Shown here piece after piece: positions 1 to 64,000 of a DNA stretch of 64,000 nucleotides (the stretch's first letter is position 1; every line of letters starts with the position of its first letter). The DNA comes from Gemmataceae bacterium (GTDB lineage Bacteria > Planctomycetota > Planctomycetia > Gemmatales > Gemmataceae), in NCBI GenBank assembly GCA_009697105.1, contig SIAQ01000012.1:1-64000 (forward strand). Reading direction: 5' to 3'. The position numbers and the translations under genes are program-made. The notes below the pieces were generated by a model that saw nothing but the letters and a program-made list of their open reading frames with translations, searched no databases and was not told the origin of the DNA.

Positions 1-131
1 TAAAAAATACCTCCGGGCCGCAGTCTATAAAGGTAAGGACGACGGTGTGGAAAACGTTACAAACCAAACTTACAAGCAGGGACACTTAGATCGTCGCCGC
101 ATTCGGATGTCACGATGCGGTAAAACTTAAG

Positions 132-169
132 GCGCCAGCGAAGGGCCGCGTCGTGCTCTTCGCTGGCGC
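132..169. repeat. Palindrome, GCGCCAGCGAAG family
   Basis: Arms GCGCCAGCGAAG (132-143) and CTTCGCTGGCGC (158-169) are perfect complements. The same core recurs at 14987-15045 and 24183-24241, where the arms are longer, and the flanking CAGGCTC on the right is shared with those copies. This copy is the shortened member of the family. Confidence 0.8.
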
Positions 170-238
170 TCAGGCTCTGAAAATGCGGCATTCTCAACCG
201 CCCGCAGTATACGATTAACGCTGGTGGGAACACTCGAC

Positions 239-316
239 AAAAGCACGAGCCGGAAGCGTAAGTGACGGTTTTCAGTTTTCACCAGTCCGTCGCCTACGCT
301 TTCGGCTTGTACTTTT
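239..316. repeat. Long imperfect palindrome
   Basis: The left arm starts at 239 (AAAAG, then AGCCG and AAGCGTA) and the right arm ends at 316 (TACGCTT, CGGCT, CTTTT). About 30 nt pair with a few mismatches around a roughly 18-nt centre. A shorter relative containing the same TTACGCTTTCGGCT core lies at 41661-41711. Confidence 0.75.
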
Positions 317-367
317 GTCGGTGGCGTCTACCTCCGCACGGCATTGTGCCGCCGACGGCTAAACAAA

Positions 368-1132
368 TTATCGCGGGCCGCCGGGCAGGATTACGATCAT
401 CACGAACTCCGGGCGATATGGCATCGGCCCGAGATCGTCATCATCGGGCCCCTTCTTTTTTCCTTTTACTGGCGGTGCTACTTTGGCGAGGTAAACCTCA
501 ACCGTCTGATCCACTTTCAGCGCGTCGGCTTCCACTGGAAAGCCTGGCAGCCCGGTCTTGTCGCGGCGTTCTTCGAGTTCCTTCTTCGTCCACTTCTTCT
601 CGAAACCCTGATCGTCAAACTCGGTCGGCGGAATAATCGACCGATATTTCACCATGTCGACAGAGCGGAGTTCGAGTTCTCGCTTTGAATAGAGCTGTGT
701 CTGCCGTTTCGCGATCTCGCCTTGGAATGTCCCCACGTCACGCTGGTAGTTCTGCAACGCCGTGAATCGAGCTTTGAAATCTTTGGTAGTTTGGGAGGTG
801 TACTGTTGTTTGGCCAATTCGGCTTGCCGCTTGACCTTCCAGGAATTGAAATCGTACACCTTCTTTTGATCGATTTCTTGAATTTCGACGAAGAGCTCTC
901 GGCTCTCGCCGATGCGTTTGATCTTTGTGACTATCTTCTGCCCGAAGACGAGCTTTTCGATGGCCTTCTTCGGTTCGTCTTTTTTCTTTTCGTCGTCCTT
1001 TTTGTCTGTCTTCTTTTCTTCCTTCTTATCTTCCTTTTTCTCCTCTTTCTTTTCGTCTTGGGCATTCGACGCTGGCATCAGGAGAATTAGCACGGCAAGG
1101 AAACCGAGAACTGCGCCGATGGATCTTTTCAT
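368..1132 (-). CDS. Exported Lys/Glu-rich protein of unknown function
   Basis: About 254 residues. I do not recognise a family. The N-terminus is a clear signal peptide (MKRSIGAVLGFLAVLILL, cleavage probably after ASNA). It is followed by about 35 residues made almost only of Lys, Glu and Asp (residues 25-60), then a mixed alpha/beta region of about 190 residues ending in a hydrophobic VMIVILPGG stretch. I start at the ATG at 1132 because it begins the signal peptide directly; an in-frame ATG three codons upstream (1141) is possible. Such charged linkers after signal peptides are common in planctomycetes and may tether the domain to envelope polymers; this is inference. It follows the ABC exporter genes on the same strand after about 130 bases. 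Confidence 0.75.
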   Translation of the reverse strand: MKRSIGAVLGFLAVLILLMPASNAQDEKKEEKKEDKKEEKKTDKKDDEKKKDEPKKAIEKLVFGQKIVTKIKRIGESRELFVEIQEIDQKKVYDFNSWKVKRQAELAKQQYTSQTTKDFKARFTALQNYQRDVGTFQGEIAKRQTQLYSKRELELRSVDMVKYRSIIPPTEFDDQGFEKKWTKKELEERRDKTGLPGFPVEADALKVDQTVEVYLAKVAPPVKGKKKGPDDDDLGPMPYRPEFVMIVILPGGPR

Positions 1133-1260
1133 GACAGTCACCCGCGAAAAAGGATTTCTTCCCTCATATCAAATAGTGTAACGTTCCCATTTGCAAAACA
1201 CAACGGGATCGATAGATTTTTTTTTGCGAATGATACGGCACGCGGAAAAAGATGCGACGC

Positions 1261-2016
1261 TCAGGCTGCGTGTAGGAGTTGAGCGGCGTTGCTTTGATAG
1301 GCCTGGATGATCTCCCTCGCTGGGCCCACGGCTTGAATGCGTCCGTGATGAAGCCAGATGATGGTCGTGCAAAATTCCTTGAGGAAAGCGAGGTCGTGCC
1401 CAACCATGACGACGATCTTCGCGGTCTGGAGCAGGTTCCGCATCCGGGCCTCGGCTTTCTTCTGAAAAAGCATGTCGCCGGTCGAAAATACCTCATCAAT
1501 CAGCAATATTTCCGGTCGTCGTGATGTCGCCACAGCGAAGGCGAGCCGCATTACCATGCCGGTCGAATAGCAACGGAGCGGCAGATTCAAGAAATCGCCC
1601 AGTTCGGTGAAATCGGCGATTTCTTCCAGCTTGGGCTGGATCGTTGCTGGCGTCTCGCCGTGAAGGTAGGAGCGGATGTGAACGTTCCGCCAACCGGTGG
1701 CATTGAAGTCAAAGCCGAGAGCGATATCGAATAGAGAGCAAACCGCTCCGTTCACGTCGCGCTGGCCGCCGCTGATCGGATACACGCCGGCGATCGTGCG
1801 AAGCAGGGTGCTTTTGCCGGCCCCATTCAATCCAATGATGCCGACGCGTTCGCCGTCGTGGATATCAAAACTGAGGTCGGAAAGCGCCTTGACCGATTGG
1901 ACGGCCGTCTTTTTCTTGCGGAGCAGACCGCGAAGAACGAACTCCTTGAAGGTCATGGAGTAGTTTTCGCGAATCGGATACTCAAGGTCCACGTTTGAAA
2001 ACTGAATATACGACAT
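1261..2016 (-). CDS. ABC transporter ATPase, polysaccharide/teichoic-acid export type
   Basis: 251 residues. Walker A is GLNGAGKST, the ABC signature lies in the YSTGMVMRLAFA region, Walker B is ILLIDEVFSTGD and the switch histidine is in VGHD. The GMVMRLAFA signature and IDEVFSTGD Walker B are typical of the ABC-2 ATPases that export O-antigen, capsule or teichoic acid (KpsT, Wzt, TagH). There is no long C-terminal carbohydrate-binding extension as in Wzt, so it resembles the short KpsT/TagH type. It probably pairs with the permease encoded immediately upstream on the same strand (gap about 138 bases) to flip a lipid-linked or reducing-end polymer across the inner membrane. No polymer biosynthesis genes flank it, so the substrate is unknown. 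Confidence 0.92.
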   Translation of the reverse strand: MSYIQFSNVDLEYPIRENYSMTFKEFVLRGLLRKKKTAVQSVKALSDLSFDIHDGERVGIIGLNGAGKSTLLRTIAGVYPISGGQRDVNGAVCSLFDIALGFDFNATGWRNVHIRSYLHGETPATIQPKLEEIADFTELGDFLNLPLRCYSTGMVMRLAFAVATSRRPEILLIDEVFSTGDMLFQKKAEARMRNLLQTAKIVVMVGHDLAFLKEFCTTIIWLHHGRIQAVGPAREIIQAYQSNAAQLLHAA

Positions 2017-2154
2017 TCACAAACTCCAAAACCTAACACATAAGCAATCAGCTATCAGCCAGACCGTATTGAATCGCGAATCGGTGACGGCTTGCTGGAA
2101 TTCTGCACGGATTCAATTTTTCCGGGCAGATCAGCGATCATCGGCGGCAGAACA

Positions 2155-2964
2155 TTATACCCAAAACACCAGGTTTCGCTCGAGCTTGCGAAGCAGGACA
2201 AGTGCAATTGTGGCGACGACCCCCAGGAAAGCGAGGCTCATGCCGAATTGTTGCATCGATGGCAACGTTCCCTCAACGATCGGGACGCGAACCAGCGCGA
2301 TGATGGATGTCAGTGGGTTCCATTCCAAAACGAACGTCACGTGGCCTCGGCTGCTTGCAAAGGAGTTTGCCGGATAGAGAATCGGCGTCGCGTAAAAAAG
2401 AACTTGTAGGCCGATTTCCAATAGATGGCTCGTGTCGGGAAAATGCGTGAAGGCGAACCCGCTCACGATTGCAAGGCACCAACTAAGCAGGAACAATATC
2501 ACAATGGCCGGTATCAGGCTCAGCATGGCGACGGGATCAAGGCTGCCCTTGAAAAACCAGGAGACGCCAATGGCCATTCCCAAAGCGATAAGGGAATGGA
2601 ACGCGGTTGCCAGTGCGGTGCGCAAAGGGAAAATCGCCAGCGGGATTTGTTGTTGGCGAATGTAGGCCGCGCCAGCTGTAAAAGTATTACAGCCGACGAC
2701 GAGCGATTCGGTGAAGAACTGCCAAACCGTCATCCCGACGATCAGATGCGGGGCGTATTCCGCAAGGGAGAGATTGAAGAGCTTGCCAAAAACTACGCAA
2801 AAGACCGCCGTCATCGCCATCGGCCGGAGCAGCGACCAGCCGATGCCAAAGAATGAATGGCGATAGCGGGTGTCGAGGTCAAGTCGAACCAACGAAAACC
2901 AGAAGTAACGAAGGGCCCAAATCTGCTGGATATAGGAAACTCGGTCAACCACGGACATTGCCAT
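2155..2964 (-). CDS. ABC-2 type permease, polysaccharide exporter
   Basis: About 269 residues with six hydrophobic segments. An N-terminal amphipathic region (residues 10-30) precedes a motif containing RYRHSFFGIGW, which is characteristic of Wzm/TagG/KpsM-type permeases. The start is placed at ATG 2964; a second ATG at 2958 is equally possible. The longer frame to 3051 adds an Arg-rich, non-hydrophobic N-terminus that is not expected in this family. The permease comes first and the ATPase second, the usual order for TagGH/Wzm-Wzt. It should form a homodimeric channel in the cytoplasmic membrane driven by the neighbouring ATPase. Confidence 0.9.
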   Translation of the reverse strand: MAMSVVDRVSYIQQIWALRYFWFSLVRLDLDTRYRHSFFGIGWSLLRPMAMTAVFCVVFGKLFNLSLAEYAPHLIVGMTVWQFFTESLVVGCNTFTAGAAYIRQQQIPLAIFPLRTALATAFHSLIALGMAIGVSWFFKGSLDPVAMLSLIPAIVILFLLSWCLAIVSGFAFTHFPDTSHLLEIGLQVLFYATPILYPANSFASSRGHVTFVLEWNPLTSIIALVRVPIVEGTLPSMQQFGMSLAFLGVVATIALVLLRKLERNLVFWV

Positions 2965-3516
2965 CGCATCGATCCTTATTCTTCTGGAAGGGATCCTGTT
3001 CGGAACCGCGGCCAATGGGCCGGTTTTAGCACGAATGCGCGAGCGATACAAGTCGGAGTGGGCCCGCTCGCAGGGCCGTTTGATTATCGGTGAAAGTCGC
3101 CCCTATTTCCTCACAATGCATCACACTGGCGAAGATAGGCGGAACCCAACTCGCCCAACCCCGAACATCAAATCGCCCTGGGCCCGCTCGCGGATCAGCA
3201 TTAGCCCAAGAATTTTTTCACCACAGAGAACGCAGGGAATAGCAATTGGGGATTAGGAATCCCGGCGAATCATCGATCTGGGTAGATGGGGAATTAGGTA
3301 TCTTGCCTATCTTGATTTTCTCTGTGTGTTCTGTGCCTCTGTGGTAAGATTTCTTCTCGATGAAAAATCCGGGTTAGCAAGTGTCCTGACCCCCATCTGC
3401 CCCATCTTGCCTTGCGTGCACTGTCCGCATAACCATTTTGCGCATCCTTTCTTTGATTCGTCCTGTGCGGCGAATTACTTGACGCAACTTTGTAAGCCTG
3501 TACTATTGTTCATTAG
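2965..3516. other. Intergenic region upstream of the ABC exporter
   Basis: About 550 bases without a supported gene. It contains the CACAGAG/CTCTGTG inverted repeat listed at 3220-3346, and the decamer GGGCCCGCTC occurs twice (near 3060 and 3180). The promoter of the exporter should lie in the right-hand part near 3000, but no confident -35/-10 pair is visible. Confidence 0.4.
3220..3346. repeat. CACAGAG-family inverted repeat, copy 1
   Basis: Left end ACCACAGAGAACGCAGGG (3220-3237) and right end TCTGTGCCTCTGTGGT (to 3344) are inverted relatives of the same ends at 7765-7882 and 9126-9404. The interior is AT-richer than surrounding genes and non-coding. It looks like a small non-autonomous palindromic element; no transposase is present in it. 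Confidence 0.7.
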
Positions 3517-4206
3517 TCAGGTTGCCACGTCTACGCGCGGATGAATCAACGCGGCATGGTTCACGGGCATTTGGATAAGTTGGGCGTTTGGCATTCGCCG
3601 TGCTAGCAGAAAGCCCGCGCTCGATGGCACGAGGCGATCGTTGGCTGCCGCCATGACAATCGTCGGAGTCTGAATATCTGCCAAACGAGATCGTAGGTCT
3701 AAATCGCGCATCATCCGCACACGATGGCCAAGCACGCTCATCGGCACATCATCGACACGACTCCACCATTCGTTACGTTCCGTCTCCGTTATTTCCTGCA
3801 TGAAGAAAAAGACGCCACGCAAGCCGCGCGTCCAAGCGGGAGTCGGCATCGCAGGCAGAAACGCTGAGAGATCAGCGGCGAGATGAATGATTGCGCGGCG
3901 TGGATAGAAGGCGAATGTATTGATCAGAACGAGCTTATCCACAAGGTCGGGCCGTCTCAGCGCCAGTGTCAGCGCGACACCGCCACCGAACGATTCCGCG
4001 AGTACGATGCCCGGGCCATTGCCTGCCCGCTCGATTTCGCCGGCGGCACAAGCCGCGAGGCTTTGATAGGTAGATGTCTGGTCTTGCGGATAGGCGACGC
4101 TGTGCACGTCGAAACAATCGAACAGCCTCGGTTGACGGTGCAGCAGTCGGCCCGTGCCATCGAGTCCCGGAAGGTAGACGAGCGTTTGGCGTTTGGAGTG
4201 AACCAT
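3517..4206 (-). CDS. Alpha/beta hydrolase
   Basis: 229 residues. The N-terminus carries the oxyanion-region motif LPGLDGTG. The nucleophile elbow is probably AESFGG, where the serine sits in a relaxed G-x-S-x-G. A late aspartate (ANDRLVP) and histidine (VNHAALIHP) complete a plausible Ser-Asp-His triad in the right order. There is no signal peptide, so it is probably cytoplasmic. Substrate cannot be predicted. The protein stops about 10 residues after the catalytic histidine, so the C-terminal helix is short compared with typical family members. It is divergent from the haem-binding gene at 4296, with a small hairpin between them. Confidence 0.85.
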   Translation of the reverse strand: MVHSKRQTLVYLPGLDGTGRLLHRQPRLFDCFDVHSVAYPQDQTSTYQSLAACAAGEIERAGNGPGIVLAESFGGGVALTLALRRPDLVDKLVLINTFAFYPRRAIIHLAADLSAFLPAMPTPAWTRGLRGVFFFMQEITETERNEWWSRVDDVPMSVLGHRVRMMRDLDLRSRLADIQTPTIVMAAANDRLVPSSAGFLLARRMPNAQLIQMPVNHAALIHPRVDVAT

Positions 4207-4214
4207 TCGTTGTT

Positions 4215-4243
4215 GTAGCCGTTCGCTATCGGCGAACGGCTAC
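4215..4243. repeat. Small hairpin in divergent promoter region
   Basis: GTAGCCGTTCGC (4215-4226) is the reverse complement of GCGAACGGCTAC (4232-4243) with a 5-nt loop. The AGCCG...CGGCT ends resemble the TTTAGCC palindromes found elsewhere. It lies between the starts of two divergent genes. Confidence 0.7.
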
Positions 4244-4295
4244 TCGGAGGCGAAATTTGTAAGTTTAATGAAAACACCACAGCCGGGAGTATTCG

Positions 4296-7200
4296 ATGAA
4301 ACACATCATTCTACTTGCTATCGCATTAACCGCGAATCCTCTCCTCGCACAACCCGTGAAGATCGCCGATGGCACCGCGGAGGGAACCAAGGCAATCGCG
4401 AAATTCAAAGTGCCCGCCGGTTTCAAGGTCGATCTCTGGGCCGCCGAGCCGATGCTCGGTAACCCCGTCGCGTTTTGCATCGACGAGAATGGCCGTGTGT
4501 TCGTCGCGGAATCGTACCGTTTCAACCGCGGGACCGAGGAATATCGCCATCGGCCATTCTTTCTGGATGGCGATCTCGCCAACACCAGCGTGGACGATCG
4601 GCTCGCGATGTACAAGAAGTTCGAGACCAAGTTTCCCGACGGCATGAACTACTTCTCGAAATACGCCGACAAGATTCGCTTGCTCGAAGATCGCTCCGGC
4701 AAGGGCAAAGCCGACACCTCCAGCATCTTCGCCGACGGCTTCAACGACCCTCTCGACGGTCTCGCCGCTGGCGTGCTCGCGAAGGACGGCGATGTTTACT
4801 TCACCTGTATCCCGAAGCTGTGGAAGCTGCGCGACACCAAGAATACGGGAAAAGCCGATCAGAAAATAGACCTACACAACGGCTTTGGACCGCAGGCCGC
4901 ATTCCTCGGCCATGACCTCCACGGCCTGGCGTTTGGCCCGGACGGCAAGCTCTACTTTTCCATCGGCGATCGCGGCTATCACGTCAAAAACCACGAAGGC
5001 CGCACGCTCTCCGGCCCGCGCAATGGCGCCGTCTTTCGCTGCGATCCCGACGGCGCCAACCTCGAAGTCGTCCATACCGGCTTGCGCAATCCGCAAGAGA
5101 TCGCCTTCGACCAGTTCGGCAACCTCTTCGCCGCCGACAATAACTGCGACAAGGGCGACCACTCTCGCCTCGTTTACATCGTCGAAGGCGGGCACAGCGG
5201 CTGGAACATGGCGTATCAGACCATCGAAACGCCCGGTTTTCGGCCGCTCGCGCCAGGCGAAAAGCCGAGCTACCTCACCGGTCCCTGGCATGCCGAGAAG
5301 CTTTGGCATATGCAACATCCCGGCCAGCCGGCGTACATTCTTCCGCCCGTCGGCAAGCTCGGCGCGGGGCCGAGCGGCTTCGCCTTCACCAGCGGTGTCG
5401 GCTGGCCGAAACGCTACCACGATGCGTTCTTCATGTGCAACTTCACAGGCAACGGCGGCATCGATTCGTTCCGCGTCGTGCCCAAAGGCGCGGCATACGA
5501 CCTCGTCGATTATCACACCTTCATCAACCCCGTCAGCGCCACCGATGTCGAATTCGGCTACGACGGCAAAATGTATCTCAGCGATTGGGTCCAATTCGTT
5601 TGGGACGGCGGCGGCGTCGGCAAGGGCCGCATCTTCACCGTGTACGATCCCAAGATCACGGGCGACCCTACCATCCGCGACATGGGCAAGCTCATGAAAA
5701 TCGGCTTCAAGAAACAGGACGACAAAGTGCTACTGGCACTACTCGCTCATCCCGACCAGCGCGTGCGATTTCGGGCCCAATATGAACTGGCCGAACGCTG
5801 GCCGAAAGTCGGCTGGTTGCAAGGGATCGCGACTGCCGAAGGTGGCGTGTCGAAGGAGATCGTCCCACGTCTTCATGCTCTCTGGGCGCTTGGTCAAATG
5901 GCGAGGAAACATCCCGATGCAATCTCGTCAATCATGTACATGAAACTGCTGAACGACCCTCAGGCCGAAATCCGTGGCCAGGCTGCCAAGGTACTGGGTG
6001 ACATCGGCTGGAAGGAAAATACCTGGCCCGGTCTCGCGTTGCAATCCAAGTTACTCGCGCTGATCGACGATCTGCATCCGCGTGTGCGCTTCTTCGCGAT
6101 GCAGTCCGCCGGCAAGCTGAAGCTCAAGGACGCTCTGCCCCGCATCCTCGCTCAGGTGCAGATCAACAAGGACGAGGACTCCTACCGCCGGCATGCAGCG
6201 GTGACGGCACTTGTGCGCATTGGCGACATCGACGCGGTGCTGGAGCAGGTCAAACTCGGCGAGGAAGGCAAGACGTGGGGGCCGCTCTCGAACGAAAGCA
6301 AACGGGCGTTGAATCTGGCCGCCGTGTTGGTCTTGCGAGCGCTAAACGATAAACGGATCGAGCGGTTTCTTAACGATGGCGATGATCTCGTCGTAACCGA
6401 GGCGGCTCGCGCGATCAACGACCTGCCAATTACCGAAGCGCTGCCCGCCCTTGCCAAACTCGCGCCACGCTACGCTCCGCGCAAACAGCAGCCCGATGCC
6501 GAGCTGTGGCGTCGCATCATCAACGCGAACTATCGGCTCGGCCAGGCGGAGCATGTGACGGCGCTACTCGATGTCGCACAAAGCACAGGCGTGCCCGACG
6601 AGATGCGATTGGAAGCGCTGGCTTGTGTGCATCAATGGAGCGAACCTGGCAACCGCGATCGCGTCAACGGCTATTGGCGACCGCTTCCTGCGCGTGACGT
6701 GCTCGCCGTCCGAGCCAAGCTTCAGGAACGCTTGCCCGCGCTGCTGACCTCGGCATCGCCGAAAATGCAGGCGGAATTGACGAAGATGATCGCGACCTTC
6801 ACGCTCAATGTTGACGAGAAAACGATCATCGCCTGGATCGATGACGAGAAACGCCCCGTCGAAACACGTCTGGCGGCAATCGATCTAGTGGCCTCCCGTT
6901 ATGGCAAGAGCCTCGAATCGGTTTTGACCAAGGCTTATGCGTCAGGCGACGCGGGCTTGCGAGCGCACGCTCGCCAACACATGATCGGAATTGATCCCAA
7001 GAAGGCGGATCGATGGCTGGATGATGCCTGGATGTCGGGCACGATTCGCGAGAAGCAGCATCTCGTCCGCATGCTGGCGCGGCACAGCGAGCCGCAACTC
7101 CATAAGCGATTGGCGCTGATCTTTTCAACCTTCGAGAAGGGTGGCCTTCCGACCGATTTGCACCTGGATATCATTGAGGCAGCGAAATCCGCGAACTCGC

Positions 7201-7709
7201 CCCTCTGGACGAAATTCGAGGAAACCCGCAAGCTCGCGCGAACGCCTGAGGCGAGGCTTAAAGTCTACGACGTGACGCTCCAAGGTGGCGATGCGGCGCG
7301 GGGCCGGCAGATTTTCGTATCGCATGCCGTCGCCCAGTGCGTACGCTGTCACAAGGCCGAAGGGCAGGGCGGTGACGCTGGGCCGGACCTTTCCGTGTGG
7401 GTGCCGAAAGCAAAGGGCGATCGCGGTCATTTGCTGGAATCGCTGCTCTATCCGAGCCGCAAGTTCACGCCGGGTTTCGGCGCGGTCGCACTCACCATGC
7501 GCGATGGCCGAGTGTTGACAGGAACGGTGAAATCGGAGGATAAGGAGAAACTCGTATTAGCCGACGCAGCCGGAAAAACGCAGACGATCGCCGTGAAGGA
7601 GATCGACGAACGCGCCAACGGCATCTCGCCAATGCCGGAGGTGGGCCCGGTCTTGTCGATGGAAGAGATTCGCGATCTGATCGAATACCTGGCGACGCTC
7701 AAAGAATAG
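4296..7709 (+). CDS. PVC-type haem-binding dehydrogenase with HEAT repeats and C-terminal cytochrome c
   Basis: 1137 residues. A signal peptide (MKHIILLAIALTANPLLA) exports it to the periplasm or paryphoplasm. Residues about 28-450 form a membrane-bound dehydrogenase (TIGR02604-like) beta-propeller that opens with FKVPAGFKVDLWAAEP and resembles sorbosone/glucose dehydrogenases. Residues about 490-980 are HEAT-like helical repeats, for example the segment ending AAKVLGDIGW. A single class I haem site, CVRCH, lies at 1015-1019, followed by GPDLS and the conserved planctomycete haem-domain tail (TIGR02603-like) including LLYPSRKF and DGRVLTGTV. The family is very expanded in Planctomycetes and Verrucomicrobia and is thought to couple sugar oxidation to electron transfer; the substrate here is unknown. 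It stands alone with its own leader after the divergent hairpin. Confidence 0.93.
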   Translation: MKHIILLAIALTANPLLAQPVKIADGTAEGTKAIAKFKVPAGFKVDLWAAEPMLGNPVAFCIDENGRVFVAESYRFNRGTEEYRHRPFFLDGDLANTSVDDRLAMYKKFETKFPDGMNYFSKYADKIRLLEDRSGKGKADTSSIFADGFNDPLDGLAAGVLAKDGDVYFTCIPKLWKLRDTKNTGKADQKIDLHNGFGPQAAFLGHDLHGLAFGPDGKLYFSIGDRGYHVKNHEGRTLSGPRNGAVFRCDPDGANLEVVHTGLRNPQEIAFDQFGNLFAADNNCDKGDHSRLVYIVEGGHSGWNMAYQTIETPGFRPLAPGEKPSYLTGPWHAEKLWHMQHPGQPAYILPPVGKLGAGPSGFAFTSGVGWPKRYHDAFFMCNFTGNGGIDSFRVVPKGAAYDLVDYHTFINPVSATDVEFGYDGKMYLSDWVQFVWDGGGVGKGRIFTVYDPKITGDPTIRDMGKLMKIGFKKQDDKVLLALLAHPDQRVRFRAQYELAERWPKVGWLQGIATAEGGVSKEIVPRLHALWALGQMARKHPDAISSIMYMKLLNDPQAEIRGQAAKVLGDIGWKENTWPGLALQSKLLALIDDLHPRVRFFAMQSAGKLKLKDALPRILAQVQINKDEDSYRRHAAVTALVRIGDIDAVLEQVKLGEEGKTWGPLSNESKRALNLAAVLVLRALNDKRIERFLNDGDDLVVTEAARAINDLPITEALPALAKLAPRYAPRKQQPDAELWRRIINANYRLGQAEHVTALLDVAQSTGVPDEMRLEALACVHQWSEPGNRDRVNGYWRPLPARDVLAVRAKLQERLPALLTSASPKMQAELTKMIATFTLNVDEKTIIAWIDDEKRPVETRLAAIDLVASRYGKSLESVLTKAYASGDAGLRAHARQHMIGIDPKKADRWLDDAWMSGTIREKQHLVRMLARHSEPQLHKRLALIFSTFEKGGLPTDLHLDIIEAAKSANSPLWTKFEETRKLARTPEARLKVYDVTLQGGDAARGRQIFVSHAVAQCVRCHKAEGQGGDAGPDLSVWVPKAKGDRGHLLESLLYPSRKFTPGFGAVALTMRDGRVLTGTVKSEDKEKLVLADAAGKTQTIAVKEIDERANGISPMPEVGPVLSMEEIRDLIEYLATLKE

Positions 7710-7764
7710 AGATTCACGCCACCCTTAACACAATCTGAAGGAACGAACTCAACAAAAATGCACT

Positions 7765-7882
7765 AACCACAGAGGCACAGAGAAAACAGAGAAAATGCGC
7801 GGAATTATGAATTGCAGGTCTCACGATTCGGCTTACAAATGCCGTCTACCATTCTTCGTATTTTCTCTGGGTTCTCTGTGGT
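7765..7882. repeat. CACAGAG-family inverted repeat, copy 2
   Basis: The left end AACCACAGAGGCACAGAGA and the right end TCTCTGGGTTCTCTGTGGTT are inverted. The interior shares ATGCGCGGAAT...ATTCTTCGTATTTTCTCTG with copy 3 at 9126-9404 (there ATGTGCGGAAT...ATTCTTCGTATTTTCTCTG), so these two are homologous elements and not chance hairpins. Confidence 0.8.
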
Positions 7883-7895
7883 TCAAATTTGGTTG

Positions 7896-8078
7896 TCACG
7901 CCGAGCGGCGGATTTCGGCGTCCTCGATGGCGCGTAGCTCGGCGAGGGCGTTGCTTTTTCCGACGTGGTCGCCGCATTTTTCAAAATATGCCGCGCTTTC
8001 GCGACAACAGAGCACGGCATCGGCGGTTTGGCCGCCCTTGCCATCCAACGCTACCCCATTGTTGAACCAAAGTGACGA
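7896..8078 (-). pseudogene. Remnant of a TPR-like gene (3' end only)
   Basis: The minus strand encodes about 60 residues that read like one and a half tetratricopeptide repeats, with motifs LWFNNGVALDGKGG, AVLCCRESAAYFEKCGD and NALAELRAIEDAE, ending at a stop at 7896. Upstream in the same frame (towards 8300) the translation becomes repeat-derived and shows no protein character, because it runs into the palindrome at 8114-8192. I see no start codon context or RBS. It is most simply the 3' end of a lost gene, cut on one side by a repeat and bordered on the other by the CACAGAG element. Confidence 0.45.
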
Positions 8079-8113
8079 AGGGGTGCATGACAGAACTTGC
8101 GGAGAACTACAAT

Positions 8114-8192
8114 AAACCACGGATAACACCGAAAACAGGGATGGAAAAATACTGTGAAGGTGATCTTCCCTATCCGTGCGATCCGTGGCTAA
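8114..8192. repeat. ACCACGGAT-family inverted repeat
   Basis: AAACCACGGAT (from 8114) and ATCCGTGGCT (to 8190) form the ends of a palindromic element. The same ends appear in the inner element at 9197-9303. It lies just upstream of the glycosyltransferase-like gene and covers the N-terminal part of the longer open frame, arguing against a start at 8072. Confidence 0.75.
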
Positions 8193-8221
8193 ATTCCTAC
8201 AAGTGCTGTCGTGTACCTGTG

Positions 8222-9022
8222 ATGAAGGCAAGGAATGCAATGACGGAACCGATGAAAAAACCGCCGATCGCCGAGTCGCCGTTGAGCGTCGTGCTGATGG
8301 CACGCGCGCTCGACTCTGATACGTCTGTATCGCTTCGCGCCTGGAAGTCGCACCTGGACAGGATGAAACGTCCCTACGAAATATTGCTTATTCAAGAAAG
8401 CAGACCGGAGATCATGCCGGAGCCGGTTGATTCGGATGTGCGTGTTTTTTCTTGCTCGCACACCGATGGATTTCGCACCGCGGTCAACGATGCGATTCAG
8501 GCGGCGCAGCATCCGCTGTTGGTGTTGTGCCCGTGTGACAGGCAGTATTCGCCTGTCGATCTCGCGAAACTTCTCGGCGCAATCGACAAGGTTGATCTCG
8601 TCGCCGGTTATCGGCTCGGAGGCCAGGCGCCCCCGTTGCGGGTATTGCTCGATCTGGCGATCAACGTAATTTGCCGCATCCTTGTCGGTTTACCGATGAC
8701 GCAACGACTGACTTGGCTGGGCGGTCACGGTTGGGACCGACGCTGGATCGCGCGGTGGATATTTGGCGTGCGTGTCACCGATCCGGAATGTGCGTTCTTG
8801 TTAGCACGGCGAGGCATCTTCAAGCGGATTCCGATCCAATCTGGTGGTCCGTTTCTGGCCACGGAGATACTCGCGAAGGCCAATCATCTGACGTGCCTAT
8901 TGGCCGAGGTGCCCGTGACGTGGAATCCGCCGAGCCATCCGCTCCACGATGCGATTTCGTTTGGCGGGGACGCGCAGAAGGTCTTCCTCGCGCCGGATTT
9001 CGGGCCATATCCCATAAACTAA
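8222..9022 (+). CDS. Glycosyltransferase family 2-like protein, atypical active site
   Basis: About 266 residues. The order of segments resembles GT-A fold, dolichol-phosphate-mannose-synthase-like enzymes: an N-terminal strand LSVVLMARA, a region LLVLCPCDRQYSP at the position of the usual DADLQHPP motif, then LVAGYR, and a region ending FLATEILAKA. The first Asp of the DxD motif is replaced by Pro (PCD in place of DAD), so catalysis may be altered. The hydrophobic block near residue 140 (LLDLAINVICRILVGL) could be membrane-associated. Start chosen at ATG 8222 because the frame upstream lies in a palindromic repeat; ATG 8240 is an alternative. No other glycan genes adjoin it. Confidence 0.65.
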   Translation: MKARNAMTEPMKKPPIAESPLSVVLMARALDSDTSVSLRAWKSHLDRMKRPYEILLIQESRPEIMPEPVDSDVRVFSCSHTDGFRTAVNDAIQAAQHPLLVLCPCDRQYSPVDLAKLLGAIDKVDLVAGYRLGGQAPPLRVLLDLAINVICRILVGLPMTQRLTWLGGHGWDRRWIARWIFGVRVTDPECAFLLARRGIFKRIPIQSGGPFLATEILAKANHLTCLLAEVPVTWNPPSHPLHDAISFGGDAQKVFLAPDFGPYPIN

Positions 9023-9055
9023 ATCCAGCGTGCTTTACTGTAGGAAATATCCAAG

Positions 9056-9472
9056 AAGCCCATGGGTGAGGTCCTCCGAACCCCATGGGCACCGACTTAA
9101 GGAACTCAGGCCAGGCAATCAAATTTGAACCACAGAGGCACAGAGGACACAGAGAAAATGTGCGGAATAGTGAATTCAGTAGTTTCAATAATCAACTTAG
9201 CCACGGATTGAACACGGATGAAACACGGATAAGAGGCAGAGTAGGAGCGAAAAACCAGGATATTTCACCATTATTTCCTTTCCGTGTTTCATCCGTGGCT
9301 AATTCTGGGAACTACTGGAATTGGAATTCTCACGATTTTGCGTGCTTTGTTCCTCTCCCATTCTTCGTATTTTCTCTGTGTCCTCTATGCCTCTGTGGTT
9401 CAATTGTGTTTTTCCGATGCGAGTTCTTTAAGTTGATGCCCATGGGGTTCGGAGTACCTCACCCCTGGGCTT
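9056..9472. repeat. Nested composite of three palindromic elements
   Basis: Outer arms of about 52 nt lie at 9056-9107 and 9421-9472 (GGGTGAGGT, CCGAACCCCATGGGC and AACTC shared in inverted order). Inside them, CACAGAG-family ends lie at 9126 and 9404. Inside those, ACCACGGAT-family ends lie at 9197 and 9303 with ACGGATGAAACACGGA versus TCCGTGTTTCATCCGT. Each family also occurs on its own elsewhere: outer type at 63814-63901, middle type at 7765-7882, inner type at 8114-8192. No coding potential. Confidence 0.85.
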
Positions 9473-9515
9473 GGTTGAAAATCCAGACGATTCGTTGGCA
9501 TAGGTGATAGCAATC

Positions 9516-12338
9516 ATGACGCGATACCTGATCGGCATTGACCTCGGAACAACGAACAGCGCGGTGGCGTATATCGATCTGGCGAGCGGGAAGTCCGGCG
9601 TTGGCGGCGCGCCGGCGGTTCATCCATTCGCGATTGCCCAGCTCGTCGCTCCCGCAGAGACCACGCCGCGCCCGCTGTTGCCGTCGTTTCTGTATCTGCC
9701 GGGTAGCCACGATCTGCCCGCGGGTGCCACGGCCTTGCCCTGGAATCCTGCATCTTCCTACGCGGTCGGCGAATTCGCACGCAATCACGGCGCCAAGGTT
9801 CCAGGTCGCCTGGTCACCTCGGCCAAGTCGTGGTTGTGCCATGCTGGCGTCGATCGTTCCGCGCCGCTGTTGCCCTGGAGCGCGCCGCCGGATGTTGCTC
9901 GCATCTCGCCCGTTGAAGCCTCCATGCGTTATCTGCGTCACATGGTCGAGGCGTGGAACCACACGATGGCGGCGAAACACGCGGAGTACCGCTTCGAGAA
10001 GCAGTCGTGCGTGCTGACCGTGCCCGCATCGTTCGATGATGTCGCACGCACGCTCACCGTCGAGGCGGCGCGGAAGGCGGGCATCGAAAATCTCACGCTG
10101 CTCGAAGAGCCGCAAGCCGCGTTCTACTGCTGGCTGGCGACGCACAGTCCGCAGGAAGCAAGCCGACTCAAGCCGGGCGATCACTGTCTCGTCGTGGACG
10201 TCGGCGGCGGGACGACCGATTTCAGCCTCATCCAGGCCGGCGAGCATCAGGGCGGGTTGACGTTCTTGCGCCAGGCCGTCGGCGATCATCTCCTGCTCGG
10301 CGGCGATAACATGGACCTCGCCCTGGCCAAGTTCATCGAGGCGAAACTTCCCGCCGCCGGGAAACTCGATGCGGCTCAGTACGGCCTGCTCACGCAAGCC
10401 TGTCGGCAGGGCAAGGAAACGCTGCTTGGCGCCACGCCGCCGGACCGGCATTCGGTGACCGTGATGGGCCGAGGCCGATCGGTCATCGGCGGTTCGCTGA
10501 ATGCGACGCTGACGCCGGACGAGGTGGGCAAGATTATCCTCGACGGCTTCTTCCCAAGCGTCGAGAAAATCGCCGAGCCGACGCGCGGCGCCCGGACGGG
10601 CTTGCATGAAATGGGCCTGCCCTATGTCAACGACCCGGCGATCACCCGGCATTTGGCGAGCTTCCTCAAGAAGCACCTCTCCGGCAGCGGCGACACGATC
10701 GCGCCGAATGCCATCCTCTTCAACGGCGGCGTCTTCACAGCGGGTGCGTTGCGCGAACGCATTGTGCAGGTGCTGCATCACTGGTTTGACGGGCAACAGA
10801 AAAATTGGCAGCCGCTCGTGCTGACCAACCCATCGCTCGATTTGGCGGTGGCGTGGGGGGCGGCCTATTTCGGCTGGCTGAAGCACACCGGCGGGCGGCG
10901 CATCGGCGGCGGAATGGCGCGGTCGTACTATCTCGGCATCAACGCCGAGGCCAGGAGCGAAGCGAAAACGACCGTTCTTTGCGTTGTGCCTCAGCACATT
11001 GAAGAGGGCCAAGAGATCGATCTCGCCAAGCCGGAGTTGGAGTTGTCGCTCGGCCAACCGGTGATGTTTCCTCTCTTTTCGTCAACGGTGCGTGCTTCGG
11101 ACAAGGCCGGCGATTTGCTCGATGTCGCGCCGTCGCAACTTTTGCATATGCCGCCGTTGCACACGGTGCTTCGCGGCGGCAAGCGCAGCGGCACGAAGAG
11201 CGTGCCCGTTACCCTTTCGGCACGCTGTACGGAGATCGGCACGCTCGAATTATTTTGCGTCGCCAAAGACGGCAACAACCGCTGGCGGCTTGAGTTCAAC
11301 ACCCGTGACATCGTCCGGGATGAGGACGACGGCGAGGACAACGAAAAAGCAAACGCGCCGACCGACGTTTGGCCCGAGGAGTTGGTGCAGGCCGCCGCCG
11401 AGCGGATTCGGGCAACCTATGCCGGGAATGCCGACGCATTGGATCCGAAGCAGTTGACGAAGGAGCTTGAAGTCGCATTGGATGCCGGGCGCGACAAATG
11501 GCCGACGGGCCTGTGCCGACGCATGTGGGAGTTTCTCATCGCCGCCGCCGATCAGCGCAAAGCATCGCCAGCGCATCTATCACGCTGGTACAATCTCGTC
11601 GGCTTTACGTTGCGGCCAGGATTTGGCGATGGCATGGACAAGTTTCGCGTCGAGCAATTGTGGAAGTTGTTGCACTCCGCGCCGAAAGGCGCGAAGGCGG
11701 GCCTCATTCAGCCCGAAGGCGGTGCCGATTTCTGGATCATGTGGCGCCGTGTCGCCGGTGGGTTGACGACCGGTTTGCAATCGACTCTCTTCAATCGCCT
11801 GCGCCCGGTTCTGTTGCCGAAACGCAGCGGCCCGAAACCGGCGGCGAACGAATTCACCGAGATGTGGCGCGCCGCCTCCGCGCTCGAACGGCTTGATCTG
11901 AAGACCAAAGAGCAACTTGGCGAGGCGGCGTTGAAAGGCTGCCGGCACAGTCCCACGTCGCCGCATGCGTTCTTCGCGTTGACCCGTCTCGGCGCTCGCG
12001 TGTTGCTGTATGGCCCGCTGAACGCAGTGCTGCATCCACAGGTCGTGCAAAAGTGGATCGATGCCCTATTGCCGTTCGAGCCTGGCCATCAAAGCGAGCG
12101 CATCGCATTTTCGTTTTGCCTGGCACAACTCGCTCGACGCAGCGGCCAGCGCGCGATCGATATTGACGACGCGCATCAAGAACAGGTGTTGGCCGTGCTC
12201 CGAGCGCAGCATGCGCCGGCGCATTGGATTCGCATGGTGGAGGAGGTCGTCGAACTGGATGCGGACGAACAGAGCCAAATGTTCGGCGAGGCATTGCCCA
12301 TTGGTTTGCGGTTGATTAAAACAGAGGAAACAGAGTAA
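9516..12338 (+). CDS. Hsp70-family protein with long C-terminal extension
   Basis: About 940 residues. The N-terminus has the actin-fold phosphate-1 motif GIDLGTTNSAVAY, the phosphate-2 motif VVDVGGGTTDFS near residue 230, and the adenosine motif AILFNGGVF near 405. Unlike DnaK (about 640 residues) the usual substrate-binding domain is replaced or extended by about 400 residues rich in Trp and Arg, which resemble the DUF3731-type tail of a distinct bacterial Hsp70 subfamily; I am fairly but not fully sure of that name. Start at ATG 9516, which begins directly with the conserved strand; the GTG at 9504 is less likely. The stop lies 10 bases before the PhyH gene, so they are probably cotranscribed. 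Its role may be folding or disassembly of a specific client; not predictable. Confidence 0.88.
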   Translation: MTRYLIGIDLGTTNSAVAYIDLASGKSGVGGAPAVHPFAIAQLVAPAETTPRPLLPSFLYLPGSHDLPAGATALPWNPASSYAVGEFARNHGAKVPGRLVTSAKSWLCHAGVDRSAPLLPWSAPPDVARISPVEASMRYLRHMVEAWNHTMAAKHAEYRFEKQSCVLTVPASFDDVARTLTVEAARKAGIENLTLLEEPQAAFYCWLATHSPQEASRLKPGDHCLVVDVGGGTTDFSLIQAGEHQGGLTFLRQAVGDHLLLGGDNMDLALAKFIEAKLPAAGKLDAAQYGLLTQACRQGKETLLGATPPDRHSVTVMGRGRSVIGGSLNATLTPDEVGKIILDGFFPSVEKIAEPTRGARTGLHEMGLPYVNDPAITRHLASFLKKHLSGSGDTIAPNAILFNGGVFTAGALRERIVQVLHHWFDGQQKNWQPLVLTNPSLDLAVAWGAAYFGWLKHTGGRRIGGGMARSYYLGINAEARSEAKTTVLCVVPQHIEEGQEIDLAKPELELSLGQPVMFPLFSSTVRASDKAGDLLDVAPSQLLHMPPLHTVLRGGKRSGTKSVPVTLSARCTEIGTLELFCVAKDGNNRWRLEFNTRDIVRDEDDGEDNEKANAPTDVWPEELVQAAAERIRATYAGNADALDPKQLTKELEVALDAGRDKWPTGLCRRMWEFLIAAADQRKASPAHLSRWYNLVGFTLRPGFGDGMDKFRVEQLWKLLHSAPKGAKAGLIQPEGGADFWIMWRRVAGGLTTGLQSTLFNRLRPVLLPKRSGPKPAANEFTEMWRAASALERLDLKTKEQLGEAALKGCRHSPTSPHAFFALTRLGARVLLYGPLNAVLHPQVVQKWIDALLPFEPGHQSERIAFSFCLAQLARRSGQRAIDIDDAHQEQVLAVLRAQHAPAHWIRMVEEVVELDADEQSQMFGEALPIGLRLIKTEETE

Positions 12339-12348
12339 GGACCCCGCC

Positions 12349-13251
12349 ATGGACCCCGCTTGCTTGACCTTCCAACTCACCGACGCGGAGCGCCGCCATG
12401 TCAACGAGCATGGCTACCTCGTGATACCTGATGCGCTGGACCGGGCGATGCTCGATCGCTTGATCGCTGCGGTCGATCGAGTCGATGCTCTCGAACGCAC
12501 ACCGACGTTTGGCAGCGAGCGCCTTCTGTCGTTCGCGAACATTCTGCCCGAGGATGCCGCGTTTGTCGATTTGATGGATTGGCCTCGCGTATTCCCGAAA
12601 GTCTGGGGTATTCTCGGCTGGAACATCTACGCCTATCACACGCACCTCGACGTGACGCCGCGCTTGGCGCAACCGCCGGCCAATCCGGTCGCCTGGCATC
12701 AAGACAGTATGCGCGTCAACGAAGAACTCGAGTTTCACCCCCGGCCACGCTTGTCGCTCAAGGTCGGCTACTACCTCACCGACACGTCAGGCCCAAACTG
12801 GGGCAACACGCTGCTGCTGCCTGATTCGCACTTGCAGGACGAACTCGACACGCCGAACGACGGCGTTAGCAGTCCCGCAGGTGCTGTGCCATTGCGCGTG
12901 TCGGCGGGCTCGGCCCTCGTCCTCGACCGTCGGCTATGGCATTCGCGCAGCCCGAACTTCGGGCCGCATACACGCAAGGTGATCTGGATGGGTTACGCCT
13001 ATCGCTGGATGCGTCCGAAAAACGAGATGACCGTCGCGAACCTGATCCCCGCTGCCGACCCGATCCGCCAGCAACTCCTCGGCATCGGCTCGGCGAATAG
13101 CGCCTACGACCCCGAAGACCGCGACGTCCCCCTGCGAACCTGGCTCGAGGAACATCTCCCCAACGACGCCCGCTGGTCCACCCACCACAACAAACCTCAA
13201 GCCCGTCCGCCCCTCTACGGCACCCGTGGCAAAAACACGGGACGGCGATGA
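12349..13251 (+). CDS. Phytanoyl-CoA dioxygenase (PhyH) family protein
   Basis: 300 residues. This is a double-stranded beta-helix Fe(II)/2-oxoglutarate-dependent oxygenase. The HxD iron ligands are visible in AWHQDSMR, the distal histidine in DRRLWHSRSPN, and a 2-oxoglutarate-binding Arg is probably in HTRKVIWMGYAYRW. The N-terminus has the family pattern in which a chain enters with HVNEHGYLVIPDAL. There is no signal peptide, so it should be cytoplasmic. Planctomycetes carry many PhyH paralogues that hydroxylate small molecules or lipids, and the substrate is not deducible here. It follows the Hsp70-family gene by 10 bases and probably shares its transcript. Confidence 0.9.
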   Translation: MDPACLTFQLTDAERRHVNEHGYLVIPDALDRAMLDRLIAAVDRVDALERTPTFGSERLLSFANILPEDAAFVDLMDWPRVFPKVWGILGWNIYAYHTHLDVTPRLAQPPANPVAWHQDSMRVNEELEFHPRPRLSLKVGYYLTDTSGPNWGNTLLLPDSHLQDELDTPNDGVSSPAGAVPLRVSAGSALVLDRRLWHSRSPNFGPHTRKVIWMGYAYRWMRPKNEMTVANLIPAADPIRQQLLGIGSANSAYDPEDRDVPLRTWLEEHLPNDARWSTHHNKPQARPPLYGTRGKNTGRR

Positions 13252-13557
13252 CCGCTGGCTCGATCGACGAACATTCCCCGTTTACCCTGGTTCCAAAGCT
13301 CCTATTTGGGAACCCACAGTCTCGAAACGCCGTCTTGAGAAGTCTGAAATCGCCCGAATCCGATCAAGCGAAATCTAGTTGCCTGACAGCCCGTTCTCAG
13401 ACGGGAGTTTGACAACGAGGAAATAAACAACACACCACCGGAACCTCGCATCCACATCTGCGTTTAATGGGTGACAGGATATTTCGCAAAGGGCATGATA
13501 AGTTCATTCCCAAGCTGATACAATGGAATTGGTTTGCATTCATCCAGGGGGGGCTTC
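13252..13557. other. Intergenic leader of the DUF1501 gene
   Basis: About 300 bases with no supported gene. A partly palindromic TTCCAAAGCTCCTATTTGGGAA segment lies around 13290-13312. An AGGGGGG ribosome binding site at about 13547 sits 6-10 bases before the ATG at 13558 and decides that start. Confidence 0.45.
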
Positions 13558-14976
13558 ATGTTTACGCTTACCGATAATACTAAAGTTCCGACCTGCCAGG
13601 GCACGAGCCGGCGGGATTTCCTCAAAATCGGCAGTCTCGCCCTTGGCGGGTTGACGTTGCCACAGTTGCTCGCGGCTCGCGCTCAAGGCGATGCCCGCAC
13701 GCGGCAGCTGGTGAAAGATAAGTCGGTCGTGTTTTTGTTTTTACAGGGTGGCCCTTCGCAGATCGAATTGTTCGATCCAAAGATGTCGGCCCCGGCGGAG
13801 ATTCGCAGCCTCACCGGCGAAGTGCAGACGCGCATACCTGGCGTCACATTCGGCGGCAACTTCTCGCGGCTCGCCAACATGGCGGACAAGATTTCGATCG
13901 TGCGATCGTTCGCCACGGGCAACGCCGACCACCAAAATTACATGACAACGGCAAGCGGCGACAATCCGACCCGTGCTCCGATGGGTTCGCTCTATGCCCG
14001 CGTCGCCGGCGCGAACAACAACCGCACCGGTATTCCGACGAACGTGCTCGTGCCTCCGGAAGCCGTCATCCAGAACTTCCGCTTCCCGCAGAATTTTGAA
14101 ACGCAATCGCTGCAAAAGCTTGTGCAGTCGAGCCAAAACCTCGGCGCGAGCTACAGCTTCTTCGATCCGTCGGGTGGCGGCGAACTGCGTCAGAATCTCG
14201 ATCTGCGCATCTCACGCGATCGCTTGACCGACCGCCGAGCGCTGCTGCAACAGCTCGACACGTTCCGTCGTGCCGCCGATGCGACGCATGCCTTCGACAA
14301 CATTGGCGTTTACGAACAACAGGCGTACGAGCTACTTCTCCGCGGCGTTGCTGAGGCGTTCGACGTCTCACGCGAAGATCCGCGTTTGCTCGCACGCTAC
14401 GACACAAGCGGTCTGTTCAGCCTGGCCGACGTGCATCGCTGGGGCGACATGAGGCGCTCGTCGAACCTGCTCGGCAAACAGATGCTCCTCGCGCGTCGGC
14501 TTTGCGAAGCGGGTTGCGGCTTCGTCACCGTCATGGACGCCGGTTGGGACATGCACTCCAACAGCAACGGCCCGCGCAATCTCGGCGGCATGATGTGGCT
14601 TGGCACGCAGGTTGACCATGCCGTCTCCGCGTTCCTCGAAGATGTCGAAGCTCGCGGCCTGAGCGACAAGATTCTGCTCGTCGTCACCGGCGAAATGGGC
14701 CGCACGCCACGCATCAACAACAACGGCGGCCGCGATCACTGGGCGACGCTCGCTCCGCTGCTAATCGCCGGCGGCGGTTTGCGAATGGGCCAGGTCATCG
14801 GTCAATCGGACCGCCAGGCAGGTGCTCCCGCAACCGAACGCTACACGCCGCAACATCTGTTGGCGACGATCATGCAGACGGTGTTCGACACCGCCGAGGT
14901 CCGCTTGCAATCGAGCCTGCCGCGCGATGTCGAGCGCGCCGTCACGAGCGGCACGCCGATTCGCGAGTTGGTGTAA
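13558..14976 (+). CDS. DUF1501 family exported protein (1)
   Basis: 472 residues. A twin-arginine-like leader, SRRDFLKIGSLALGGLTLPQL, lies about 15 residues in, so export by Tat is likely. The body has the family landmarks: the early FLFLQGGPSQIELFDPK, a late GEMGRTPRINNNGGRDHW and the GLRMGQVIGQSD region, which resemble the alkaline-phosphatase/sulfatase superfamily. Start at ATG 13558 because of a strong RBS; the frame upstream adds eight residues. DUF1501 proteins are abundant in Planctomycetes and usually neighbour a DUF1549/DUF1553 protein. Here that partner is at 16135, with two DUF29 genes in between. The biochemical role of the family is not established. Confidence 0.92.
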   Translation: MFTLTDNTKVPTCQGTSRRDFLKIGSLALGGLTLPQLLAARAQGDARTRQLVKDKSVVFLFLQGGPSQIELFDPKMSAPAEIRSLTGEVQTRIPGVTFGGNFSRLANMADKISIVRSFATGNADHQNYMTTASGDNPTRAPMGSLYARVAGANNNRTGIPTNVLVPPEAVIQNFRFPQNFETQSLQKLVQSSQNLGASYSFFDPSGGGELRQNLDLRISRDRLTDRRALLQQLDTFRRAADATHAFDNIGVYEQQAYELLLRGVAEAFDVSREDPRLLARYDTSGLFSLADVHRWGDMRRSSNLLGKQMLLARRLCEAGCGFVTVMDAGWDMHSNSNGPRNLGGMMWLGTQVDHAVSAFLEDVEARGLSDKILLVVTGEMGRTPRINNNGGRDHWATLAPLLIAGGGLRMGQVIGQSDRQAGAPATERYTPQHLLATIMQTVFDTAEVRLQSSLPRDVERAVTSGTPIRELV

Positions 14977-14986
14977 TCGATGTTCG

Positions 14987-15045
14987 TCCGAGCCTGAGCG
15001 CCAGCGAAGGGCACAAGCGGCCCATCGCTGGCGTGCGGGCTCGGA
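14987..15045. repeat. Palindrome, GAGCCTGAGCGCCAGCGAAG family
   Basis: Left arm TCCGAGCCTGAGCGCCAGCG (from 14987) and right arm CGCTGGCGTGCGGGCTCGGA (to 15045), with few mismatches. It begins 10 bases after the DUF1501 stop and may act as a terminator or stabiliser. Related copies: 132-169 and 24183-24241. Confidence 0.85.
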
Positions 15046-15069
15046 TCGATTCGGTAGGGAAGATGTGAC

Positions 15070-15522
15070 ATGCCAGCCACCATAACCGAGCCGCTTGACG
15101 TTCTCTATGAATTGGACGAAACCGCATGGCTGGAAACCATGTCGGCTTTAGCAGCGGAAGGTCGTCTCGCGGAAATGGACTTCGCCAACCTGCGTGAGTA
15201 CCTAGCCGACATGGCAAAACGTGATCGCCGTGAAGTGTTCAGTCGGCTTCGGCTTCTGCTCGCCCACCTTCTGAAGAGGGAGTACCAAGCAGATCATCGC
15301 ACTGGCTCTTGGCGTAGTACGATCTTAACCCAGCGATCGGACCTTCAAAAAATTCTCGATAGCGGAACGCTCCACAACCATGCAGCCATTGTGCTTGGTG
15401 ATGCGTATGCCGAAGCACGCAAACAGGCCGCTGCCGAGACGGAGTTACCTCGCGACACCTTTCCATCGAGTTGCCCGTGGGACCTGGAAACTGTGCTGAC
15501 GGATGATGATGACGCCGACTAA
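15070..15522 (+). CDS. DUF29 family protein, copy 1
   Basis: 150 residues. DUF29 landmarks are visible: LYELDETAWLETMSALA, FANLREYLADMAKRDRREV, LLAHLLKREYQ and, near the end, FPSSCPWDLE. The family is a small all-helical protein, frequent in cyanobacteria and planctomycetes, often in toxin-antitoxin-like or mobile contexts, with no agreed function. A second copy follows after 57 bases. The two share a 53-nt identical block (15131-15183 here) although flanking codons differ synonymously, suggesting gene conversion. The helices have no catalytic signature. Cytoplasmic. Confidence 0.88.
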   Translation: MPATITEPLDVLYELDETAWLETMSALAAEGRLAEMDFANLREYLADMAKRDRREVFSRLRLLLAHLLKREYQADHRTGSWRSTILTQRSDLQKILDSGTLHNHAAIVLGDAYAEARKQAAAETELPRDTFPSSCPWDLETVLTDDDDAD

Positions 15523-15579
15523 ATACGCGCTTCCCTTGGCTGAGCGTGAATTGGTTCGGGCGACGAGGCTCACACGAAC

Positions 15580-16023
15580 ATGACCACCACCGAACTGGTG
15601 CCTTTGCGGCTGCTATACGAGCAAGATGAAACAGCCTGGTTGGAAACCATGTCGGCTTTAGCAGCGGAAGGTCGTCTCGCGGAAATGGACTTCACGAACC
15701 TGAGCGAGTACCTTGCAGACATGGCCAAACGCGATCGCCGTGAAGTTAAGAATCGGCTGGTGGTTCTTCTGCAGCATCTTCTGAAATGGGAATGCCAACC
15801 GAATCACCGTTCCGGATCATGGAAGGCGACGATTATGGAACAGCGCCGAATACTGGAAGATATGCTTGATAGTGGGACGCTACATAATCACGCAGAAGCG
15901 ATACTCGCGAAGACCTACGATCGTGCGAGAGAAGAGGCAGCGGCCGAGACGGAGTTGCCGTTGGATAGTTTTCCGCAAAGTTGCCCGTGGGACCTGGAAT
16001 CGTTGCTCACGGCCAGACAGTGA
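15580..16023 (+). CDS. DUF29 family protein, copy 2
   Basis: 147 residues, a tandem paralogue of the preceding gene. It keeps YEQDETAWLETM, LAADMAKRDRRE-like spacing (LADMAKRDRREV), LLQHLLKWECQ and FPQSCPWDLESL. Identity with copy 1 is highest in residues about 20-45 and at the C-terminal CPWDLE motif, and lower in the middle helices. The block 15641-15693 is base-for-base identical to 15131-15183. No signal peptide or membrane segment. Function unknown. The pair separates the DUF1501 gene from the DUF1549/DUF1553 gene that normally adjoin. Confidence 0.88.
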   Translation: MTTTELVPLRLLYEQDETAWLETMSALAAEGRLAEMDFTNLSEYLADMAKRDRREVKNRLVVLLQHLLKWECQPNHRSGSWKATIMEQRRILEDMLDSGTLHNHAEAILAKTYDRAREEAAAETELPLDSFPQSCPWDLESLLTARQ

Positions 16024-16134
16024 AATTCGATAGGCCAAATTTGCACTATCCTTCGCCCCACTTGAATACCTCCCGCCGCCAGTTTGTTGACCAAAAAATC
16101 ATACCGCTACTTCGGCAGTTTCCATGAGGCATCA

Positions 16135-18609
16135 ATGAACCTGCGAGCCATTCTAATTGCCGTTATGGTTTTTTCAACAACGGGGTGGAACGTCCGCCCG
16201 GTTGCCGCGGGCGATGTCGTGACGCCGCAGCGCATCTCCGCCATGCCAACTCGGTTCACGCTGAGCGGCCGCGACGCTTGGCGACAGCTTGTCGTTACGG
16301 GCGACATCGCCAATAAACTGCCGCGTGATCTGACCGGGGCCGTCGGCTACGATGCCCAGCCGGAAAATATTGTCGCCATCGATAAGACCGGATTGGTCAC
16401 ACCGCTCACCGAAGGTAAGGCCACCATCACGATCACCGCGAAAGGGGCGGCACCGGTAAAGATCGACGTCGAAGTCGCCAATCTCGTCAACGAGCCGACT
16501 GTCAATTTTGCCAATCAGATCGTGCCCATCCTCACAAAGTTCGCCTGTAACTCTGGCGGATGCCATGGCAAAGCATCGGGGCAGAATAACTTCAAGCTCT
16601 CGCTACTCGGTTTTGAACCCGAAGAGGACTACGAATACCTCGTCAAAGAAGCACGCGGCGGCCGACGCATCGTGACGACCTCCCCGGACCACAGCATGTT
16701 GCTAACGAAAGCGACGGGCGCCATGGCGCACGGCGGCGGCAAAAAGTTCGCGGCGGATTCGCCGTACTATCGCCTGATCCGCCGCTGGATCGAGCAGGGC
16801 ACGCCGTACGGCCATGCGAACGATCCCGTGGTTACCCGCATCGAGGTCATGCCTCGCGAACGCATCATGGATCGGCAATCCTCCCAGCAACTCGCCGTCA
16901 TCGCTCATTTGAGCGATGGCAGCACGCTCGACGTCACACGCATGACCCAGTTCGAAACCAACGAGAAGGATATCGCTGAGCCCACCGACACGGGACTCGT
17001 ACGGACTGGCAATACGCCCGGCGTTGCTGCGGTAATGGCGAGGTTTCAGGCCCACGTCGATACCTTCCGCGCCGTTGTGCCTCTTGGTGAGACGGTTGCC
17101 AAGTTGCCCAAGGCCAACAATTTCGTTGACGAATTGGTCTTCAAGCAACTAAAGACGCTCGGGCTTCCGCCATCAGAATTGGTGGACGACGGGACGTTTC
17201 TGCGCCGCGTGACGATTGACATCGCCGGCCGACTGCCGACGCAGAAAGAAACCGAGGATTTTCTCGCCAACAAAGATCCCGAACGGCACGCCAAGCTGGT
17301 TGATTTACTTCTGGAAAGTAAGGACTATGCCGACTATTTCGCGGCCAAGTGGAGTTCGATCCTTCGCAATCGCCGGAAGACGATCAACGACGCCCCGCAG
17401 CCGACTTTCGCCTTCCACGCCTGGATTCGCGAGTGCCTGGAAAAGAACCTGCCCTACGATCAATTCGTTCGCCAAGTACTGACGGCAACGGGCGAGGAAA
17501 TCAAGACACCGCCGGTGCAGTGGTATCGCGAGGTTAAGGACGCACCTTCGCAACTCGAAGACATGGCGCAGCTTTTCCTCGGTCAGCGCATCGGCTGCGC
17601 GAAATGCCATCACCATCCGTTCGAGAAATGGAACACGGACGATTATTGGGGCCTGGCAGCGTTCTTCTCGCGTGTCGCAATCAAGGAAGCGAAGAAGGGC
17701 AAGAAGAAGGGCGACCCGGGCGATGCCTTCATGGTCATGATTAAGCCGGGCAAAGCCGAGGCGGCCAATCCGAAAACCAAGCAATCAATCAAGCCGCGTG
17801 GGCTGGGCGGCAAAGACGTGATTCTCGCCGCGGACGAAGATCCACGCCAGAAACTCGTTGACTGGATGGTCGAGAAAGACAACCCGTTCTTCGCGGCTAC
17901 GCTTGCAAATCGCTACTGGAAGCATTTCTTTAGTCGAGGCCTGGTTGAACCCGAAGACGATCTGCGCGTGACCAATCCCGCCACGAATCCCGAACTGCTC
18001 GACGCGCTCACCAGGCATTTCATGGCCAGCAAATTCGACATGAAAAGCCTGGTGCGGGTCATCTGTACGTCGAACACCTATCGGCTTAACTCGATTCCTA
18101 ACACGCACAACGCTGACGATCGCCAAAATTTCTCGCGATTCATCCCGCGTCGGCTCCACGCCGAAGTGCTGCATGACGCGATCGACCAAGTGACGTTGAG
18201 CAAGCCGGCATTCAAGGGCGTGCCCGCCGGCACACGGGCAGTGCAGTTGCCTGACAATATGTTCGAGTCGTATTTCTTGAGCGTTTTCGGCCGGCCTGAC
18301 TTCGCCAGCGCATGCGAGTGCGAACGCAGTTCGGATACGAACCTGGCGCAGTGCCTGTTGCTGTACAACTCGGCCGATCTCATGAAGAAGGTAGCGGGGC
18401 AACGCGTCAAGAATATCCTTGGCGACAAACGGTCCCATGCGGAGCGTCTGAAGGAACTCTACATCATCACATTTTCACGCCAGCCCACGGTCGACGAGTT
18501 GGCCAGAATGACAGCGTATATCGAAGCTCGACCCACCGCGACCGCATCCGCCTACGAAGATGTTGTCTGGGCACTATTGAATACGAAAGAGTTCTTGTTC
18601 AATCATTGA
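16135..18609 (+). CDS. DUF1549/DUF1553 protein with Ig-like and cytochrome-like domains
   Basis: About 824 residues. A signal peptide starts at ATG 16135 (MNLRAILIAVMVFSTTGWN). Residues about 30-135 look like a BIG2-type Ig-like fold (LTEGKATITITAKG). Then comes a planctomycete cytochrome-like domain with CNSGGCHG and the ending RRWIEQGTPYG. A second Ig-like stretch precedes DUF1549 (DGTFLRRVTIDIAGRLPT), a CAKCHHHPFEKW motif that could bind haem, and DUF1553 (ANRYWKHFFSRGLVEPEDD), ending with LLNTKEFLFNH. It is normally paired with a DUF1501 protein; the nearest is at 13558. It probably acts in the periplasm. Function unproven, with electron transfer or polysaccharide processing suggested by context only. 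Confidence 0.93.
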   Translation: MNLRAILIAVMVFSTTGWNVRPVAAGDVVTPQRISAMPTRFTLSGRDAWRQLVVTGDIANKLPRDLTGAVGYDAQPENIVAIDKTGLVTPLTEGKATITITAKGAAPVKIDVEVANLVNEPTVNFANQIVPILTKFACNSGGCHGKASGQNNFKLSLLGFEPEEDYEYLVKEARGGRRIVTTSPDHSMLLTKATGAMAHGGGKKFAADSPYYRLIRRWIEQGTPYGHANDPVVTRIEVMPRERIMDRQSSQQLAVIAHLSDGSTLDVTRMTQFETNEKDIAEPTDTGLVRTGNTPGVAAVMARFQAHVDTFRAVVPLGETVAKLPKANNFVDELVFKQLKTLGLPPSELVDDGTFLRRVTIDIAGRLPTQKETEDFLANKDPERHAKLVDLLLESKDYADYFAAKWSSILRNRRKTINDAPQPTFAFHAWIRECLEKNLPYDQFVRQVLTATGEEIKTPPVQWYREVKDAPSQLEDMAQLFLGQRIGCAKCHHHPFEKWNTDDYWGLAAFFSRVAIKEAKKGKKKGDPGDAFMVMIKPGKAEAANPKTKQSIKPRGLGGKDVILAADEDPRQKLVDWMVEKDNPFFAATLANRYWKHFFSRGLVEPEDDLRVTNPATNPELLDALTRHFMASKFDMKSLVRVICTSNTYRLNSIPNTHNADDRQNFSRFIPRRLHAEVLHDAIDQVTLSKPAFKGVPAGTRAVQLPDNMFESYFLSVFGRPDFASACECERSSDTNLAQCLLLYNSADLMKKVAGQRVKNILGDKRSHAERLKELYIITFSRQPTVDELARMTAYIEARPTATASAYEDVVWALLNTKEFLFNH

Positions 18610-18617
18610 GGTCGGTT

Positions 18618-18656
18618 GCCATGTTACCCCCTTCGCCGGCGCGAGGTCAACATGGC
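18618..18656. terminator. Hairpin between convergent genes
   Basis: GCCATGTT (18618-18625) pairs with AACATGGC (18649-18656), with some GC pairing inside. It occupies the 53-base gap between the converging DUF1553 and M14 genes and is symmetric, so it could end transcription from both sides. No T-run follows, so the call is tentative. Confidence 0.45.
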
Positions 18657-18662
18657 GTGTTA

Positions 18663-21311
18663 CTAACGCATCGATCCGAAGAAAGCTGCGTTGAAGAAAA
18701 ATCTCTGCAGCGTCGGCGAGTAGGCGCGGTAAGTCGGGTCGTCAGCGAAGGCGACGATGTGGCCTTTTCCGAGCGATTGATACAGCACCACCGATTTTCC
18801 TGGTAGCACCTTCAGCGTTTCCGGCCAGCAGTAGCCGCTGACGAGCGGGTTCTTGTCGTCAGCAAAGGTCACGAGATTTTTTCCCGCGGTCTGTTTCAAC
18901 GGTGTGAAGATGTTGTTGCCGTTAAAGTAAAGCACGGGGTTTTTGCTTGATCCCCACGTGACGAAGTGATCGTCGTCGACGGTGGCCTTGAGGAAGACGC
19001 CGGGCACTTCGAGCAACGGAACGTTGTCGGCCTTGTCTTTGTCGTCATTTTTCTCGCTATTCACTTTACGTTTTTCGAGCTTGCTGGCGATTAGGTTGAC
19101 CTTGTCGCTGGTTGCCCATTTCGCCGCTCCGCCAACGAGGACCAACGTCCCGCCGCCGTGGACCCAGTCTTTCAGGCGGCGAACGGTGTCTTCGCCAGGT
19201 GCGTCGGCGCCGGTGTAGTTTCCGTTCGGCAGCACGCAGACGTCGAACTTGGTCCAATCGACCGCCGGCAGCGAACGCCCCGCAACACGTATCACGGGAT
19301 AACGCCAAACCTGATCGAACAGATACCACGAATGCCCCACCGCGTAAGTAGCCGGGCGGTCGAACATCAACAGAATCCGCGGCGGCTTCACCCAGTGCAC
19401 ATTCGGCCCGCCGAGGCTTGCGCCTTCATCGACGAACGCATTGTCCACAGAATGCGCCGTGATGCCATGCTTCTTCGCGGCGGCATCGACGGCGTCGTGC
19501 AGGCCTTGCCCGTTCTCCGCGACCCGCAGCAGCAACGACCCGCGCGGAAAACTCACGCCGTTGACTCGCGTTGGCTCAGCGAACACATGAACGCGCAACC
19601 CCGCATTCAACCAGCCGCAGAGTGCGGGCAACACGTTGTCGTCGTCGCCATCGACGAGGTAACCGACGCGTGCCTGCTTCCCGGCCCCGATGAGTTTTCG
19701 CTCGACCGTGCCGTCCGTGATCGGTCGGCTCGCGATTTCGGTCTTCTCCTGGATCGCCAGGCAGGGCACATCAAATGCGAGCGGCAACGACCATGCCGTC
19801 GAATCGTAGATCTCGTCCGGCAAGCCGCGCTTCACGCGTTCCTCTTGTCGTTTGATGTAGTCGGCGCCCATGTCCTGATGGCGTTCGAGCAGCGTCAATG
19901 CGAGGCGTGAAGCAGGCTGATTGAGCGGAACCAGGTAGCTGCCGGCCGGCACGTCGTGTATCTGTGCCTTCTCGCTGATCGTATCCGCGGCGTTGACCTT
20001 CGCGCTCGCCTTGACGCGATGCATGTCAATGCCGTTCTTGCGCAGCATGTTCGCCAACGCCGCAGCGCGGGCTGGCCGCTTGCCTTCGAGCAGCACGAAC
20101 GCGCGGATCGGCCCGGTTTCGCCGAGCTTGATGCTGTCGGCGTTGTTGCGATAGTAGTCGAGTAACAATTGCTGACGATTCTTGGCGGCGGCTTCGAGCG
20201 TCGCCAGGCCGCTGATGTAATGATGCCTGACGCCGTCGTGGTAGTAGAGTTTCGTCTCGTCGTTCTTGCGAATGACGCGCCCGCGCACGCCGGCTTGCTC
20301 CCAGAGGATGCCGATCGCGCCGTGCATGGTCGGCCAAGTCGAGCCATACTGCGGGCCGAAGGCGTCGAACATCTCGCGCGTGGTGTAGGCAAAGCCCTGG
20401 CGGTCGAAATGCTCGGCGTGCACGCGGCCGATCTTCAGATGCCAATCCTTCTGGCGTTTGAGCGTATGCGGGTTGTATGGCTCCGTCGAGGGATCGAAGA
20501 AGAAAGTGCTATTCGCGCCCATCTCGTGGGCATCGACAAAAATCTGCGGCTTCCAACGCAGGAAGGCCGCAACTCGAGCGATCGACTCCTGCTGCGTTTG
20601 CAAGTACCAATCGCGGTTCATGTCGAAGAGGTAATGGTTCGAGCGCCCGCCTGGCCAACGCTCGATACGATCGGCGGCGAGCGGGTTGTCCTGATCGAAG
20701 TTGCCACGCGATTCACGATGAAAGCTGACGAAGCGATCGCGCCCATCGGGGTTTTGCAGCGGATCGATGATGACGATCAGCTTGTCGAGAATCTCGCGCG
20801 TCTCGGCACGTTTGTCGGCGAGTAGATGATACGCGGTCATCAGGGCGGCGTCGGACGGCGAGGTCTCGTTGCCATGCACGCAGTACGCGAGGAAGACGAT
20901 AGCGGGCGCCTTGTCGGCAATCGCTGTCGCTTGCGGTTCGGCAGTGATGCGCGGATCGGACAGCGCGAGGTTCTGCTTGCGAAGCGATTCGAGTTGCTTG
21001 AGATTATCAGCCGAGGTGATGACAAGGTTGTACAGCGCCTTACCCTGATAGCTTTTGCCGTACTGCACAAGGTGGCATCGATCCGGTGCCGTCTTGGCGA
21101 GAGCGTGGACATAGCGCTCGATCTCGGCATGACTCGATATCTCCGCGCCCCAGCGATGGCCGACGATTTCCGCGAGTGTGGGAATCTTCGGGTCAGCCTG
21201 CACCTCCGCAACGGGCAGTAGCCAGGCGGGATCTTTGCGTTTATCTTGGCCGTTGGCAAGCGGCGCGATGAGCGCGGCGAGAATGATCGTGCAGATGGTG
21301 TATCGGATCAT
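18663..21311 (-). CDS. M14-family metallopeptidase, exported (1)
   Basis: About 882 residues with a signal peptide (MIRYTICTIILAALIAPLANG). Residues about 40-400 are a zinc carboxypeptidase fold: zinc ligands HGNE in YCVHGNETSPSD, a downstream substrate-side motif NPDGRDRF, and the third ligand histidine in FVDAHEMGANSTFF. A glutamate in GILWEQAG is a candidate catalytic residue. The remaining roughly 450 residues include a class-I glutamine-amidotransferase-like Rossmann segment (FDVCVLPNGNYTGADAP), as in many planctomycete M14 proteins. Start at ATG 21311, which begins the signal peptide; 21335 is an upstream alternative. It is the second gene of a minus-strand pair with a paralogue at 21427-24057. 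Confidence 0.88.
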   Translation of the reverse strand: MIRYTICTIILAALIAPLANGQDKRKDPAWLLPVAEVQADPKIPTLAEIVGHRWGAEISSHAEIERYVHALAKTAPDRCHLVQYGKSYQGKALYNLVITSADNLKQLESLRKQNLALSDPRITAEPQATAIADKAPAIVFLAYCVHGNETSPSDAALMTAYHLLADKRAETREILDKLIVIIDPLQNPDGRDRFVSFHRESRGNFDQDNPLAADRIERWPGGRSNHYLFDMNRDWYLQTQQESIARVAAFLRWKPQIFVDAHEMGANSTFFFDPSTEPYNPHTLKRQKDWHLKIGRVHAEHFDRQGFAYTTREMFDAFGPQYGSTWPTMHGAIGILWEQAGVRGRVIRKNDETKLYYHDGVRHHYISGLATLEAAAKNRQQLLLDYYRNNADSIKLGETGPIRAFVLLEGKRPARAAALANMLRKNGIDMHRVKASAKVNAADTISEKAQIHDVPAGSYLVPLNQPASRLALTLLERHQDMGADYIKRQEERVKRGLPDEIYDSTAWSLPLAFDVPCLAIQEKTEIASRPITDGTVERKLIGAGKQARVGYLVDGDDDNVLPALCGWLNAGLRVHVFAEPTRVNGVSFPRGSLLLRVAENGQGLHDAVDAAAKKHGITAHSVDNAFVDEGASLGGPNVHWVKPPRILLMFDRPATYAVGHSWYLFDQVWRYPVIRVAGRSLPAVDWTKFDVCVLPNGNYTGADAPGEDTVRRLKDWVHGGGTLVLVGGAAKWATSDKVNLIASKLEKRKVNSEKNDDKDKADNVPLLEVPGVFLKATVDDDHFVTWGSSKNPVLYFNGNNIFTPLKQTAGKNLVTFADDKNPLVSGYCWPETLKVLPGKSVVLYQSLGKGHIVAFADDPTYRAYSPTLQRFFFNAAFFGSMR

Positions 21312-21347
21312 GGGATGTGCCTCGGTGGTTCTCATTCCGGGTAGGAT

Positions 21348-21412
21348 ATCACGAATTGCCGCTTGCGGCTTAGGGCTCGCAGGGCGCTAAGCCGCAAGCG
21401 GCAACTCGTGAT
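21348..21412. repeat. Palindrome family A (GCCGCTTGCGGCTTAG)
   Basis: Arms begin with ATCACGAATTGCCGCTTG at 21348 and end with CAAGCGGCAACTCGTGAT at 21412, nearly perfect over about 29 nt with a 7-nt centre. It separates the two M14 genes in the same operon direction. Family members: 34873, 37023, 42386, 43468, 45360, 60498. Confidence 0.9.
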
Positions 21413-21426
21413 GCCAAATTTCAAAT

Positions 21427-24057
21427 CTACTTATTCGCGCCAGCCTGAACGATGCCATTGAACAACAACTTGAACGTTCCATGCGGTTGGGCGCGGAACA
21501 ATATCTGTGGGCCGTACATCACGAAACGCCCGCGGCCAACGTTGGTGTCGAACACCGCGATACCGCCTTCGAGACGTTCCTGCCCCCAGGCCCAACCGCT
21601 GCGTAACGGCTCCTTCGTGTCGAACCACGCCACGCGCCGCACGTCGTTCTTGGCGGCGGCGTCGGACAGGCGGAACGTTGGGCTGTTGGCGAACATCACG
21701 TCGGCGACTTCCGGCATGCCCCAGGCCAACGGCTGGGTGTTGTCGATGCGTACACGCAGGATCGATGTAGGCACGTAGTATTTCGCGGCGGTCGGTGGTA
21801 TGCCTTTGACGGCGAGATGATCGGCGATTGGCAAGCCGAACGAAACGCCGAGGTTTGCCGCACTGCTACCGATCGCCAGTACCGTACCACCGGCGTTGAG
21901 GAATTCACGCAGTGTCGGGGCCGTGCTGCTCACGCTCGCGCCATCGACAAAGATTAGCACATCGAACTTGGCACGAAGGTTGCCCTGGTCCAAATCCGAC
22001 GTGAAGACAACGTCGAACGCGAACTCGAAACGCTCGAGCAACCAGCGTGTCCAACCCGATGGCATCGAACCGCCGACGCGATCCCAGAGACCAACGCGCA
22101 CCGGTTGCAGCTTGACGGCTTTCCTGCCTGGCAATTCCGCCGTGCCGATGAAGCTCGTGCCGAGTTCCGCCGCGATTTTTTGCAGACGAGCAACCGTGTT
22201 ATCCGAGCGTGGAATGTAGAACAGGCCAGGGCCGTAGGTTGTGCCCTTACCTTCAAACGGTTCATTCAGACGGCGCACCTCCTCGCCAGACTTGAGCAAG
22301 CGGTTGACGGCACGAAAGCTATCGTTGGTTCGCGTATTGAGGAAGAAGCCGACTGCCCCCTCGACATTGACGACGTTACCCAGCGGCGGTGGAATCTCGC
22401 CGCTCAACGCCTCAAAGGGGCCATCGAACGCTTCAAGGATGCGGTCGAACTGCACGCCCATTTGATACGCCAGGGTCCAGCCGGCCATGTCGTAAGGCGG
22501 CGTCGGCGGAGCGCCGGGAAAGGCGAAATCGTTGGGATGGTCTTGCGGCTCGAACATGTCCAGCACGTGAGCGCGAAACGGCTGAGCAGATTTCACGATG
22601 TACGAACCCTGGCCATACTTCTTCCCCGCGATATCGAATTCGGCCTTTGCGCGATGCACCGTCAAACCTGTGCCGATGAGTGTATTGATAAATTTCGTCG
22701 CAGTCAGGAAATCATGCTGTCCAATGGGGATGACGTAGCCGCGCGGATCGCGCTTGACTGGATCGCGGAAGTAGCGCGTGAATTCCTTGACACCGGCGAG
22801 GCCTTTGGTCGCTCGCGCACCGGCCTTGGCGGCCTCGACCATTTTCGGCGTCACCGTCCAGGTGTCGGTGTTGCCTGCTTCGATGGCGCGATTACCCATG
22901 AGCCAAATGTTGTACAGCAGGTGTTCGCGATTGCGCGAGGCGTAATCGAGCACGGCCTTGTTCGCTGTCACGGAATAATCGATGGACTGTCGAAAGTGCC
23001 ACTTTCGCGGCGTCACTGGCAGAAGGAAATCGCCTTTGGGCAGGAGCAACGCCGGCTTGAACGGTACCGACATCGGCGTCGGATGGCCGATCGTTTCGCT
23101 CAACAGGCCGATCATGTTGTGGTAGTATGTCGTCGTCCGCAGGCCGCCGTTGTACCACGACGAAAAGTTCGCGCCAGAGCGACAGGTCACACCTGGCTTG
23201 CCCTCGGCAATGAACCGCTCCATCATGGCGGAACCGACGCGCTCGACGCCGTTCGTTACCAGCGGATCGATGTTGTAATTGACCGGATCGCGAAACGGCG
23301 GAATGAACATCACCGTCCCCGCCGGACTCGACTGATGGTGGTTGTACATGATCTGTGGATACCACTCGCGATACAGCACGCGATTCATGTTCTTCGTTTC
23401 CGCCTGCGTATTCGCATAAAAATCGCGGTTATTGTCATGGCCAACATACTTCTGATAAAGTCTCGGCAGCCCCACATAGGTGCGCCGCGCTTCGTCATTT
23501 TCCTTCATGTACCAATCGACCACCAGGTCCATGCCATCGGGATTGGCGTGCACGCAGAGGATGATGACATCGTCAAGAATTCGCAGCGTCTCAGCATCGC
23601 CGGCGCTGAGATACTGATAGATCGTCTCCATCATCATCTGGGCGCAGAGCGTTTCGGTGGCATGCAGGCCAGCGTCGAGCCAGACCACTGATTTGCCTTC
23701 GAGCGCGAGCTTGCGGGCTTCGCCCCGTGACACGCCATCCGCCCGCGCGAGTTTGGCGGCAATCTCGCGATAGCGGTCGAGGTTCTTGTGGTTTGTCGGC
23801 GAGGTCAGGATGCCCATGAGTTGATCGCGGCCTTCTTCCGTGACGCCGATCTTCGTCAGCCTGAAGCGATCGGATTCTTTGGCGAGCTGCGTCAGATAAG
23901 CCGAATACTGCTTGTAATTGGCAAGCTGGTAATCGTCGCCGATGTTGAAGCCGAGGAACTGCTTCGGCGTCGTGATCGGGGTTGCCTGGGCGTGTACGAG
24001 AGGCGTTGTCGCGAACAGAAGGAGGGCAATGAGAATGGAACGCGAAATATGCTGCAT
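21427..24057 (-). CDS. M14-family metallopeptidase, exported (2)
   Basis: About 876 residues. The signal peptide begins at ATG 24057 (MQHISRSILIALLLFATTPLVHA), the reason for that start over the longer frame to 24165. Zinc-carboxypeptidase landmarks: HATE in DAGLHATETLCAQ, NPDGMDLVVDW, and a third histidine in MYNHHQSSPAG. C-terminal part: a ThuA/GATase-like Rossmann segment (FDVLIFVDGAS) and a beta-rich end. It resembles the neighbouring 18663-21311 protein in overall plan but the sequences are clearly diverged, so duplication is old or the two were acquired separately. Probably removes C-terminal residues from peptides or trims peptidoglycan stem peptides in the periplasm. Confidence 0.87.
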   Translation of the reverse strand: MQHISRSILIALLLFATTPLVHAQATPITTPKQFLGFNIGDDYQLANYKQYSAYLTQLAKESDRFRLTKIGVTEEGRDQLMGILTSPTNHKNLDRYREIAAKLARADGVSRGEARKLALEGKSVVWLDAGLHATETLCAQMMMETIYQYLSAGDAETLRILDDVIILCVHANPDGMDLVVDWYMKENDEARRTYVGLPRLYQKYVGHDNNRDFYANTQAETKNMNRVLYREWYPQIMYNHHQSSPAGTVMFIPPFRDPVNYNIDPLVTNGVERVGSAMMERFIAEGKPGVTCRSGANFSSWYNGGLRTTTYYHNMIGLLSETIGHPTPMSVPFKPALLLPKGDFLLPVTPRKWHFRQSIDYSVTANKAVLDYASRNREHLLYNIWLMGNRAIEAGNTDTWTVTPKMVEAAKAGARATKGLAGVKEFTRYFRDPVKRDPRGYVIPIGQHDFLTATKFINTLIGTGLTVHRAKAEFDIAGKKYGQGSYIVKSAQPFRAHVLDMFEPQDHPNDFAFPGAPPTPPYDMAGWTLAYQMGVQFDRILEAFDGPFEALSGEIPPPLGNVVNVEGAVGFFLNTRTNDSFRAVNRLLKSGEEVRRLNEPFEGKGTTYGPGLFYIPRSDNTVARLQKIAAELGTSFIGTAELPGRKAVKLQPVRVGLWDRVGGSMPSGWTRWLLERFEFAFDVVFTSDLDQGNLRAKFDVLIFVDGASVSSTAPTLREFLNAGGTVLAIGSSAANLGVSFGLPIADHLAVKGIPPTAAKYYVPTSILRVRIDNTQPLAWGMPEVADVMFANSPTFRLSDAAAKNDVRRVAWFDTKEPLRSGWAWGQERLEGGIAVFDTNVGRGRFVMYGPQILFRAQPHGTFKLLFNGIVQAGANK

Positions 24058-24182
24058 GAGGAAACTCCGGGTCGCGGCTAGACGGCGATTGCGAACAAGT
24101 GAAGTATATCTCCGTTCGGCACATCGACCAACGGACCGCGTCGGCGAAATCTGGTATAATCTCACTTCAGCCTACGATGATT

Positions 24183-24241
24183 TCCGAGCCTGAGCGCCAG
24201 CGAAGGGCGCAAAGGGCCCTTCGCTGGTGCTCAGGCTCGGA
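24183..24241. repeat. Palindrome, GAGCCTGAGCGCCAGCGAAG family
   Basis: Arms from 24183 (TCCGAGCCTGAGCGCCAGCG) and to 24241 (CGCTGGTGCTCAGGCTCGGA). About 26 nt pair with one mismatch around a short AAA loop. It lies 27 bases before the ATG of the DUF1501 gene at 24268, in the divergent promoter region, so it may be part of the 5' leader RNA. Confidence 0.88.
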
Positions 24242-24267
24242 CGGTGACTTTTCGCGGAGACCTCACC

Positions 24268-25623
24268 ATGGTGTTTCCTGGATGTATCGGCAATGGCATC
24301 AGTCGTCGCGAGTTCCTGCAGATAGGTGGATCGACCGCGCTTGGGCTGACCTCGGCGGATTTGCTTCGTTTGAAAGCACAAAGCCAACCCACCGCAATCG
24401 GGTCGGCTCGCGCTGTCATCTTCCTTTGGCTGTGGGGCGGGCCGTCGCAACTCGACACATGGGATCCGAAGCCGAACGCCTCATCCGAGTATCGCGGGCC
24501 GTTCTCGTCAATCAATACACGAGTCGTGGGCACACGCATCGGCGAACTGTTTCCGCAGATTGCCGAGTGGACCGATCGACTCTCGATTATCCGCTCGCTG
24601 CATTCCACATCAAACGATCATGGCGTCGCGGGCACGGTCGGGCTGACAGGCAGCGCGACAGGCAGCGTCAACCTCGGTGGGGCGTCGGCGGCGGGCAACG
24701 TCAGGCCGTGCATCGGGTCGGTCGTTGCTCGGGCCAAAGGGTTTCGCTCCGAGTTGCCGCCGTTCATGGTGGTCGGCGGGCGTTTGCATCAGGGCAAACG
24801 CGCGATCGCTGGTGAAGGTGGAGGCACGCTCGGCGCGCTCTACGATCCGTTCCGCCTCGTTTATGATCCCGAGCGAGGCACGCAAATTCCCGCCTTGCAA
24901 TTGCCGGACAATCTTTCGCCAGCCCGCTTACAAAATCGCCAGCAGCTATTGCAAACGCTCTCGCGCGGTCGGACACTTGACACCGGTAGTCAGCGCACGA
25001 TCGACGACTATCGCGCTCAAGCGTTAGCGCTGTTGACATCGCCCGATGCGAGCCGAATGTTTGATCTGTCGCGCGAACGGCCCGAGTTGGCGGATCGCTA
25101 CGGGCGCACGCGGTTCGGTCAGTCGTGCTTGCTCGCTCGGCGACTGGTCGAGCATGGCGTGCCGTTCGTGCAGGTTAACTGGAGCGATCACGTCGAGGCC
25201 GAGGAGGATGCGGGCGACGGCGGTTGGGACAATCATTATCGCAACTTTCAGCTGATGCAAGACCGCCAGGCACCATGGCTCGACCAGACGCTGCCCGCAC
25301 TGCTCACCGACTTACAGCAACGCGGAATGTTGCAATCAACGCTCGTCGTCGCCATCGGCGAGTTTGGCCGCACGCCGAGGATCAACGACAAAGCGGGCCG
25401 CGATCACTGGGAACATTGCTACAGTGCGTTGATCGCGGGCGGCGGCGTTCGTGGCGGGCAAGTCATCGGCGAAAGCGACGCCCGCGCGGAAAGGCCTCGG
25501 CTGCGCCCCGTTACGCCCGCCGACCTGGCGGCGTCGATCATGCACGCCGTTGGCGTCACCAGCGAGCAATCTGCGACGCTTGGCATCAACATCGGCGGGC
25601 AGGTCGTGCAGGAGTTGTTTTGA
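24268..25623 (+). CDS. DUF1501 family exported protein (2)
   Basis: 451 residues. N-terminal Tat-like leader ISRREFLQIGGSTALGLT; family landmarks FLWLWGGPSQLDTWDPK, a SIIRSLHSTSNDHG region, GEFGRTPRINDKAGRDHWEH and GQVIGESDA. The start is taken at ATG 24268; eight further residues upstream would overlap the palindrome. It is not next to a DUF1549/DUF1553 gene here, unusual but known for this family. The stop overlaps the frame of the small antitoxin gene region that follows within 20 bases, so they may be on one transcript. Confidence 0.92.
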   Translation: MVFPGCIGNGISRREFLQIGGSTALGLTSADLLRLKAQSQPTAIGSARAVIFLWLWGGPSQLDTWDPKPNASSEYRGPFSSINTRVVGTRIGELFPQIAEWTDRLSIIRSLHSTSNDHGVAGTVGLTGSATGSVNLGGASAAGNVRPCIGSVVARAKGFRSELPPFMVVGGRLHQGKRAIAGEGGGTLGALYDPFRLVYDPERGTQIPALQLPDNLSPARLQNRQQLLQTLSRGRTLDTGSQRTIDDYRAQALALLTSPDASRMFDLSRERPELADRYGRTRFGQSCLLARRLVEHGVPFVQVNWSDHVEAEEDAGDGGWDNHYRNFQLMQDRQAPWLDQTLPALLTDLQQRGMLQSTLVVAIGEFGRTPRINDKAGRDHWEHCYSALIAGGGVRGGQVIGESDARAERPRLRPVTPADLAASIMHAVGVTSEQSATLGINIGGQVVQELF

Positions 25624-25640
25624 TGGGAGGAGACTACGCC

Positions 25641-25865
25641 ATGACGACACTGGATATCCAACAGGTTGACGGTCATCTGACTGAAATTCTCGAAAAGCTT
25701 CCTCCAGGTGAGAAAGTTATCGTAATTCGCGATGACCAGCCGGTTGCAACGATTCACGCATTTCCAAAACTGCGACGAGCGCCGCGGTTCGGGACGATGC
25801 GAGGCTCCATTTTGCACATCGCGCCGGATTTCGACGCGATTCCGGAAGGCTTTGAGGAGTATTAG
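25641..25865 (+). CDS. Phd/YefM-like antitoxin of a type II toxin-antitoxin pair
   Basis: About 74 residues. The N-terminal pattern TLDIQQVDGHLTEILEKLPPGEKVIVIRDDQPVATI (read in pieces) matches the strand-helix-helix-strand of Phd/YefM DNA-binding antitoxins paired with PIN toxins, and the C-terminus (FGTMRGSILHIAPDFDAIP followed by EGFEEY) is the toxin-binding tail typical of those partners. RBS GGGAGGAG lies 9 bases upstream of ATG 25641; an ATG at 25623 overlapping the previous stop could give six more residues. The toxin gene begins 2 bases after its stop but is broken, so this antitoxin would be unpaired. Confidence 0.8.
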   Translation: MTTLDIQQVDGHLTEILEKLPPGEKVIVIRDDQPVATIHAFPKLRRAPRFGTMRGSILHIAPDFDAIPEGFEEY

Positions 25866-25867
25866 CC

Positions 25868-26255
25868 ATGAAATTATTGGTTGATACCCACACGCTATTT
25901 TGGTCGGTCGAAGAGCCTATGAAAATAAGCGGGCCTGCTATGACGGTTCTCCAAGATCCAAACAACGATCGATATCTCAGCGCGGCCACGATCTGGAGAA
26001 TTGGCGATTAAATTAAGTCTTGGAAAGATACAATTGTCGATGCCGTACCGGCCATGGTTGGAAAAGGCGATCAATGATCTTGTTATGCAAATCATGCCGA
26101 TCACAATTGAATATGCGGACCGTCAAGCCATGCTGCCGGTGCATCACAAGGATCCGTTTGACCGAATGATGATTGCTCAATCGCTTGTTGACGTCATTCC
26201 AATTGTCAGTGTCGATGCAGTATTCGATTAGTACGGCGTTACCCGTATTTGGTGA
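25868..26255 (+). pseudogene. Broken PIN-domain toxin (VapC-like)
   Basis: The start reads MKLLVDTHTLFW, the classic PIN-domain beginning with the first acidic residue (Asp6). Codons run to TGG at 25994-25996, where one extra A (25997) shifts the frame and produces a stop soon after. Removing that base gives the family motif WELAIKLSLGK, and the other frame then continues through HHKDPFDRMMIAQSL, another PIN signature, to VDAVFD at 26228. There a TAG (26229-26231) interrupts a continuation that would read YGVTRIW and stop at 26253-26255, the normal ending of these toxins. So two independent lesions inactivate it. The intact antitoxin is immediately upstream. Confidence 0.85.
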
Positions 26256-26274
26256 GCATTTTAAGGACTAATCA

Positions 26275-27402
26275 ATGACCACCCCCACCGAAATCTACTC
26301 CCCCGGGCTCGAAGGCGTCATCGCCGGCGAAACGGCGATCTCGACGATTGCCACCGGCCTGCAATATCGCGGCTATCCCGTCGGCGAGTTGTGCGAGCGT
26401 TCGACGTTTGACGAAGTCGCATATTTGCTTCTGCACGGCGATCTGCCGACGCGCACGCAGCTTGGCGAATTCAACGCTCGGCTCGCATCGGCACAGAAGT
26501 TGCCTGAAGTTCTGAGCGAGCTACTTCGCAAGTTGCCGAAAAACGCCGTGCCGATGGATGTCGTGCGAACGGGTGTCAGTATCCTGGCGAGCTACGACGC
26601 TGACCTGCACGACAACAGCAAGGCGGCGAATCTTCGCAAAGCCGAACGATTACTCGCTCAGATTCCACTGATCATCACGGAGGCGTTTCGCGCGACCAAG
26701 GGCCTTCCCGTGATCGCGCCGAAGCCGAATCTTGGTTTTGCGGCAAACATGCTGTACATGCTGCGCGGCATGGCCCCGGATGCGTTCGACACGAAGGCGT
26801 TTGACGTTTCGCTGATCCTCTATGCCGAGCACGAGTTCAACGCTTCGACGTTTACCGCGCGCGTCGTCTGTTCGACGGAGTCGGACCTGCATTCGAGCGT
26901 CACGGCAGCGATCGGAGCGCTCAAAGGCCCACTGCATGGTGGGGCGAATGAGAAAGTGATGGACCTGCTTCTGGCGACGGGCGGACCGGACATGGCCGAG
27001 GCGTGGATTCGCTCGGCATTGGCGAGAAAGGCAAAGGTCATGGGCTTCGGGCATCGCGTTTACAAGGCGGGTGATGTGCGTGCGCGGATTTTGAAAGAGT
27101 ACGCGAAACAGGCTTCCGAGCGTGCAGGCACTCAGCAGTGGGAGATCGCGGCGGAGACTATCGAAAAGGTGATGGAGGCCGAGAAGAAATTGTACCCGAA
27201 CCTTGATTGGCCCGCCGGTCGGTTGTTTCATGCGATGGGGCTTGAGGTGCCGTTGTACACGCCGTTTTTTGTGGCATCGCGCATTACCGGTTGGTCGGCC
27301 CACGTGATAGAACAACTGGAGCACAATCGCATCATTCGCCCGCGCAGTCGATTCATCGGGCCTGCGGAGAAGCCGGTGACGCCGATCAACGAGCGTGGAT
27401 AA
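26275..27402 (+). CDS. Citrate synthase family enzyme
   Basis: 375 residues, the size of the bacterial CitZ type. Landmarks are in order: an N-terminal SPGLEGVIAGETAIS, FDEVAYLLLHGDLP, the histidine-containing GPLHGGANEKVMD, the catalytic-histidine motif GFGHRVYK, and the catalytic aspartate in NLDWPAGRLFHAMG, followed by FVASRITGWSAHVIEQ. It condenses oxaloacetate with acetyl-CoA, the entry step of the TCA cycle; a 2-methylcitrate synthase role with propionyl-CoA cannot be excluded from sequence alone. Cytoplasmic. There is no prp or TCA neighbour. It sits after the toxin-antitoxin remnant and before an exported lipoprotein. Confidence 0.93.
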   Translation: MTTPTEIYSPGLEGVIAGETAISTIATGLQYRGYPVGELCERSTFDEVAYLLLHGDLPTRTQLGEFNARLASAQKLPEVLSELLRKLPKNAVPMDVVRTGVSILASYDADLHDNSKAANLRKAERLLAQIPLIITEAFRATKGLPVIAPKPNLGFAANMLYMLRGMAPDAFDTKAFDVSLILYAEHEFNASTFTARVVCSTESDLHSSVTAAIGALKGPLHGGANEKVMDLLLATGGPDMAEAWIRSALARKAKVMGFGHRVYKAGDVRARILKEYAKQASERAGTQQWEIAAETIEKVMEAEKKLYPNLDWPAGRLFHAMGLEVPLYTPFFVASRITGWSAHVIEQLEHNRIIRPRSRFIGPAEKPVTPINERG

Positions 27403-27469
27403 CCAGAATGGCCTCGCTTCCTGGCGGACGCGGGGAGATGTCGCAATGTTCATAAGCTGGGAGCCAAAC

Positions 27470-28201
27470 ATGATCCCGTATCGTCTGTCGCTTTGTGTGG
27501 GAGCATTCTTTATCGCCGCGGTCGTCGGTTGTGGCGCCGACCCGGGTGATAAATCGTCATCACTGGCGGTACCGGTAAAGGAAGGTCCGAAGCCTGCCGA
27601 GGAGACCAAGAAGGTCAAGCTTGGCAAGAACATCACGCTGGAGATTCAGGGCAAGAAAAAGCGGGTTCTTATCGAGGCGGAGGTTTGTTTGCGTGAAGGC
27701 ATATTGGAGCAGTTGCTCACGCGAAAACGGACTAAGGAACACGAAGCCGCTCTGGCAGCCGATATCGACGCTCGTGATTTGCATCTCGCCTTGACGCTCG
27801 CCGGCGCCGATGCGGGAAAGACCGTGCAGTTTAGGCCGAAGCTTGTAGCGCCGTCCGGAACGACGATCAAGGTGTATCTGGCCTACAAAAAAGACGGCAA
27901 GGAGATGCGCGTCCCCGCCCAGGAATGGATTCGCAATATCAAAACGAAGAAAGACTTTCACGCCGACTGGGTGTTCGCGGGCAGCATTTTCATTCCCGAT
28001 CCGCTCGATAAGACGAAAAAGCCCTACTACGGCGCCAACGATGGCGACGTGATTACCGTGGTCAACTTCGAGTCAGCATGCCTCGACGTGCCATTCCTGA
28101 GCACGAAGGACAACGACGACCTCTTCTTTGAGGCCCATACCGCGCGAATACCGCCCTTGAAGACGCCCGTAACGGTGATCTTGGAACCGCAGACGAAGTA
28201 A
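27470..28201 (+). CDS. Predicted lipoprotein of unknown function
   Basis: About 243 residues. The signal sequence MIPYRLSLCVGAFFIAAVVGC ends in a lipobox (AVVGC, lipidated Cys about residue 21), so it should be membrane-anchored. The mature part is rich in Lys and Glu, with beta-strand-like stretches (ITLEIQGKKKRVLIEAEVC, FVPDGATS-like region on neither strand being relevant). The C-terminus ends in TPVTVILEPQTK. The family is not recognised. Start at ATG 27470, with GGGAG seven bases upstream; the frame upstream to 27395 overlaps citrate synthase and lacks signal-peptide character. A hairpin at 28238-28332 follows it. Confidence 0.7.
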   Translation: MIPYRLSLCVGAFFIAAVVGCGADPGDKSSSLAVPVKEGPKPAEETKKVKLGKNITLEIQGKKKRVLIEAEVCLREGILEQLLTRKRTKEHEAALAADIDARDLHLALTLAGADAGKTVQFRPKLVAPSGTTIKVYLAYKKDGKEMRVPAQEWIRNIKTKKDFHADWVFAGSIFIPDPLDKTKKPYYGANDGDVITVVNFESACLDVPFLSTKDNDDLFFEAHTARIPPLKTPVTVILEPQTK

Positions 28202-28237
28202 ATTTAGATTCGATCTAATGTATGCTTTGAACGGCTA

Positions 28238-28332
28238 GATTTGTCCGATCCATTGTATAGTGGCACAGACATTCTTGTCGGTGTTTGCGGTTTACACAGA
28301 CAAGAATGTCTGTGCCACCAATGCGACAAATC
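28238..28332. repeat. GTGGCACAGACATTCTTGTC palindrome with outer arms
   Basis: Inner arms GTGGCACAGACATTCTTGTC (near 28260) and GACAAGAATGTCTGTGCCAC (to about 28318) are a perfect 20-nt pair. A further outer pair GATTTGTC (28238-28245) and GACAAATC (28325-28332) closes the structure. A long hairpin with a bulge, between the lipoprotein and the small ORF. Confidence 0.88.
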
Positions 28333-28371
28333 CAACCGTGTGAAGTGTAGTACGAGGAGGCTCCGCGTTGT

Positions 28372-28521
28372 ATGGTTTTCGATGTCCGTAGGCTCCCTTC
28401 GCTCATCGATCGGCTTATGGCGTTGCTGGACGATCTGGAAGAGCGTTTCCAAACCGACCTGCTTGTCCCATTCATCGCGACGGCGGATTCGTTGAAGGAA
28501 GTGCGGAACCATCTGAGTTGA
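28372..28521 (+). CDS. Possible 49-residue protein
   Basis: A short open frame starting MVFDVRRLPSLIDRLMALL, Leu-rich and probably helical, ending at TGA 28519-28521. The AGGAGG at 28355-28360 is a near-perfect ribosome binding site 11 bases before the ATG. No family is recognised, and the region also contains unexplained repeats, so this could be coincidental or a remnant. Confidence 0.3.
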   Translation: MVFDVRRLPSLIDRLMALLDDLEERFQTDLLVPFIATADSLKEVRNHLS

Positions 28522-28676
28522 CCTCGCCTGATTTGCGAAACCATACAATTCTCCCGATCATCCGACAACGTCGGAACCGAAATTAATTCCGGGTGCGCCC
28601 TAGTGCTCCTCTCGATTCCTCGCTAAACTAAGACAACCGGCGACAATCATTCCCGAATTCAAATCACGGTGCCGAC

Positions 28677-30068
28677 ATGGCGACCATCAGCTTCACGTGC
28701 CCCCATTGCGAGAAGGTTCTGCGCTCCACTCAGCGACCTCCCGCGGGACGCAACGTCAAATGCCCCGCGTGCAACGAGGGCTTCGTTCCCGAACTGGATA
28801 ATGACGAAGCCACCGGCATCCAGGAGGAGCCTCGCCTGAAATCCAAGGCCAAAGCCGTTGACGACGACGTCGAAGAGGTGGACGTTGACGAGGTCGATGA
28901 CGACGAGAAACCTCGCAAGAAAAAGAAAAGCAATCGCGACGACGATGACGAAGACGATGGTGGCGCCCGAAAGAAGAAGAAAGGTAAAAAGAAAGCCGGC
29001 GCGAACAAGATGCTCGTCTACGGCGGTATCGCGCTGGTCGGCATTGGCGGGCTGTTGAGTTGCGTCCTCGTGGGCGTCGGCGCGTTCGTTTGGCCGGGGT
29101 TTTTGCTCTCGAAAGATTCGGCTCTGTTCGCCTTCGTCGCTCCTGATGCCAACGTCGTAGTGTACGCCGACCTCAAACAAACGCGTACACGAATGGAACC
29201 CCTCGAAAAGATGGTTCGTGAGCAGAATCTAGGCAAGAACCCTGGTCAACTTGAAAACAACGCCATGATGGACCTGATGAAGAACGCCGACAAACTGGTC
29301 TTCTCCGGCAACATGGCCAAATCGAAAGATTCAATGACGGTCGTCGTTCAGGTTCCTGCCGCGGAGGTTGAGAAATTCAAGAAATCGCCCGGCATGGGCG
29401 CACCAACTACCATCGGCGGCCATGCCAATGTGTATAAGCCAGCCGGCGGCGGAGGCGGAAGATTGCTGCCCCAGTTCGTGGCATTCCCCGCAGCCGACAT
29501 TGTCGTCTTCGCCGATCAGCCAGAGGCCGATTTCATCCGTGTTCTCGATCGCGGCAAGAAGGGCGTGCAGCCAAACGCCGCCATCGACCTTGGCAAATCC
29601 GCGAGTGGTTCGCTCGTTTGGGTCGCTGTCGTGTTTAACGCCGAAATGCGCAAAGACATGAAGCAGACACTCCAGAAGTTCGGCGCCGCATCGAAAAAAA
29701 TGGGAGCTGCCGCGACTGCGGTCGATGGTTGTAAAGGCATTATAATCTCGTTCGATGCGACGAACAAACAGGATCTGAAAATCGCCGCGACCCTCACTTG
29801 CAAAGATGCAGTCGATGCGGTGAAGATGAAAGATGGCCTCGACGATGGTTTCAACCAACTTCGCGGCTTTCTTGCCCTGATGCAGAATGCCGGCGGGATG
29901 ATGCCCGGGCAGGCGGAAATGCCAAAGGGGATCATTCAAGACCTCAATTCCACAGCCTTTCATTCTCAAGGAAACAATGCCACCGCGACGCTGACGATTA
30001 CCTCGCAATCGCTACAGGAGTTGGCACGCTTCGGCGAGAAAAAGGGCGGCATGGGGTTCTTTCCGTAA
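28677..30068 (+). CDS. Zinc-ribbon, charged-linker membrane protein
   Basis: 463 residues. Residues 8-32 form a small zinc ribbon (CPHC ... CPAC). Residues about 45-110 are an Asp/Glu tract followed by Lys-rich stretches ([13 protein letters not shown]). Residues 112-139 are one hydrophobic helix ([20 protein letters not shown]). The remaining roughly 320 residues are a mixed domain beginning [20 protein letters not shown] that resembles the DUF-type planctomycete proteins of this architecture; I cannot name it. The C-terminal domain is predicted to face the periplasm. Function unknown. Charged disorder next to a ribbon suggests a cytoplasmic binding partner for the N-terminus. Confidence 0.75.
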
Positions 30069-30130
30069 GCAATTATCGTGTTGCTTGTACGCTGAATTCG
30101 CCACCAACCTGTTACTTTCGATTGGTTTCC

Positions 30131-30607
30131 ATGTCTGAGCTTACCCACTTTGATGAAACCGGCGCGAGCCGAATGGTGGACACCAGCGCCAAGCCGGAAA
30201 CGTTGCGTGAAGCCCGCGCCAGCGCGATGGTGCGCATGCAGCCGGCGACGTTGACGCTCATTCGTGATCGTGGTCATGCCAAGGGCGATGTGCTTGAAGT
30301 GGCGCGCCTCGCGGGTATCATGGCCGCGAAACGCACGGGTGAACTGATCCCGCTCTGCCATCCGTTGCCGATCACGTCCGCTAAGGTCGACTTCACGTTC
30401 GACGGCGACGTCATCCTCCGCATCGAGGCAACGGTGCGCGTCTTCGGTCGCACCGGCGTGGAGATGGAAGCGCTGACCGCCGCCAGCGTCGCCGCCTTGA
30501 CCGTGTACGACATGTGCAAAGCGGTGGATCGTGCTATGACGATTGAAACGATTCATCTGGAAGAAAAACTCGGCGGCAAGAGCGGACACTTCACGAGAGC
30601 CGATTGA
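30131..30607 (+). CDS. moaC: Cyclic pyranopterin monophosphate synthase MoaC
   Basis: 158 residues, normal for MoaC. It makes cyclic pyranopterin monophosphate from the 3',8-cyclo-GTP product of MoaA, in molybdenum cofactor synthesis. Motifs: [15 protein letters not shown] at the N-terminus, [14 protein letters not shown], and the catalytic Lys/Asp segment [11 protein letters not shown] after [10 protein letters not shown]. Start at ATG 30131 because the preceding residues of the longer frame cross another gene; the N-terminus MSELTHFDE matches the family. No other moa/mog gene is within the window. A canonical terminator follows at 30669. Confidence 0.96.
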
Positions 30608-30668
30608 CAGCACTTTCCAACCTTTCTAAAATTCAGATAGATTTGAAAGTTCAATAGTTCCCATATAG

Positions 30669-30691
30669 CCCGCCATTGATGGCGGGTTTTT
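30669..30691 (+). terminator. Rho-independent terminator after moaC
   Basis: Stem CCCGCCA (30669-30675), loop TTGA, stem TGGCGGG (30680-30686) followed by TTTTT (30687-30691): a canonical intrinsic terminator, about 60 bases after the moaC stop. Confidence 0.9.
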
Positions 30692-30841
30692 GGTGATCCC
30701 GCCGTAACTGGCTGGCGATATGAATTTGCCCGTCGATCGGTTATGTCTCGACGGCTTCTGCGGTTCGTAAGTGAAAGGAGTCCCCCTTCGCGGAAGAGGC
30801 GGACAAGCCTTGTGAACGGTTCCGCCGCTCGAGGCATTGCC

Positions 30842-31843
30842 ATGAGTCTTCTCACTGCTCCACCCGCGAATCGCATAATGGCCACGCAACTATTCACGCC
30901 GATCGCTCGCGATCTCGTTGCCGTCGAACGAATCCTGAACACCACACTCGAATCGTCGCGCCCCGGCGTCGATCAGCTCATCGCCCATCTTGGCTATTAC
31001 AAGGGCAAGCGGCTTCGGCCCGCGTTGTTGCTGCTGACGGCCCGTGCATGCGGCGGCGTCGAATCGGCGCACCATACGCTCGGCGCTGTCGTCGAGATGA
31101 TTCATACGGCGACGCTCGTGCATGACGACGTACTCGATTCCGCCAGCATCCGCCGCCATGTGCCCACGGTCAACTCGCTCTGGGGCAACCAGGCGAGCAT
31201 CCTGCTGGGCGACTATCTTTTCACGCAAGCCTTTCATCTCTCCGCCACGCTTGATGACGTGCGAGCCTGTCGAATCATCGGCAAGGCAACGAATCGGCTC
31301 TGCGAAGGAGAGTTACACCAGATCACCTGCCGCGGCCGACTCGACCTGAGCGAGGACGAATATTACGACATCATCGACGCAAAGACGGCAGAACTGACGG
31401 CGTGCTGCTGCAAACTCGGCGCGATGTACGCCGGCATGCCAGACGATGTGATCGCGAATCTGACGGCGTATGGCCAATCGCTCGGCCTGGCGTTTCAGAT
31501 CGCCGATGATTTACTTGACATTGAAGGCGTGGAAGCGAAGGCTGGGAAATCGCTGGGCACTGACCTGGAACAGCAAAAGCTGACGTTGCCGTTGATTTGG
31601 TTATTGGAGAACGCGCCGAAGGAGCAGTGTGACCGCGTGCGTTCAATCCTGACCGCCACCGGTAACCACAAGCGTGAGGCGTTGCTGCCGGAACTGCGCT
31701 CGGCAGGCGCGCTCGACTATGCTCGCAGCGAAGCCGAATCGCACGCCGCCGCCGCCTGTGCGAAACTCGAATGCTTGCCCGCATCGCCCGAACGCGCGAT
31801 ACTTGCGATGCTGGCAGAGCGGGCGGTGCATCGGGATCATTAG
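30842..31843 (+). CDS. Polyprenyl diphosphate synthase
   Basis: About 334 residues. It contains both Asp-rich motifs of trans-prenyltransferases: first DDVLD in LVHDDVLDSASIRRH, second DDLLD in QIADDLLDIEG, plus LGDYLFTQAF and GKGKRLRPALLLL-like start (YKGKRLRPALLLL). It condenses isopentenyl diphosphate onto allylic primers; chain length is not readable by eye, and octaprenyl-type synthases (quinone side chain) look like this. Cytoplasmic. Start uncertain: ATG 30842 or ATG 30878, and the frame upstream of 30842 lacks family sequence. A perfect 27-nt hairpin lies just after the stop. Confidence 0.9.
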   Translation: MSLLTAPPANRIMATQLFTPIARDLVAVERILNTTLESSRPGVDQLIAHLGYYKGKRLRPALLLLTARACGGVESAHHTLGAVVEMIHTATLVHDDVLDSASIRRHVPTVNSLWGNQASILLGDYLFTQAFHLSATLDDVRACRIIGKATNRLCEGELHQITCRGRLDLSEDEYYDIIDAKTAELTACCCKLGAMYAGMPDDVIANLTAYGQSLGLAFQIADDLLDIEGVEAKAGKSLGTDLEQQKLTLPLIWLLENAPKEQCDRVRSILTATGNHKREALLPELRSAGALDYARSEAESHAAAACAKLECLPASPERAILAMLAERAVHRDH

Positions 31844-31848
31844 TGTTC

Positions 31849-31919
31849 TCAGAGCCGCGCACGAAGTAAGTGGTTAGACCACACCTCATTCAAACCACTT
31901 ACTTCGTGCGCGGCTCTGA
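31849..31919. repeat. Perfect 27-nt palindrome between convergent genes
   Basis: TCAGAGCCGCGCACGAAGTA... at 31849-31875 is exactly complementary to 31893-31919, with a 17-nt loop. It fills the gap between the converging prenyl synthase and the coiled-coil gene ending at 31932. No T-run follows. It could act as a bidirectional terminator. Confidence 0.93.
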
Positions 31920-31931
31920 CAATCTAACGCT

Positions 31932-32993
31932 TTATTGCCCGCGTGACGCCGAGCCATTTCGTGACGCGGCAATTGGCGCTCCCGGTGTCAGCGGTCGGCC
32001 GGCGACGTCGACGTTGCGATCGTAGAGGTGGTCGCGCAGGGCGCGAAATGCTTCGAAGCTGTCGGGATAAACCCAGAACGTGACCACCGTGATGTTGCCA
32101 TCGAGCGAGTCCACCAAACTGCGGAATCTCGATTTCTCCGCAAGAGCCTGCGGCAACGTCTCGCCGCGTTCGGCGTGCATCGGCTCGACGACCCATTCGG
32201 ATAGACCATAGCGAAAGCCGTTAGGGGCGGGATCGCCGACATCGAGCGCGGTGCGTTCGCGCTCGTAGACATAGCGGAGACGATACGGGCCAATCGGCGA
32301 TGTCGTGCGCGCGACGCGGTACGTGGTTTTCAATTCCTGCACGATGTCGTCCGTCGTCGATTTCACCTCACGCATTAACGCCGGCAGGTCGATGTAGCTG
32401 ACTTTACCGCCACGGCATTCGAAGAAGACTTCGTCGCTATGCACCGTTCGGCTCACCGGCGCATGATATTTCAGCGACTTGATCTTCGCCGGTCCCGCTT
32501 GGATCGTCTTGATTTCGCTCAGCAATGACTTGGTTCGCTTCTGAACATCGTCGATCGAAACGCCGACCTGACTAACTTGCGTGCCGGAGGCGGCGTTCCT
32601 GGCGATGAGGTCGTTGCGCTCTTTCTCCAAATCCGTTCGTTGCCGAATCAGCGCGGTCAACTGCGATTCGGTTGTCGCGTTCGTCACTTCCTCGGACTGG
32701 ATGTCTTTGAGTTGCGTGAGCAATCGCGTTTTCACGTTGTCGAGATCGCGTTGCGCGAACACCAGGCTGGCGTGCAGCGGATCGTCGGTGATCTTCGGCG
32801 GATCGACGGCTTTGCTGATCGGGGCCGGTTCGTTTTCGATATATTGCATCGACGCATGGTACGAACGAGCGCCGACCCAGGCGACCAGAATGAGCCGAAT
32901 GATGATGCCCACGACATTGGTCACGAGGTCGAGAAACGCATCGAAGCTGAAGTGAATCGCTTCGTTTTTCGCGGGTCGTCTGCGGCGTAGCAT
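31932..32993 (-). CDS. Single-pass coiled-coil protein with ExbD/MotB-like helix (subunit A)
   Basis: About 353 residues. A basic N-terminus (MLRRRRPAKNE) is followed by one helix, FSFDAFLDLVTNVVGIII, then about 120 residues of probable coiled coil with Gln, Glu and Arg repeats (TQLKDIQSEEVTN). Helix Asp residues in FDAFLDLV resemble the proton-carrying Asp of MotB or ExbD. A C-terminal domain (FFECRGGKVSYID to VTFWVYPDSF) resembles the domain in the neighbouring 33108 protein. Start at ATG 32993; the frame upstream starts with TTG 33017. It is the last gene of the channel cluster; topology is probably inside-N, outside-C. Confidence 0.75.
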   Translation of the reverse strand: MLRRRRPAKNEAIHFSFDAFLDLVTNVVGIIIRLILVAWVGARSYHASMQYIENEPAPISKAVDPPKITDDPLHASLVFAQRDLDNVKTRLLTQLKDIQSEEVTNATTESQLTALIRQRTDLEKERNDLIARNAASGTQVSQVGVSIDDVQKRTKSLLSEIKTIQAGPAKIKSLKYHAPVSRTVHSDEVFFECRGGKVSYIDLPALMREVKSTTDDIVQELKTTYRVARTTSPIGPYRLRYVYERERTALDVGDPAPNGFRYGLSEWVVEPMHAERGETLPQALAEKSRFRSLVDSLDGNITVVTFWVYPDSFEAFRALRDHLYDRNVDVAGRPLTPGAPIAASRNGSASRGQ

Positions 32994-33025
32994 AGAATTA
33001 TTGACCTTGGGATTCAACGATTAGT

Positions 33026-33102
33026 CGTTTAGCCGATCGCCTCTGGCGAGCGCGAATTGCGATCGCTACATGTCGCGCTCGCCAAAGGCGATCGGCTAAA
33101 CG
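33026..33102. repeat. Palindrome family B (GTTTAGCCGATCGCC)
   Basis: Arms CGTTTAGCCGATCGCC + GGCGAGCGCGA (33026-33055) and the complement at 33073-33102. Each arm contains its own 7-bp hairpin GATCGCC/GGCGAGC-like pairing. It separates the two coiled-coil subunit genes. Family: 52379, 54943, 59459. Confidence 0.92.
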
Positions 33103-33107
33103 GGCTG

Positions 33108-34823
33108 TTAATCCTGCACATTTTCTTTCGTCATCGGCACGCGCAGCGGTTCCAGGATTGGGTAGGCACGCAGGAAAGTCTGCACGCCTTCGGTGGAAAC
33201 CTGGAAGCGGATGACGGGACGATACGGCGGCTCGTCGGGGCGTACCGAGGCCTGGCGTCGCGCGATCAGGTTGGCGACGTGCTTGAGCAGTGCCGCATCG
33301 GTCGCGGTGTCGTCTGCGTTTTTCCAACGAAACTGCGTGCCGCCTGGGAAGACGGTGATGTGTTCGGCATAGCTATCGAGCGTGATCACGAAATCCTTGT
33401 CGCCGATGATTCGACCCAGCGGCGGCACCGGCGCTGGCTTGTCTTTCGGCTCGGCGCTGCCGAATTCTGGCGCAGACCGATCGAGGGGCGATCCGTTCTT
33501 GCTCGGCGGATTCGGCGACGTGCTGCCACCATTGCCGGATTCCGGCGGTTTGATCGGTAACAGCGGGCGATCGGGATTGTTCGACGCAATCGGCTGCCCG
33601 AAGGAGGCCTCGGTGGACGGCATCTTGCCAACCGGCACAAACGACGGACGCTGCACTGGTATGCCCGTATCGACTCTTGGATTCGCAGGACCTTGGCCGT
33701 TTGGCAGACTCGGTGCAAAAGGCGAAACTGAAGAAACGGGCGACTTGACGCCAAATGTCGGATTCGGGGTCTCGATGCCGGCGGCAATCGATGCTAGCGA
33801 ACCACCCGCGCCGAGCGGGCTGCTGCCGGCGATGGTGGACTCACTTGGCGGCGGGAGCGTGCCTGGCGTTCGTGGATGGATCTGTTCGCGCGGCTTCATC
33901 GCAACGCCCGGCGGGGATTGTGGGCGTCCCTTCGCGAAATCGAAGGTCCACTCGGCGTCGATTAACTCATAGCCAAAGTCGATTTGGTAGCCACGCAACA
34001 CCGCTTGGGCTTTGTAGTAGCTCGTGATACCGTCGGGCCGCACCAGAAATAACACGTATGGGCCGGTCTTTTCTTTCAATTCCGCTCGGCCCTTGTCTTT
34101 CTCGACAGGTTGGGGCACGAGTTTGCCGGCCCGTGTTTCGATGGCCTCGCGAATGGATTCCAACGTGAAACCGAAGTCGAGGCGTTCATGACCATCGGGT
34201 TGAAAGATGATGCCGCTGGCGACGCATTCGACGTAGATCGGCTTGCGGAATTCGCCCTGTCTACCTCGATAGGGAATGAGCGAGTAGACTGCTTGTTCCT
34301 CTGTTTTGAGCGCGCGAAGTTGACGCAGCGTGACTTCGAGATCGGCCAATTCCTTGGCGGCTTCGAGCAACTCGGTATTGGTGGCCGTCGCCTTGTTGGT
34401 GTACTTCGTTATGCCCGAGCGCTGGCTTTCGATCGCCAGTCGCAGTTCGCCGATTTTTGCGGATTCGGCAGCGATTTTGGCTTCTGCTTCGATATGTTGC
34501 GCTCGGATGACTTCGAGCGTTTGCCCCGACTGCGCAATCTTTCGGCGTTCGGCTTCGGTCCGCTCGGTGAGTTTCGCGTGCTCGGTCATCAGGTTGCGAC
34601 GCAGTTTTTCCTTGGCTTGTTCCCATTCCGCCTTGCGGGCGTCTTCGTCGGCTGTCGAGCGTTTTTCTTTTTTGGAAAGCAGTTCGGCTGCGTGATGTTG
34701 AGCCGCGATTTTGGCTCGGCGATCCATGATAAAGAGCAACAGCAAGAGCGATCCCATCGCGCAGAGAAGGACTGCGAGAAACGGGAACGTCGAGACCTGC
34801 AGTTTGCTTCGCGGTCGTCTCAT
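33108..34823 (-). CDS. Single-pass coiled-coil protein (subunit B)
   Basis: 571 residues. Short basic N-terminus, then one helix STFPFLAVLLCAMGSLLLLL, then about 160 residues of heptad-like coiled coil (residues 35-190, Glu/Lys/Arg/Ala). A domain at about 195-320 contains PIYVECVASGIIFQPDG and GPYVLFLVRPDG. It is followed by a Pro/Gly/Ser-rich linker (about 330-450) and a C-terminal domain ending VIRFQVSTEGVQTFLRAY. The helix lacks the acidic residue expected in MotB/ExbD. The middle domain resembles the neighbouring smaller protein. It probably assembles with the channel subunit encoded upstream (34938) to form an envelope machine. Confidence 0.75.
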   Translation of the reverse strand: MRRPRSKLQVSTFPFLAVLLCAMGSLLLLLFIMDRRAKIAAQHHAAELLSKKEKRSTADEDARKAEWEQAKEKLRRNLMTEHAKLTERTEAERRKIAQSGQTLEVIRAQHIEAEAKIAAESAKIGELRLAIESQRSGITKYTNKATATNTELLEAAKELADLEVTLRQLRALKTEEQAVYSLIPYRGRQGEFRKPIYVECVASGIIFQPDGHERLDFGFTLESIREAIETRAGKLVPQPVEKDKGRAELKEKTGPYVLFLVRPDGITSYYKAQAVLRGYQIDFGYELIDAEWTFDFAKGRPQSPPGVAMKPREQIHPRTPGTLPPPSESTIAGSSPLGAGGSLASIAAGIETPNPTFGVKSPVSSVSPFAPSLPNGQGPANPRVDTGIPVQRPSFVPVGKMPSTEASFGQPIASNNPDRPLLPIKPPESGNGGSTSPNPPSKNGSPLDRSAPEFGSAEPKDKPAPVPPLGRIIGDKDFVITLDSYAEHITVFPGGTQFRWKNADDTATDAALLKHVANLIARRQASVRPDEPPYRPVIRFQVSTEGVQTFLRAYPILEPLRVPMTKENVQD

Positions 34824-34872
34824 GGCGTTGCCTTGGGAGTTCGACTACCTATACACTTGGAAATCAGTCCGC

Positions 34873-34934
34873 ATCGCCGCTTGCGGCTTAGCGTCCGCTA
34901 GGCGCCATGCGAGCGCTAAGCCGCAAGCGGCGAT
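34873..34934. repeat. Palindrome family A between channel and subunit B genes
   Basis: ATCGCCGCTTGCGGCTTAGCG (34873-34893) and its complement (34914-34934) are perfect over 21 nt. It lies between the stop of the channel gene and the start of subunit B, about 4 and 50 bases away respectively. Confidence 0.92.
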
Positions 34935-34937
34935 TCA

Positions 34938-36248
34938 CTACGCCGCTTCACGCGAATGGGAGGTAAGACGAATCTGTGGCTGCGGCGCACTCGTGCTGAC
35001 GCGCGTCGTCAACAAATGGATGGCACCGGTCAGGCTCGTCACTGCTTGTTCGAATACCTGCGAACTGGCGAGGACGTTGAGGTTTTGCGACAGCGTTTCT
35101 TGCAAACGAATCAACTGCCCTTCGTTCGACTGCACTTTCGACATCATCTCGACCGACAAACCGATGGCATCCGTGAGACGCGCCAAGGCAACCTGATGAT
35201 CGCGGCTGCCTTCCTTCATCACGCTCGTCAGTCGGGCCAATCCTTCGAGCAGGCCGTTGTGCCGTTCGAGCAGTTTCTTTTCGAGATCCATGACGCGCTG
35301 GGCATAGCGGATCAGGGAGCCTTCGAGCGCCTGTTGCATCGCCAAGGCCCACTTTTCCTCGCTGTTCGGCGATGTCAGTTCCTGCCAGCGTTCTTCGGCT
35401 TTCTCCATGCTGGCGGCCCATATCGTCGCCTGCTTCTCGATTAGCTCTTGCGCGGTGACAGCCAGCGCGCTCGAATCGGAGAGGTCGCTGGCAGTGCGGA
35501 GGAAGCGATGGGCCAACTCGGCATCGACATAGTGATCGACGCGCTCCAACAAATTCTGCTCCAGCTTTTCGACGAGATAGCTAAAGAACATCGCCACCAG
35601 CGTGACGGACAGCGCGAGTGCCGTCGCGTCGAACGCTTTCGTCAGACCGTTGGTGATGGAGCTTGTGTCATTCGCCATTTTTTCCGGATCGATGCCGCCG
35701 ATCGCCTCGGTGATGCCAAGAACTGTGCCGAGGAAGCCGAGGATCGGCATAGCCCAAATCAGGAAGCGAGTGAGGGCGTAGCTGCCGTCGAGGGCCATGG
35801 CGTCGTTGTCGGCGAGGGTTCGCATCTGGTCGTCGAGGCCATGTGTCGAGCTACGATTGGATACGTAGCTGAGGATATTCGTGATGCGTCGCCCGATCAG
35901 CGATCGGCCTGCGTGATTGCCTTGCAGTTCAAGTGCTTGCTGAAGTTGCTTGACCTGGCCGATGGGGATTGGTTTGCCGCTCCATTCGGGAAGCAGCGAT
36001 TGTGATTGGGCATACTGTTCGCGCATTGCGCCGAACAACTTTGCCGCGAAGGCGCCGAGACAGCAGAAGAACAGCACGACGACGACCTGCTCGGCGAGAT
36101 GGGCGACATAGCGCTGCACGATTTCGTTTTGCCACGGGCCATTTTGGATGAGATACAGTGCGCCAAGACCCATCGGCACGCCCACGGCGAACGCGGTCCA
36201 CGTAACATAGGACTGTTGCCGATTATCGTTATTCGCTCGCTCGCTCAT
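34938..36248 (-). CDS. MotA/TolQ/ExbB proton-channel family protein
   Basis: 436 residues. Four hydrophobic segments at about 17-35, 57-75, 165-190 and 212-235. The third and fourth contain the family core: PILGFLGTVLGITEAIGGI and ATALALSVTLVAMFFSYLVEKLEQNLLERV. After them comes about 190 residues of helical, possibly coiled-coil cytoplasmic tail (ELAHRFLRTASDL ...). These are the hallmarks of the pentameric channel component of proton-driven motors and TonB-type energisers. It is followed on the same strand by two single-pass coiled-coil proteins, the usual gene order being channel first, then the ExbD/MotB partners. Start at ATG 36248. Function in this organism unknown; motility, envelope maintenance or defence are all conceivable. 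Confidence 0.9.
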   Translation of the reverse strand: MSERANNDNRQQSYVTWTAFAVGVPMGLGALYLIQNGPWQNEIVQRYVAHLAEQVVVVLFFCCLGAFAAKLFGAMREQYAQSQSLLPEWSGKPIPIGQVKQLQQALELQGNHAGRSLIGRRITNILSYVSNRSSTHGLDDQMRTLADNDAMALDGSYALTRFLIWAMPILGFLGTVLGITEAIGGIDPEKMANDTSSITNGLTKAFDATALALSVTLVAMFFSYLVEKLEQNLLERVDHYVDAELAHRFLRTASDLSDSSALAVTAQELIEKQATIWAASMEKAEERWQELTSPNSEEKWALAMQQALEGSLIRYAQRVMDLEKKLLERHNGLLEGLARLTSVMKEGSRDHQVALARLTDAIGLSVEMMSKVQSNEGQLIRLQETLSQNLNVLASSQVFEQAVTSLTGAIHLLTTRVSTSAPQPQIRLTSHSREAA

Positions 36249-36368
36249 GCGTAACGCTCCCAGAAATAGGAATGGCGCATCAATTCACCATCGTCATTAT
36301 CGACGCAACAATGGTAGGAACATGACGATTTTGCAGGTTGTGGGGCGAACTTTCAGAATTGGACTATG

Positions 36369-36391
36369 TAGTTACATAAGATAGGTAACTA
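36369..36391. promoter_or_regulatory. Possible operator: TAGTTAC inverted repeat
   Basis: TAGTTAC (36369-36375) and GTAACTA (36385-36391) form a small symmetric site in the divergent gap between the channel gene and pyrE. This could be a regulator binding site or chance; no regulator gene adjoins it. Confidence 0.25.
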
Positions 36392-36400
36392 AGCTTCTCG

Positions 36401-36451
36401 CATTTGCCGCTTGCGGCTTAGCGCTCAACGTATCCAACGCGGTGCTAAATG
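36401..36451. repeat. Truncated family A palindrome upstream of pyrE
   Basis: Left arm CATTTGCCGCTTGCGGCTTA (36401-36420) is intact, but the right arm reads GGTGCTAAATG (to 36451). It seems to have lost about 13 internal bases (GCCGCAAGCGGCA). So this is a decayed copy. Confidence 0.7.
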
Positions 36452-36477
36452 AAATCGATACCGACAGGAAACCTGCC

Positions 36478-37038
36478 ATGCCAACCCCCTACCCAAAACT
36501 TTTCGATGCCTTCAAAACCCGCGCGTTCTCTTTCGGCGATTTCACGCTCGCATCGGGCAAGAAAAGCAGCTACTACGTCAACAGCAAGAAGGCGATCTTC
36601 AACAGCGAAGTCGTCAACCTGCTCAGCGATGCGATGTGGGACATGACGAAGGACCTCGGTATCGTCGCCGCCGGTGGACTCGAAGTCGGCGCGATCCCGT
36701 TGGCCGCGGTGCTGGCGCAACGCTTCGCGATGCACGGCAAGCCGCTTGAAGGTTTCTTCGTCCGCAAGCAAGCGAAATCGCATGGCAGCCAGGAGCGCGT
36801 CGAAGGCGTGCTCAAGCCCGGCATGCGCGTCGCCGTCCTCGATGACGTGTTGACCACCGGCGGGTCGATGTTGCAAGCGATTGCGGAGATCGAGAAGGTC
36901 GGGGCAATCGTCGTCGCGGCGGTCTGCATCGTCGATCGTCTCGAAGGCGCGCGTGAGGCGTTGGCGAACTACACGTTCCTGCCGATCTTCACGATCCGCG
37001 ATTTCGGCATCGAACCGCCGCCTCCCGCTTGCGTTTAG
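36478..37038 (+). CDS. pyrE: Orotate phosphoribosyltransferase PyrE
   Basis: About 186 residues. It attaches PRPP to orotate, making OMP in pyrimidine synthesis. Motifs: FTLASGKKSSYYVNSK, GLEVGAIPLA and the PRPP-binding motif VAVLDDVLTTGGSM. The C-terminus ends IEPPPPACV, whose last codons and TAG stop are formed by a family A palindrome (GCTTGCGTTTAGCGCTC), so the end may be shifted relative to relatives. Start at ATG 36478 with AGGAAA upstream; the longer frame begins inside the truncated palindrome. No other pyr gene is nearby. Confidence 0.93.
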   Translation: MPTPYPKLFDAFKTRAFSFGDFTLASGKKSSYYVNSKKAIFNSEVVNLLSDAMWDMTKDLGIVAAGGLEVGAIPLAAVLAQRFAMHGKPLEGFFVRKQAKSHGSQERVEGVLKPGMRVAVLDDVLTTGGSMLQAIAEIEKVGAIVVAAVCIVDRLEGAREALANYTFLPIFTIRDFGIEPPPPACV

Positions 37039-37098
37039 CGCTCACGCCGCGCGTTCCGAGATGGAAAAGCTATTGCGAGCGCTAAGCCGCAAGCGGAA
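37023..37098. repeat. Family A palindrome overlapping the end of pyrE
   Basis: Arms TCCCGCTTGCGTTTAGCGCTC (37023-37043) and GAGCGCTAAGCCGCAAGCGG (37077 to about 37096), with a G-T mismatch in the loop-proximal part. The left arm contains the TAG stop of pyrE at 37036-37038. Confidence 0.88.
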
Positions 37099-37170
37099 TA
37101 CCGGATTATTTTCGTTTTTTGCTGGCATTCACACCATTCACTTGTTACGATTTTCTCCATCACCACCGAT

Positions 37171-37848
37171 GTGGACCCAACGATGGACACCTCAACCACA
37201 ACACCGACCAAACCGAGCGCGACGCCGACGTTGCTGTTGACGTGGTCGCCCGCGGTGCAGCTGGCGGTCGGTGCCATCGTGCTGGCGTGCTTGTTCTTTC
37301 TGCTAGGCCGCTGGTCGCTGGGTGGAGCAAACGCCGATCCGGCACCGATTACGCATGCCGACAAACTCGGCCCGATGCTCGACCTCAATCGCGCGACCAA
37401 GGCCGAGCTTCGACTATTACCTGGCCTGGGTGATTCGTTGTCGCAACGTGTCGTCGAGCATCGCCAGCGTGTCGGCGCATTTCGCAGCGTCGATGACCTT
37501 CGCCAGGTTTCAGGTATCGGCCCAAAAACGCTCGAACGCTTGCGGCCCTACCTATTCGTCGTGCCGCGCGAGAGCTTCGTCACGTTCGATGACGACAGCG
37601 AAGCGATGCCGATCGAAACGACAAAACCGATCGGCAAAGGCAAGCAACCGGCCGAGCAGATCGACATCAATTCCGCCAGCCAGGCCGACCTGCAAAAGCT
37701 CCCCGGCATCGGCCCGAAGCTCTCGCAACGCATCCTCGACGAACGCGCAAAGGCAGCGTTCAAGAATGTCGATGAGTTGCGTCGCGTATCGGGCATCGGG
37801 CCGAAGACGCTGGAGAAGATCAAACCGTTTGTGGTGGTTGGAAAATGA
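37171..37848 (+). CDS. Membrane-anchored double helix-hairpin-helix (ComEA-like) protein
   Basis: 225 residues. N-terminal hydrophobic helix (about residues 28-48, AVQLAVGAIVLACLFFLLG). Then two HhH units: LNRATKAELRLLPGLG ... VSGIGPKTLERL (residues about 70-130), and INSASQADLQKLPGIG ... VSGIGPKTLEKI (about 170-225). This fits ComEA, which binds DNA in the periplasm during uptake, but ComEA alone does not prove competence: HhH pairs also occur in general envelope proteins. Overlaps the next gene by 4 bases (ATGA), so they are translated as one operon. Start chosen at ATG 37171; ATG 37183 is possible. Confidence 0.85.
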   Translation: MDPTMDTSTTTPTKPSATPTLLLTWSPAVQLAVGAIVLACLFFLLGRWSLGGANADPAPITHADKLGPMLDLNRATKAELRLLPGLGDSLSQRVVEHRQRVGAFRSVDDLRQVSGIGPKTLERLRPYLFVVPRESFVTFDDDSEAMPIETTKPIGKGKQPAEQIDINSASQADLQKLPGIGPKLSQRILDERAKAAFKNVDELRRVSGIGPKTLEKIKPFVVVGK

Positions 37849-38285
37849 AAAAGCGCCGGCTATTGCTTATTGGCCTCGCCATCGTGTCGCTGCTCGCGCT
37901 CGGCGTCTACGATTCCACGACGCACGTCGTCCGCGGGAAGCTGCGCGGCGAAGCGTTTTTCGACGGTCGGCCGACATCTTGGTGGCGTGCGGAGTTGTTG
38001 CGTTGGAGGATCGACCTAGACTTTGAAGACAACAAGTTCGCAGCCAACAAGGATGAAGAGCTTTTAATAACACAAAGTTTTTTTCGTGAACGAACAACAA
38101 TCGAGAAATTTGCTGATCGTTGGCTTCCGATCTGGAAGCTCAATGATTTTTCAAATCAAGCACCGGCAATCATCCAGGGCGACCCAAATGCTGCACAAGT
38201 GCTGCGTGAGCTTGCGGATGACGATTCGCAGATGACCCGCGAGTTCGTAGAATTGGGACTCTGGAGGATTGAGAACTGGCGGTAG
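37845..38285 (+). CDS. Small exported protein of the planctomycete FDGRPTSWW type
   Basis: 146 residues. Begins MKKRRLLLIGLAIVSLLALGV, a signal or anchor segment, then GEAFFDGRPTSWWRAEL, a motif I associate with short planctomycete proteins of unknown function. The rest is polar and probably helical, ending in ELGLWRIENWR. Its start overlaps the ComEA-like stop by four bases, so it belongs to the same operon. No catalytic motif is visible. Confidence 0.75.
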   Translation: MKKRRLLLIGLAIVSLLALGVYDSTTHVVRGKLRGEAFFDGRPTSWWRAELLRWRIDLDFEDNKFAANKDEELLITQSFFRERTTIEKFADRWLPIWKLNDFSNQAPAIIQGDPNAAQVLRELADDDSQMTREFVELGLWRIENWR

Positions 38286-38309
38286 CCTTACAAATTCAAT
38301 CATCAATCG

Positions 38310-38365
38310 GCTTACCAGCGGATCGCGAGCGCCATCTCGCGCTCCGCTGCGCGTCGCGGCTAAAC
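38310..38365. repeat. Degenerate family B palindrome
   Basis: A loose inverted repeat made of GCGGATCGCGAGCGCC and GCGCTCCGCTGCGCG, followed by GTCGCGGCTAAAC, the typical right end of family B. It lies just before the DUF1501 gene at 38384. Confidence 0.55.
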
Positions 38366-38383
38366 ATTTACGCGGAAATTGCT

Positions 38384-39820
38384 ATGCACCCACCTCTCTC
38401 TCGACGCGAATTCCTCTGGCAGTACGGCGGCGGGCTGGGCGGCATCGCGCTGGCGTCGTTGCTGAATGGCGATGGGCTGTTGGCACAGGAACGCGCTCCG
38501 CAAAGCGGAGCGGCTAAACGGGACGGAATTCATCATCGCGCCAAGGCGAAGCGCGTCGTGCAGTTTTTCATGTCCGGGGCGGCCAGCCAGTGCGATACCT
38601 TCGACTACAAGCCGATGCTCATCGAGCGCAATGGCCAGGCGTTTGACCCCGGCGGGCGCGTCGAGCTTTTTCAGTCCAATCCGGGCCACGTGATGGCGTC
38701 GCCCTGGCGTTGGCGGCAGCATGGTCAATCCGGCAAATGGATCAGTGACCTGTTGCCTCACATCGCCAGCTGCGTGGACGACATCGCCTTTATCCCATCA
38801 ATGGTCGCCCGGTCGAACGTGCACGGCCCGGCGACGTTCATGCAAAACACCGGCTTCGTCCTGCCCGGCTTTCCCGCCATGGGAGCGTGGATCAACTACG
38901 GCCTGGGCAGCATGACCGACAACCTGCCCGCGTTCGTCGTCATCCCCGATTCACGCGGCTACGCTCCCAACGGCCCCGCCAACTGGAGTGCGGCGTTCCT
39001 GCCCGCCAGCCATCAAGGCACGACGATTCGGCCCAGCGACCGCAACCCGATCTTCGATCTCTTCCCCGGCCCCAACAACTACATCACGCCCCAAAGCGAG
39101 CGCGACGGCCTCGCGCTGTTGCAAGAGATGAATCGCCGACACAGCGAAACTCGCCCCGGCGACACCCGGCTTGAAGGCCGCATCCAGACCTACGAGCTCG
39201 CTGCAAGGCTACAACTCAGCGCTCCGGAGGTGCTCGACATCGCCCGGGAGACGCGCGAAACGCACCGGCTCTACGGCCTCGACGAGCCGATCACCGCCGA
39301 GTTTGGCCGCAATTGTCTGATCGCCCGCCGCTTGCTCGAACGCGGCGTGCGCTTTGTGCAAATCTGGTCCGGCGCGGACAACGGCTTCCCACGCCGAAAT
39401 TGGGATTCGCACGAACATCTTCAGCGCGACCACGGCGATATGGGCACCAGCATGGATCGGCCGACGGCGGCACTCATCAAGGATCTGAAACGCCGTGGCT
39501 TGCTCGACGACACGATCGTGATGTGGACGACGGAGTTCGGTCGCATGCCGTGCAGCCAGGGCAGTCTGGGCCGCGATCACAATCCGTTCACGTTTACGAC
39601 ATGGATGGCAGGCGGCGGCATCAAAGGCGGCGTGACGTATGGCGCCAGCGACGAGTGGTCGTTCCGCGCCGCCGAGGATCCGACGTATTGCTACGACGTG
39701 CACGCCACGATGCTGCACCTGCTCGGCATCGACCATACCCGGCTAACGTATCGCCACAACGGCATCGATCGCCGCCTGACCGATGTGCACGGCCATGTGA
39801 TTAACGAGATCGTAGCGTGA
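38384..39820 (+). CDS. DUF1501 family exported protein (3)
   Basis: 478 residues. Tat-like leader SRREFLWQYGGGLGGIALASLL; family landmarks FFMSGAASQCDTFDYKP, FVVIPDSRGYAPNGPANW, GRMPCSQGSLGRDHNPF and GGIKGGVTYGASD. Residues about 38-46 (RAPQSGAAKRD) coincide with a palindrome-like segment at 38493-38520 (CGCTCCGC AAA GCGGAGCG) that appears to be an in-frame insertion relative to related proteins. Its DUF1549 partner, normally adjacent, is not found next to it. Confidence 0.92.
   Translation: MHPPLSRREFLWQYGGGLGGIALASLLNGDGLLAQERAPQSGAAKRDGIHHRAKAKRVVQFFMSGAASQCDTFDYKPMLIERNGQAFDPGGRVELFQSNPGHVMASPWRWRQHGQSGKWISDLLPHIASCVDDIAFIPSMVARSNVHGPATFMQNTGFVLPGFPAMGAWINYGLGSMTDNLPAFVVIPDSRGYAPNGPANWSAAFLPASHQGTTIRPSDRNPIFDLFPGPNNYITPQSERDGLALLQEMNRRHSETRPGDTRLEGRIQTYELAARLQLSAPEVLDIARETRETHRLYGLDEPITAEFGRNCLIARRLLERGVRFVQIWSGADNGFPRRNWDSHEHLQRDHGDMGTSMDRPTAALIKDLKRRGLLDDTIVMWTTEFGRMPCSQGSLGRDHNPFTFTTWMAGGGIKGGVTYGASDEWSFRAAEDPTYCYDVHATMLHLLGIDHTRLTYRHNGIDRRLTDVHGHVINEIVA
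38493..38520. repeat. Palindrome half inserted in coding sequence
   Basis: CGCTCCGC (38494-38501), AAA, GCGGAGCG (38505-38512), then GCTAAAC (38513-38519), which matches the end of family B elements. It lies within the DUF1501 gene and keeps the frame, encoding the residues RAPQSGAAKR after the leader. Confidence 0.7.
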
Positions 39821-39869
39821 TTGACGGCTCGCCAATGCGTTCTTACTGCCCGAAAGCGAAGTTAAGTGC

Positions 39870-41051
39870 CTAACACTCCGCAGTCAGCCGCCCGATCAGT
39901 ATCGCGGTGCGTTCCGCATTCAGGTGTAGCGGGTTGATGATGAGCGTGCCCTGTGCCAACTTCATGTGCCCGACTTGCACTGAGGGTTTGCCCTGCCGTA
40001 GCGATCGGCATACGTCGAAGGCGTTCTTGCCGCTGGTCAACGTGATCTCCAGCATTGGATAGGTTTGTCCATCGCTTGGCAACAACTGACAACGTACCGG
40101 TGCATTGGTGAGGGAGGCAGCGATTTCCTTGAGCATCCGTTCCATGTCGGCTAACTCGCGATTGTAGATGCCGCTCGTGAATAGCTTGATCGCGGTCAAT
40201 AACGCTGCGATTTGTTCCTTGGATACTTTGAGCGCCCGCCCGATGCCGTGGCGCGGGATGCCGGCCAGTTTCGATTTGTCGATCAGGTCGGCGGGCGGAT
40301 CCCAGAGTTCAAAGTGATCGTCCATGTCAAGCATCTGTAGCAGGGCAGAACCGATGAGGTCGCGCCGGCCACAGAGGATGCCCGTCGATTGCGGCCCGCG
40401 GATCGCCTTGCCGCCGCTGTAGACGACGAGGTCGGCGCCTGTGGCGATGATATCGCGCAGATTCGAGCGCGGCGGCAACTCGCCCGCAGCGTCGACCAAC
40501 ACCGGCAAGTTGCGGGCATGAGCACGCTTGACAAGCTCGGCCAGCGGCGGAGCGGCGTTGATGTCGTATACGTGCAGCACGCCTGCGGTTTTGGGGCCGA
40601 ATGCGGTTTCGAATTCCCATGCCTCGGCTCGGCGAACGCCTGCGCCGGCGACGATTTCGTGAAAGCCGACCTCGACAAACCGCACGCCGGCCGCGCGCAC
40701 GGCGTGATCGTAGCCGTTGCGATGCTCGCGCGCGACGACGAATTCGTGCGGCATCGTTTCGGTGAATGGCAGCTGCTCCATCCGGCCGATGTCGCACCGC
40801 GTGAGAATCGCCGCTGCGCCAAGCATCAATCCCGCGGCGGCGCCGTTCGTGACGATACCCGCCTCGGCTCCGGTCGCCTCGGCAATAACGCGAGACGCCG
40901 CTGCTTGCAGCTGATCGAGCGGCACCGAGTCGCTGGCTGCGGCGCAGAATGCGTCGAGCACCGCCCGTGGCATCGGTGCTCCGCCCAGGCGAGTCACCGA
41001 CCCGGAGACATTGATGATTGGCTCGATTCCCCACTCACGGAATATGCTCAT
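39870..41051 (-). CDS. SelA-like PLP enzyme (aminotransferase class V/SelA fold)
   Basis: 393 residues. The opening IINVSGSVTRLGGAPMPRAVL, then GIVTNGAAAGLMLGAA and the pyridoxal-lysine region VVYSGGKAIRGPQSTG, resemble SelA and the related D-glucosaminate-6-phosphate ammonia lyase or YhfS-type proteins. Real SelA needs tRNA-Sec; no selenocysteine genes are here, so the non-SelA relatives are more likely. Cytoplasmic. Its substrate is unknown; the LPRAVL and GRRDLIG parts do not specify it. It converges with the DUF1501 gene over about 50 bases. Confidence 0.85.
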   Translation of the reverse strand: MSIFREWGIEPIINVSGSVTRLGGAPMPRAVLDAFCAAASDSVPLDQLQAAASRVIAEATGAEAGIVTNGAAAGLMLGAAAILTRCDIGRMEQLPFTETMPHEFVVAREHRNGYDHAVRAAGVRFVEVGFHEIVAGAGVRRAEAWEFETAFGPKTAGVLHVYDINAAPPLAELVKRAHARNLPVLVDAAGELPPRSNLRDIIATGADLVVYSGGKAIRGPQSTGILCGRRDLIGSALLQMLDMDDHFELWDPPADLIDKSKLAGIPRHGIGRALKVSKEQIAALLTAIKLFTSGIYNRELADMERMLKEIAASLTNAPVRCQLLPSDGQTYPMLEITLTSGKNAFDVCRSLRQGKPSVQVGHMKLAQGTLIINPLHLNAERTAILIGRLTAEC

Positions 41052-41276
41052 TGTTTACCTCGAATGTTTCGTTTGCAATCCATTCCTGAAGAAATAACGG
41101 AAAAATTACGACTTTCCGCGGAATTGGGTGCAAATTCCTCTCGCCGGATGCCGCATAGGAAGGTATGATACACGCGCGGAAAAAAAAAATCACTGTCAGG
41201 CGCAAGGTTTTGGCAAACCAGGCGTTATTTTGGTGGAAACAGAGAAAATCCGCAGCCTCGCCCCAGGTGTTTAGCC

Positions 41277-41657
41277 ATGAGACTTGCAATAACCATAATG
41301 TTGGCAATATGTTGCGCGATCGCGTGGCCCGCTGCCGATGCGCGGGCGCAAGGGCCATCGACCGTGGCGGTTGGCTTTCGGAATCGGACCGACTACAATC
41401 TTCTCGTAAAAGGCTATACGGTTGTCAACGGCGTTCAACGGTCGGGACCAAGTATGGCGATGAAGAAAATCGACGGAATGGCTTTTGACACGAGCGTCCC
41501 ATCCGGTACGCGATATTACACCGTCTACGACGCCAACAATCCGCAGCGTGTCTACCTGCGTGAGTTCCCTGTTTTTGTGCAAAATCGCGATCTGTTCATT
41601 AACATTATGCCCTCACAGACAGACCCCAAAGCTGTGGTTTTCACGCTGAGTAAGTAA
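41277..41657 (+). CDS. Small exported protein of unknown function
   Basis: 126 residues. Signal peptide MRLAITIMLAICCAIAWPAADARA, then a single domain with VAVGFRNRTDYNLLVKGYTVVNG and FLIEFPVF-like beta strands (LREFPVFVQNRDL). Beta-rich and probably secreted. No family recognised. Promoter-proximal region 41052-41276 shows no further gene; the start ATG 41277 is preceded by the AGCC-rich DNA and an unclear RBS. Confidence 0.7.
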   Translation: MRLAITIMLAICCAIAWPAADARAQGPSTVAVGFRNRTDYNLLVKGYTVVNGVQRSGPSMAMKKIDGMAFDTSVPSGTRYYTVYDANNPQRVYLREFPVFVQNRDLFINIMPSQTDPKAVVFTLSK

Positions 41658-41660
41658 CGC

Positions 41661-41711
41661 ACATCAGAGCCGGACAAAATACACCGTCGCTTACGCTTTC
41701 GGCTCTGATGT
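41661..41711. repeat. Hairpin after the 41277 gene
   Basis: ACATCAGAGCCG (41661-41672) and CGGCTCTGATGT (41700-41711) pair perfectly. It begins 4 bases after the stop and could terminate or protect the transcript. The inner TTACGCTTTC is shared with the element at 239-316. Confidence 0.8.
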
Positions 41712-41803
41712 TTGTTGATGACATTTCTCAAAACTGCCGGCGCGAAATATAATCTCTCTTCTGTCGAAAGCCCACGAACCTTCTTCCTTTTCAAGGACTG
41801 CAC

Positions 41804-42352
41804 ATGATGTCCGAGACTTGGATCACTGTCGCGACTTTTCACGACACGGTTGCGGCTGCCGTCGCCAGGAACTTCCTCGACGATGAAGGCATTCCCTCCA
41901 TTTTACTTGATGAAGCAACCGTAGGCACAGGCTGGATGCTTGCCAATGCGATCGGCGGCATCAAACTGCAGGTTGCGCCGCATCATTTTGAACGCGCGGA
42001 ATTGCTGCTCACGCAGATTCGTGAAGCTCAAGCCGAACAGGAATCGGACGCCCGCGAGCCTGACGCACATACCTTCGCTTCAGCTGAAATCGCGGAGGAC
42101 CTCCAGGCTGAGCACGAGGACAGGCAGCCGATCAACGATTTGGCCGACAAACTCTTCCGCAGTACTGTGTTCGGCTACATCATTTGGCCATTGCAGGCCT
42201 ACGCACTTTTTCTGATGCTGCTGATTGCGACGAGCGAAGGCAAAGTCAGCCCGAATCGGCGCTGGAAGATTTGGCTGTCGGTCATTCTGAACGTGCCAAT
42301 CCTGATGATGGTGCTCGTGCCGTTGCTGTGTTTGCAAGCCTGGCTGCGCTGA
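41804..42352 (+). CDS. DUF2007-type protein with C-terminal membrane helices
   Basis: 182 residues. The N-terminal half (ETWITVATFHDTVAAAVARNFL, EGIPSILLDEATVG, GGIKLQVAPHHFERAELLL) fits the DUF2007 putative signal-transducing fold. The C-terminal half has two hydrophobic helices, FGYIIWPLQAYALFLMLLIA and LSVILNVPILMMVLVPLLCL, so it is membrane-anchored. Function is unknown; DUF2007 proteins are suspected regulators. It converges with the dehydrogenase gene, separated by a palindrome. Start ATG 41804 or 41807. Confidence 0.8.
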   Translation: MMSETWITVATFHDTVAAAVARNFLDDEGIPSILLDEATVGTGWMLANAIGGIKLQVAPHHFERAELLLTQIREAQAEQESDAREPDAHTFASAEIAEDLQAEHEDRQPINDLADKLFRSTVFGYIIWPLQAYALFLMLLIATSEGKVSPNRRWKIWLSVILNVPILMMVLVPLLCLQAWLR

Positions 42353-42385
42353 TGTGGATTGCATCGTCCCGCGTGGACCTGTCTT

Positions 42386-42439
42386 CCGCTTGCGGTTTAG
42401 CGCTCGCGCGTGTTGCGCCGAGTGCTAATCCGCAAGCGG
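42386..42439. repeat. Palindrome family A between convergent genes
   Basis: CCGCTTGCGGTTTAGCGCTC (42386-42405) and the right arm AGTGCTAATCCGCAAGCGG (to 42439) pair with two mismatches. It lies between the DUF2007 and hydroxyacid dehydrogenase stops. Confidence 0.88.
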
Positions 42440-42446
42440 CAAAACT

Positions 42447-43445
42447 CTAACACCACATCCGTTTGTCAACGACGTTCAGCAACCTCTCGCCTTTCACGAA
42501 TCGCCGCAGATTCGCTAACAGCGTCTCCAGATGCCGCTCCGGTACACGCGGTGAGGCAGCGGCGCAGTGCGGCGTCAGGATCACGTTTTCCATGTTCCAC
42601 ATCGGATGTCCCGCAGGCAACGGTTCCGTTTCGAGCACATCCAACCCGGCCCCAGCGATCTCGCCCGCTTGCAATGCCGCTGTCAGGTCCGCCAGATCGA
42701 CGATTACACCGCGACCGACGTTGATGAGGTACGCGTTTTTCTTCATTTGGCGAATGCATTCGCGATTGAAGAGCTTGTAGGTCTCCGGCGTATGCGGGGC
42801 GGCGATGACGACGAAGTCGCATTGGCCCAACATTTCCGCGAGATGGCTAGGCCGATAGATCGCACAGCCGACGGGCGCGTCCTCGGCACGCGGATCGACG
42901 CTGAGAACACGCATGCCGAACGCCAGACCGCGCTCGGCAACGGCAATGCCAATTCCGCCCAAACCGACGATGCCGAGCGTGCAATCGCCGAGCGTGATGG
43001 CGGCACAATCCGAGGGATGCACTTCGCCCGGTCCGCCGTAGCCAGGCAATTCGCCCGCATCGCGGCCGAGCATCCGCCATTCGCCGCGCATTTGCTGACG
43101 CAGATAAACATGAAAGTTTTTGGCGAAACAGATTATGTAGCCGAACACATGATCGGCAATGACATCGCTGAAAATTCCACGCATGTTCGTCACGATCACG
43201 GGTGAAGCGACGAGGTCGGGATACAGATATTTCTCCATGCTCGCCGTCGGCGATTGGGCCCACCGCAATCGTTTGGCCGCCAGGAGGAGGCGCGGCGTGA
43301 GGTAGCCGAACAGCGCGTCGGCGTCGGCGATCTCCGCCGCAGCGATGTCGTCGTTCGCTGCGTTGACGACGTGCATCGGCTGAGCGGCGGCAACGATTTT
43401 CGCCAGGCGCTCGTCCGAAATGGGTGGTGAAATGACCAGCTTCAT
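42447..43445 (-). CDS. D-2-hydroxyacid dehydrogenase (NAD-dependent)
   Basis: 332 residues. Dinucleotide-binding motif GIVGLGGIGIAVAERG followed by VDPRAED, the catalytic Arg in INVGRGVIVD, the Glu region after LDVLETEPLP and the catalytic His in ILTPHCAAASP. These are the standard landmarks of the family that includes glyoxylate, phosphoglycerate and lactate dehydrogenases. Length fits single-domain-pair members without an ACT domain. Substrate cannot be told. Cytoplasmic. It is divergent from the cyclase gene at 43690, with two palindromes in between. Confidence 0.93.
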   Translation of the reverse strand: MKLVISPPISDERLAKIVAAAQPMHVVNAANDDIAAAEIADADALFGYLTPRLLLAAKRLRWAQSPTASMEKYLYPDLVASPVIVTNMRGIFSDVIADHVFGYIICFAKNFHVYLRQQMRGEWRMLGRDAGELPGYGGPGEVHPSDCAAITLGDCTLGIVGLGGIGIAVAERGLAFGMRVLSVDPRAEDAPVGCAIYRPSHLAEMLGQCDFVVIAAPHTPETYKLFNRECIRQMKKNAYLINVGRGVIVDLADLTAALQAGEIAGAGLDVLETEPLPAGHPMWNMENVILTPHCAAASPRVPERHLETLLANLRRFVKGERLLNVVDKRMWC

Positions 43446-43467
43446 CGTACGATCTCCGTAGGGAATT

Positions 43468-43508
43468 CCGCTTGCGGCTCGGCGCTCCGAGCACTAAGCC
43501 GCAAGCGG
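43468..43508. repeat. Short palindrome family A, divergent region
   Basis: CCGCTTGCGGCTCGGCGCTC (43468-43487) and GAGCACTAAGCCGCAAGCGG (43489-43508) pair with two mismatches and almost no loop. It lies upstream of the minus-strand dehydrogenase start. Confidence 0.85.
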
Positions 43509-43570
43509 CGCTCCCGCACATGACTATACTTCGCGAGGCTGAAAATGTCGTATTCTCGGACGAATCGAGC

Positions 43571-43659
43571 CTTTTCCGAGCCGCGACCGTCAGGGAGCGG
43601 CCGACAGCGAACGCACGGCATCTCGTAGGCCGCTCCCTGACGGTCGCGGCTCGGAAAAG
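43571..43659. repeat. Perfect 32-nt palindrome, divergent region
   Basis: CTTTTCCGAGCCGCGACCGT... (43571-43602) and its exact complement (43628-43659) flank a 25-nt loop. It ends 31 bases before the cyclase start. This is the longest perfect pair in the window. Similar GAGCCGCGACCGT palindromes are familiar from Gemmata-like genomes, from memory. Confidence 0.93.
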
Positions 43660-43689
43660 CGACAATCCCACCTGTCGAAGGTTTAACCT

Positions 43690-45321
43690 ATGGACCAACG
43701 CGCTCAGGTCGTCAGTCGGCACGAACCGTCGCGCTTCTTCCTGCTGGCGTGGTTCGACGCCTTCGCGCACCGCCTGCCGTTCTGGGCGCTCGTGGTCGTC
43801 ATCCTCATCTCGAATATCGGCGGCACCGCGTTCAGCTTTTTTTACAACACTCAGCTCATTGTCGAACGCATTCTCACACCCAGCCAAAAAATAGGATTTT
43901 GGGACCACGCCGTCCCCATATACAACGCCGTCGCCTGGCCCACCTGCGTCGCGGCGATATTCTACGTTCTTTGGCCGCTGATGCGCTGCCTGGGCCAACT
44001 GCGGCGTGGCGAAATCGTCGAGCCGGCCTTCCTCGAGTTCTGCCGGCGCCGGCTGGTGAACTTCCCGATCTTCCTACTACTCCTCAACCTGATCGGCATG
44101 CTCCCCGGCGCCTTCATCTTTCCGTGGGTCATCACTGCCAAGGGTGGGACCGAAAAAGCCGATGACATCTGGCTTCATTTCACGATCTCCTTTTTCATCT
44201 CCGCGGTTTTCACAACCGCCCAAACCTTCTTTCTCCTGCAGAGCTTTCTCACCGCCTATCTCTATCCCGATTTTTTCAAGGTCACACGTCCCGATGCCGT
44301 GCCGGGAGTCATCAATATCCCGTTCACGCTCCGCCTGGTGATGCTGTGGATTGCCATCGTTTTGATGCCGTTCATCGGGCTGCTCACGGTCGCCCTGACT
44401 ATCGATAGAAATAATCCCGAGCACCAGATGTTCGCAGTCGGTGTCGGCGTCGCCAGCGCCCTCTCCGGCGCCGCGATTTTTTGGCTCGTCGGCCGCGATC
44501 TGTGGGGATGGATCCAGCAGCAGACCGAAGCGACCGAGCAGATCGCCGACGGCAACTTCGACATCCGCATCGACCAGCCGCGATCTGACGAATGGGGCCG
44601 GCTGACGAATAATTTCAACGATATGGCGACATCCCTCAGCCAGGCCTGGGACTCGCACGAAACGCTCGGTCAGCTGGTCAGCCCACAGGTTCGCGATCAA
44701 ATTTTGCACAACAACCGCGGCTTCGATGTGTCGATGCAGGAGATCACGGTAATGTTTGTCGATATTCGCGGCTTCACGACGCGTTGCGCCAGCGAATCGC
44801 CTCAGCGTATTGGTGAGCTGCTTAACCGTTTTCTCACGCTGGCCGTCCGTGCGATCGAAGGCAATGGCGGGTATGTCAACAAGTTTCTTGGCGATGGCGT
44901 GATGGCGCTGTTCGGCGCCACTCAACCGCATCCCGATCACGCCGACTTTACGCTTGCCTCCGCACGCGAGCTATTGATTCGGCTCCGCGACCTGAACGCC
45001 GAGTTGGTCGCACAAGGGCAGGTGCCGCTCGTGGTTGGCATCGGCATCCACACCGGCACGACGCTCGTCGGATGCTTCGGTGCGACCGTTGTCGGTGAGG
45101 AGGGCCAACCGCTCATTCGCCGCGAATTCACCGCCATTGGCGAGACCGTCAACCTCTGCCAACGTATCGAACAGCTCACCAAAAAGGTCGGCGGCCCGAT
45201 CCTTCTCAGCGAATTCACTCGCAGTTGCTTGCGGCAAAGCTGGCCGCTTGAGGTCGTCGGCCCGCAGGAACTGCTAGGCTCGCCGACGCCGATGCTGGTT
45301 CATCGCGTCGTGACGGCGTAG
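43690..45321 (+). CDS. Membrane adenylate cyclase, class III, with HAMP
   Basis: 543 residues. About five or six hydrophobic helices (around 25-50, 75-95, 125-145, 165-190, 210-235, 250-265). A HAMP-like linker (residues about 270-320, ending NNFNDMATSLSQAW) follows. The C-terminal class III cyclase catalytic domain has metal Asp residues in FVDIRGFT and LGDGVMALFG, adenine-specifying Lys in NKFLGDG and the TAIGETVNL region. It makes cyclic AMP on the cytoplasmic side, probably responding to a signal sensed by the membrane part. A lone gene; the two upstream palindromes lie in its promoter region. Substrate call adenylate is inferred from the KFLGDG/TAIGE residues. Confidence 0.92.
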   Translation: MDQRAQVVSRHEPSRFFLLAWFDAFAHRLPFWALVVVILISNIGGTAFSFFYNTQLIVERILTPSQKIGFWDHAVPIYNAVAWPTCVAAIFYVLWPLMRCLGQLRRGEIVEPAFLEFCRRRLVNFPIFLLLLNLIGMLPGAFIFPWVITAKGGTEKADDIWLHFTISFFISAVFTTAQTFFLLQSFLTAYLYPDFFKVTRPDAVPGVINIPFTLRLVMLWIAIVLMPFIGLLTVALTIDRNNPEHQMFAVGVGVASALSGAAIFWLVGRDLWGWIQQQTEATEQIADGNFDIRIDQPRSDEWGRLTNNFNDMATSLSQAWDSHETLGQLVSPQVRDQILHNNRGFDVSMQEITVMFVDIRGFTTRCASESPQRIGELLNRFLTLAVRAIEGNGGYVNKFLGDGVMALFGATQPHPDHADFTLASARELLIRLRDLNAELVAQGQVPLVVGIGIHTGTTLVGCFGATVVGEEGQPLIRREFTAIGETVNLCQRIEQLTKKVGGPILLSEFTRSCLRQSWPLEVVGPQELLGSPTPMLVHRVVTA

Positions 45322-45359
45322 ACTGACCTACGAAATGTTTGGATTCGCCAAACGGTTTC

Positions 45360-45442
45360 TTCCCGATTCCGCCTCTTGCGGCTTAGCGCTCGCAAGGCGC
45401 CGCGCGATCGCTATGCCGCAAGAGGCAAAGTCAAATCGGGAA
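45360..45442. repeat. Palindrome family A with outer stem
   Basis: TTCCCGATT (45360-45368) pairs with AATCGGGAA (45434-45442), and inside CCTCTTGCGGCTTAGCG pairs with CGCTATGCCGCAAGAGG. It sits between the cyclase and SGNH genes. Confidence 0.88.
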
Positions 45443-45494
45443 AGTATTTTGTATGATCCTTAGACGACACCCATTCCTATCCGGAGAACCTCTC

Positions 45495-46758
45495 ATGAAC
45501 CGATTTTTGGCAATCGTGCTCATCGCAATCGTCGCGCCAGCCGTGACCGCGCAGGACTTCTTCCTCAAGAAAGGCGATGTCGTCGTCATGATGGGCGACA
45601 GCATCACCGAGCAACGGCTCTACTCCAACTACGTCGAAATCTGGAGCCAAACGCGCTTCCCGTCGCACAACCTCGTCTTCCGCAACGTCGGCATCGGCGG
45701 CGATCGCTCGACCGGCGGCAACGGCCGCTTCAAACGCGATGTCCTCACTCACAAGCCCACCGTACTCACCGTCGATTTCGGCATGAACGACGGCAACTAC
45801 AACCTCAAGGCGTTCGACGAGAAATCGTTCGCCACCTACATCAAGGGGCTGCAAGGTATCGCCGATCAGGCCAATGCCGCCAAGATTCGCGTCGCCTGGA
45901 TCACGCCGCAACCGGTCGAGCATAATCCGGGCGACGCCAAAGAAGCATACAACATTACGCTCGAAAAGTTCTCCGCGGGCGTCGGCGACATCGCCAAGAA
46001 GAACGAAGGCCTGTTCGTTGACCAGTTTCACCCCTACTGGGCCGTTATCGACAAAGCACGAAAAGCCGGCGAGAAAGGCCGTATCACCGGCGGCGACGCC
46101 GTGCACCCTGGACCCGCTGGCCAAGCCATGATGGCGGTGGCGATCATGAAGGGCATGAACTTTCCGCGAACCGTGTCGAGCGTCACAGTCGATGCTGCCG
46201 GTGGCTCGGGCAAGCCAGATACGAAGAACTGCACAATCGACTCGTTCAACACCGAAGGCGGCATCATTGCGTTTCAACGCAAAGACGCCGCTTTGCCGTT
46301 TTTCCCCGATGCCGCCAAGAGCTTCCTGAAACACACGCCGCTTTTGGAAGAAATGAACGACTACGGTTTGAAGGTCACCGGTCTCAAAGCAGGCAAGTAT
46401 GACGTGAAACTCGGCGGCAAAACGGTTGCCTCTTACAGCGATGCCGAACTCGCCAAGGGCGTCAACCTTGCCGGGCCTGCGTTGAAAGTTCGGCCCGGTT
46501 GCCGATCAGGTCAACGCCATCGCCAAGGCGATCACCGACAAGACCAACTACTACCACGGCCAAATCTACGGCCCGTTGGTGCTGCAACGCAACATCGCCA
46601 AGAATCCTGATTTCAAAGATGTGGCGAAGGAGGACCTCGCCAAGCGGCGCGATGCCCTGATCGCCGAGCGCATGAAAAAGATGCCGGAACTCGATGCGGC
46701 AATTCACAAGACCTTGGAGCCGCGACCACATCTTGTCGAAATCGTGGCTGCCAAGTAA
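45495..46758 (+). pseudogene. SGNH hydrolase with a +1 frameshift
   Basis: Starts with signal peptide MNRFLAIVLIAIVAPAVTA (ATG 45495, RBS GGAGAA) and block I of SGNH/GDSL esterases, VMMGDSITEQ, then GIGGDRS, NDGNYNLKAF and the late HPG motif AVHPGPAGQAMM. Around 46485-46490 (TTGAAAGTTCGG) one extra base moves the reading into another frame and a stop follows at about 46608. Dropping one base gives LKFGPVADQVNAIAKA, continuing to TLEPRPHLVEIVAAK and a stop at 46756-46758. The intact protein would be about 420 residues. It could be a true lesion, recent or population-specific, or a sequencing error. Confidence 0.75.
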
Positions 46759-46764
46759 ATCGAA

Positions 46765-46825
46765 TCGCTTAGCCGTGACGCGCAGCGGAGCATGCCATTT
46801 CGCGCTAGGCAGCGCGTCGCGGATT
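46765..46825. repeat. Imperfect palindrome, family B-like
   Basis: GCTTAGCCGTGACGCGC and GCGCGTCGCGGATTA form imperfect complementary ends around GCGCTAGGC. It lies between the SGNH pseudogene and the TPR gene. Confidence 0.55.
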
Positions 46826-46852
46826 AACGAACGATCGCATTTCGGAGTCGCC

Positions 46853-49800
46853 ATGGACGATCCAGAGAAGGACGAAGTACGCGAAAAGACCGAAGCGCAA
46901 AGGCACTTCGATGCCGCGGACGAATTGCGCCTCGAGGGCAAGCTGGATCGTGCGATCGCAGAGTGCGAGGCAGCGATTCGGCTCGATCCGAATTATGCGC
47001 GCGCGTACGGGTGCCGTGGTGCTGCGTTCCGCGCCAAGGGCAATCTCGAACAAGCCTTGGTCGACTTTACAACGGCGTTGAATCTTGATCCCAGCTTCGT
47101 CTGGGGTTTTGTCGAACGCGGCATGCTCTACCGTCAAATGGACAAGCTCGACGCAGCCATGGCGGATATTAGCGATGCCCTGTCGCTGGAAGACGGTTAC
47201 GCCCGCGCCTGGGGAGCCCGGGGCCTCATCCACGGGCAGCGTCAGGACCATGATCTCGCGATCGCCGACTTCGATCGGGCGCTCGACCTCGATCCCGACT
47301 ACCACCTTATCTACCTCTATCGCGCACGGGCTCGACGCTTTCTACAGCAATACGATCTCGCGATGGGCGATCTCAATGAATTGATTCGACAGGACGAAAT
47401 ATTGGCCGACGCCTACGCCGAGCGCGGCGCCGTCTACCGTCGGCTTGGCGAGTTGGACATGGCGATTGGCGATTTGTGTGAGTCGGTCGAAATAGAACCG
47501 GACCCGTGGGTCTACTCGGAACTGGGCAGTGCCTACGGTCGAAAAGGCGATTCGGCGCGGGCGGAAGCGAGCTTTTCCAAGGCGCTCGAACTCGATCCGA
47601 AATTCGTCCGAGCGATGGCCGAGCGTGGCGCGCTACGGCGTCGCGCGGGGCGCTGGCAGGAAGCGATTGCCGATCTCGATAGCGCAATCACCCTTGAGCC
47701 TGACGCCTGGAAGCTGGCGGAGCGTGGCTGCGCTCATGCCGGCGCCGACCAGTACCAGGCTGCGTTGGCGGATTACAACGCTGCGCTCGAATTGGAACCG
47801 AACTACTCCTTCGCACTGGCAAGACGCGGAATGGCGTATCGCGAACTCGATGACTATGACCAGGCGATTCGTGACCTGACTCGAGCGTTGAAGGTGGGGC
47901 CGGCCAGCGACTGGATTTATGCGGAACGCGGATCGGCGTTTCGGCTCAAAGGCATGCTCGATTTCGCCATTGACGATCTCACAGAGGCGGTCGAGCGCGA
48001 TCCCGATTATTTCTGGGCCTGGGCGGAACGCGGGGCGTCGCATCGGCTCAAGGGGCAGCTCGATGAGGCCGTCGCCGACTTGAGCCGTGCTATCAAGCTT
48101 TCGCCGACCTATACCTGGGCGATTGGGCAACGCGGCATCGCGCATCGCCATGCAGGCGACCATGCCAAGGCGATCGCCGACTTGTCGCACGCTTTGGAGT
48201 TGGGCGGGGAGCGAATGTGGGTGCTGTCGCAGCGCGGCGTCGCCTATCGTGAGGCAGGCGAATACGCCGCCGGTGTCGCCGATCTCTCCGCCTCGCTGGC
48301 GATCGAGGAATCGACCTGGGCGTTCGTCGAGCGGGCGATCTGCTATCGCAATCTCGAACAGTACGACCTTGGGATTGCCGATTGTTCCAAAGCGATCGAG
48401 CTCGCACCGAAGCACGCGACGGCCTGGGCGCAACGCGGCTACGCCTTTGCCGAGAAAGGCGATGCGGATCAGGCGATCACCGACTTTACCGAGGCGTTGA
48501 AACTCGACGCCGGCATCGGCTGGGCGTTTGATCAGCGAGCGCTTGCGTATCGCAAGAAAAACCTGCTGGATCTCGCCTTGGCCGACTTTTCTGAATCGTT
48601 GCGATTGTTCCCGAACGACGCCTGGAGTTGGGCGCAGCGCGGCGTCACACATCGGACGGCTGGGGCCTATAATCTCGCGATTGTTGACCTGACCAAGGCC
48701 ATCGAACTCGCGCGCGATGAATCGTGGATTTACGCTGCCCGCGGTCTGACGAATCGGCTGGCGAATTCGCTGGTGGATGCCATCGGCGATTTCACTCGGG
48801 CACTGGAAATGGATTCCGACTATGTCTACGCTTTGGGCCAGCGCGCCATCGCCTACCGCATTCAAGGAAGTTACCAGCTCGCGCTTGCCGACCTGAACAA
48901 AGCAATCGGATTAGGCGGCAAGCAGGATTGGCTTTATGACGCCCGTGGGCGAACGCTTCGATTGATCGGACAGCACGAGGCGGCCATCGCCGACCTGACG
49001 GTTTCATTGGAAATCACCGGCGACTCGGCATGGACGTTGACGGAGCGTGGCCAGGCCTACCGCATGCTCGGCAAGTACGTCGAGGCCGTCGCCGATTTCA
49101 CGCGATCGTTGGGACTGGAGCCCGATGAGTCGCTGGCGTGGGCGTGGCGCGGCGTTTCGCAATATCACCTGAAGCAGTACGATGCGGCCATTGCCGACCT
49201 CACTAGAGCATTGGCGATCAATCCGAATTACACCTGGGCACGGAGCCAGCGCGGGCTTGCCTATCGGGTGTATGGAAAGCACGATGACGCAATCGCCGAT
49301 TTGACGGCAGCATTGGAGGCAGACCCAAGCGATGCCTGGGTCTTGGCTCAACGTGGCATCGCCTACCGCGAGAAGAAAGAACTTGCCAAGGCCGTCAGCG
49401 AGCTTTCCCTCGCGATCGAACTCGGCAAAAACGAATCATGGGTGTTGGGCGAACGTGGCTTCGCCTATCGGCTTAATAAGCAATGGGACGAGGCGATCGT
49501 CGATTTCAACGCGCAGATCGAAGGCAATCCCGCCAGTGGCTGGGCACATGCCCAGCGGGCGGTATCCTACCGCGAGAAGAAAGACCAGGCCAAGGCCATC
49601 AGCGATTACACCCGTGCGATTGAATTGGGTATGCGCGAAGGATGGGTCGTCGGTGAACGCGGACTCTGCTATCGGCTTATCAAACAATACGACGACGCCA
49701 TCGCCGATCTGAACGCCCATATCCATGTCGACCCGGACAGCGGTTGGGCATTCGCTCAGCGCGGCATTGCCTACCGAGAGAAGGGTGAGTTCGCCCAGGC

Positions 49801-50881
49801 GGTTTCGGACCTCACGCACGCAATCGAACTTGGCAAGAATGAAGCCTGGGTTTTTGGTGCGCGTGGCCTTGCCTATCGTCGATCCGATCAGTTCGGCCAC
49901 GCCATCGCCGATTTCACGGCACAGATAGCGATCGACCCGGACGACAGCTGGCCGTACGGATATCGCGGCGAGACACATATCGCGAAAAAACAGTACGCGG
50001 AAGCTGTCGCTGACCTGACCCGAGCGAATGAACTGAGCAATAACGACGCCTGGTTTCGCAGTCAACTTGCCTATGCGCTTCGCTTGAACAACCAGTATGA
50101 CGCAGCCATCGCCGCGTTCGCCGCGTTTCTTGAGATCGGCACCGACAAAATCTGGGGGCTCGCGCAACGCGGAATCGCCCATCGGCAGAAAGGCGACTAC
50201 CCGGTTGCAATAGCGGATTTGACGACAGCTATCGAACTCGGCCAAGTGAAAGCCTGGGTGTATGGCGAACGCGGAATGACCTATTACTTTGCTAAACAAT
50301 ACGAAAATGCGATAGCCGATTTCACGACGGCGATCGACATGGACCGTAGCCTTGGCTGGCTTCACAGACAACGTGCGCGAACCTGGGCGCATCGCCGCTA
50401 CTACTCCAAAGCGCTCGCTGATATCGACGAGGCCGTGAAGGTGGAGCCGAAGAACCAGGCGGAATATCTGGCGATTCGAGCCGATTTTCACGAGAGATTC
50501 GGCCGAATCGCTCTCGCGCGGCGAGATATGGATGCGGCGTTCCTTCTCGCTCCCGATGACACTCATGTCAATAATCTCATCGCCTGGCTAACTGCGACCA
50601 GTCCGTCGCCAGACTTTCGAGATGGCGCCGGTGCACTAAGGCACGCTACCAAGGCGTGCGAGAAAACGAACTGGCAGGACCATGACTACATCGACTCTCT
50701 TGCCGCCGCGTGCGCCGAGGTTGGTGATTTCGCCAGGGCGATTGAACTGCAAACGAAAGCGATGGAAGGCGCTTCGGCAAATCAGATAGCCGACTTCGCT
50801 TCAAGGCTTGGGCTCTACCGAGCCAGTACGCCATTCCGTCGCGTCGCGGAGGCGCCGCTGGATGATACCGATGTCGGTTAA
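46853..50881 (+). CDS. Giant TPR-repeat protein
   Basis: About 1342 residues, almost entirely tetratricopeptide repeats: roughly 35-38 units of about 34 residues, with the pattern W-x3-RG-x-AYR and AIADLT-x-AIEL. More than twenty repeats carry the Trp at position 4 (for example AWGARGLIHG, TWAIGQRGIAHR, SWVLGERGFAYR). Between about 49330 and 49900 repeats alternate in a 68-residue two-unit supra-repeat. A short N-terminal acidic region (MDDPEKDEVREKTEAQ) precedes them and a non-repetitive tail ends in EAPLDDTDVG. No signal peptide, so cytoplasmic, a likely large scaffold. RBS GGAG lies a few bases before ATG 46853. No partner domain is fused. Confidence 0.88.
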   Translation: MDDPEKDEVREKTEAQRHFDAADELRLEGKLDRAIAECEAAIRLDPNYARAYGCRGAAFRAKGNLEQALVDFTTALNLDPSFVWGFVERGMLYRQMDKLDAAMADISDALSLEDGYARAWGARGLIHGQRQDHDLAIADFDRALDLDPDYHLIYLYRARARRFLQQYDLAMGDLNELIRQDEILADAYAERGAVYRRLGELDMAIGDLCESVEIEPDPWVYSELGSAYGRKGDSARAEASFSKALELDPKFVRAMAERGALRRRAGRWQEAIADLDSAITLEPDAWKLAERGCAHAGADQYQAALADYNAALELEPNYSFALARRGMAYRELDDYDQAIRDLTRALKVGPASDWIYAERGSAFRLKGMLDFAIDDLTEAVERDPDYFWAWAERGASHRLKGQLDEAVADLSRAIKLSPTYTWAIGQRGIAHRHAGDHAKAIADLSHALELGGERMWVLSQRGVAYREAGEYAAGVADLSASLAIEESTWAFVERAICYRNLEQYDLGIADCSKAIELAPKHATAWAQRGYAFAEKGDADQAITDFTEALKLDAGIGWAFDQRALAYRKKNLLDLALADFSESLRLFPNDAWSWAQRGVTHRTAGAYNLAIVDLTKAIELARDESWIYAARGLTNRLANSLVDAIGDFTRALEMDSDYVYALGQRAIAYRIQGSYQLALADLNKAIGLGGKQDWLYDARGRTLRLIGQHEAAIADLTVSLEITGDSAWTLTERGQAYRMLGKYVEAVADFTRSLGLEPDESLAWAWRGVSQYHLKQYDAAIADLTRALAINPNYTWARSQRGLAYRVYGKHDDAIADLTAALEADPSDAWVLAQRGIAYREKKELAKAVSELSLAIELGKNESWVLGERGFAYRLNKQWDEAIVDFNAQIEGNPASGWAHAQRAVSYREKKDQAKAISDYTRAIELGMREGWVVGERGLCYRLIKQYDDAIADLNAHIHVDPDSGWAFAQRGIAYREKGEFAQAVSDLTHAIELGKNEAWVFGARGLAYRRSDQFGHAIADFTAQIAIDPDDSWPYGYRGETHIAKKQYAEAVADLTRANELSNNDAWFRSQLAYALRLNNQYDAAIAAFAAFLEIGTDKIWGLAQRGIAHRQKGDYPVAIADLTTAIELGQVKAWVYGERGMTYYFAKQYENAIADFTTAIDMDRSLGWLHRQRARTWAHRRYYSKALADIDEAVKVEPKNQAEYLAIRADFHERFGRIALARRDMDAAFLLAPDDTHVNNLIAWLTATSPSPDFRDGAGALRHATKACEKTNWQDHDYIDSLAAACAEVGDFARAIELQTKAMEGASANQIADFASRLGLYRASTPFRRVAEAPLDDTDVG

Positions 50882-51068
50882 CCTGGGGCGTGAAGCGGAG
50901 GGTGGAGGTGACGACATCGCGCTCCGCTTCGCGCTGCGGTAAAATGGAAAGCGGGCCGAGTGCGGCTGGCCGACGCGCACTTGCTCCGCTACAGTGTCAG
51001 CAGGAGCCGACGGCGCATCAAACGCCGGGCCAAGGATTCGTCCCTCAACTCATCACGGATATTGCGAC

Positions 51069-52355
<1,287 letters not shown>

Positions 52356-52378
52356 CAAAATTCAAATATCGGATCGAG

Positions 52379-52459
52379 GTTTAGCCGCTCGCTTTTGGCG
52401 AGCGCGAACTGGTTTCCATGCGAAGCCCGGACGCGCTCGCCCAAGGTGAGCGGCTAAAC
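52379..52459. repeat. Palindrome family B
   Basis: GTTTAGCCGCTCGCTTTTGG (52379-52398) and its right arm ending GAGCGGCTAAAC (52459). Two mismatches would be G-U or U-G in RNA. It lies between the dehydrogenase and SNF2 genes. Confidence 0.9.
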
Positions 52460-52489
52460 AAAAGCAAATACACTACACGAGGTACCACA

Positions 52490-54934
52490 ATGGCCAGCGA
52501 CTCGGTGAAGAAAAAGAAAAAACTCGGCAACGCCACGCCCAAGCTCAATCGCGCCAAACGGCCCGAAGGCATGTCGCTCGAAGAATGGCAGATCGCGCTG
52601 CGAAAAGATCATGGCCGCAAGCAGAACTTCCACATTCAAAACGTCGGCGACTCGCCGATCTTTTCCGAGTTCACCGTTCGCAATCCGCAAAGCCATAGCT
52701 CCTATCGCGTCGTCATTCGCGGTGCCAAGCTCGGCGACAACTCCTGCACTTGCGGCGACTTCCTGACCAACACTCTCGGCACGTGCAAACATATCGAGTA
52801 CACGCTGGCGCAACTCGAAAACAAACGCGGTGGCCGCAAAGCGCTCGATGAAGGCCGAGCCGCCGACTACAGCGAAATCTATCTCCGTTATGGCAACCAG
52901 CGTGAAGTGATCTTTCGACCCGGCACGGATTGTTCGCGGGAGCTGGATCGTGTTGCGCGCGAGTATTTCTCGGACGAGGGCGTGCTCCGCGCCGATGTCG
53001 CCGAGAAGTTCGACGAGTTCCTCGATCGTGCTCGCACCTTTGAACACGAACTGCGGGTGCAGGACGATGTCGCGCCATCGCTTGCCGAGAAACGGGATGT
53101 CCTGGAACGCGAGGAGATTCTGAATCGCGAATATCCGCGTGGAGCGAAAAGCGCAGCCCTGAAGAAGCTGTTGAAGGTCCCCATGTTCGACTACCAGGCG
53201 GAAGGCGCTCTCTTCGCCGCCCGCGCCGGGCGATGCCTTATCGGCGATGAAATGGGCCTGGGCAAAACGATCCAGGCGATCGCCGCCATCGAGTTGATGG
53301 CACGCCATTTCGGCGTCGAACGTGTGCTCATCGTCTGCCCGACTTCGCTCAAGCACCAATGGCAACGCGAGATCGAACGCTTCAGCGACCGCGCCTCGCA
53401 GATCATTAACGGCGGCCAGGCTGTGCGCGCCGCTCAATTCCGCGAGACCACGGCGATCAAGATTATGAACTATGACACGATCCATGCCGACCTCGATCGC
53501 ATCAGCGCTTGGGCGCCCGATCTCGTCATTCTCGACGAAGCCCAGCGCATCAAAAACTGGAACACGCGCGTCGCCCGCAGCGTGAAGAAGATCGACTGCC
53601 CCTACGCCGTCGTGTTGACCGGCACGCCGTTGGAAAATCGGCTCGAAGAGTTGATCTCCATCGTGCAATTCGTCGATCGCAATCGGCTCGGCCCCACCTT
53701 CCGCATGCTCGAAAATCATCAGGACCGCGACGAAGCCGGCAAGGTCATCGGCTACAAGAACCTCGGCCAAATCGGCAAGACGCTCGAACCGGTGTTGCTC
53801 CGCCGCCGAAAGTCCGAAGTGCTCGATCAGCTTCCCGAACGGCTCGACAAGAACCTGTTTGTACCGATGTCAGAACTACAGATGGAGCAACACAACGAAA
53901 ACGCCTTGATCGTCGCACGCATCGTGCAGAAATGGCGCCGCTACCAGTATCTGTCCGAGATCGACAAACAAAAACTGATGGCCGCGATGCAGTGCATGCG
54001 TATGTCGTGTGATAGCTCGTACCTGCTCGATCCGACCACCAACGAGGGCTTCAAGGTCGGCGAGGCGACCGCCCAACTCGAAGAAGTATTCGCCGAGGAA
54101 CCGGTCAAAGTTGTCATCTTCAGCCAGTGGCTTCGGATGCACGAATTGCTGGTGAAAAAGTTCAACGACAAGGGCTGGGGCCACGTGCTCTTCCACGGCG
54201 GCGTGCCGAGCGCGAAACGCCAGGACCTAGTCGATAAGTTCCGCAACGATCCGGATTGCCGACTGTTCCTGGCGACGGACGCCGGCTCAGTCGGGTTGAA
54301 CCTGCAGTTCGCGTCGGTCGTGCTCAACATGGACCTGCCGTGGAATCCTGCGGTGTTGGAGCAACGCATTGGCCGAGTGTATCGCCTCGGCCAGACGCGG
54401 CGGGTACAGGTGGTTAATTTCGTTGCCCGTGGCTCGATCGAGGAAGGGATGCTGTCGGTCCTCAAGTTCAAGAAGTCGCTCTTCGCCGGTGTGTTGGACG
54501 GCGGTGAAGCAGAGATCAAACTCGGCGGCAGCCGGCTGACCAAGTTCATCGAGGCTGTCGAGCAGACGACGCAATCGATCCCGGCAGTTGTTGGAATGTC
54601 GCATCAGGGCGAATTCGAGTTTGACGACTCGAAGGCGGGTGAAAAAGCAGAAGTGAACCTCGAACCGGCAACGCCTTTGCAGACGCCGGCAACGCCATCG
54701 AACGATCCGCTCGCGGGTTTGGTGCAGACGGGGCTGGCGTTCTTGCAGAGCCTTAGCGCGATTGCGAGCCCGACTATGGGATCAGGCACAACGTCAACGG
54801 CGTCCAGCAGTCCGCTCGTGGCACGCGACGAAAAGACGGGCGAGCCGTTCTTGAAGCTGCCGATGCCGAGTCCGGATGCGTTGAAACAGTTGATGTCGGC
54901 GTTGTCGGCGTTGTCGGCGCTGTTGCCGAAATGA
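52490..54934 (+). CDS. SWIM zinc-finger SNF2 helicase
   Basis: 814 residues. Zinc finger of SWIM type at residues 86-101 (CTC ... CKH, CxC-x10-CxH). SNF2 ATPase: Walker A GDEMGLGKT at about 252-260, DEAQ box in VILDEAQR (about 345-355), and the helicase C-terminal half with LFLATDAGSVGLNLQ and RIGRVYRLGQTRRV (motif VI). Members remodel protein-DNA complexes; in bacteria SWIM/SNF2 proteins are poorly characterised. N-terminus is Lys-rich; the C-terminal 130 residues are low-complexity Ala/Thr/Pro. Start ATG 52490, preceded by GAGG; the longer frame covers the palindrome. It may be cotranscribed with the dehydrogenase despite the palindrome. Confidence 0.93.
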   Translation: MASDSVKKKKKLGNATPKLNRAKRPEGMSLEEWQIALRKDHGRKQNFHIQNVGDSPIFSEFTVRNPQSHSSYRVVIRGAKLGDNSCTCGDFLTNTLGTCKHIEYTLAQLENKRGGRKALDEGRAADYSEIYLRYGNQREVIFRPGTDCSRELDRVAREYFSDEGVLRADVAEKFDEFLDRARTFEHELRVQDDVAPSLAEKRDVLEREEILNREYPRGAKSAALKKLLKVPMFDYQAEGALFAARAGRCLIGDEMGLGKTIQAIAAIELMARHFGVERVLIVCPTSLKHQWQREIERFSDRASQIINGGQAVRAAQFRETTAIKIMNYDTIHADLDRISAWAPDLVILDEAQRIKNWNTRVARSVKKIDCPYAVVLTGTPLENRLEELISIVQFVDRNRLGPTFRMLENHQDRDEAGKVIGYKNLGQIGKTLEPVLLRRRKSEVLDQLPERLDKNLFVPMSELQMEQHNENALIVARIVQKWRRYQYLSEIDKQKLMAAMQCMRMSCDSSYLLDPTTNEGFKVGEATAQLEEVFAEEPVKVVIFSQWLRMHELLVKKFNDKGWGHVLFHGGVPSAKRQDLVDKFRNDPDCRLFLATDAGSVGLNLQFASVVLNMDLPWNPAVLEQRIGRVYRLGQTRRVQVVNFVARGSIEEGMLSVLKFKKSLFAGVLDGGEAEIKLGGSRLTKFIEAVEQTTQSIPAVVGMSHQGEFEFDDSKAGEKAEVNLEPATPLQTPATPSNDPLAGLVQTGLAFLQSLSAIASPTMGSGTTSTASSSPLVARDEKTGEPFLKLPMPSPDALKQLMSALSALSALLPK

Positions 54935-54942
54935 TGGGAATT

Positions 54943-55006
54943 GGTTAGCCGATTGCCTGTGGCGAGCGCGGGGTTGGACGCGCTCGCCACAGGCGATTGG
55001 CTAAAC
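54943..55006. repeat. Palindrome family B between convergent genes
   Basis: GGTTAGCCGATTGCC + TGT + GGCGAGCGCG (54943-54970) and the complement 54979-55006. Mismatches become G-U pairs in RNA; the middle triplet TGT/ACA is complementary. Confidence 0.92.
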
Positions 55007-55014
55007 AAATTATT

Positions 55015-56028
55015 TCACTTCTTCTTACTCACGATTTCGATCGTGGCTTTAGTACGATACGCCGTCAACACCGCATCACGCAGTTTTTCGCCATAGACTT
55101 CTTGCACGAATGGCTTGACCGCTTCAAACTTGACCTCTTTGCCCGGCTTGGCGTCGATGGGCAGAATCAAATGCCAGCCGAACTCGGTGGATACCGGGTC
55201 GCTCATCTGGAACGGCTTGAGCGAGAAGGCGGCCCGCGCGAACGGCTCGACCATGGCGCCGACGCGCGGGAAGTAGCCGAGATCGCCGCCGCTCTTCTTT
55301 GACGGGCAGGTCGATTCGGCAATCGCCTGCTCAGCAAATGCCTTGTCAATGGCGGCGGCGCGGGCTTTTTCGCGCGTTATGGCGTCGGCTGTCGCCGGCA
55401 CCTTTGCGAATTCCTGACTGACGAGGTCGTCGATCTTTTTCTTGATGCCAACGATCTTGGCATAGGCCAGTTCGTTCTTGCCATCGGCAATCGGAATAAG
55501 AATATGCCGAGCCTTGGTCTCGGCGCCGTTAAACATTTCGACATTCTTGGCGAACATGTCGCGGAGGACTTTGTCGGAGCCCTGCTGAAGGACAAATTTG
55601 TCCCAGCGGAGCGCACTGGTGATTTCAGAGCGTAGCTCGTCCTCTTCAATGTGGAGTTTCTTCAACATTTCTTTGTAATCTTGCATGGGCTTCGAGTTTG
55701 ATGCTTCCGCCTTGATCTTGCTGATGTGCTCATCGATCTCCTTGACATCGGCCTGGAGCTTGAGTTGAAGCAGATATTGATCGACGACGGCGTTCTCGAT
55801 CAGGAAATTGAGGATTTCCTTGCGTGCCTCGTCACGCTTGGCGGGCGGCACGCGCATCGAGCCACGGTAGACCGCCAATTCGCTGATGGCCTGGCCATTG
55901 ACAATCGCGGCGATTTTGTCGCGTGTCGGCGGCGGATCTATCTGCGGGGTCGGTTGCGGCGTTTGGCTCCACGCGAAACCTGCGATTGCTACCATCACCA
56001 AACCGGCCAAACGAAATCGTCGCGTCAT
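55015..56028 (-). CDS. Parvulin-type peptidyl-prolyl isomerase, exported
   Basis: 337 residues. Signal peptide MTRRFRLAGLVMVAIAGFAWS. Middle: SurA-N-like helical region with many charged residues (residues about 40-180), then the parvulin (rotamase) domain containing ARHILIPIADGK, LGYFPRVGAMVEPFARAAF and EFGWHLILPIDA. It assists folding of periplasmic or outer membrane proteins by proline isomerisation, as SurA or PrsA do. The start ATG 56028 has GGAG eight bases upstream, better than 56100. Convergent with the SNF2 gene; the family B palindrome lies in the gap. Confidence 0.9.
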   Translation of the reverse strand: MTRRFRLAGLVMVAIAGFAWSQTPQPTPQIDPPPTRDKIAAIVNGQAISELAVYRGSMRVPPAKRDEARKEILNFLIENAVVDQYLLQLKLQADVKEIDEHISKIKAEASNSKPMQDYKEMLKKLHIEEDELRSEITSALRWDKFVLQQGSDKVLRDMFAKNVEMFNGAETKARHILIPIADGKNELAYAKIVGIKKKIDDLVSQEFAKVPATADAITREKARAAAIDKAFAEQAIAESTCPSKKSGGDLGYFPRVGAMVEPFARAAFSLKPFQMSDPVSTEFGWHLILPIDAKPGKEVKFEAVKPFVQEVYGEKLRDAVLTAYRTKATIEIVSKKK

Positions 56029-56763
56029 GTTCGTAACTCCTCGTCTCGATTGATGTTGCATGAGACGGCTCATCCCAGGTCCTCGTGCCCGGGCATCCAT
56101 GTTTCACCCAGTCTAACGAATTCGCCGAAACGAGTCGATACGAATTTTGGCGATGCCGTAAGATCCCAATGCCCCGGGCGAGCCAATAGCCCTGGGTCCA
56201 ACGCCGCTTGGCCAGGGGGCGCTTGGCCATCGGCCGGTGGCCGAGCGATTTGGCACTTTTTCGGCCGTTTTTGCATTTTTGGGTGGTGTTGGCCACAAAG
56301 CCGAGAGAGAGGGTGGAGTGCATGCAAATTGCCTCTCACCGTTTAGCGCCCGCGCCACGCCATGCAATCGCTCCCGATTTTTCCACAACCGACTTTGACA
56401 CCCCATTCACCCGCGCGTTACGATGACAAGAACCGCGAGCCCCACGAGGAGAGCAGCGATCAATGGGGCTGCTGACCTACAAAATAATTATCCAAACACC
56501 GAACGCGAAAAAACTTGACACAGCGGCCGAGGTTTGGTTCAATGGCCTTGTTGTAGCGCGCACGAGAATTATTGCGAGCATTCGGCCACGGAGCCCACGC
56601 AATCGCAGCAAGGTTGATCGGTTGTGATGGAATGTCGCTGCCGTTTTCGGTTCGTTTGAAGCCGTATATTTGCAGCGACCCCGGCAGTTGAGCCGTAACG
56701 TTCGAGGGCAGAGTTCAACCGAGTTCGCTGGATTTCTTCACCCCTCTTTTGGGAATGCCAACC
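56029..56763. other. Intergenic region upstream of the 56764 gene
   Basis: About 730 bases. GC-rich with a run of CCGG and TTGGCCA-type words near 56200-56260, but no clear promoter. A 54-residue ORF (listed) is the only coding candidate. Nothing else was seen. Confidence 0.4.
56463..56627 (+). CDS. Possible 54-residue protein
   Basis: ATG at 56463 starts a frame MGLLTYKIIIQTPNAKKLDT..., ending at TGA 56625-56627. GAGGAG at about 56446 lies 11 bases upstream. The C-terminus is Arg/Pro-rich. No family recognised; could be a leader or chance. Confidence 0.25.
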   Translation: MGLLTYKIIIQTPNAKKLDTAAEVWFNGLVVARTRIIASIRPRSPRNRSKVDRL

Positions 56764-57429
56764 ATGAAGGCGATATTTGTATCGTTCTGCATTGTTCTCC
56801 TCCAGCTTGCGATTATTGGCGACGCAGGAACGAAGTCCGAAAAGAAGCTACACCAAAACGACGAACCGGTTCAGCCTAAAATCAGGGAATCTGCCTGCAT
56901 GCGCGAGGCGCGCGCAGGACTTCACGCTGATTTTGTACGATTGTTTCGCACCAAACAGGAACGAAGAAAAGTCATTGCCTATGATTTGGCTCTGGCAAGG
57001 CAACAAATTGTCAAAAGCAAAGACTTTCAGCATCTTTTTCGAATTCGATTTTGGTGTGGAGAAAATCCTTCGACCGTCATCCCATGGCTTATTGAAAAAC
57101 TGGAGGACAAGTCATTTGTCGGCTTGAATAACTCGGCTGACCTCATTATTTTTGAGCGTATTATGACGATTGATCTGCATTTCTACGGGCACGGCTGGGT
57201 CGTTGACGATGATTTATTCACGGTCGCCGGCAGAGTGTCGTGGCTTCTGCACAGTGTCACCGGTGAGAATTTAGGTTCGGTAAAGCCAAACAGCACCAAA
57301 GTGGAATTATCGGCGCTACAAGAAACAGTGGTCAGCCTGGCTGCATGCGGCCACTCAATAGGCGGCAGAGCCGTCGTCGGGTTCGAGTTGTCAGCGAGCA
57401 GCCAGAGCTTACCGCAACCTGGCCCCTGA
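56764..57429 (+). CDS. Exported protein of unknown function
   Basis: About 221 residues. Signal peptide MKAIFVSFCIVLLQLAIIG (ATG 56764). The mature part contains a Lys-rich start (KSEKKLHQNDEPVQPK), then a helical region with RAGLHADFVRLFRTKQER and LALARQQIVKSKDFQHLF, and a beta-strand part (FVGLNNSADLIIFERIMTIDLHF). I do not recognise the family. Codon use is less GC-biased than neighbours (for example AAAGCTAAA-rich), which may indicate recent acquisition or a weakly expressed gene. Start ATG 56764; ATG 56749 is in frame upstream. Confidence 0.65.
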   Translation: MKAIFVSFCIVLLQLAIIGDAGTKSEKKLHQNDEPVQPKIRESACMREARAGLHADFVRLFRTKQERRKVIAYDLALARQQIVKSKDFQHLFRIRFWCGENPSTVIPWLIEKLEDKSFVGLNNSADLIIFERIMTIDLHFYGHGWVVDDDLFTVAGRVSWLLHSVTGENLGSVKPNSTKVELSALQETVVSLAACGHSIGGRAVVGFELSASSQSLPQPGP

Positions 57430-57680
57430 AGGGTGAGGCATGTTCCCTTCCATGCCGACGATTCGGAATGATTTTCCGCGTCACCATCGTTGCAATCGAT
57501 TTTGGTTCACACATGTCGAAGTTGACATTCGCCACACCGGGATGGTTATTGAATAAGAAATATTACCTATAAGTAATGCTGCCGAGGCAGCACCAATTGC
57601 CGTCTCCGCTCGGGCGTTGCGACGGGTGGCGGTGCTGAACGGGTTGGCGGTCTTTTTTGGCACGGAAAAGAGGTGAACCC

Positions 57681-57708
57681 TTGAAAATGTTTTGGTGTCC
57701 TTTATAAT
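57681..57708 (+). promoter_or_regulatory. Sigma-70-like promoter for tRNA-Gly
   Basis: TTGAAA (57681-57686) and TATAAT (57703-57708) with a 16-base spacer, 32 bases before the tRNA. The -10 is a perfect match and the -35 differs at one base. Strong candidate. Confidence 0.75.
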
Positions 57709-57740
57709 CGAAACATGCGCCTTTCTTGAGGCTAATTAGC

Positions 57741-57812
57741 GCGGGTGTAGCTCAGTGGTAGAGCGTCACGTTGCCAACGTGAATGTCGTGGGTTCGAGCC
57801 CCATCACCCGCT
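57741..57812 (+). tRNA. tRNA-Gly (anticodon GCC)
   Basis: Acceptor GCGGGTG pairs with CACCCGC, D-arm GCTCAGTGGTAGAGC, anticodon loop TTGCCAA (GCC at 57773-57775), T-arm with GTTCGAGCC. No CCA is encoded. A TTTTTT follows at the end and probably ends the transcript. Confidence 0.97.
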
Positions 57813-57881
57813 TTTTTGTTGGATACCGCGTCTCGCAATGATACCGTGCTCACGTTTCGTGGGCCGTTGAATTTCCTGCTC

Positions 57882-57940
57882 GAAAAAACGATGTCAGGTT
57901 CCTTTTTTCTCTCCGAAAAAGGTTCCTGGCATCGTTTTTC
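57882..57940. repeat. Hairpin in the trigger factor leader
   Basis: AAAAACGATG-x-CAGG at 57882-57897 and CCTGGCATCGTTTTT at about 57925-57940 pair, with AAAAA/TTTTT flanks and a short loop CTCTCC. It lies 23 bases before the trigger factor ATG and could affect its translation or terminate the tRNA transcript. Confidence 0.75.
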
Positions 57941-57962
57941 TCCCTGTGAAAGGTGTCGCATC

Positions 57963-59456
57963 ATGACCGATGAATCGGCCACTATGACTCCAGATGCTCC
58001 GGTTATCGAAGAAGGTGCCAGCGGCGACGCTCCCGAAGCGAAAAAGAAGATCAAGCAGTCCGTGGACATTCAGGACATTGGCCCGTGCAAGAAGCACATC
58101 AAGGTCACTGTGCTGCGCGAGGACATCGAGAAGAACATTCAGGAAAAGTATAAGGAACTTGTCGGCGAATCGTCGATTCCCGGCTTCCGTCCAGGCAAGG
58201 CACCGCGGAAGATCGTCACGCAGCGATTTCGCAAGGATGTCTTCGATAAGGTCAAAGGCGAAATCCTACTCTCAAGTCTCGATCAGCTAGCGGAGGACTT
58301 TGACGTCGCCCCGCTTAGCCCGCCGAATCTCGATCCGGCGAACCTGTTCATTCCTGAAGAAGGCGACTTCGTTTATGAATTTGATGTCGAAGTACGCCCC
58401 CACTTCGATCTGCCTGAGTACAAGAGTCTGAAACTTCGCAGGCCGATCCGCACGTTCTCTGAAGCGGACATTGACGAAGAACAAAAGAAAATCCTGTCGC
58501 AAGAAGGCCAACTAGTACCCAAGGACGGCCCGGCCGAACGCGGCGATTACATCGTCGTTGACATGGTCACCACTTTCGCCGGCGAAAAAGTCGGTGAGGC
58601 ACCGGAAATTACGCTTCGCATCGACGATACCATGTCGTTCAAAGACGGCGTGGCCACCAAGTTTGGCGAGCAGGTCATTGGTGTCAAGGCCGGCGAGAAA
58701 CGCAACGTTGATATTTCGATGACGGAATCGGTTTCCAATCCCCAACTCAAGGGTCAAACCATTCTGGCGGCGCTCGATATCAAGGACGTAAAACGACTGC
58801 GTCTGCCCGAGATGGATGACTTGTTCCTCGAACGCTACGAATGCAAAACTATCGACCAGTTCCGCGAAAAAATTCGGCTGGTACTTGATCGCCGACTGGA
58901 ATACGCCCAGCGCCAATCGATCCGCGAACAGGTGCTTGCGTTGATCACATCGTCGGCAACCTGGGAATTGCCTCAAGACCTTTTGCGACGCCAGGCCCGC
59001 AACGCCTTGTCGCGCCGCGTCATGGAAATGAAAGAATCGGGCATTTCCGAAGACGAGATCAAGGGTCGCCAACGCATGCTTGAGCGCGACGTACTCTCCA
59101 CGACTGCTCAGTCGATGAAAGAGCATTTCGTCTTGCAGAAAATTGCGGAGCAGGAAAAATTGGAAATCGACCACGGAGATGTTGACCAGGAAATTGACCG
59201 CATTGCCGAGGTCTATAAAGAATCGCCACGCCGTATTCGCGCTCAACTGGAACGCGACGGCCAACTCGAAACGCTGGCCGCGCAGCTGATCGAACGCAAG
59301 GCGTTGAATCGGATTCTTGAAACCGCGGAATACGAAGACGTGGCCACCGATCGCGACGGCGGTATGGCGACTGTTGACACTCAGGCCGTGCAAGGCGAGA
59401 TGCACGATCCGACGGCCGTACCGCCTGCCGTTGAGGATACGAATCCGGAAGCGTGA
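57963..59456 (+). CDS. tig: Trigger factor
   Basis: About 497 residues, longer than typical 430-450. The N-terminal ribosome-binding signature GFRPGKAP occurs at about residues 75-85, preceded by an acidic extension (TMTPDAPVIEEGASGDAPEA) not found in E. coli. Middle FKBP-like PPIase domain (AERGDYIVVDMVTTFAGE), then the helical C-terminal chaperone domain with the RMLERDVLSTTAQSMKEHFVLQ region. The C-terminus has an extra approximately 40-residue acidic tail. It binds the ribosome exit tunnel and assists folding of nascent chains. Start at ATG 57963, after the tRNA and hairpin; longer frames run into the tRNA. Confidence 0.95.
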   Translation: MTDESATMTPDAPVIEEGASGDAPEAKKKIKQSVDIQDIGPCKKHIKVTVLREDIEKNIQEKYKELVGESSIPGFRPGKAPRKIVTQRFRKDVFDKVKGEILLSSLDQLAEDFDVAPLSPPNLDPANLFIPEEGDFVYEFDVEVRPHFDLPEYKSLKLRRPIRTFSEADIDEEQKKILSQEGQLVPKDGPAERGDYIVVDMVTTFAGEKVGEAPEITLRIDDTMSFKDGVATKFGEQVIGVKAGEKRNVDISMTESVSNPQLKGQTILAALDIKDVKRLRLPEMDDLFLERYECKTIDQFREKIRLVLDRRLEYAQRQSIREQVLALITSSATWELPQDLLRRQARNALSRRVMEMKESGISEDEIKGRQRMLERDVLSTTAQSMKEHFVLQKIAEQEKLEIDHGDVDQEIDRIAEVYKESPRRIRAQLERDGQLETLAAQLIERKALNRILETAEYEDVATDRDGGMATVDTQAVQGEMHDPTAVPPAVEDTNPEA

Positions 59457-59458
59457 AA

Positions 59459-59534
59459 TGTTTAGCCGCTCGCCACTGGCGAGCGCGGACTGGAGAATTG
59501 CAGTACGCGCTCGCCAGTGGCGAGCGGCTAAACA
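59459..59534. repeat. Palindrome family B, perfect 29-nt arms
   Basis: TGTTTAGCCGCTCGCCACTG... (59459-59487) and its complement (59506-59534). Each arm is itself a hairpin (GCTCGCC ACT GGCGAGC). It lies between the trigger factor and TIGR03067 stops, so convergent. Confidence 0.95.
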
Positions 59535-59545
59535 TACCTTGCCTG

Positions 59546-59980
59546 TCATTTCTGTTTCAAAGTCATCACGCTATAGTTGGCCGTCTCCTTGCCGTCAAAG
59601 GTTGTGGGACGGCCTTTGCGTTCCTCATCCAGCACCATCTTAAGTTGTTTGCCGTCAAAGGCGTAAATGCCAAACTCCGTTTTGCCTTTGTTTTCGCCGA
59701 TTGTGTGAGTGAAATCGATCGCCCTGGGCGTTTTCGTCGGGTCGAGTTTGAAATTATATTGCACGACGGTTTCGCCTTTTTCTTTTACCGTGAGCACATT
59801 TTTTTCGATGTGTAATTCTAAGATCGCAAGCTCCTCTGCAGGCACGGCCTTGCCCTTCTCGATTAATGACAAGATCGTCCAATTACCCTGGAATTTTTGC
59901 AACTCGGCAACGGCATCGCCTGCAGCGGCGACCACGAGGACGGTGAAGAATAGGGCCAGCAATGCAGCGAGTTTTTTCAT
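59546..59980 (-). CDS. TIGR03067-type exported protein (1)
   Basis: 144 residues. Signal peptide MKKLAALLALFFTVLVVAAA, then WTILSLIEKGKAVPAEELA, the KLDPTKTPRAIDFTH region and a C-terminus GIYAFDGKQLKMVLDEER. This pattern (a lipocalin-like beta barrel) is the planctomycete TIGR03067 family, widely expanded in Gemmata, of unknown function. Start at ATG 59980, which begins the signal. Twin of the gene at 60021-60461, 40 bases away. Confidence 0.8.
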   Translation of the reverse strand: MKKLAALLALFFTVLVVAAAGDAVAELQKFQGNWTILSLIEKGKAVPAEELAILELHIEKNVLTVKEKGETVVQYNFKLDPTKTPRAIDFTHTIGENKGKTEFGIYAFDGKQLKMVLDEERKGRPTTFDGKETANYSVMTLKQK

Positions 59981-60020
59981 GGTGTGTGCGTTCGGGTTGA
60001 AGGTTGCGTGGACCGACCTA

Positions 60021-60461
60021 TTATTCTTTCGTCCGTTGCAACACGACAAGCCACAATTGGCTACTTACCGGGCTTTGAAATTCTCTGGGCCGGGGCGCAT
60101 CTTTGTCGGATTGGATACAGATTGTCAATGTGTCGCCGTCGAGCCGATAGATGCCGCGATCGATTCGGCCCTTTTGCGGACCGGCTTTGAGGATTAGATC
60201 GATCTCTTTGATTTTTTTGGTCGGATCGAGCAGGTAATTGAAGTTGTCGTGTGTCTGCCCGCCTTCGCGTACAGCGATGCCGTCGCTGCGGAAGATGAGG
60301 GCGAGATCCTTGATCTCCTCGGCGGTGCTTTTCTCGCCTTTGCTGACGGAAGACGTGACCTTCCAGACGCCCTGCAGCGAGGCTTTGTCCTTGCGGGTTG
60401 CTTCGACGGTATCGCCGCCGAGGGTGAGGCTTGTGAGGAACAGGAATTCGGCAAGTGACAT
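60021..60461 (-). CDS. TIGR03067-type protein (2)
   Basis: 146 residues. The N-terminus MSLAEFLFLTSLTLGGD is moderately hydrophobic, an unusually short signal for this family. The body LQGVWKVTSSVSKGEKSTAEEIKDLAL, LLDPTKKIKEIDLIL and GIYRLDGDTLTICIQ matches its neighbour. Start at ATG 60461; the longer frame to 60680 adds unrelated residues across a palindrome. Probably the first of two cotranscribed duplicates. Confidence 0.8.
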   Translation of the reverse strand: MSLAEFLFLTSLTLGGDTVEATRKDKASLQGVWKVTSSVSKGEKSTAEEIKDLALIFRSDGIAVREGGQTHDNFNYLLDPTKKIKEIDLILKAGPQKGRIDRGIYRLDGDTLTICIQSDKDAPRPREFQSPVSSQLWLVVLQRTKE

Positions 60462-60497
60462 GATGACTTCTCCAGGGGACTTGACCAAACGGCTCCA

Positions 60498-60556
60498 CCG
60501 CTTGCGGCATAGCGATTGCTTCAGGTCAGTTCGAGCGAGCGCTAAGCCGCAAGCGG
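60498..60556. repeat. Palindrome family A, divergent region
   Basis: CCGCTTGCGGCATAGCG (60498-60514) and CGCTAAGCCGCAAGCGG (60540-60556) pair with one mismatch, in the divergent promoter region of TIGR03067 (2) and superoxide dismutase. Confidence 0.9.
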
Positions 60557-60709
60557 AATACGCCGACTGATATATGTTCCGTTGCCGGGATCGGAAACGC
60601 AGATACACTACCAGTTGAGTACGATTTTTCCGCCGGCAGCGATTTCGGTTTTCAAAGTTCGCGGTCGGCAAAGGACGCATCTAGGAACATTTACCTATAG
60701 GAGAATACT

Positions 60710-61330
60710 TTGTCATTTACCCTACCGAACCTGCCCTACGCCACGAACGCGCTCGAGCCGGCCATTGACACGATGACGATGGAAATCCATCATGGTCGCC
60801 ATCACAAGGCGTATGTCGATAACCTCAACAAGGCGCTCGACGGCCAACCGATACTGCTGGCCAAGCCGATCTGCCAACTACTGCGCGAAATCAGCCAGGT
60901 TCCCGAGGCGATTCGGCAGGCCGTCATCAACAACGGCGGCGGGCATGCGAACCATTCGATGTTCTGGGAGATCATGGCCGGCGGCGCGGGCGGCGAACCG
61001 ACCGGGCCTCTCGCCGACGACATCAAGGCCAGCTTTACCGACTTCGCGACCTTCAAAGCCCAAGTCAAACAAGCCGGCATCACACGCTTCGGCAGCGGCT
61101 GGGCCTGGCTGGTGTTGGCGGATGGCAAGCTCAAAATCCTCAGCAGCGCCAATCAAGACAGCCCGTACATGGCCGGCCAATCGCCGATCATGGGCGTCGA
61201 TGTGTGGGAACACGCCTACTACCTGAAGTACCAAAACAAACGCCCCGACTACCTCGACGCCTGGTGGGCCGTCGTCAACTGGTCCGCCATCGGCGAACGC
61301 TACGCCAAGGCGAAGGCGGGGACGCTGTAA
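60710..61330 (+). CDS. Superoxide dismutase (Fe/Mn)
   Basis: 206 residues. All four metal ligands are present: His in [13 protein letters not shown], His in [10 protein letters not shown], and Asp and His in [13 protein letters not shown]. It disproportionates superoxide to oxygen and peroxide. Mn versus Fe not decided. It begins with a TTG start at 60710 ([13 protein letters not shown]), preceded by AGGAG at the right distance, and no in-frame ATG fits the conserved N-terminus. Cytoplasmic. Downstream converges with a small gene. Confidence 0.95.
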
Positions 61331-61341
61331 GCGCAATTTCA

Positions 61342-61387
61342 CCGTTTAGCGCTCGCTTCACGCAGGCACCCAGCGGGCGCTAAACGG
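61342..61387. repeat. Palindrome family B/A hybrid between convergent genes
   Basis: CCGTTTAGCGCTCGC (61342-61356) and GCGGGCGCTAAACGG (61373-61387). One mismatch. It overlaps the stop codon of the 58-residue minus-strand gene. Confidence 0.9.
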
Positions 61388-61556
61388 GGATTCGCCCAAT
61401 CAACTTGAACCCAATCCGCTTCTTTCGCAACTCCTCGACGACATCCCGATGCAACAGATACGTCCGCTTCGGCAACATCATGCCGGGCGAATGCGTGATG
61501 ATGATCGGCAACGCACGCAACTCTTGCTTGGCAGTGAACTGGATGGCGATGGTCAT
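61380..61556 (-). CDS. Small 58-residue protein in operon with the 61553 gene
   Basis: Starts ATG at 61556 within ATGA shared with the stop of the upstream membrane protein (four-base overlap), the usual sign of translational coupling. RBS GGAG lies just upstream. Sequence MTIAIQFTAKQELRALP then IIITHSPGMMLPKRTY and a basic helical end, EELRKKRIGFKLIGRIPV. No family recognised. The TAG stop lies in a palindrome. Not noted by size-limited ORF calling. Confidence 0.6.
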   Translation of the reverse strand: MTIAIQFTAKQELRALPIIITHSPGMMLPKRTYLLHRDVVEELRKKRIGFKLIGRIPV

Positions 61557-62599
61557 GGCTTGTCTCCTGCCTTTTTGATATTGGAATCGGTCGTCTCATG
61601 GTTTGAACTCTGCGATTTCCAGTAAGCTATCAACCCGCGTGTCAGCGCCAAGTATAAGCTCGGAAACGGTAATGCGCTGACGTTGATCTTCACGTTGCCC
61701 TGACCGCGGCGGAGGAGGATGATCGTATTCCCGCTTTTCTCGATTCCTTCGATATCGTCCCATTTCATGGGATCGGCCCACGGCATGAACTCGGTCGCGC
61801 TGATTGACCATTTGCCGAACACCAGTGCCCGTCCGCAGGCCAAGTAATGGATGGCCTGCGGGAGTCTTGCTGCCGACGCTATGACTTCAATCGAAGCGAC
61901 GGCGTTGCGGTTGGCGGGAGTATTGAACACCCAGAACCAGGTCCGTTCGTTTCCAAACGGAAGGAGCAATCCAAGGTCAATGTGGAAATAGTGTCGTTTA
62001 CTGAGTAATTCGAAGCCGTTCCAGGGCAAAAAGTAGGCGGTATCGTTGAAATGCCAGACAATTCCGTTCCTGACGAACCAGACGCGAAGTGCTGACGGAG
62101 CTTGACGAAGGAAGACAAACCAGAACCCGCCGTAACCGAAACCGCCAGCAAAAATAAACATGAAAATAATCACGAAGACCGATTCTTCTTCGCCTTTCTC
62201 CCGAATTCTCCCTTCTACAATCCAGAAGATAAGGGACATAATAAACATGAATGCGGCGAGCAGCAGCATAAACGTGCCGAGAGCCTTGAGAAACCATCCC
62301 ACGAATCGCCATTCGTAAACGATCTTCGTGAGCAGCAACGCAGTGCCATGATTACCAACACGCGCGACGACATCCGGCGGCAGTTGCACAGTGGCGGGAA
62401 TCTCGTGCGCGCTGGCCGCACGTTTCAGGAGCGCATCGGTTTCCGCCGTCAATTGCGGCGATTTCGTAACCGCCTCGAACGGCAATTCGCCTGGAATGTC
62501 GTCGCGCCAATGAGGCCGCCCGATAACGTCCTCACTGAAACCGGTTTCCGAAGGTTTCACACGTGGCGGCATCGGTTCGCGCGAAAACTCGTCGCTCAT
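61553..62599 (-). CDS. Polytopic membrane protein of unknown function
   Basis: About 348 residues. A polar N-terminal region of about 110 residues (MSDEFSREPMPPRVK..., including HWRDDIPGELPFEAV) is followed by hydrophobic helices around residues 125-150 (LGTFMLLLAAFMFIMSLIFWIV) and 160-185 (VFVIIFMFIFAGGFGYGGFWFV). The rest is a roughly 160-residue beta-rich cytoplasmic domain (WNGFELLSKRHYFHIDLGLLLP, YLACGRALVFGKW). No family recognised. Start at ATG 62599; frames upstream lack features. Divergent from the gene at 62713. Confidence 0.7.
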   Translation of the reverse strand: MSDEFSREPMPPRVKPSETGFSEDVIGRPHWRDDIPGELPFEAVTKSPQLTAETDALLKRAASAHEIPATVQLPPDVVARVGNHGTALLLTKIVYEWRFVGWFLKALGTFMLLLAAFMFIMSLIFWIVEGRIREKGEEESVFVIIFMFIFAGGFGYGGFWFVFLRQAPSALRVWFVRNGIVWHFNDTAYFLPWNGFELLSKRHYFHIDLGLLLPFGNERTWFWVFNTPANRNAVASIEVIASAARLPQAIHYLACGRALVFGKWSISATEFMPWADPMKWDDIEGIEKSGNTIILLRRGQGNVKINVSALPFPSLYLALTRGLIAYWKSQSSNHETTDSNIKKAGDKP

Positions 62600-62712
62600 T
62601 GGAATCGTCTTGCCTCTGCAAAATACCCGAATTTCGGGTGGCATCTCGGCGTCTACATCTTACGATAACCTTTCCCCAAATTCACGCCATTTTTCACTGG
62701 AGGAAACTCGCA

Positions 62713-63804
62713 ATGAAACGCATTCTCATCGCCGTTTTTGTGCTGTTCGCGTCGGTTGGCTCGGTATTCGCCGAGCAGGGCAATCCAAACGTCAAGTCGA
62801 TCGACGTCATCACCTTCGGCCCTGATGGCCTGCTCGTCATCGGCGATAGCCGCGGGTCGGCGGTCGTCACCGTCGAGACCGGCGATCTTGCCGAGACGAA
62901 ATGGACCGGCAAGGAAGTCGCCAACATCGATCAGGCCCTCGCGGGCAAGCTCGGCGTCATGGCCAAGGACATTCAGATTCTGAAGCTCGCCGTCAACCCC
63001 GCTTCGCACAAGGCGTTTATCTCCGTCCGCTCGATGAAGGCCAAGCAGGACGTGCTGTTGACCATCGACGGTGCCGGCAAGATTGCGGAGTTCTCGCTTG
63101 AGAACGTCAAGTTCAGCCGTTATCCGCTCAGCGTCGAAAAGAAAAACGTCACCAAGATCACCGATGTCACGTGGGCAGGCGATCGCATCCTAGTCGCAGT
63201 TCAGGCGGCGGACAAATTCGCCGCACGCATCTTCTCGGTGCTACCCAAGGGCGACGGCACGGCAACCTGCTTTGCCACGGATACCTACCATGTCGCGCAT
63301 CAACGGTGGGAAACGAATGCACCGATTAGCACCATCATCCCTTACGAGGAGAACGGCAAACGCTATCTCATCGGCGCGTTCACCTGCACGCCGATCGTGA
63401 AATTCTCGCTCGACGACATGCAAGCCAACGCCAAGGTCAAGGGCGCCAGCATCATCGAACTCGGCTCGGGCAACACGCCACGCGATATGTTCGTTTACGA
63501 AAAGGGCGGCAAGAAACACATTCTCGTCAGCACGATCCGCTTCCACCACAAGAACAACCCCGCCGGCCCGAACCAGTACTGGGCCGCCCGCGTCGATTAC
63601 GATCTGCTCAAGGAAACGACCAACATCAACGACAAGGCAATCTGGCGCGTCAAAGGCAAAGCCGACAAGGACGTGACCGACCGTGCTAACATCGCGCCGG
63701 AATATTTCGGCGTGCAGTTCATGGACAAACTGGACAACACCAGCGCGGTTGTCATCCGCGAAGAAAAAGACGGGCTGACGCTGCGCACGCTGCTGTTGCC
63801 GTGA
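62713..63804 (+). CDS. Exported beta-propeller-like protein
   Basis: About 363 residues with a signal peptide MKRILIAVFVLFASVGSVFA. The mature part has repeated strand motifs (VKSIDVITFGPDGLLVIGD, AFISVRSMKAKQ, ITDVTWAGDRILVAVQAADK, LIGAFTCTPIVKFSLDD) that suggest a WD40/NHL-like propeller but without clear repeats by eye. No catalytic motif. Start ATG 62713 with GGAGG just upstream at 62698. Function unknown. The next gene, starting 63945, probably follows on the same strand, with a large palindrome in between. Confidence 0.7.
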   Translation: MKRILIAVFVLFASVGSVFAEQGNPNVKSIDVITFGPDGLLVIGDSRGSAVVTVETGDLAETKWTGKEVANIDQALAGKLGVMAKDIQILKLAVNPASHKAFISVRSMKAKQDVLLTIDGAGKIAEFSLENVKFSRYPLSVEKKNVTKITDVTWAGDRILVAVQAADKFAARIFSVLPKGDGTATCFATDTYHVAHQRWETNAPISTIIPYEENGKRYLIGAFTCTPIVKFSLDDMQANAKVKGASIIELGSGNTPRDMFVYEKGGKKHILVSTIRFHHKNNPAGPNQYWAARVDYDLLKETTNINDKAIWRVKGKADKDVTDRANIAPEYFGVQFMDKLDNTSAVVIREEKDGLTLRTLLLP

Positions 63805-63813
63805 TAAAAATGC

Positions 63814-63901
63814 AAGCCCAGGGGTGAGGTACTCCGAGCCCCTGGGATATACGCTCGCGGGTTCGTATCCCAGGGGTTCGGAGTACCTCACCCCTGGGCT
63901 T
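63814..63901. repeat. GGGTGAGGTACTCCGA palindrome
   Basis: AAGCCCAGGGGTGAGGTACT (from 63814) and AGTACCTCACCCCTGGGCTT (to 63901), near-perfect 36-nt arms around TACGCTCGCGGGTTC. Same family as the outer arms of 9056-9472. Confidence 0.93.
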
Positions 63902-63944
63902 GGTATGATTTCATTTTCACCCATCACTTGCAGGAGCTACATCC

Positions 63945-64000
63945 ATGAAGCGTTTCTTACTCAGCGCCCTCGTTCTGTGCAGCGTCGCGACGTTTGTGCA
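63945..64000 (+). CDS. Exported protein, 5' end only
   Basis: ATG at 63945 begins MKRFLLSALVLCSVATFV, a signal peptide, and runs off the window. GCAGGAG lies about 10 bases upstream. The mature protein is outside the window, so no product can be named. Confidence 0.75.
   Translation, partial: MKRFLLSALVLCSVATFV

Follow-up and report, generated by a model that had tools for sequence, protein, structure and literature searches.

The trigger factor gene (57783–59456, + strand; Pfam Trigger_N and Trigger_C) ends at a stop codon that marks the slot of a palindromic doublet at 59460–59533 of the window, by which we mean the whole 64,000-nucleotide stretch of DNA that was analysed. Two arms (59460–59485, +; 59508–59533, −) face each other across a spacer (59486–59507), and the doublet is separated by 3 nt from the trigger-factor stop and by 12 nt from the stop of a convergent gene on its other side. 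A single spacer base distinguishes it from its orthologue in a sister genome. The source genome of the window (G000) is a draft of 5.4 Mb in 187 contigs, 92% complete, and the sister (G004), recorded as Singulisphaera sp. GP187, Planctomycetota, is ~95% identical to it; both are draft MAGs.

An earlier note on the window had listed four copies of this family, which we call family B, with shared ends, and all four are present (33027–33101, 52379–52459, 54943–55006 and 59460–59533). The copy at 52379–52459 belongs to the 29-nt-spacer class and lies 23 nt past a glutamate-dehydrogenase-like stop, in a slot where the sister copy has another spacer, while that at 54943–55006 is enclosed by two convergent stop codons, each at a distance of 8 nt. 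The latter begins GGTTAGCC; the window copies otherwise run GTTTAGCC...GGCTAAAC. The stem and loop exchanges described in the note are likewise there: GATCGCC/GGCGATC in the outer stem at 33026 against GCTCGCC/GGCGAGC at 59459, and ACT/AGT in the loop at 59459 against TGT/ACA at 54943. Its statement that most mismatches at 52379 and 54943 would be G-U pairs holds as a count (two of the three arm mismatches in each, on the + strand), but at 54943 they arose by recent decay (G2, T12 and T opposite G9) of a copy that is still perfect in the sister. Two single arms were also found on the − strand, a B2-type arm GTTTAGCCGCGACGCGCAGCGGAGCG at 38340–38365, whose sub-family flanks a RAYT gene elsewhere in G000, and a related arm GTTTAGCCGCTCCGCTTTGCGGAGCG at 38494–38519. 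An Rfam search of the window returned a tRNA as its sole match.

The family B arm is 26 nt long (GTTTAGCC-GCTCGCC-TTT-GGCGAGCG; head, outer stem, loop triplet and inner stem), and a doublet consists of two facing arms with heads outward and a spacer of 8–57 nt, for which certain lengths are preferred, 29 nt being the commonest. Using the arm pattern with ≤3 mismatches, we counted 454 arms in G000 (1 for a reversed-pattern control) and 652 in G004 (control, 0). Other congeners held 227, 147, 41, 1 and 0 arms; in two further genera of the same taxonomic family the counts were about 150 and 208, and the outer stem there is changed to GCGAGCC. Doublets were drawn from 1.2 Mb of G000 and 1.5 Mb of G004 (2.7 Mb total), in stretches skewed towards contigs carrying family B copies. 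All were inverted (65/65 in the 1.2 Mb of G000; 70/70 in a second set), and copy number, uniform orientation and RNA folding z together place the family B palindromes beyond chance. Across all copies, head (GTTTAGCC) and inner stem (GGCGAGCG) are almost invariant, and both recur in the two other genera, which indicates that sequence is conserved alongside structure and so is not free. Spacer-less solo forms, GTTTAGCCGCTCGCC-TTT/AAA-GGCGAGCGGCTAAAC, occur at G004:C1 about 30022–30054 and at G000:C76:40289–40321, as expected for the product of deletion between direct repeats inside a doublet.

Genes were called with a home-made gene caller, whose gene starts are approximate. Only 8/151 doublets lay within called genes, and the distance from stop codon to doublet was ≤30 nt in 146/152 measurements (median 7 nt). 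The head itself supplied the stop codon TAG in 7/98 co-directional cases (distance −6). About 30% of called genes carry some strong inverted repeat behind the stop.

Matching between the two arms exceeded that of shuffled arms in both genomes, bearing out the covariation that the earlier note had proposed. Among the 65 G000 doublets, variants shared between arms numbered 13 in the loop (2.5 when shuffled) and 8 in the outer stem (1.4 when shuffled), both with P of about 5e-4, the lowest value that the test can return. The G004 doublets gave 16 (2.8 when shuffled) and 11 (1.1 when shuffled), respectively, orthologous copies in the two genomes being non-independent. The inner stem had 2 shared variants in G000 (0.5 when shuffled) and none in G004, the head had none in the doublets of either genome, and no excess of pairing was seen beyond the head into the flanks.

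For 26 equal-length doublets, pooled from both genomes and including a few orthologues, so that not all are independent, the long hairpin formed between the arms had 8 pairs changed on both sides versus 4.2 when shuffled (0/500), and the two short hairpins formed within the arms had 1 versus 0.9. For 34 outer-stem variants only the long pairing provided the match, for 3 only the arm's own stem and for 6 both, in a tally that counts both arms and thus scores each matched doublet twice. The predicted RNA fold of all copies tested was one long hairpin (z = −10 to −16; −57 to −73 kcal/mol). Together, these results demonstrate that the arms covary as one long hairpin and disfavour the three-stem structure that had been suggested; each arm can fold alone, as was also claimed, but the predicted minimum is the single long hairpin.

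We then compared orthologous copies between the sister genomes. An orthologous site in G004 was identified for 21 G000 doublets, 14 of which keep the spacer, with spacer substitutions of 2.8% and 4.3% of arm bases changed. Matched double changes were found in 2 of the 14, comprising four base pairs, each changed to a new Watson-Crick pair. The window copy at 33027–33101 has A-T at outer-stem pair 10 in G000 and C-G in the sister, with the spacer unchanged. The second element (L038:16566/L176:4841) differs at pairs 9, 10 and 12, with GCTCGCC in G000 and ATTTGC/GCAAAT in G004, and the ATTTGC variant was absent from every other copy in the 2.7 Mb sampled, with no donor seen. A fifth site among the 14 changed on both sides without matching. 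Under a simple null, the probability of at least two elements with matched doubles is about 0.02, and counted by base pairs about 1e-4 or less (3.6e-6 for 5 doubles, one unmatched). With the spacer unchanged and both sides of a pair altered in step at one site, the pairing is restored in place as well as inherited; the evidence for this comes from two elements. For the pairing between arms, these changes support the earlier note's reading of selection or copying for structure, not sequence, although the near-invariant head and inner stem show that sequence is conserved too. No two spacers within a genome were alike over 70% of their length, and a search for spacer donors and copies found no within-genome pair, so the covariation does not come from recent duplication and withstands the objection that copies might be identical recent duplicates. 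At several slots both genomes hold family B, with another spacer in the sister (L037:17942 vs L141:6071; L102:12777 vs L161:14821; also L052:9282 and L104:10454). The unusual left arm of L102 was kept despite the new spacer, which suggests partial replacement of the element.

We consider it probable that family B is a REPIN-like element whose pairing is maintained chiefly in DNA, by template switching. Copies, possibly mobilised by a RAYT-type HUH transposase of the sort that a sister sub-family flanks, would build up in 3′ intergenic slots right behind stop codons, where two inverted REP-type arms could fold into one 26–35 bp hairpin in single-stranded DNA (or RNA). Once one arm mutates, a hairpin formed during replication would allow the polymerase to use the changed arm as template for the other, the copying presumably starting from the paired inner stem. 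Such quasi-palindrome correction would give matched, sometimes multi-base changes at a fixed locus. DNA copying between arms would account for the clustering of matched changes, for loops that match and for an inner stem that does not; a head without between-arm matching argues against the copying of whole arms, and template switching leaves the head unexplained. Template switching as the cause is our inference, and so would be any role of the transcribed hairpin.

Alternatively, selection on a transcribed 3′ RNA hairpin, acting through mRNA end protection, ribosome stalling at the stop or termination, would fix compensatory mutations. The short distances from stop codons and the predicted stability of the RNA hairpins are consistent with this, as is the retention of a hairpin in orthologous slots although the family changes, and E. 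coli REPs ≤15 nt from the stop codon are reported to stall ribosomes (cited in PMC12306157). Pairing in RNA should, however, leave sense-strand mismatches as G-U and not A-C, and in co-directional slots we counted 68 G-U and 55 A-C, about one standard deviation from equality and no clear excess, which gives no support to RNA as the level of selection. The inner stem, though equally paired, shows little or no matching, and three matched pairs within 7 nt at about 5% divergence are hard to reach stepwise, although all three are transitions and so remain compatible with sequential mutation and selection. Nor is there a U-tract after the stem as in an intrinsic terminator: read on either strand, a doublet ends in GGCTAAAC, and the window copies are not followed by a run of U. 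We hold selection on the RNA hairpin to be somewhat unlikely.

It is improbable that symmetric variants were only ever inherited from symmetric masters through whole-unit transposition, without in-situ repair. Some symmetric variants do recur at several loci (GTTCGCC x4, GCTCGCT x4), and a symmetric outer stem is genus-wide in other genera, but at two orthologous loci, where spacer and flanks are shared between the genomes, each genome has its own symmetric variant. That each arm is a functional hairpin of its own, as in a classical REP, is very doubtful: each arm pairs over 8 bp around a 3-nt loop (94.7% of cells paired) and a few arms show own-stem compensation (e.g. GTTCGCC/GGCGAAC), but the short hairpins do not covary above shuffles, the changes to GATCGCC and ATTTGC disrupt pairing within the arm and leave the long pairing intact, the GCGAGCC outer stem of the two other genera has two mismatches to its own GGCGAGC, and the predicted fold is the long hairpin.

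Comparing 193 orthologous intergenic regions of G000 and G004, we found the same palindrome family in 89, a different family in 23, a palindrome lost in 8, gained in 8 and none in 65, some of the slots scored as none holding diverged palindromes on inspection. Loss and gain were strongly coupled across orthologous slots (odds ratio 13–23, P 1e-6 to 4e-10). No clean empty orthologous site was found for family B, the slots holding the same or another palindrome. In the trigger-factor slot the two sisters have family B, and G001, G002, G003 and G006 have other inverted repeats; five different inverted repeats occupy it among six congeners (59460–59533; L058–L062). Gain, loss or swap of unrelated families (A CCGCTTGCGGCTTAGCG, B, C, D, E and F) was also observed between the window at 34823–34937, 39820–39869 and 43445–43689 and the orthologous regions of G004. 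The swapping may reflect a functional requirement for a hairpin or the targeting of palindromes by new ones, and slots that differ in tolerance may contribute. As a tentative extension, gene 3′ ends of this planctomycete lineage might be exchangeable slots that need a strong hairpin, with unrelated families swapping within about 5% divergence and template switching keeping their symmetry. A literature search found, under the terms used, no published slot swapping of unrelated palindromes.

Covariation is usually taken to prove that an RNA structure is under selection. With dispersed copies in the hundreds and a sister genome 95% identical, family B allows selection to be separated from copying of arms at the DNA level, and coupled swapping behind the same stop codons makes the question of useful versus tolerated repeats directly testable.

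R. baltica, also a planctomycete, is named in earlier work for its wealth of tyrosine transposase genes and of repeats that flank them (Di Nocera 2013, PMC3733652). In G000, sub-family B2, which has the head of family B with a different stem, forms doublets on both sides of a RAYT-like gene (L004; Y1_Tnp, with HIH and YVEENP intact in translation) that scores 30.9 against the NCBIfam RAYT cut-off of 80 and lies above the Pfam Y1_Tnp cut-off; among solved structures the protein had only weak IS200/IS605 matches. At L004 1239–1305, the head GTTTAG gives the stop TAG both to the upstream ORF (19–1242) and to the opposite-strand RAYT-like ORF. Another RAYT-like gene (L005, 202 aa) has an inverted doublet of a different palindrome family, ACCCGCGCAGGCTCCTTCGTCGCCTGCGGGCTTG, on both sides (1353–1432 and 1993–2071) and is a candidate REPtron of that family. 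The RAYT genes in L001, L002 and L003 had no high-copy repeats at their flanks. We found no RAYT gene flanked by family B itself in the sampled genomes, and the congener G003 has RAYT homologues and no B copies, which argues against RAYT mobilisation of family B. The L004 arrangement can be likened, by description, to the terminal inverted repeats (TIRs) of TIRYT genes, or TIRtrons, in that self-complementary, non-GTAG repeats flank a RAYT-like gene, and TIR families likewise have dispersed, often dimeric relatives of the flanking repeats; here, in contrast, only the B2 sub-family is seen at the gene (PMC3733652).

Family B is REPIN-like, with membership not established. The strict definition of a REP includes a 5′ GTAG or GTGG tetranucleotide before the palindrome (PMC3686654), which is absent from the nearly invariant family B head, whereas a palindrome of 20–40 nt, high copy number and extragenic location are all present. 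REPINs are inverted REP doublets with a long hairpin, in which compensatory changes on either side are common (Bertels & Rainey 2011, PMC3116915), and the REPIN architecture of two inverted arms and a spacer forming one hairpin is matched by the orientation, folds and long-hairpin covariation of family B. The two also share conserved arms, preferred spacer lengths, extragenic location and hundreds of copies; they differ in that the family B head is GTTTAGCC, without the GTAG/GTGG tag, and in the cognate RAYT, which we did not find for B. Compensatory changes in REPINs were thus already known (PMC3116915), and what is seen here is matched change at the same locus between sisters. Template switching makes multibase compensatory changes and maintains the hairpins of RNA genes (Monttinen & Loytynoja 2022, PMC8794818). 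As in that system, the multi-base compensatory changes and matched loop changes of family B could each arise in one DNA event, in dispersed palindromes instead of RNA genes.
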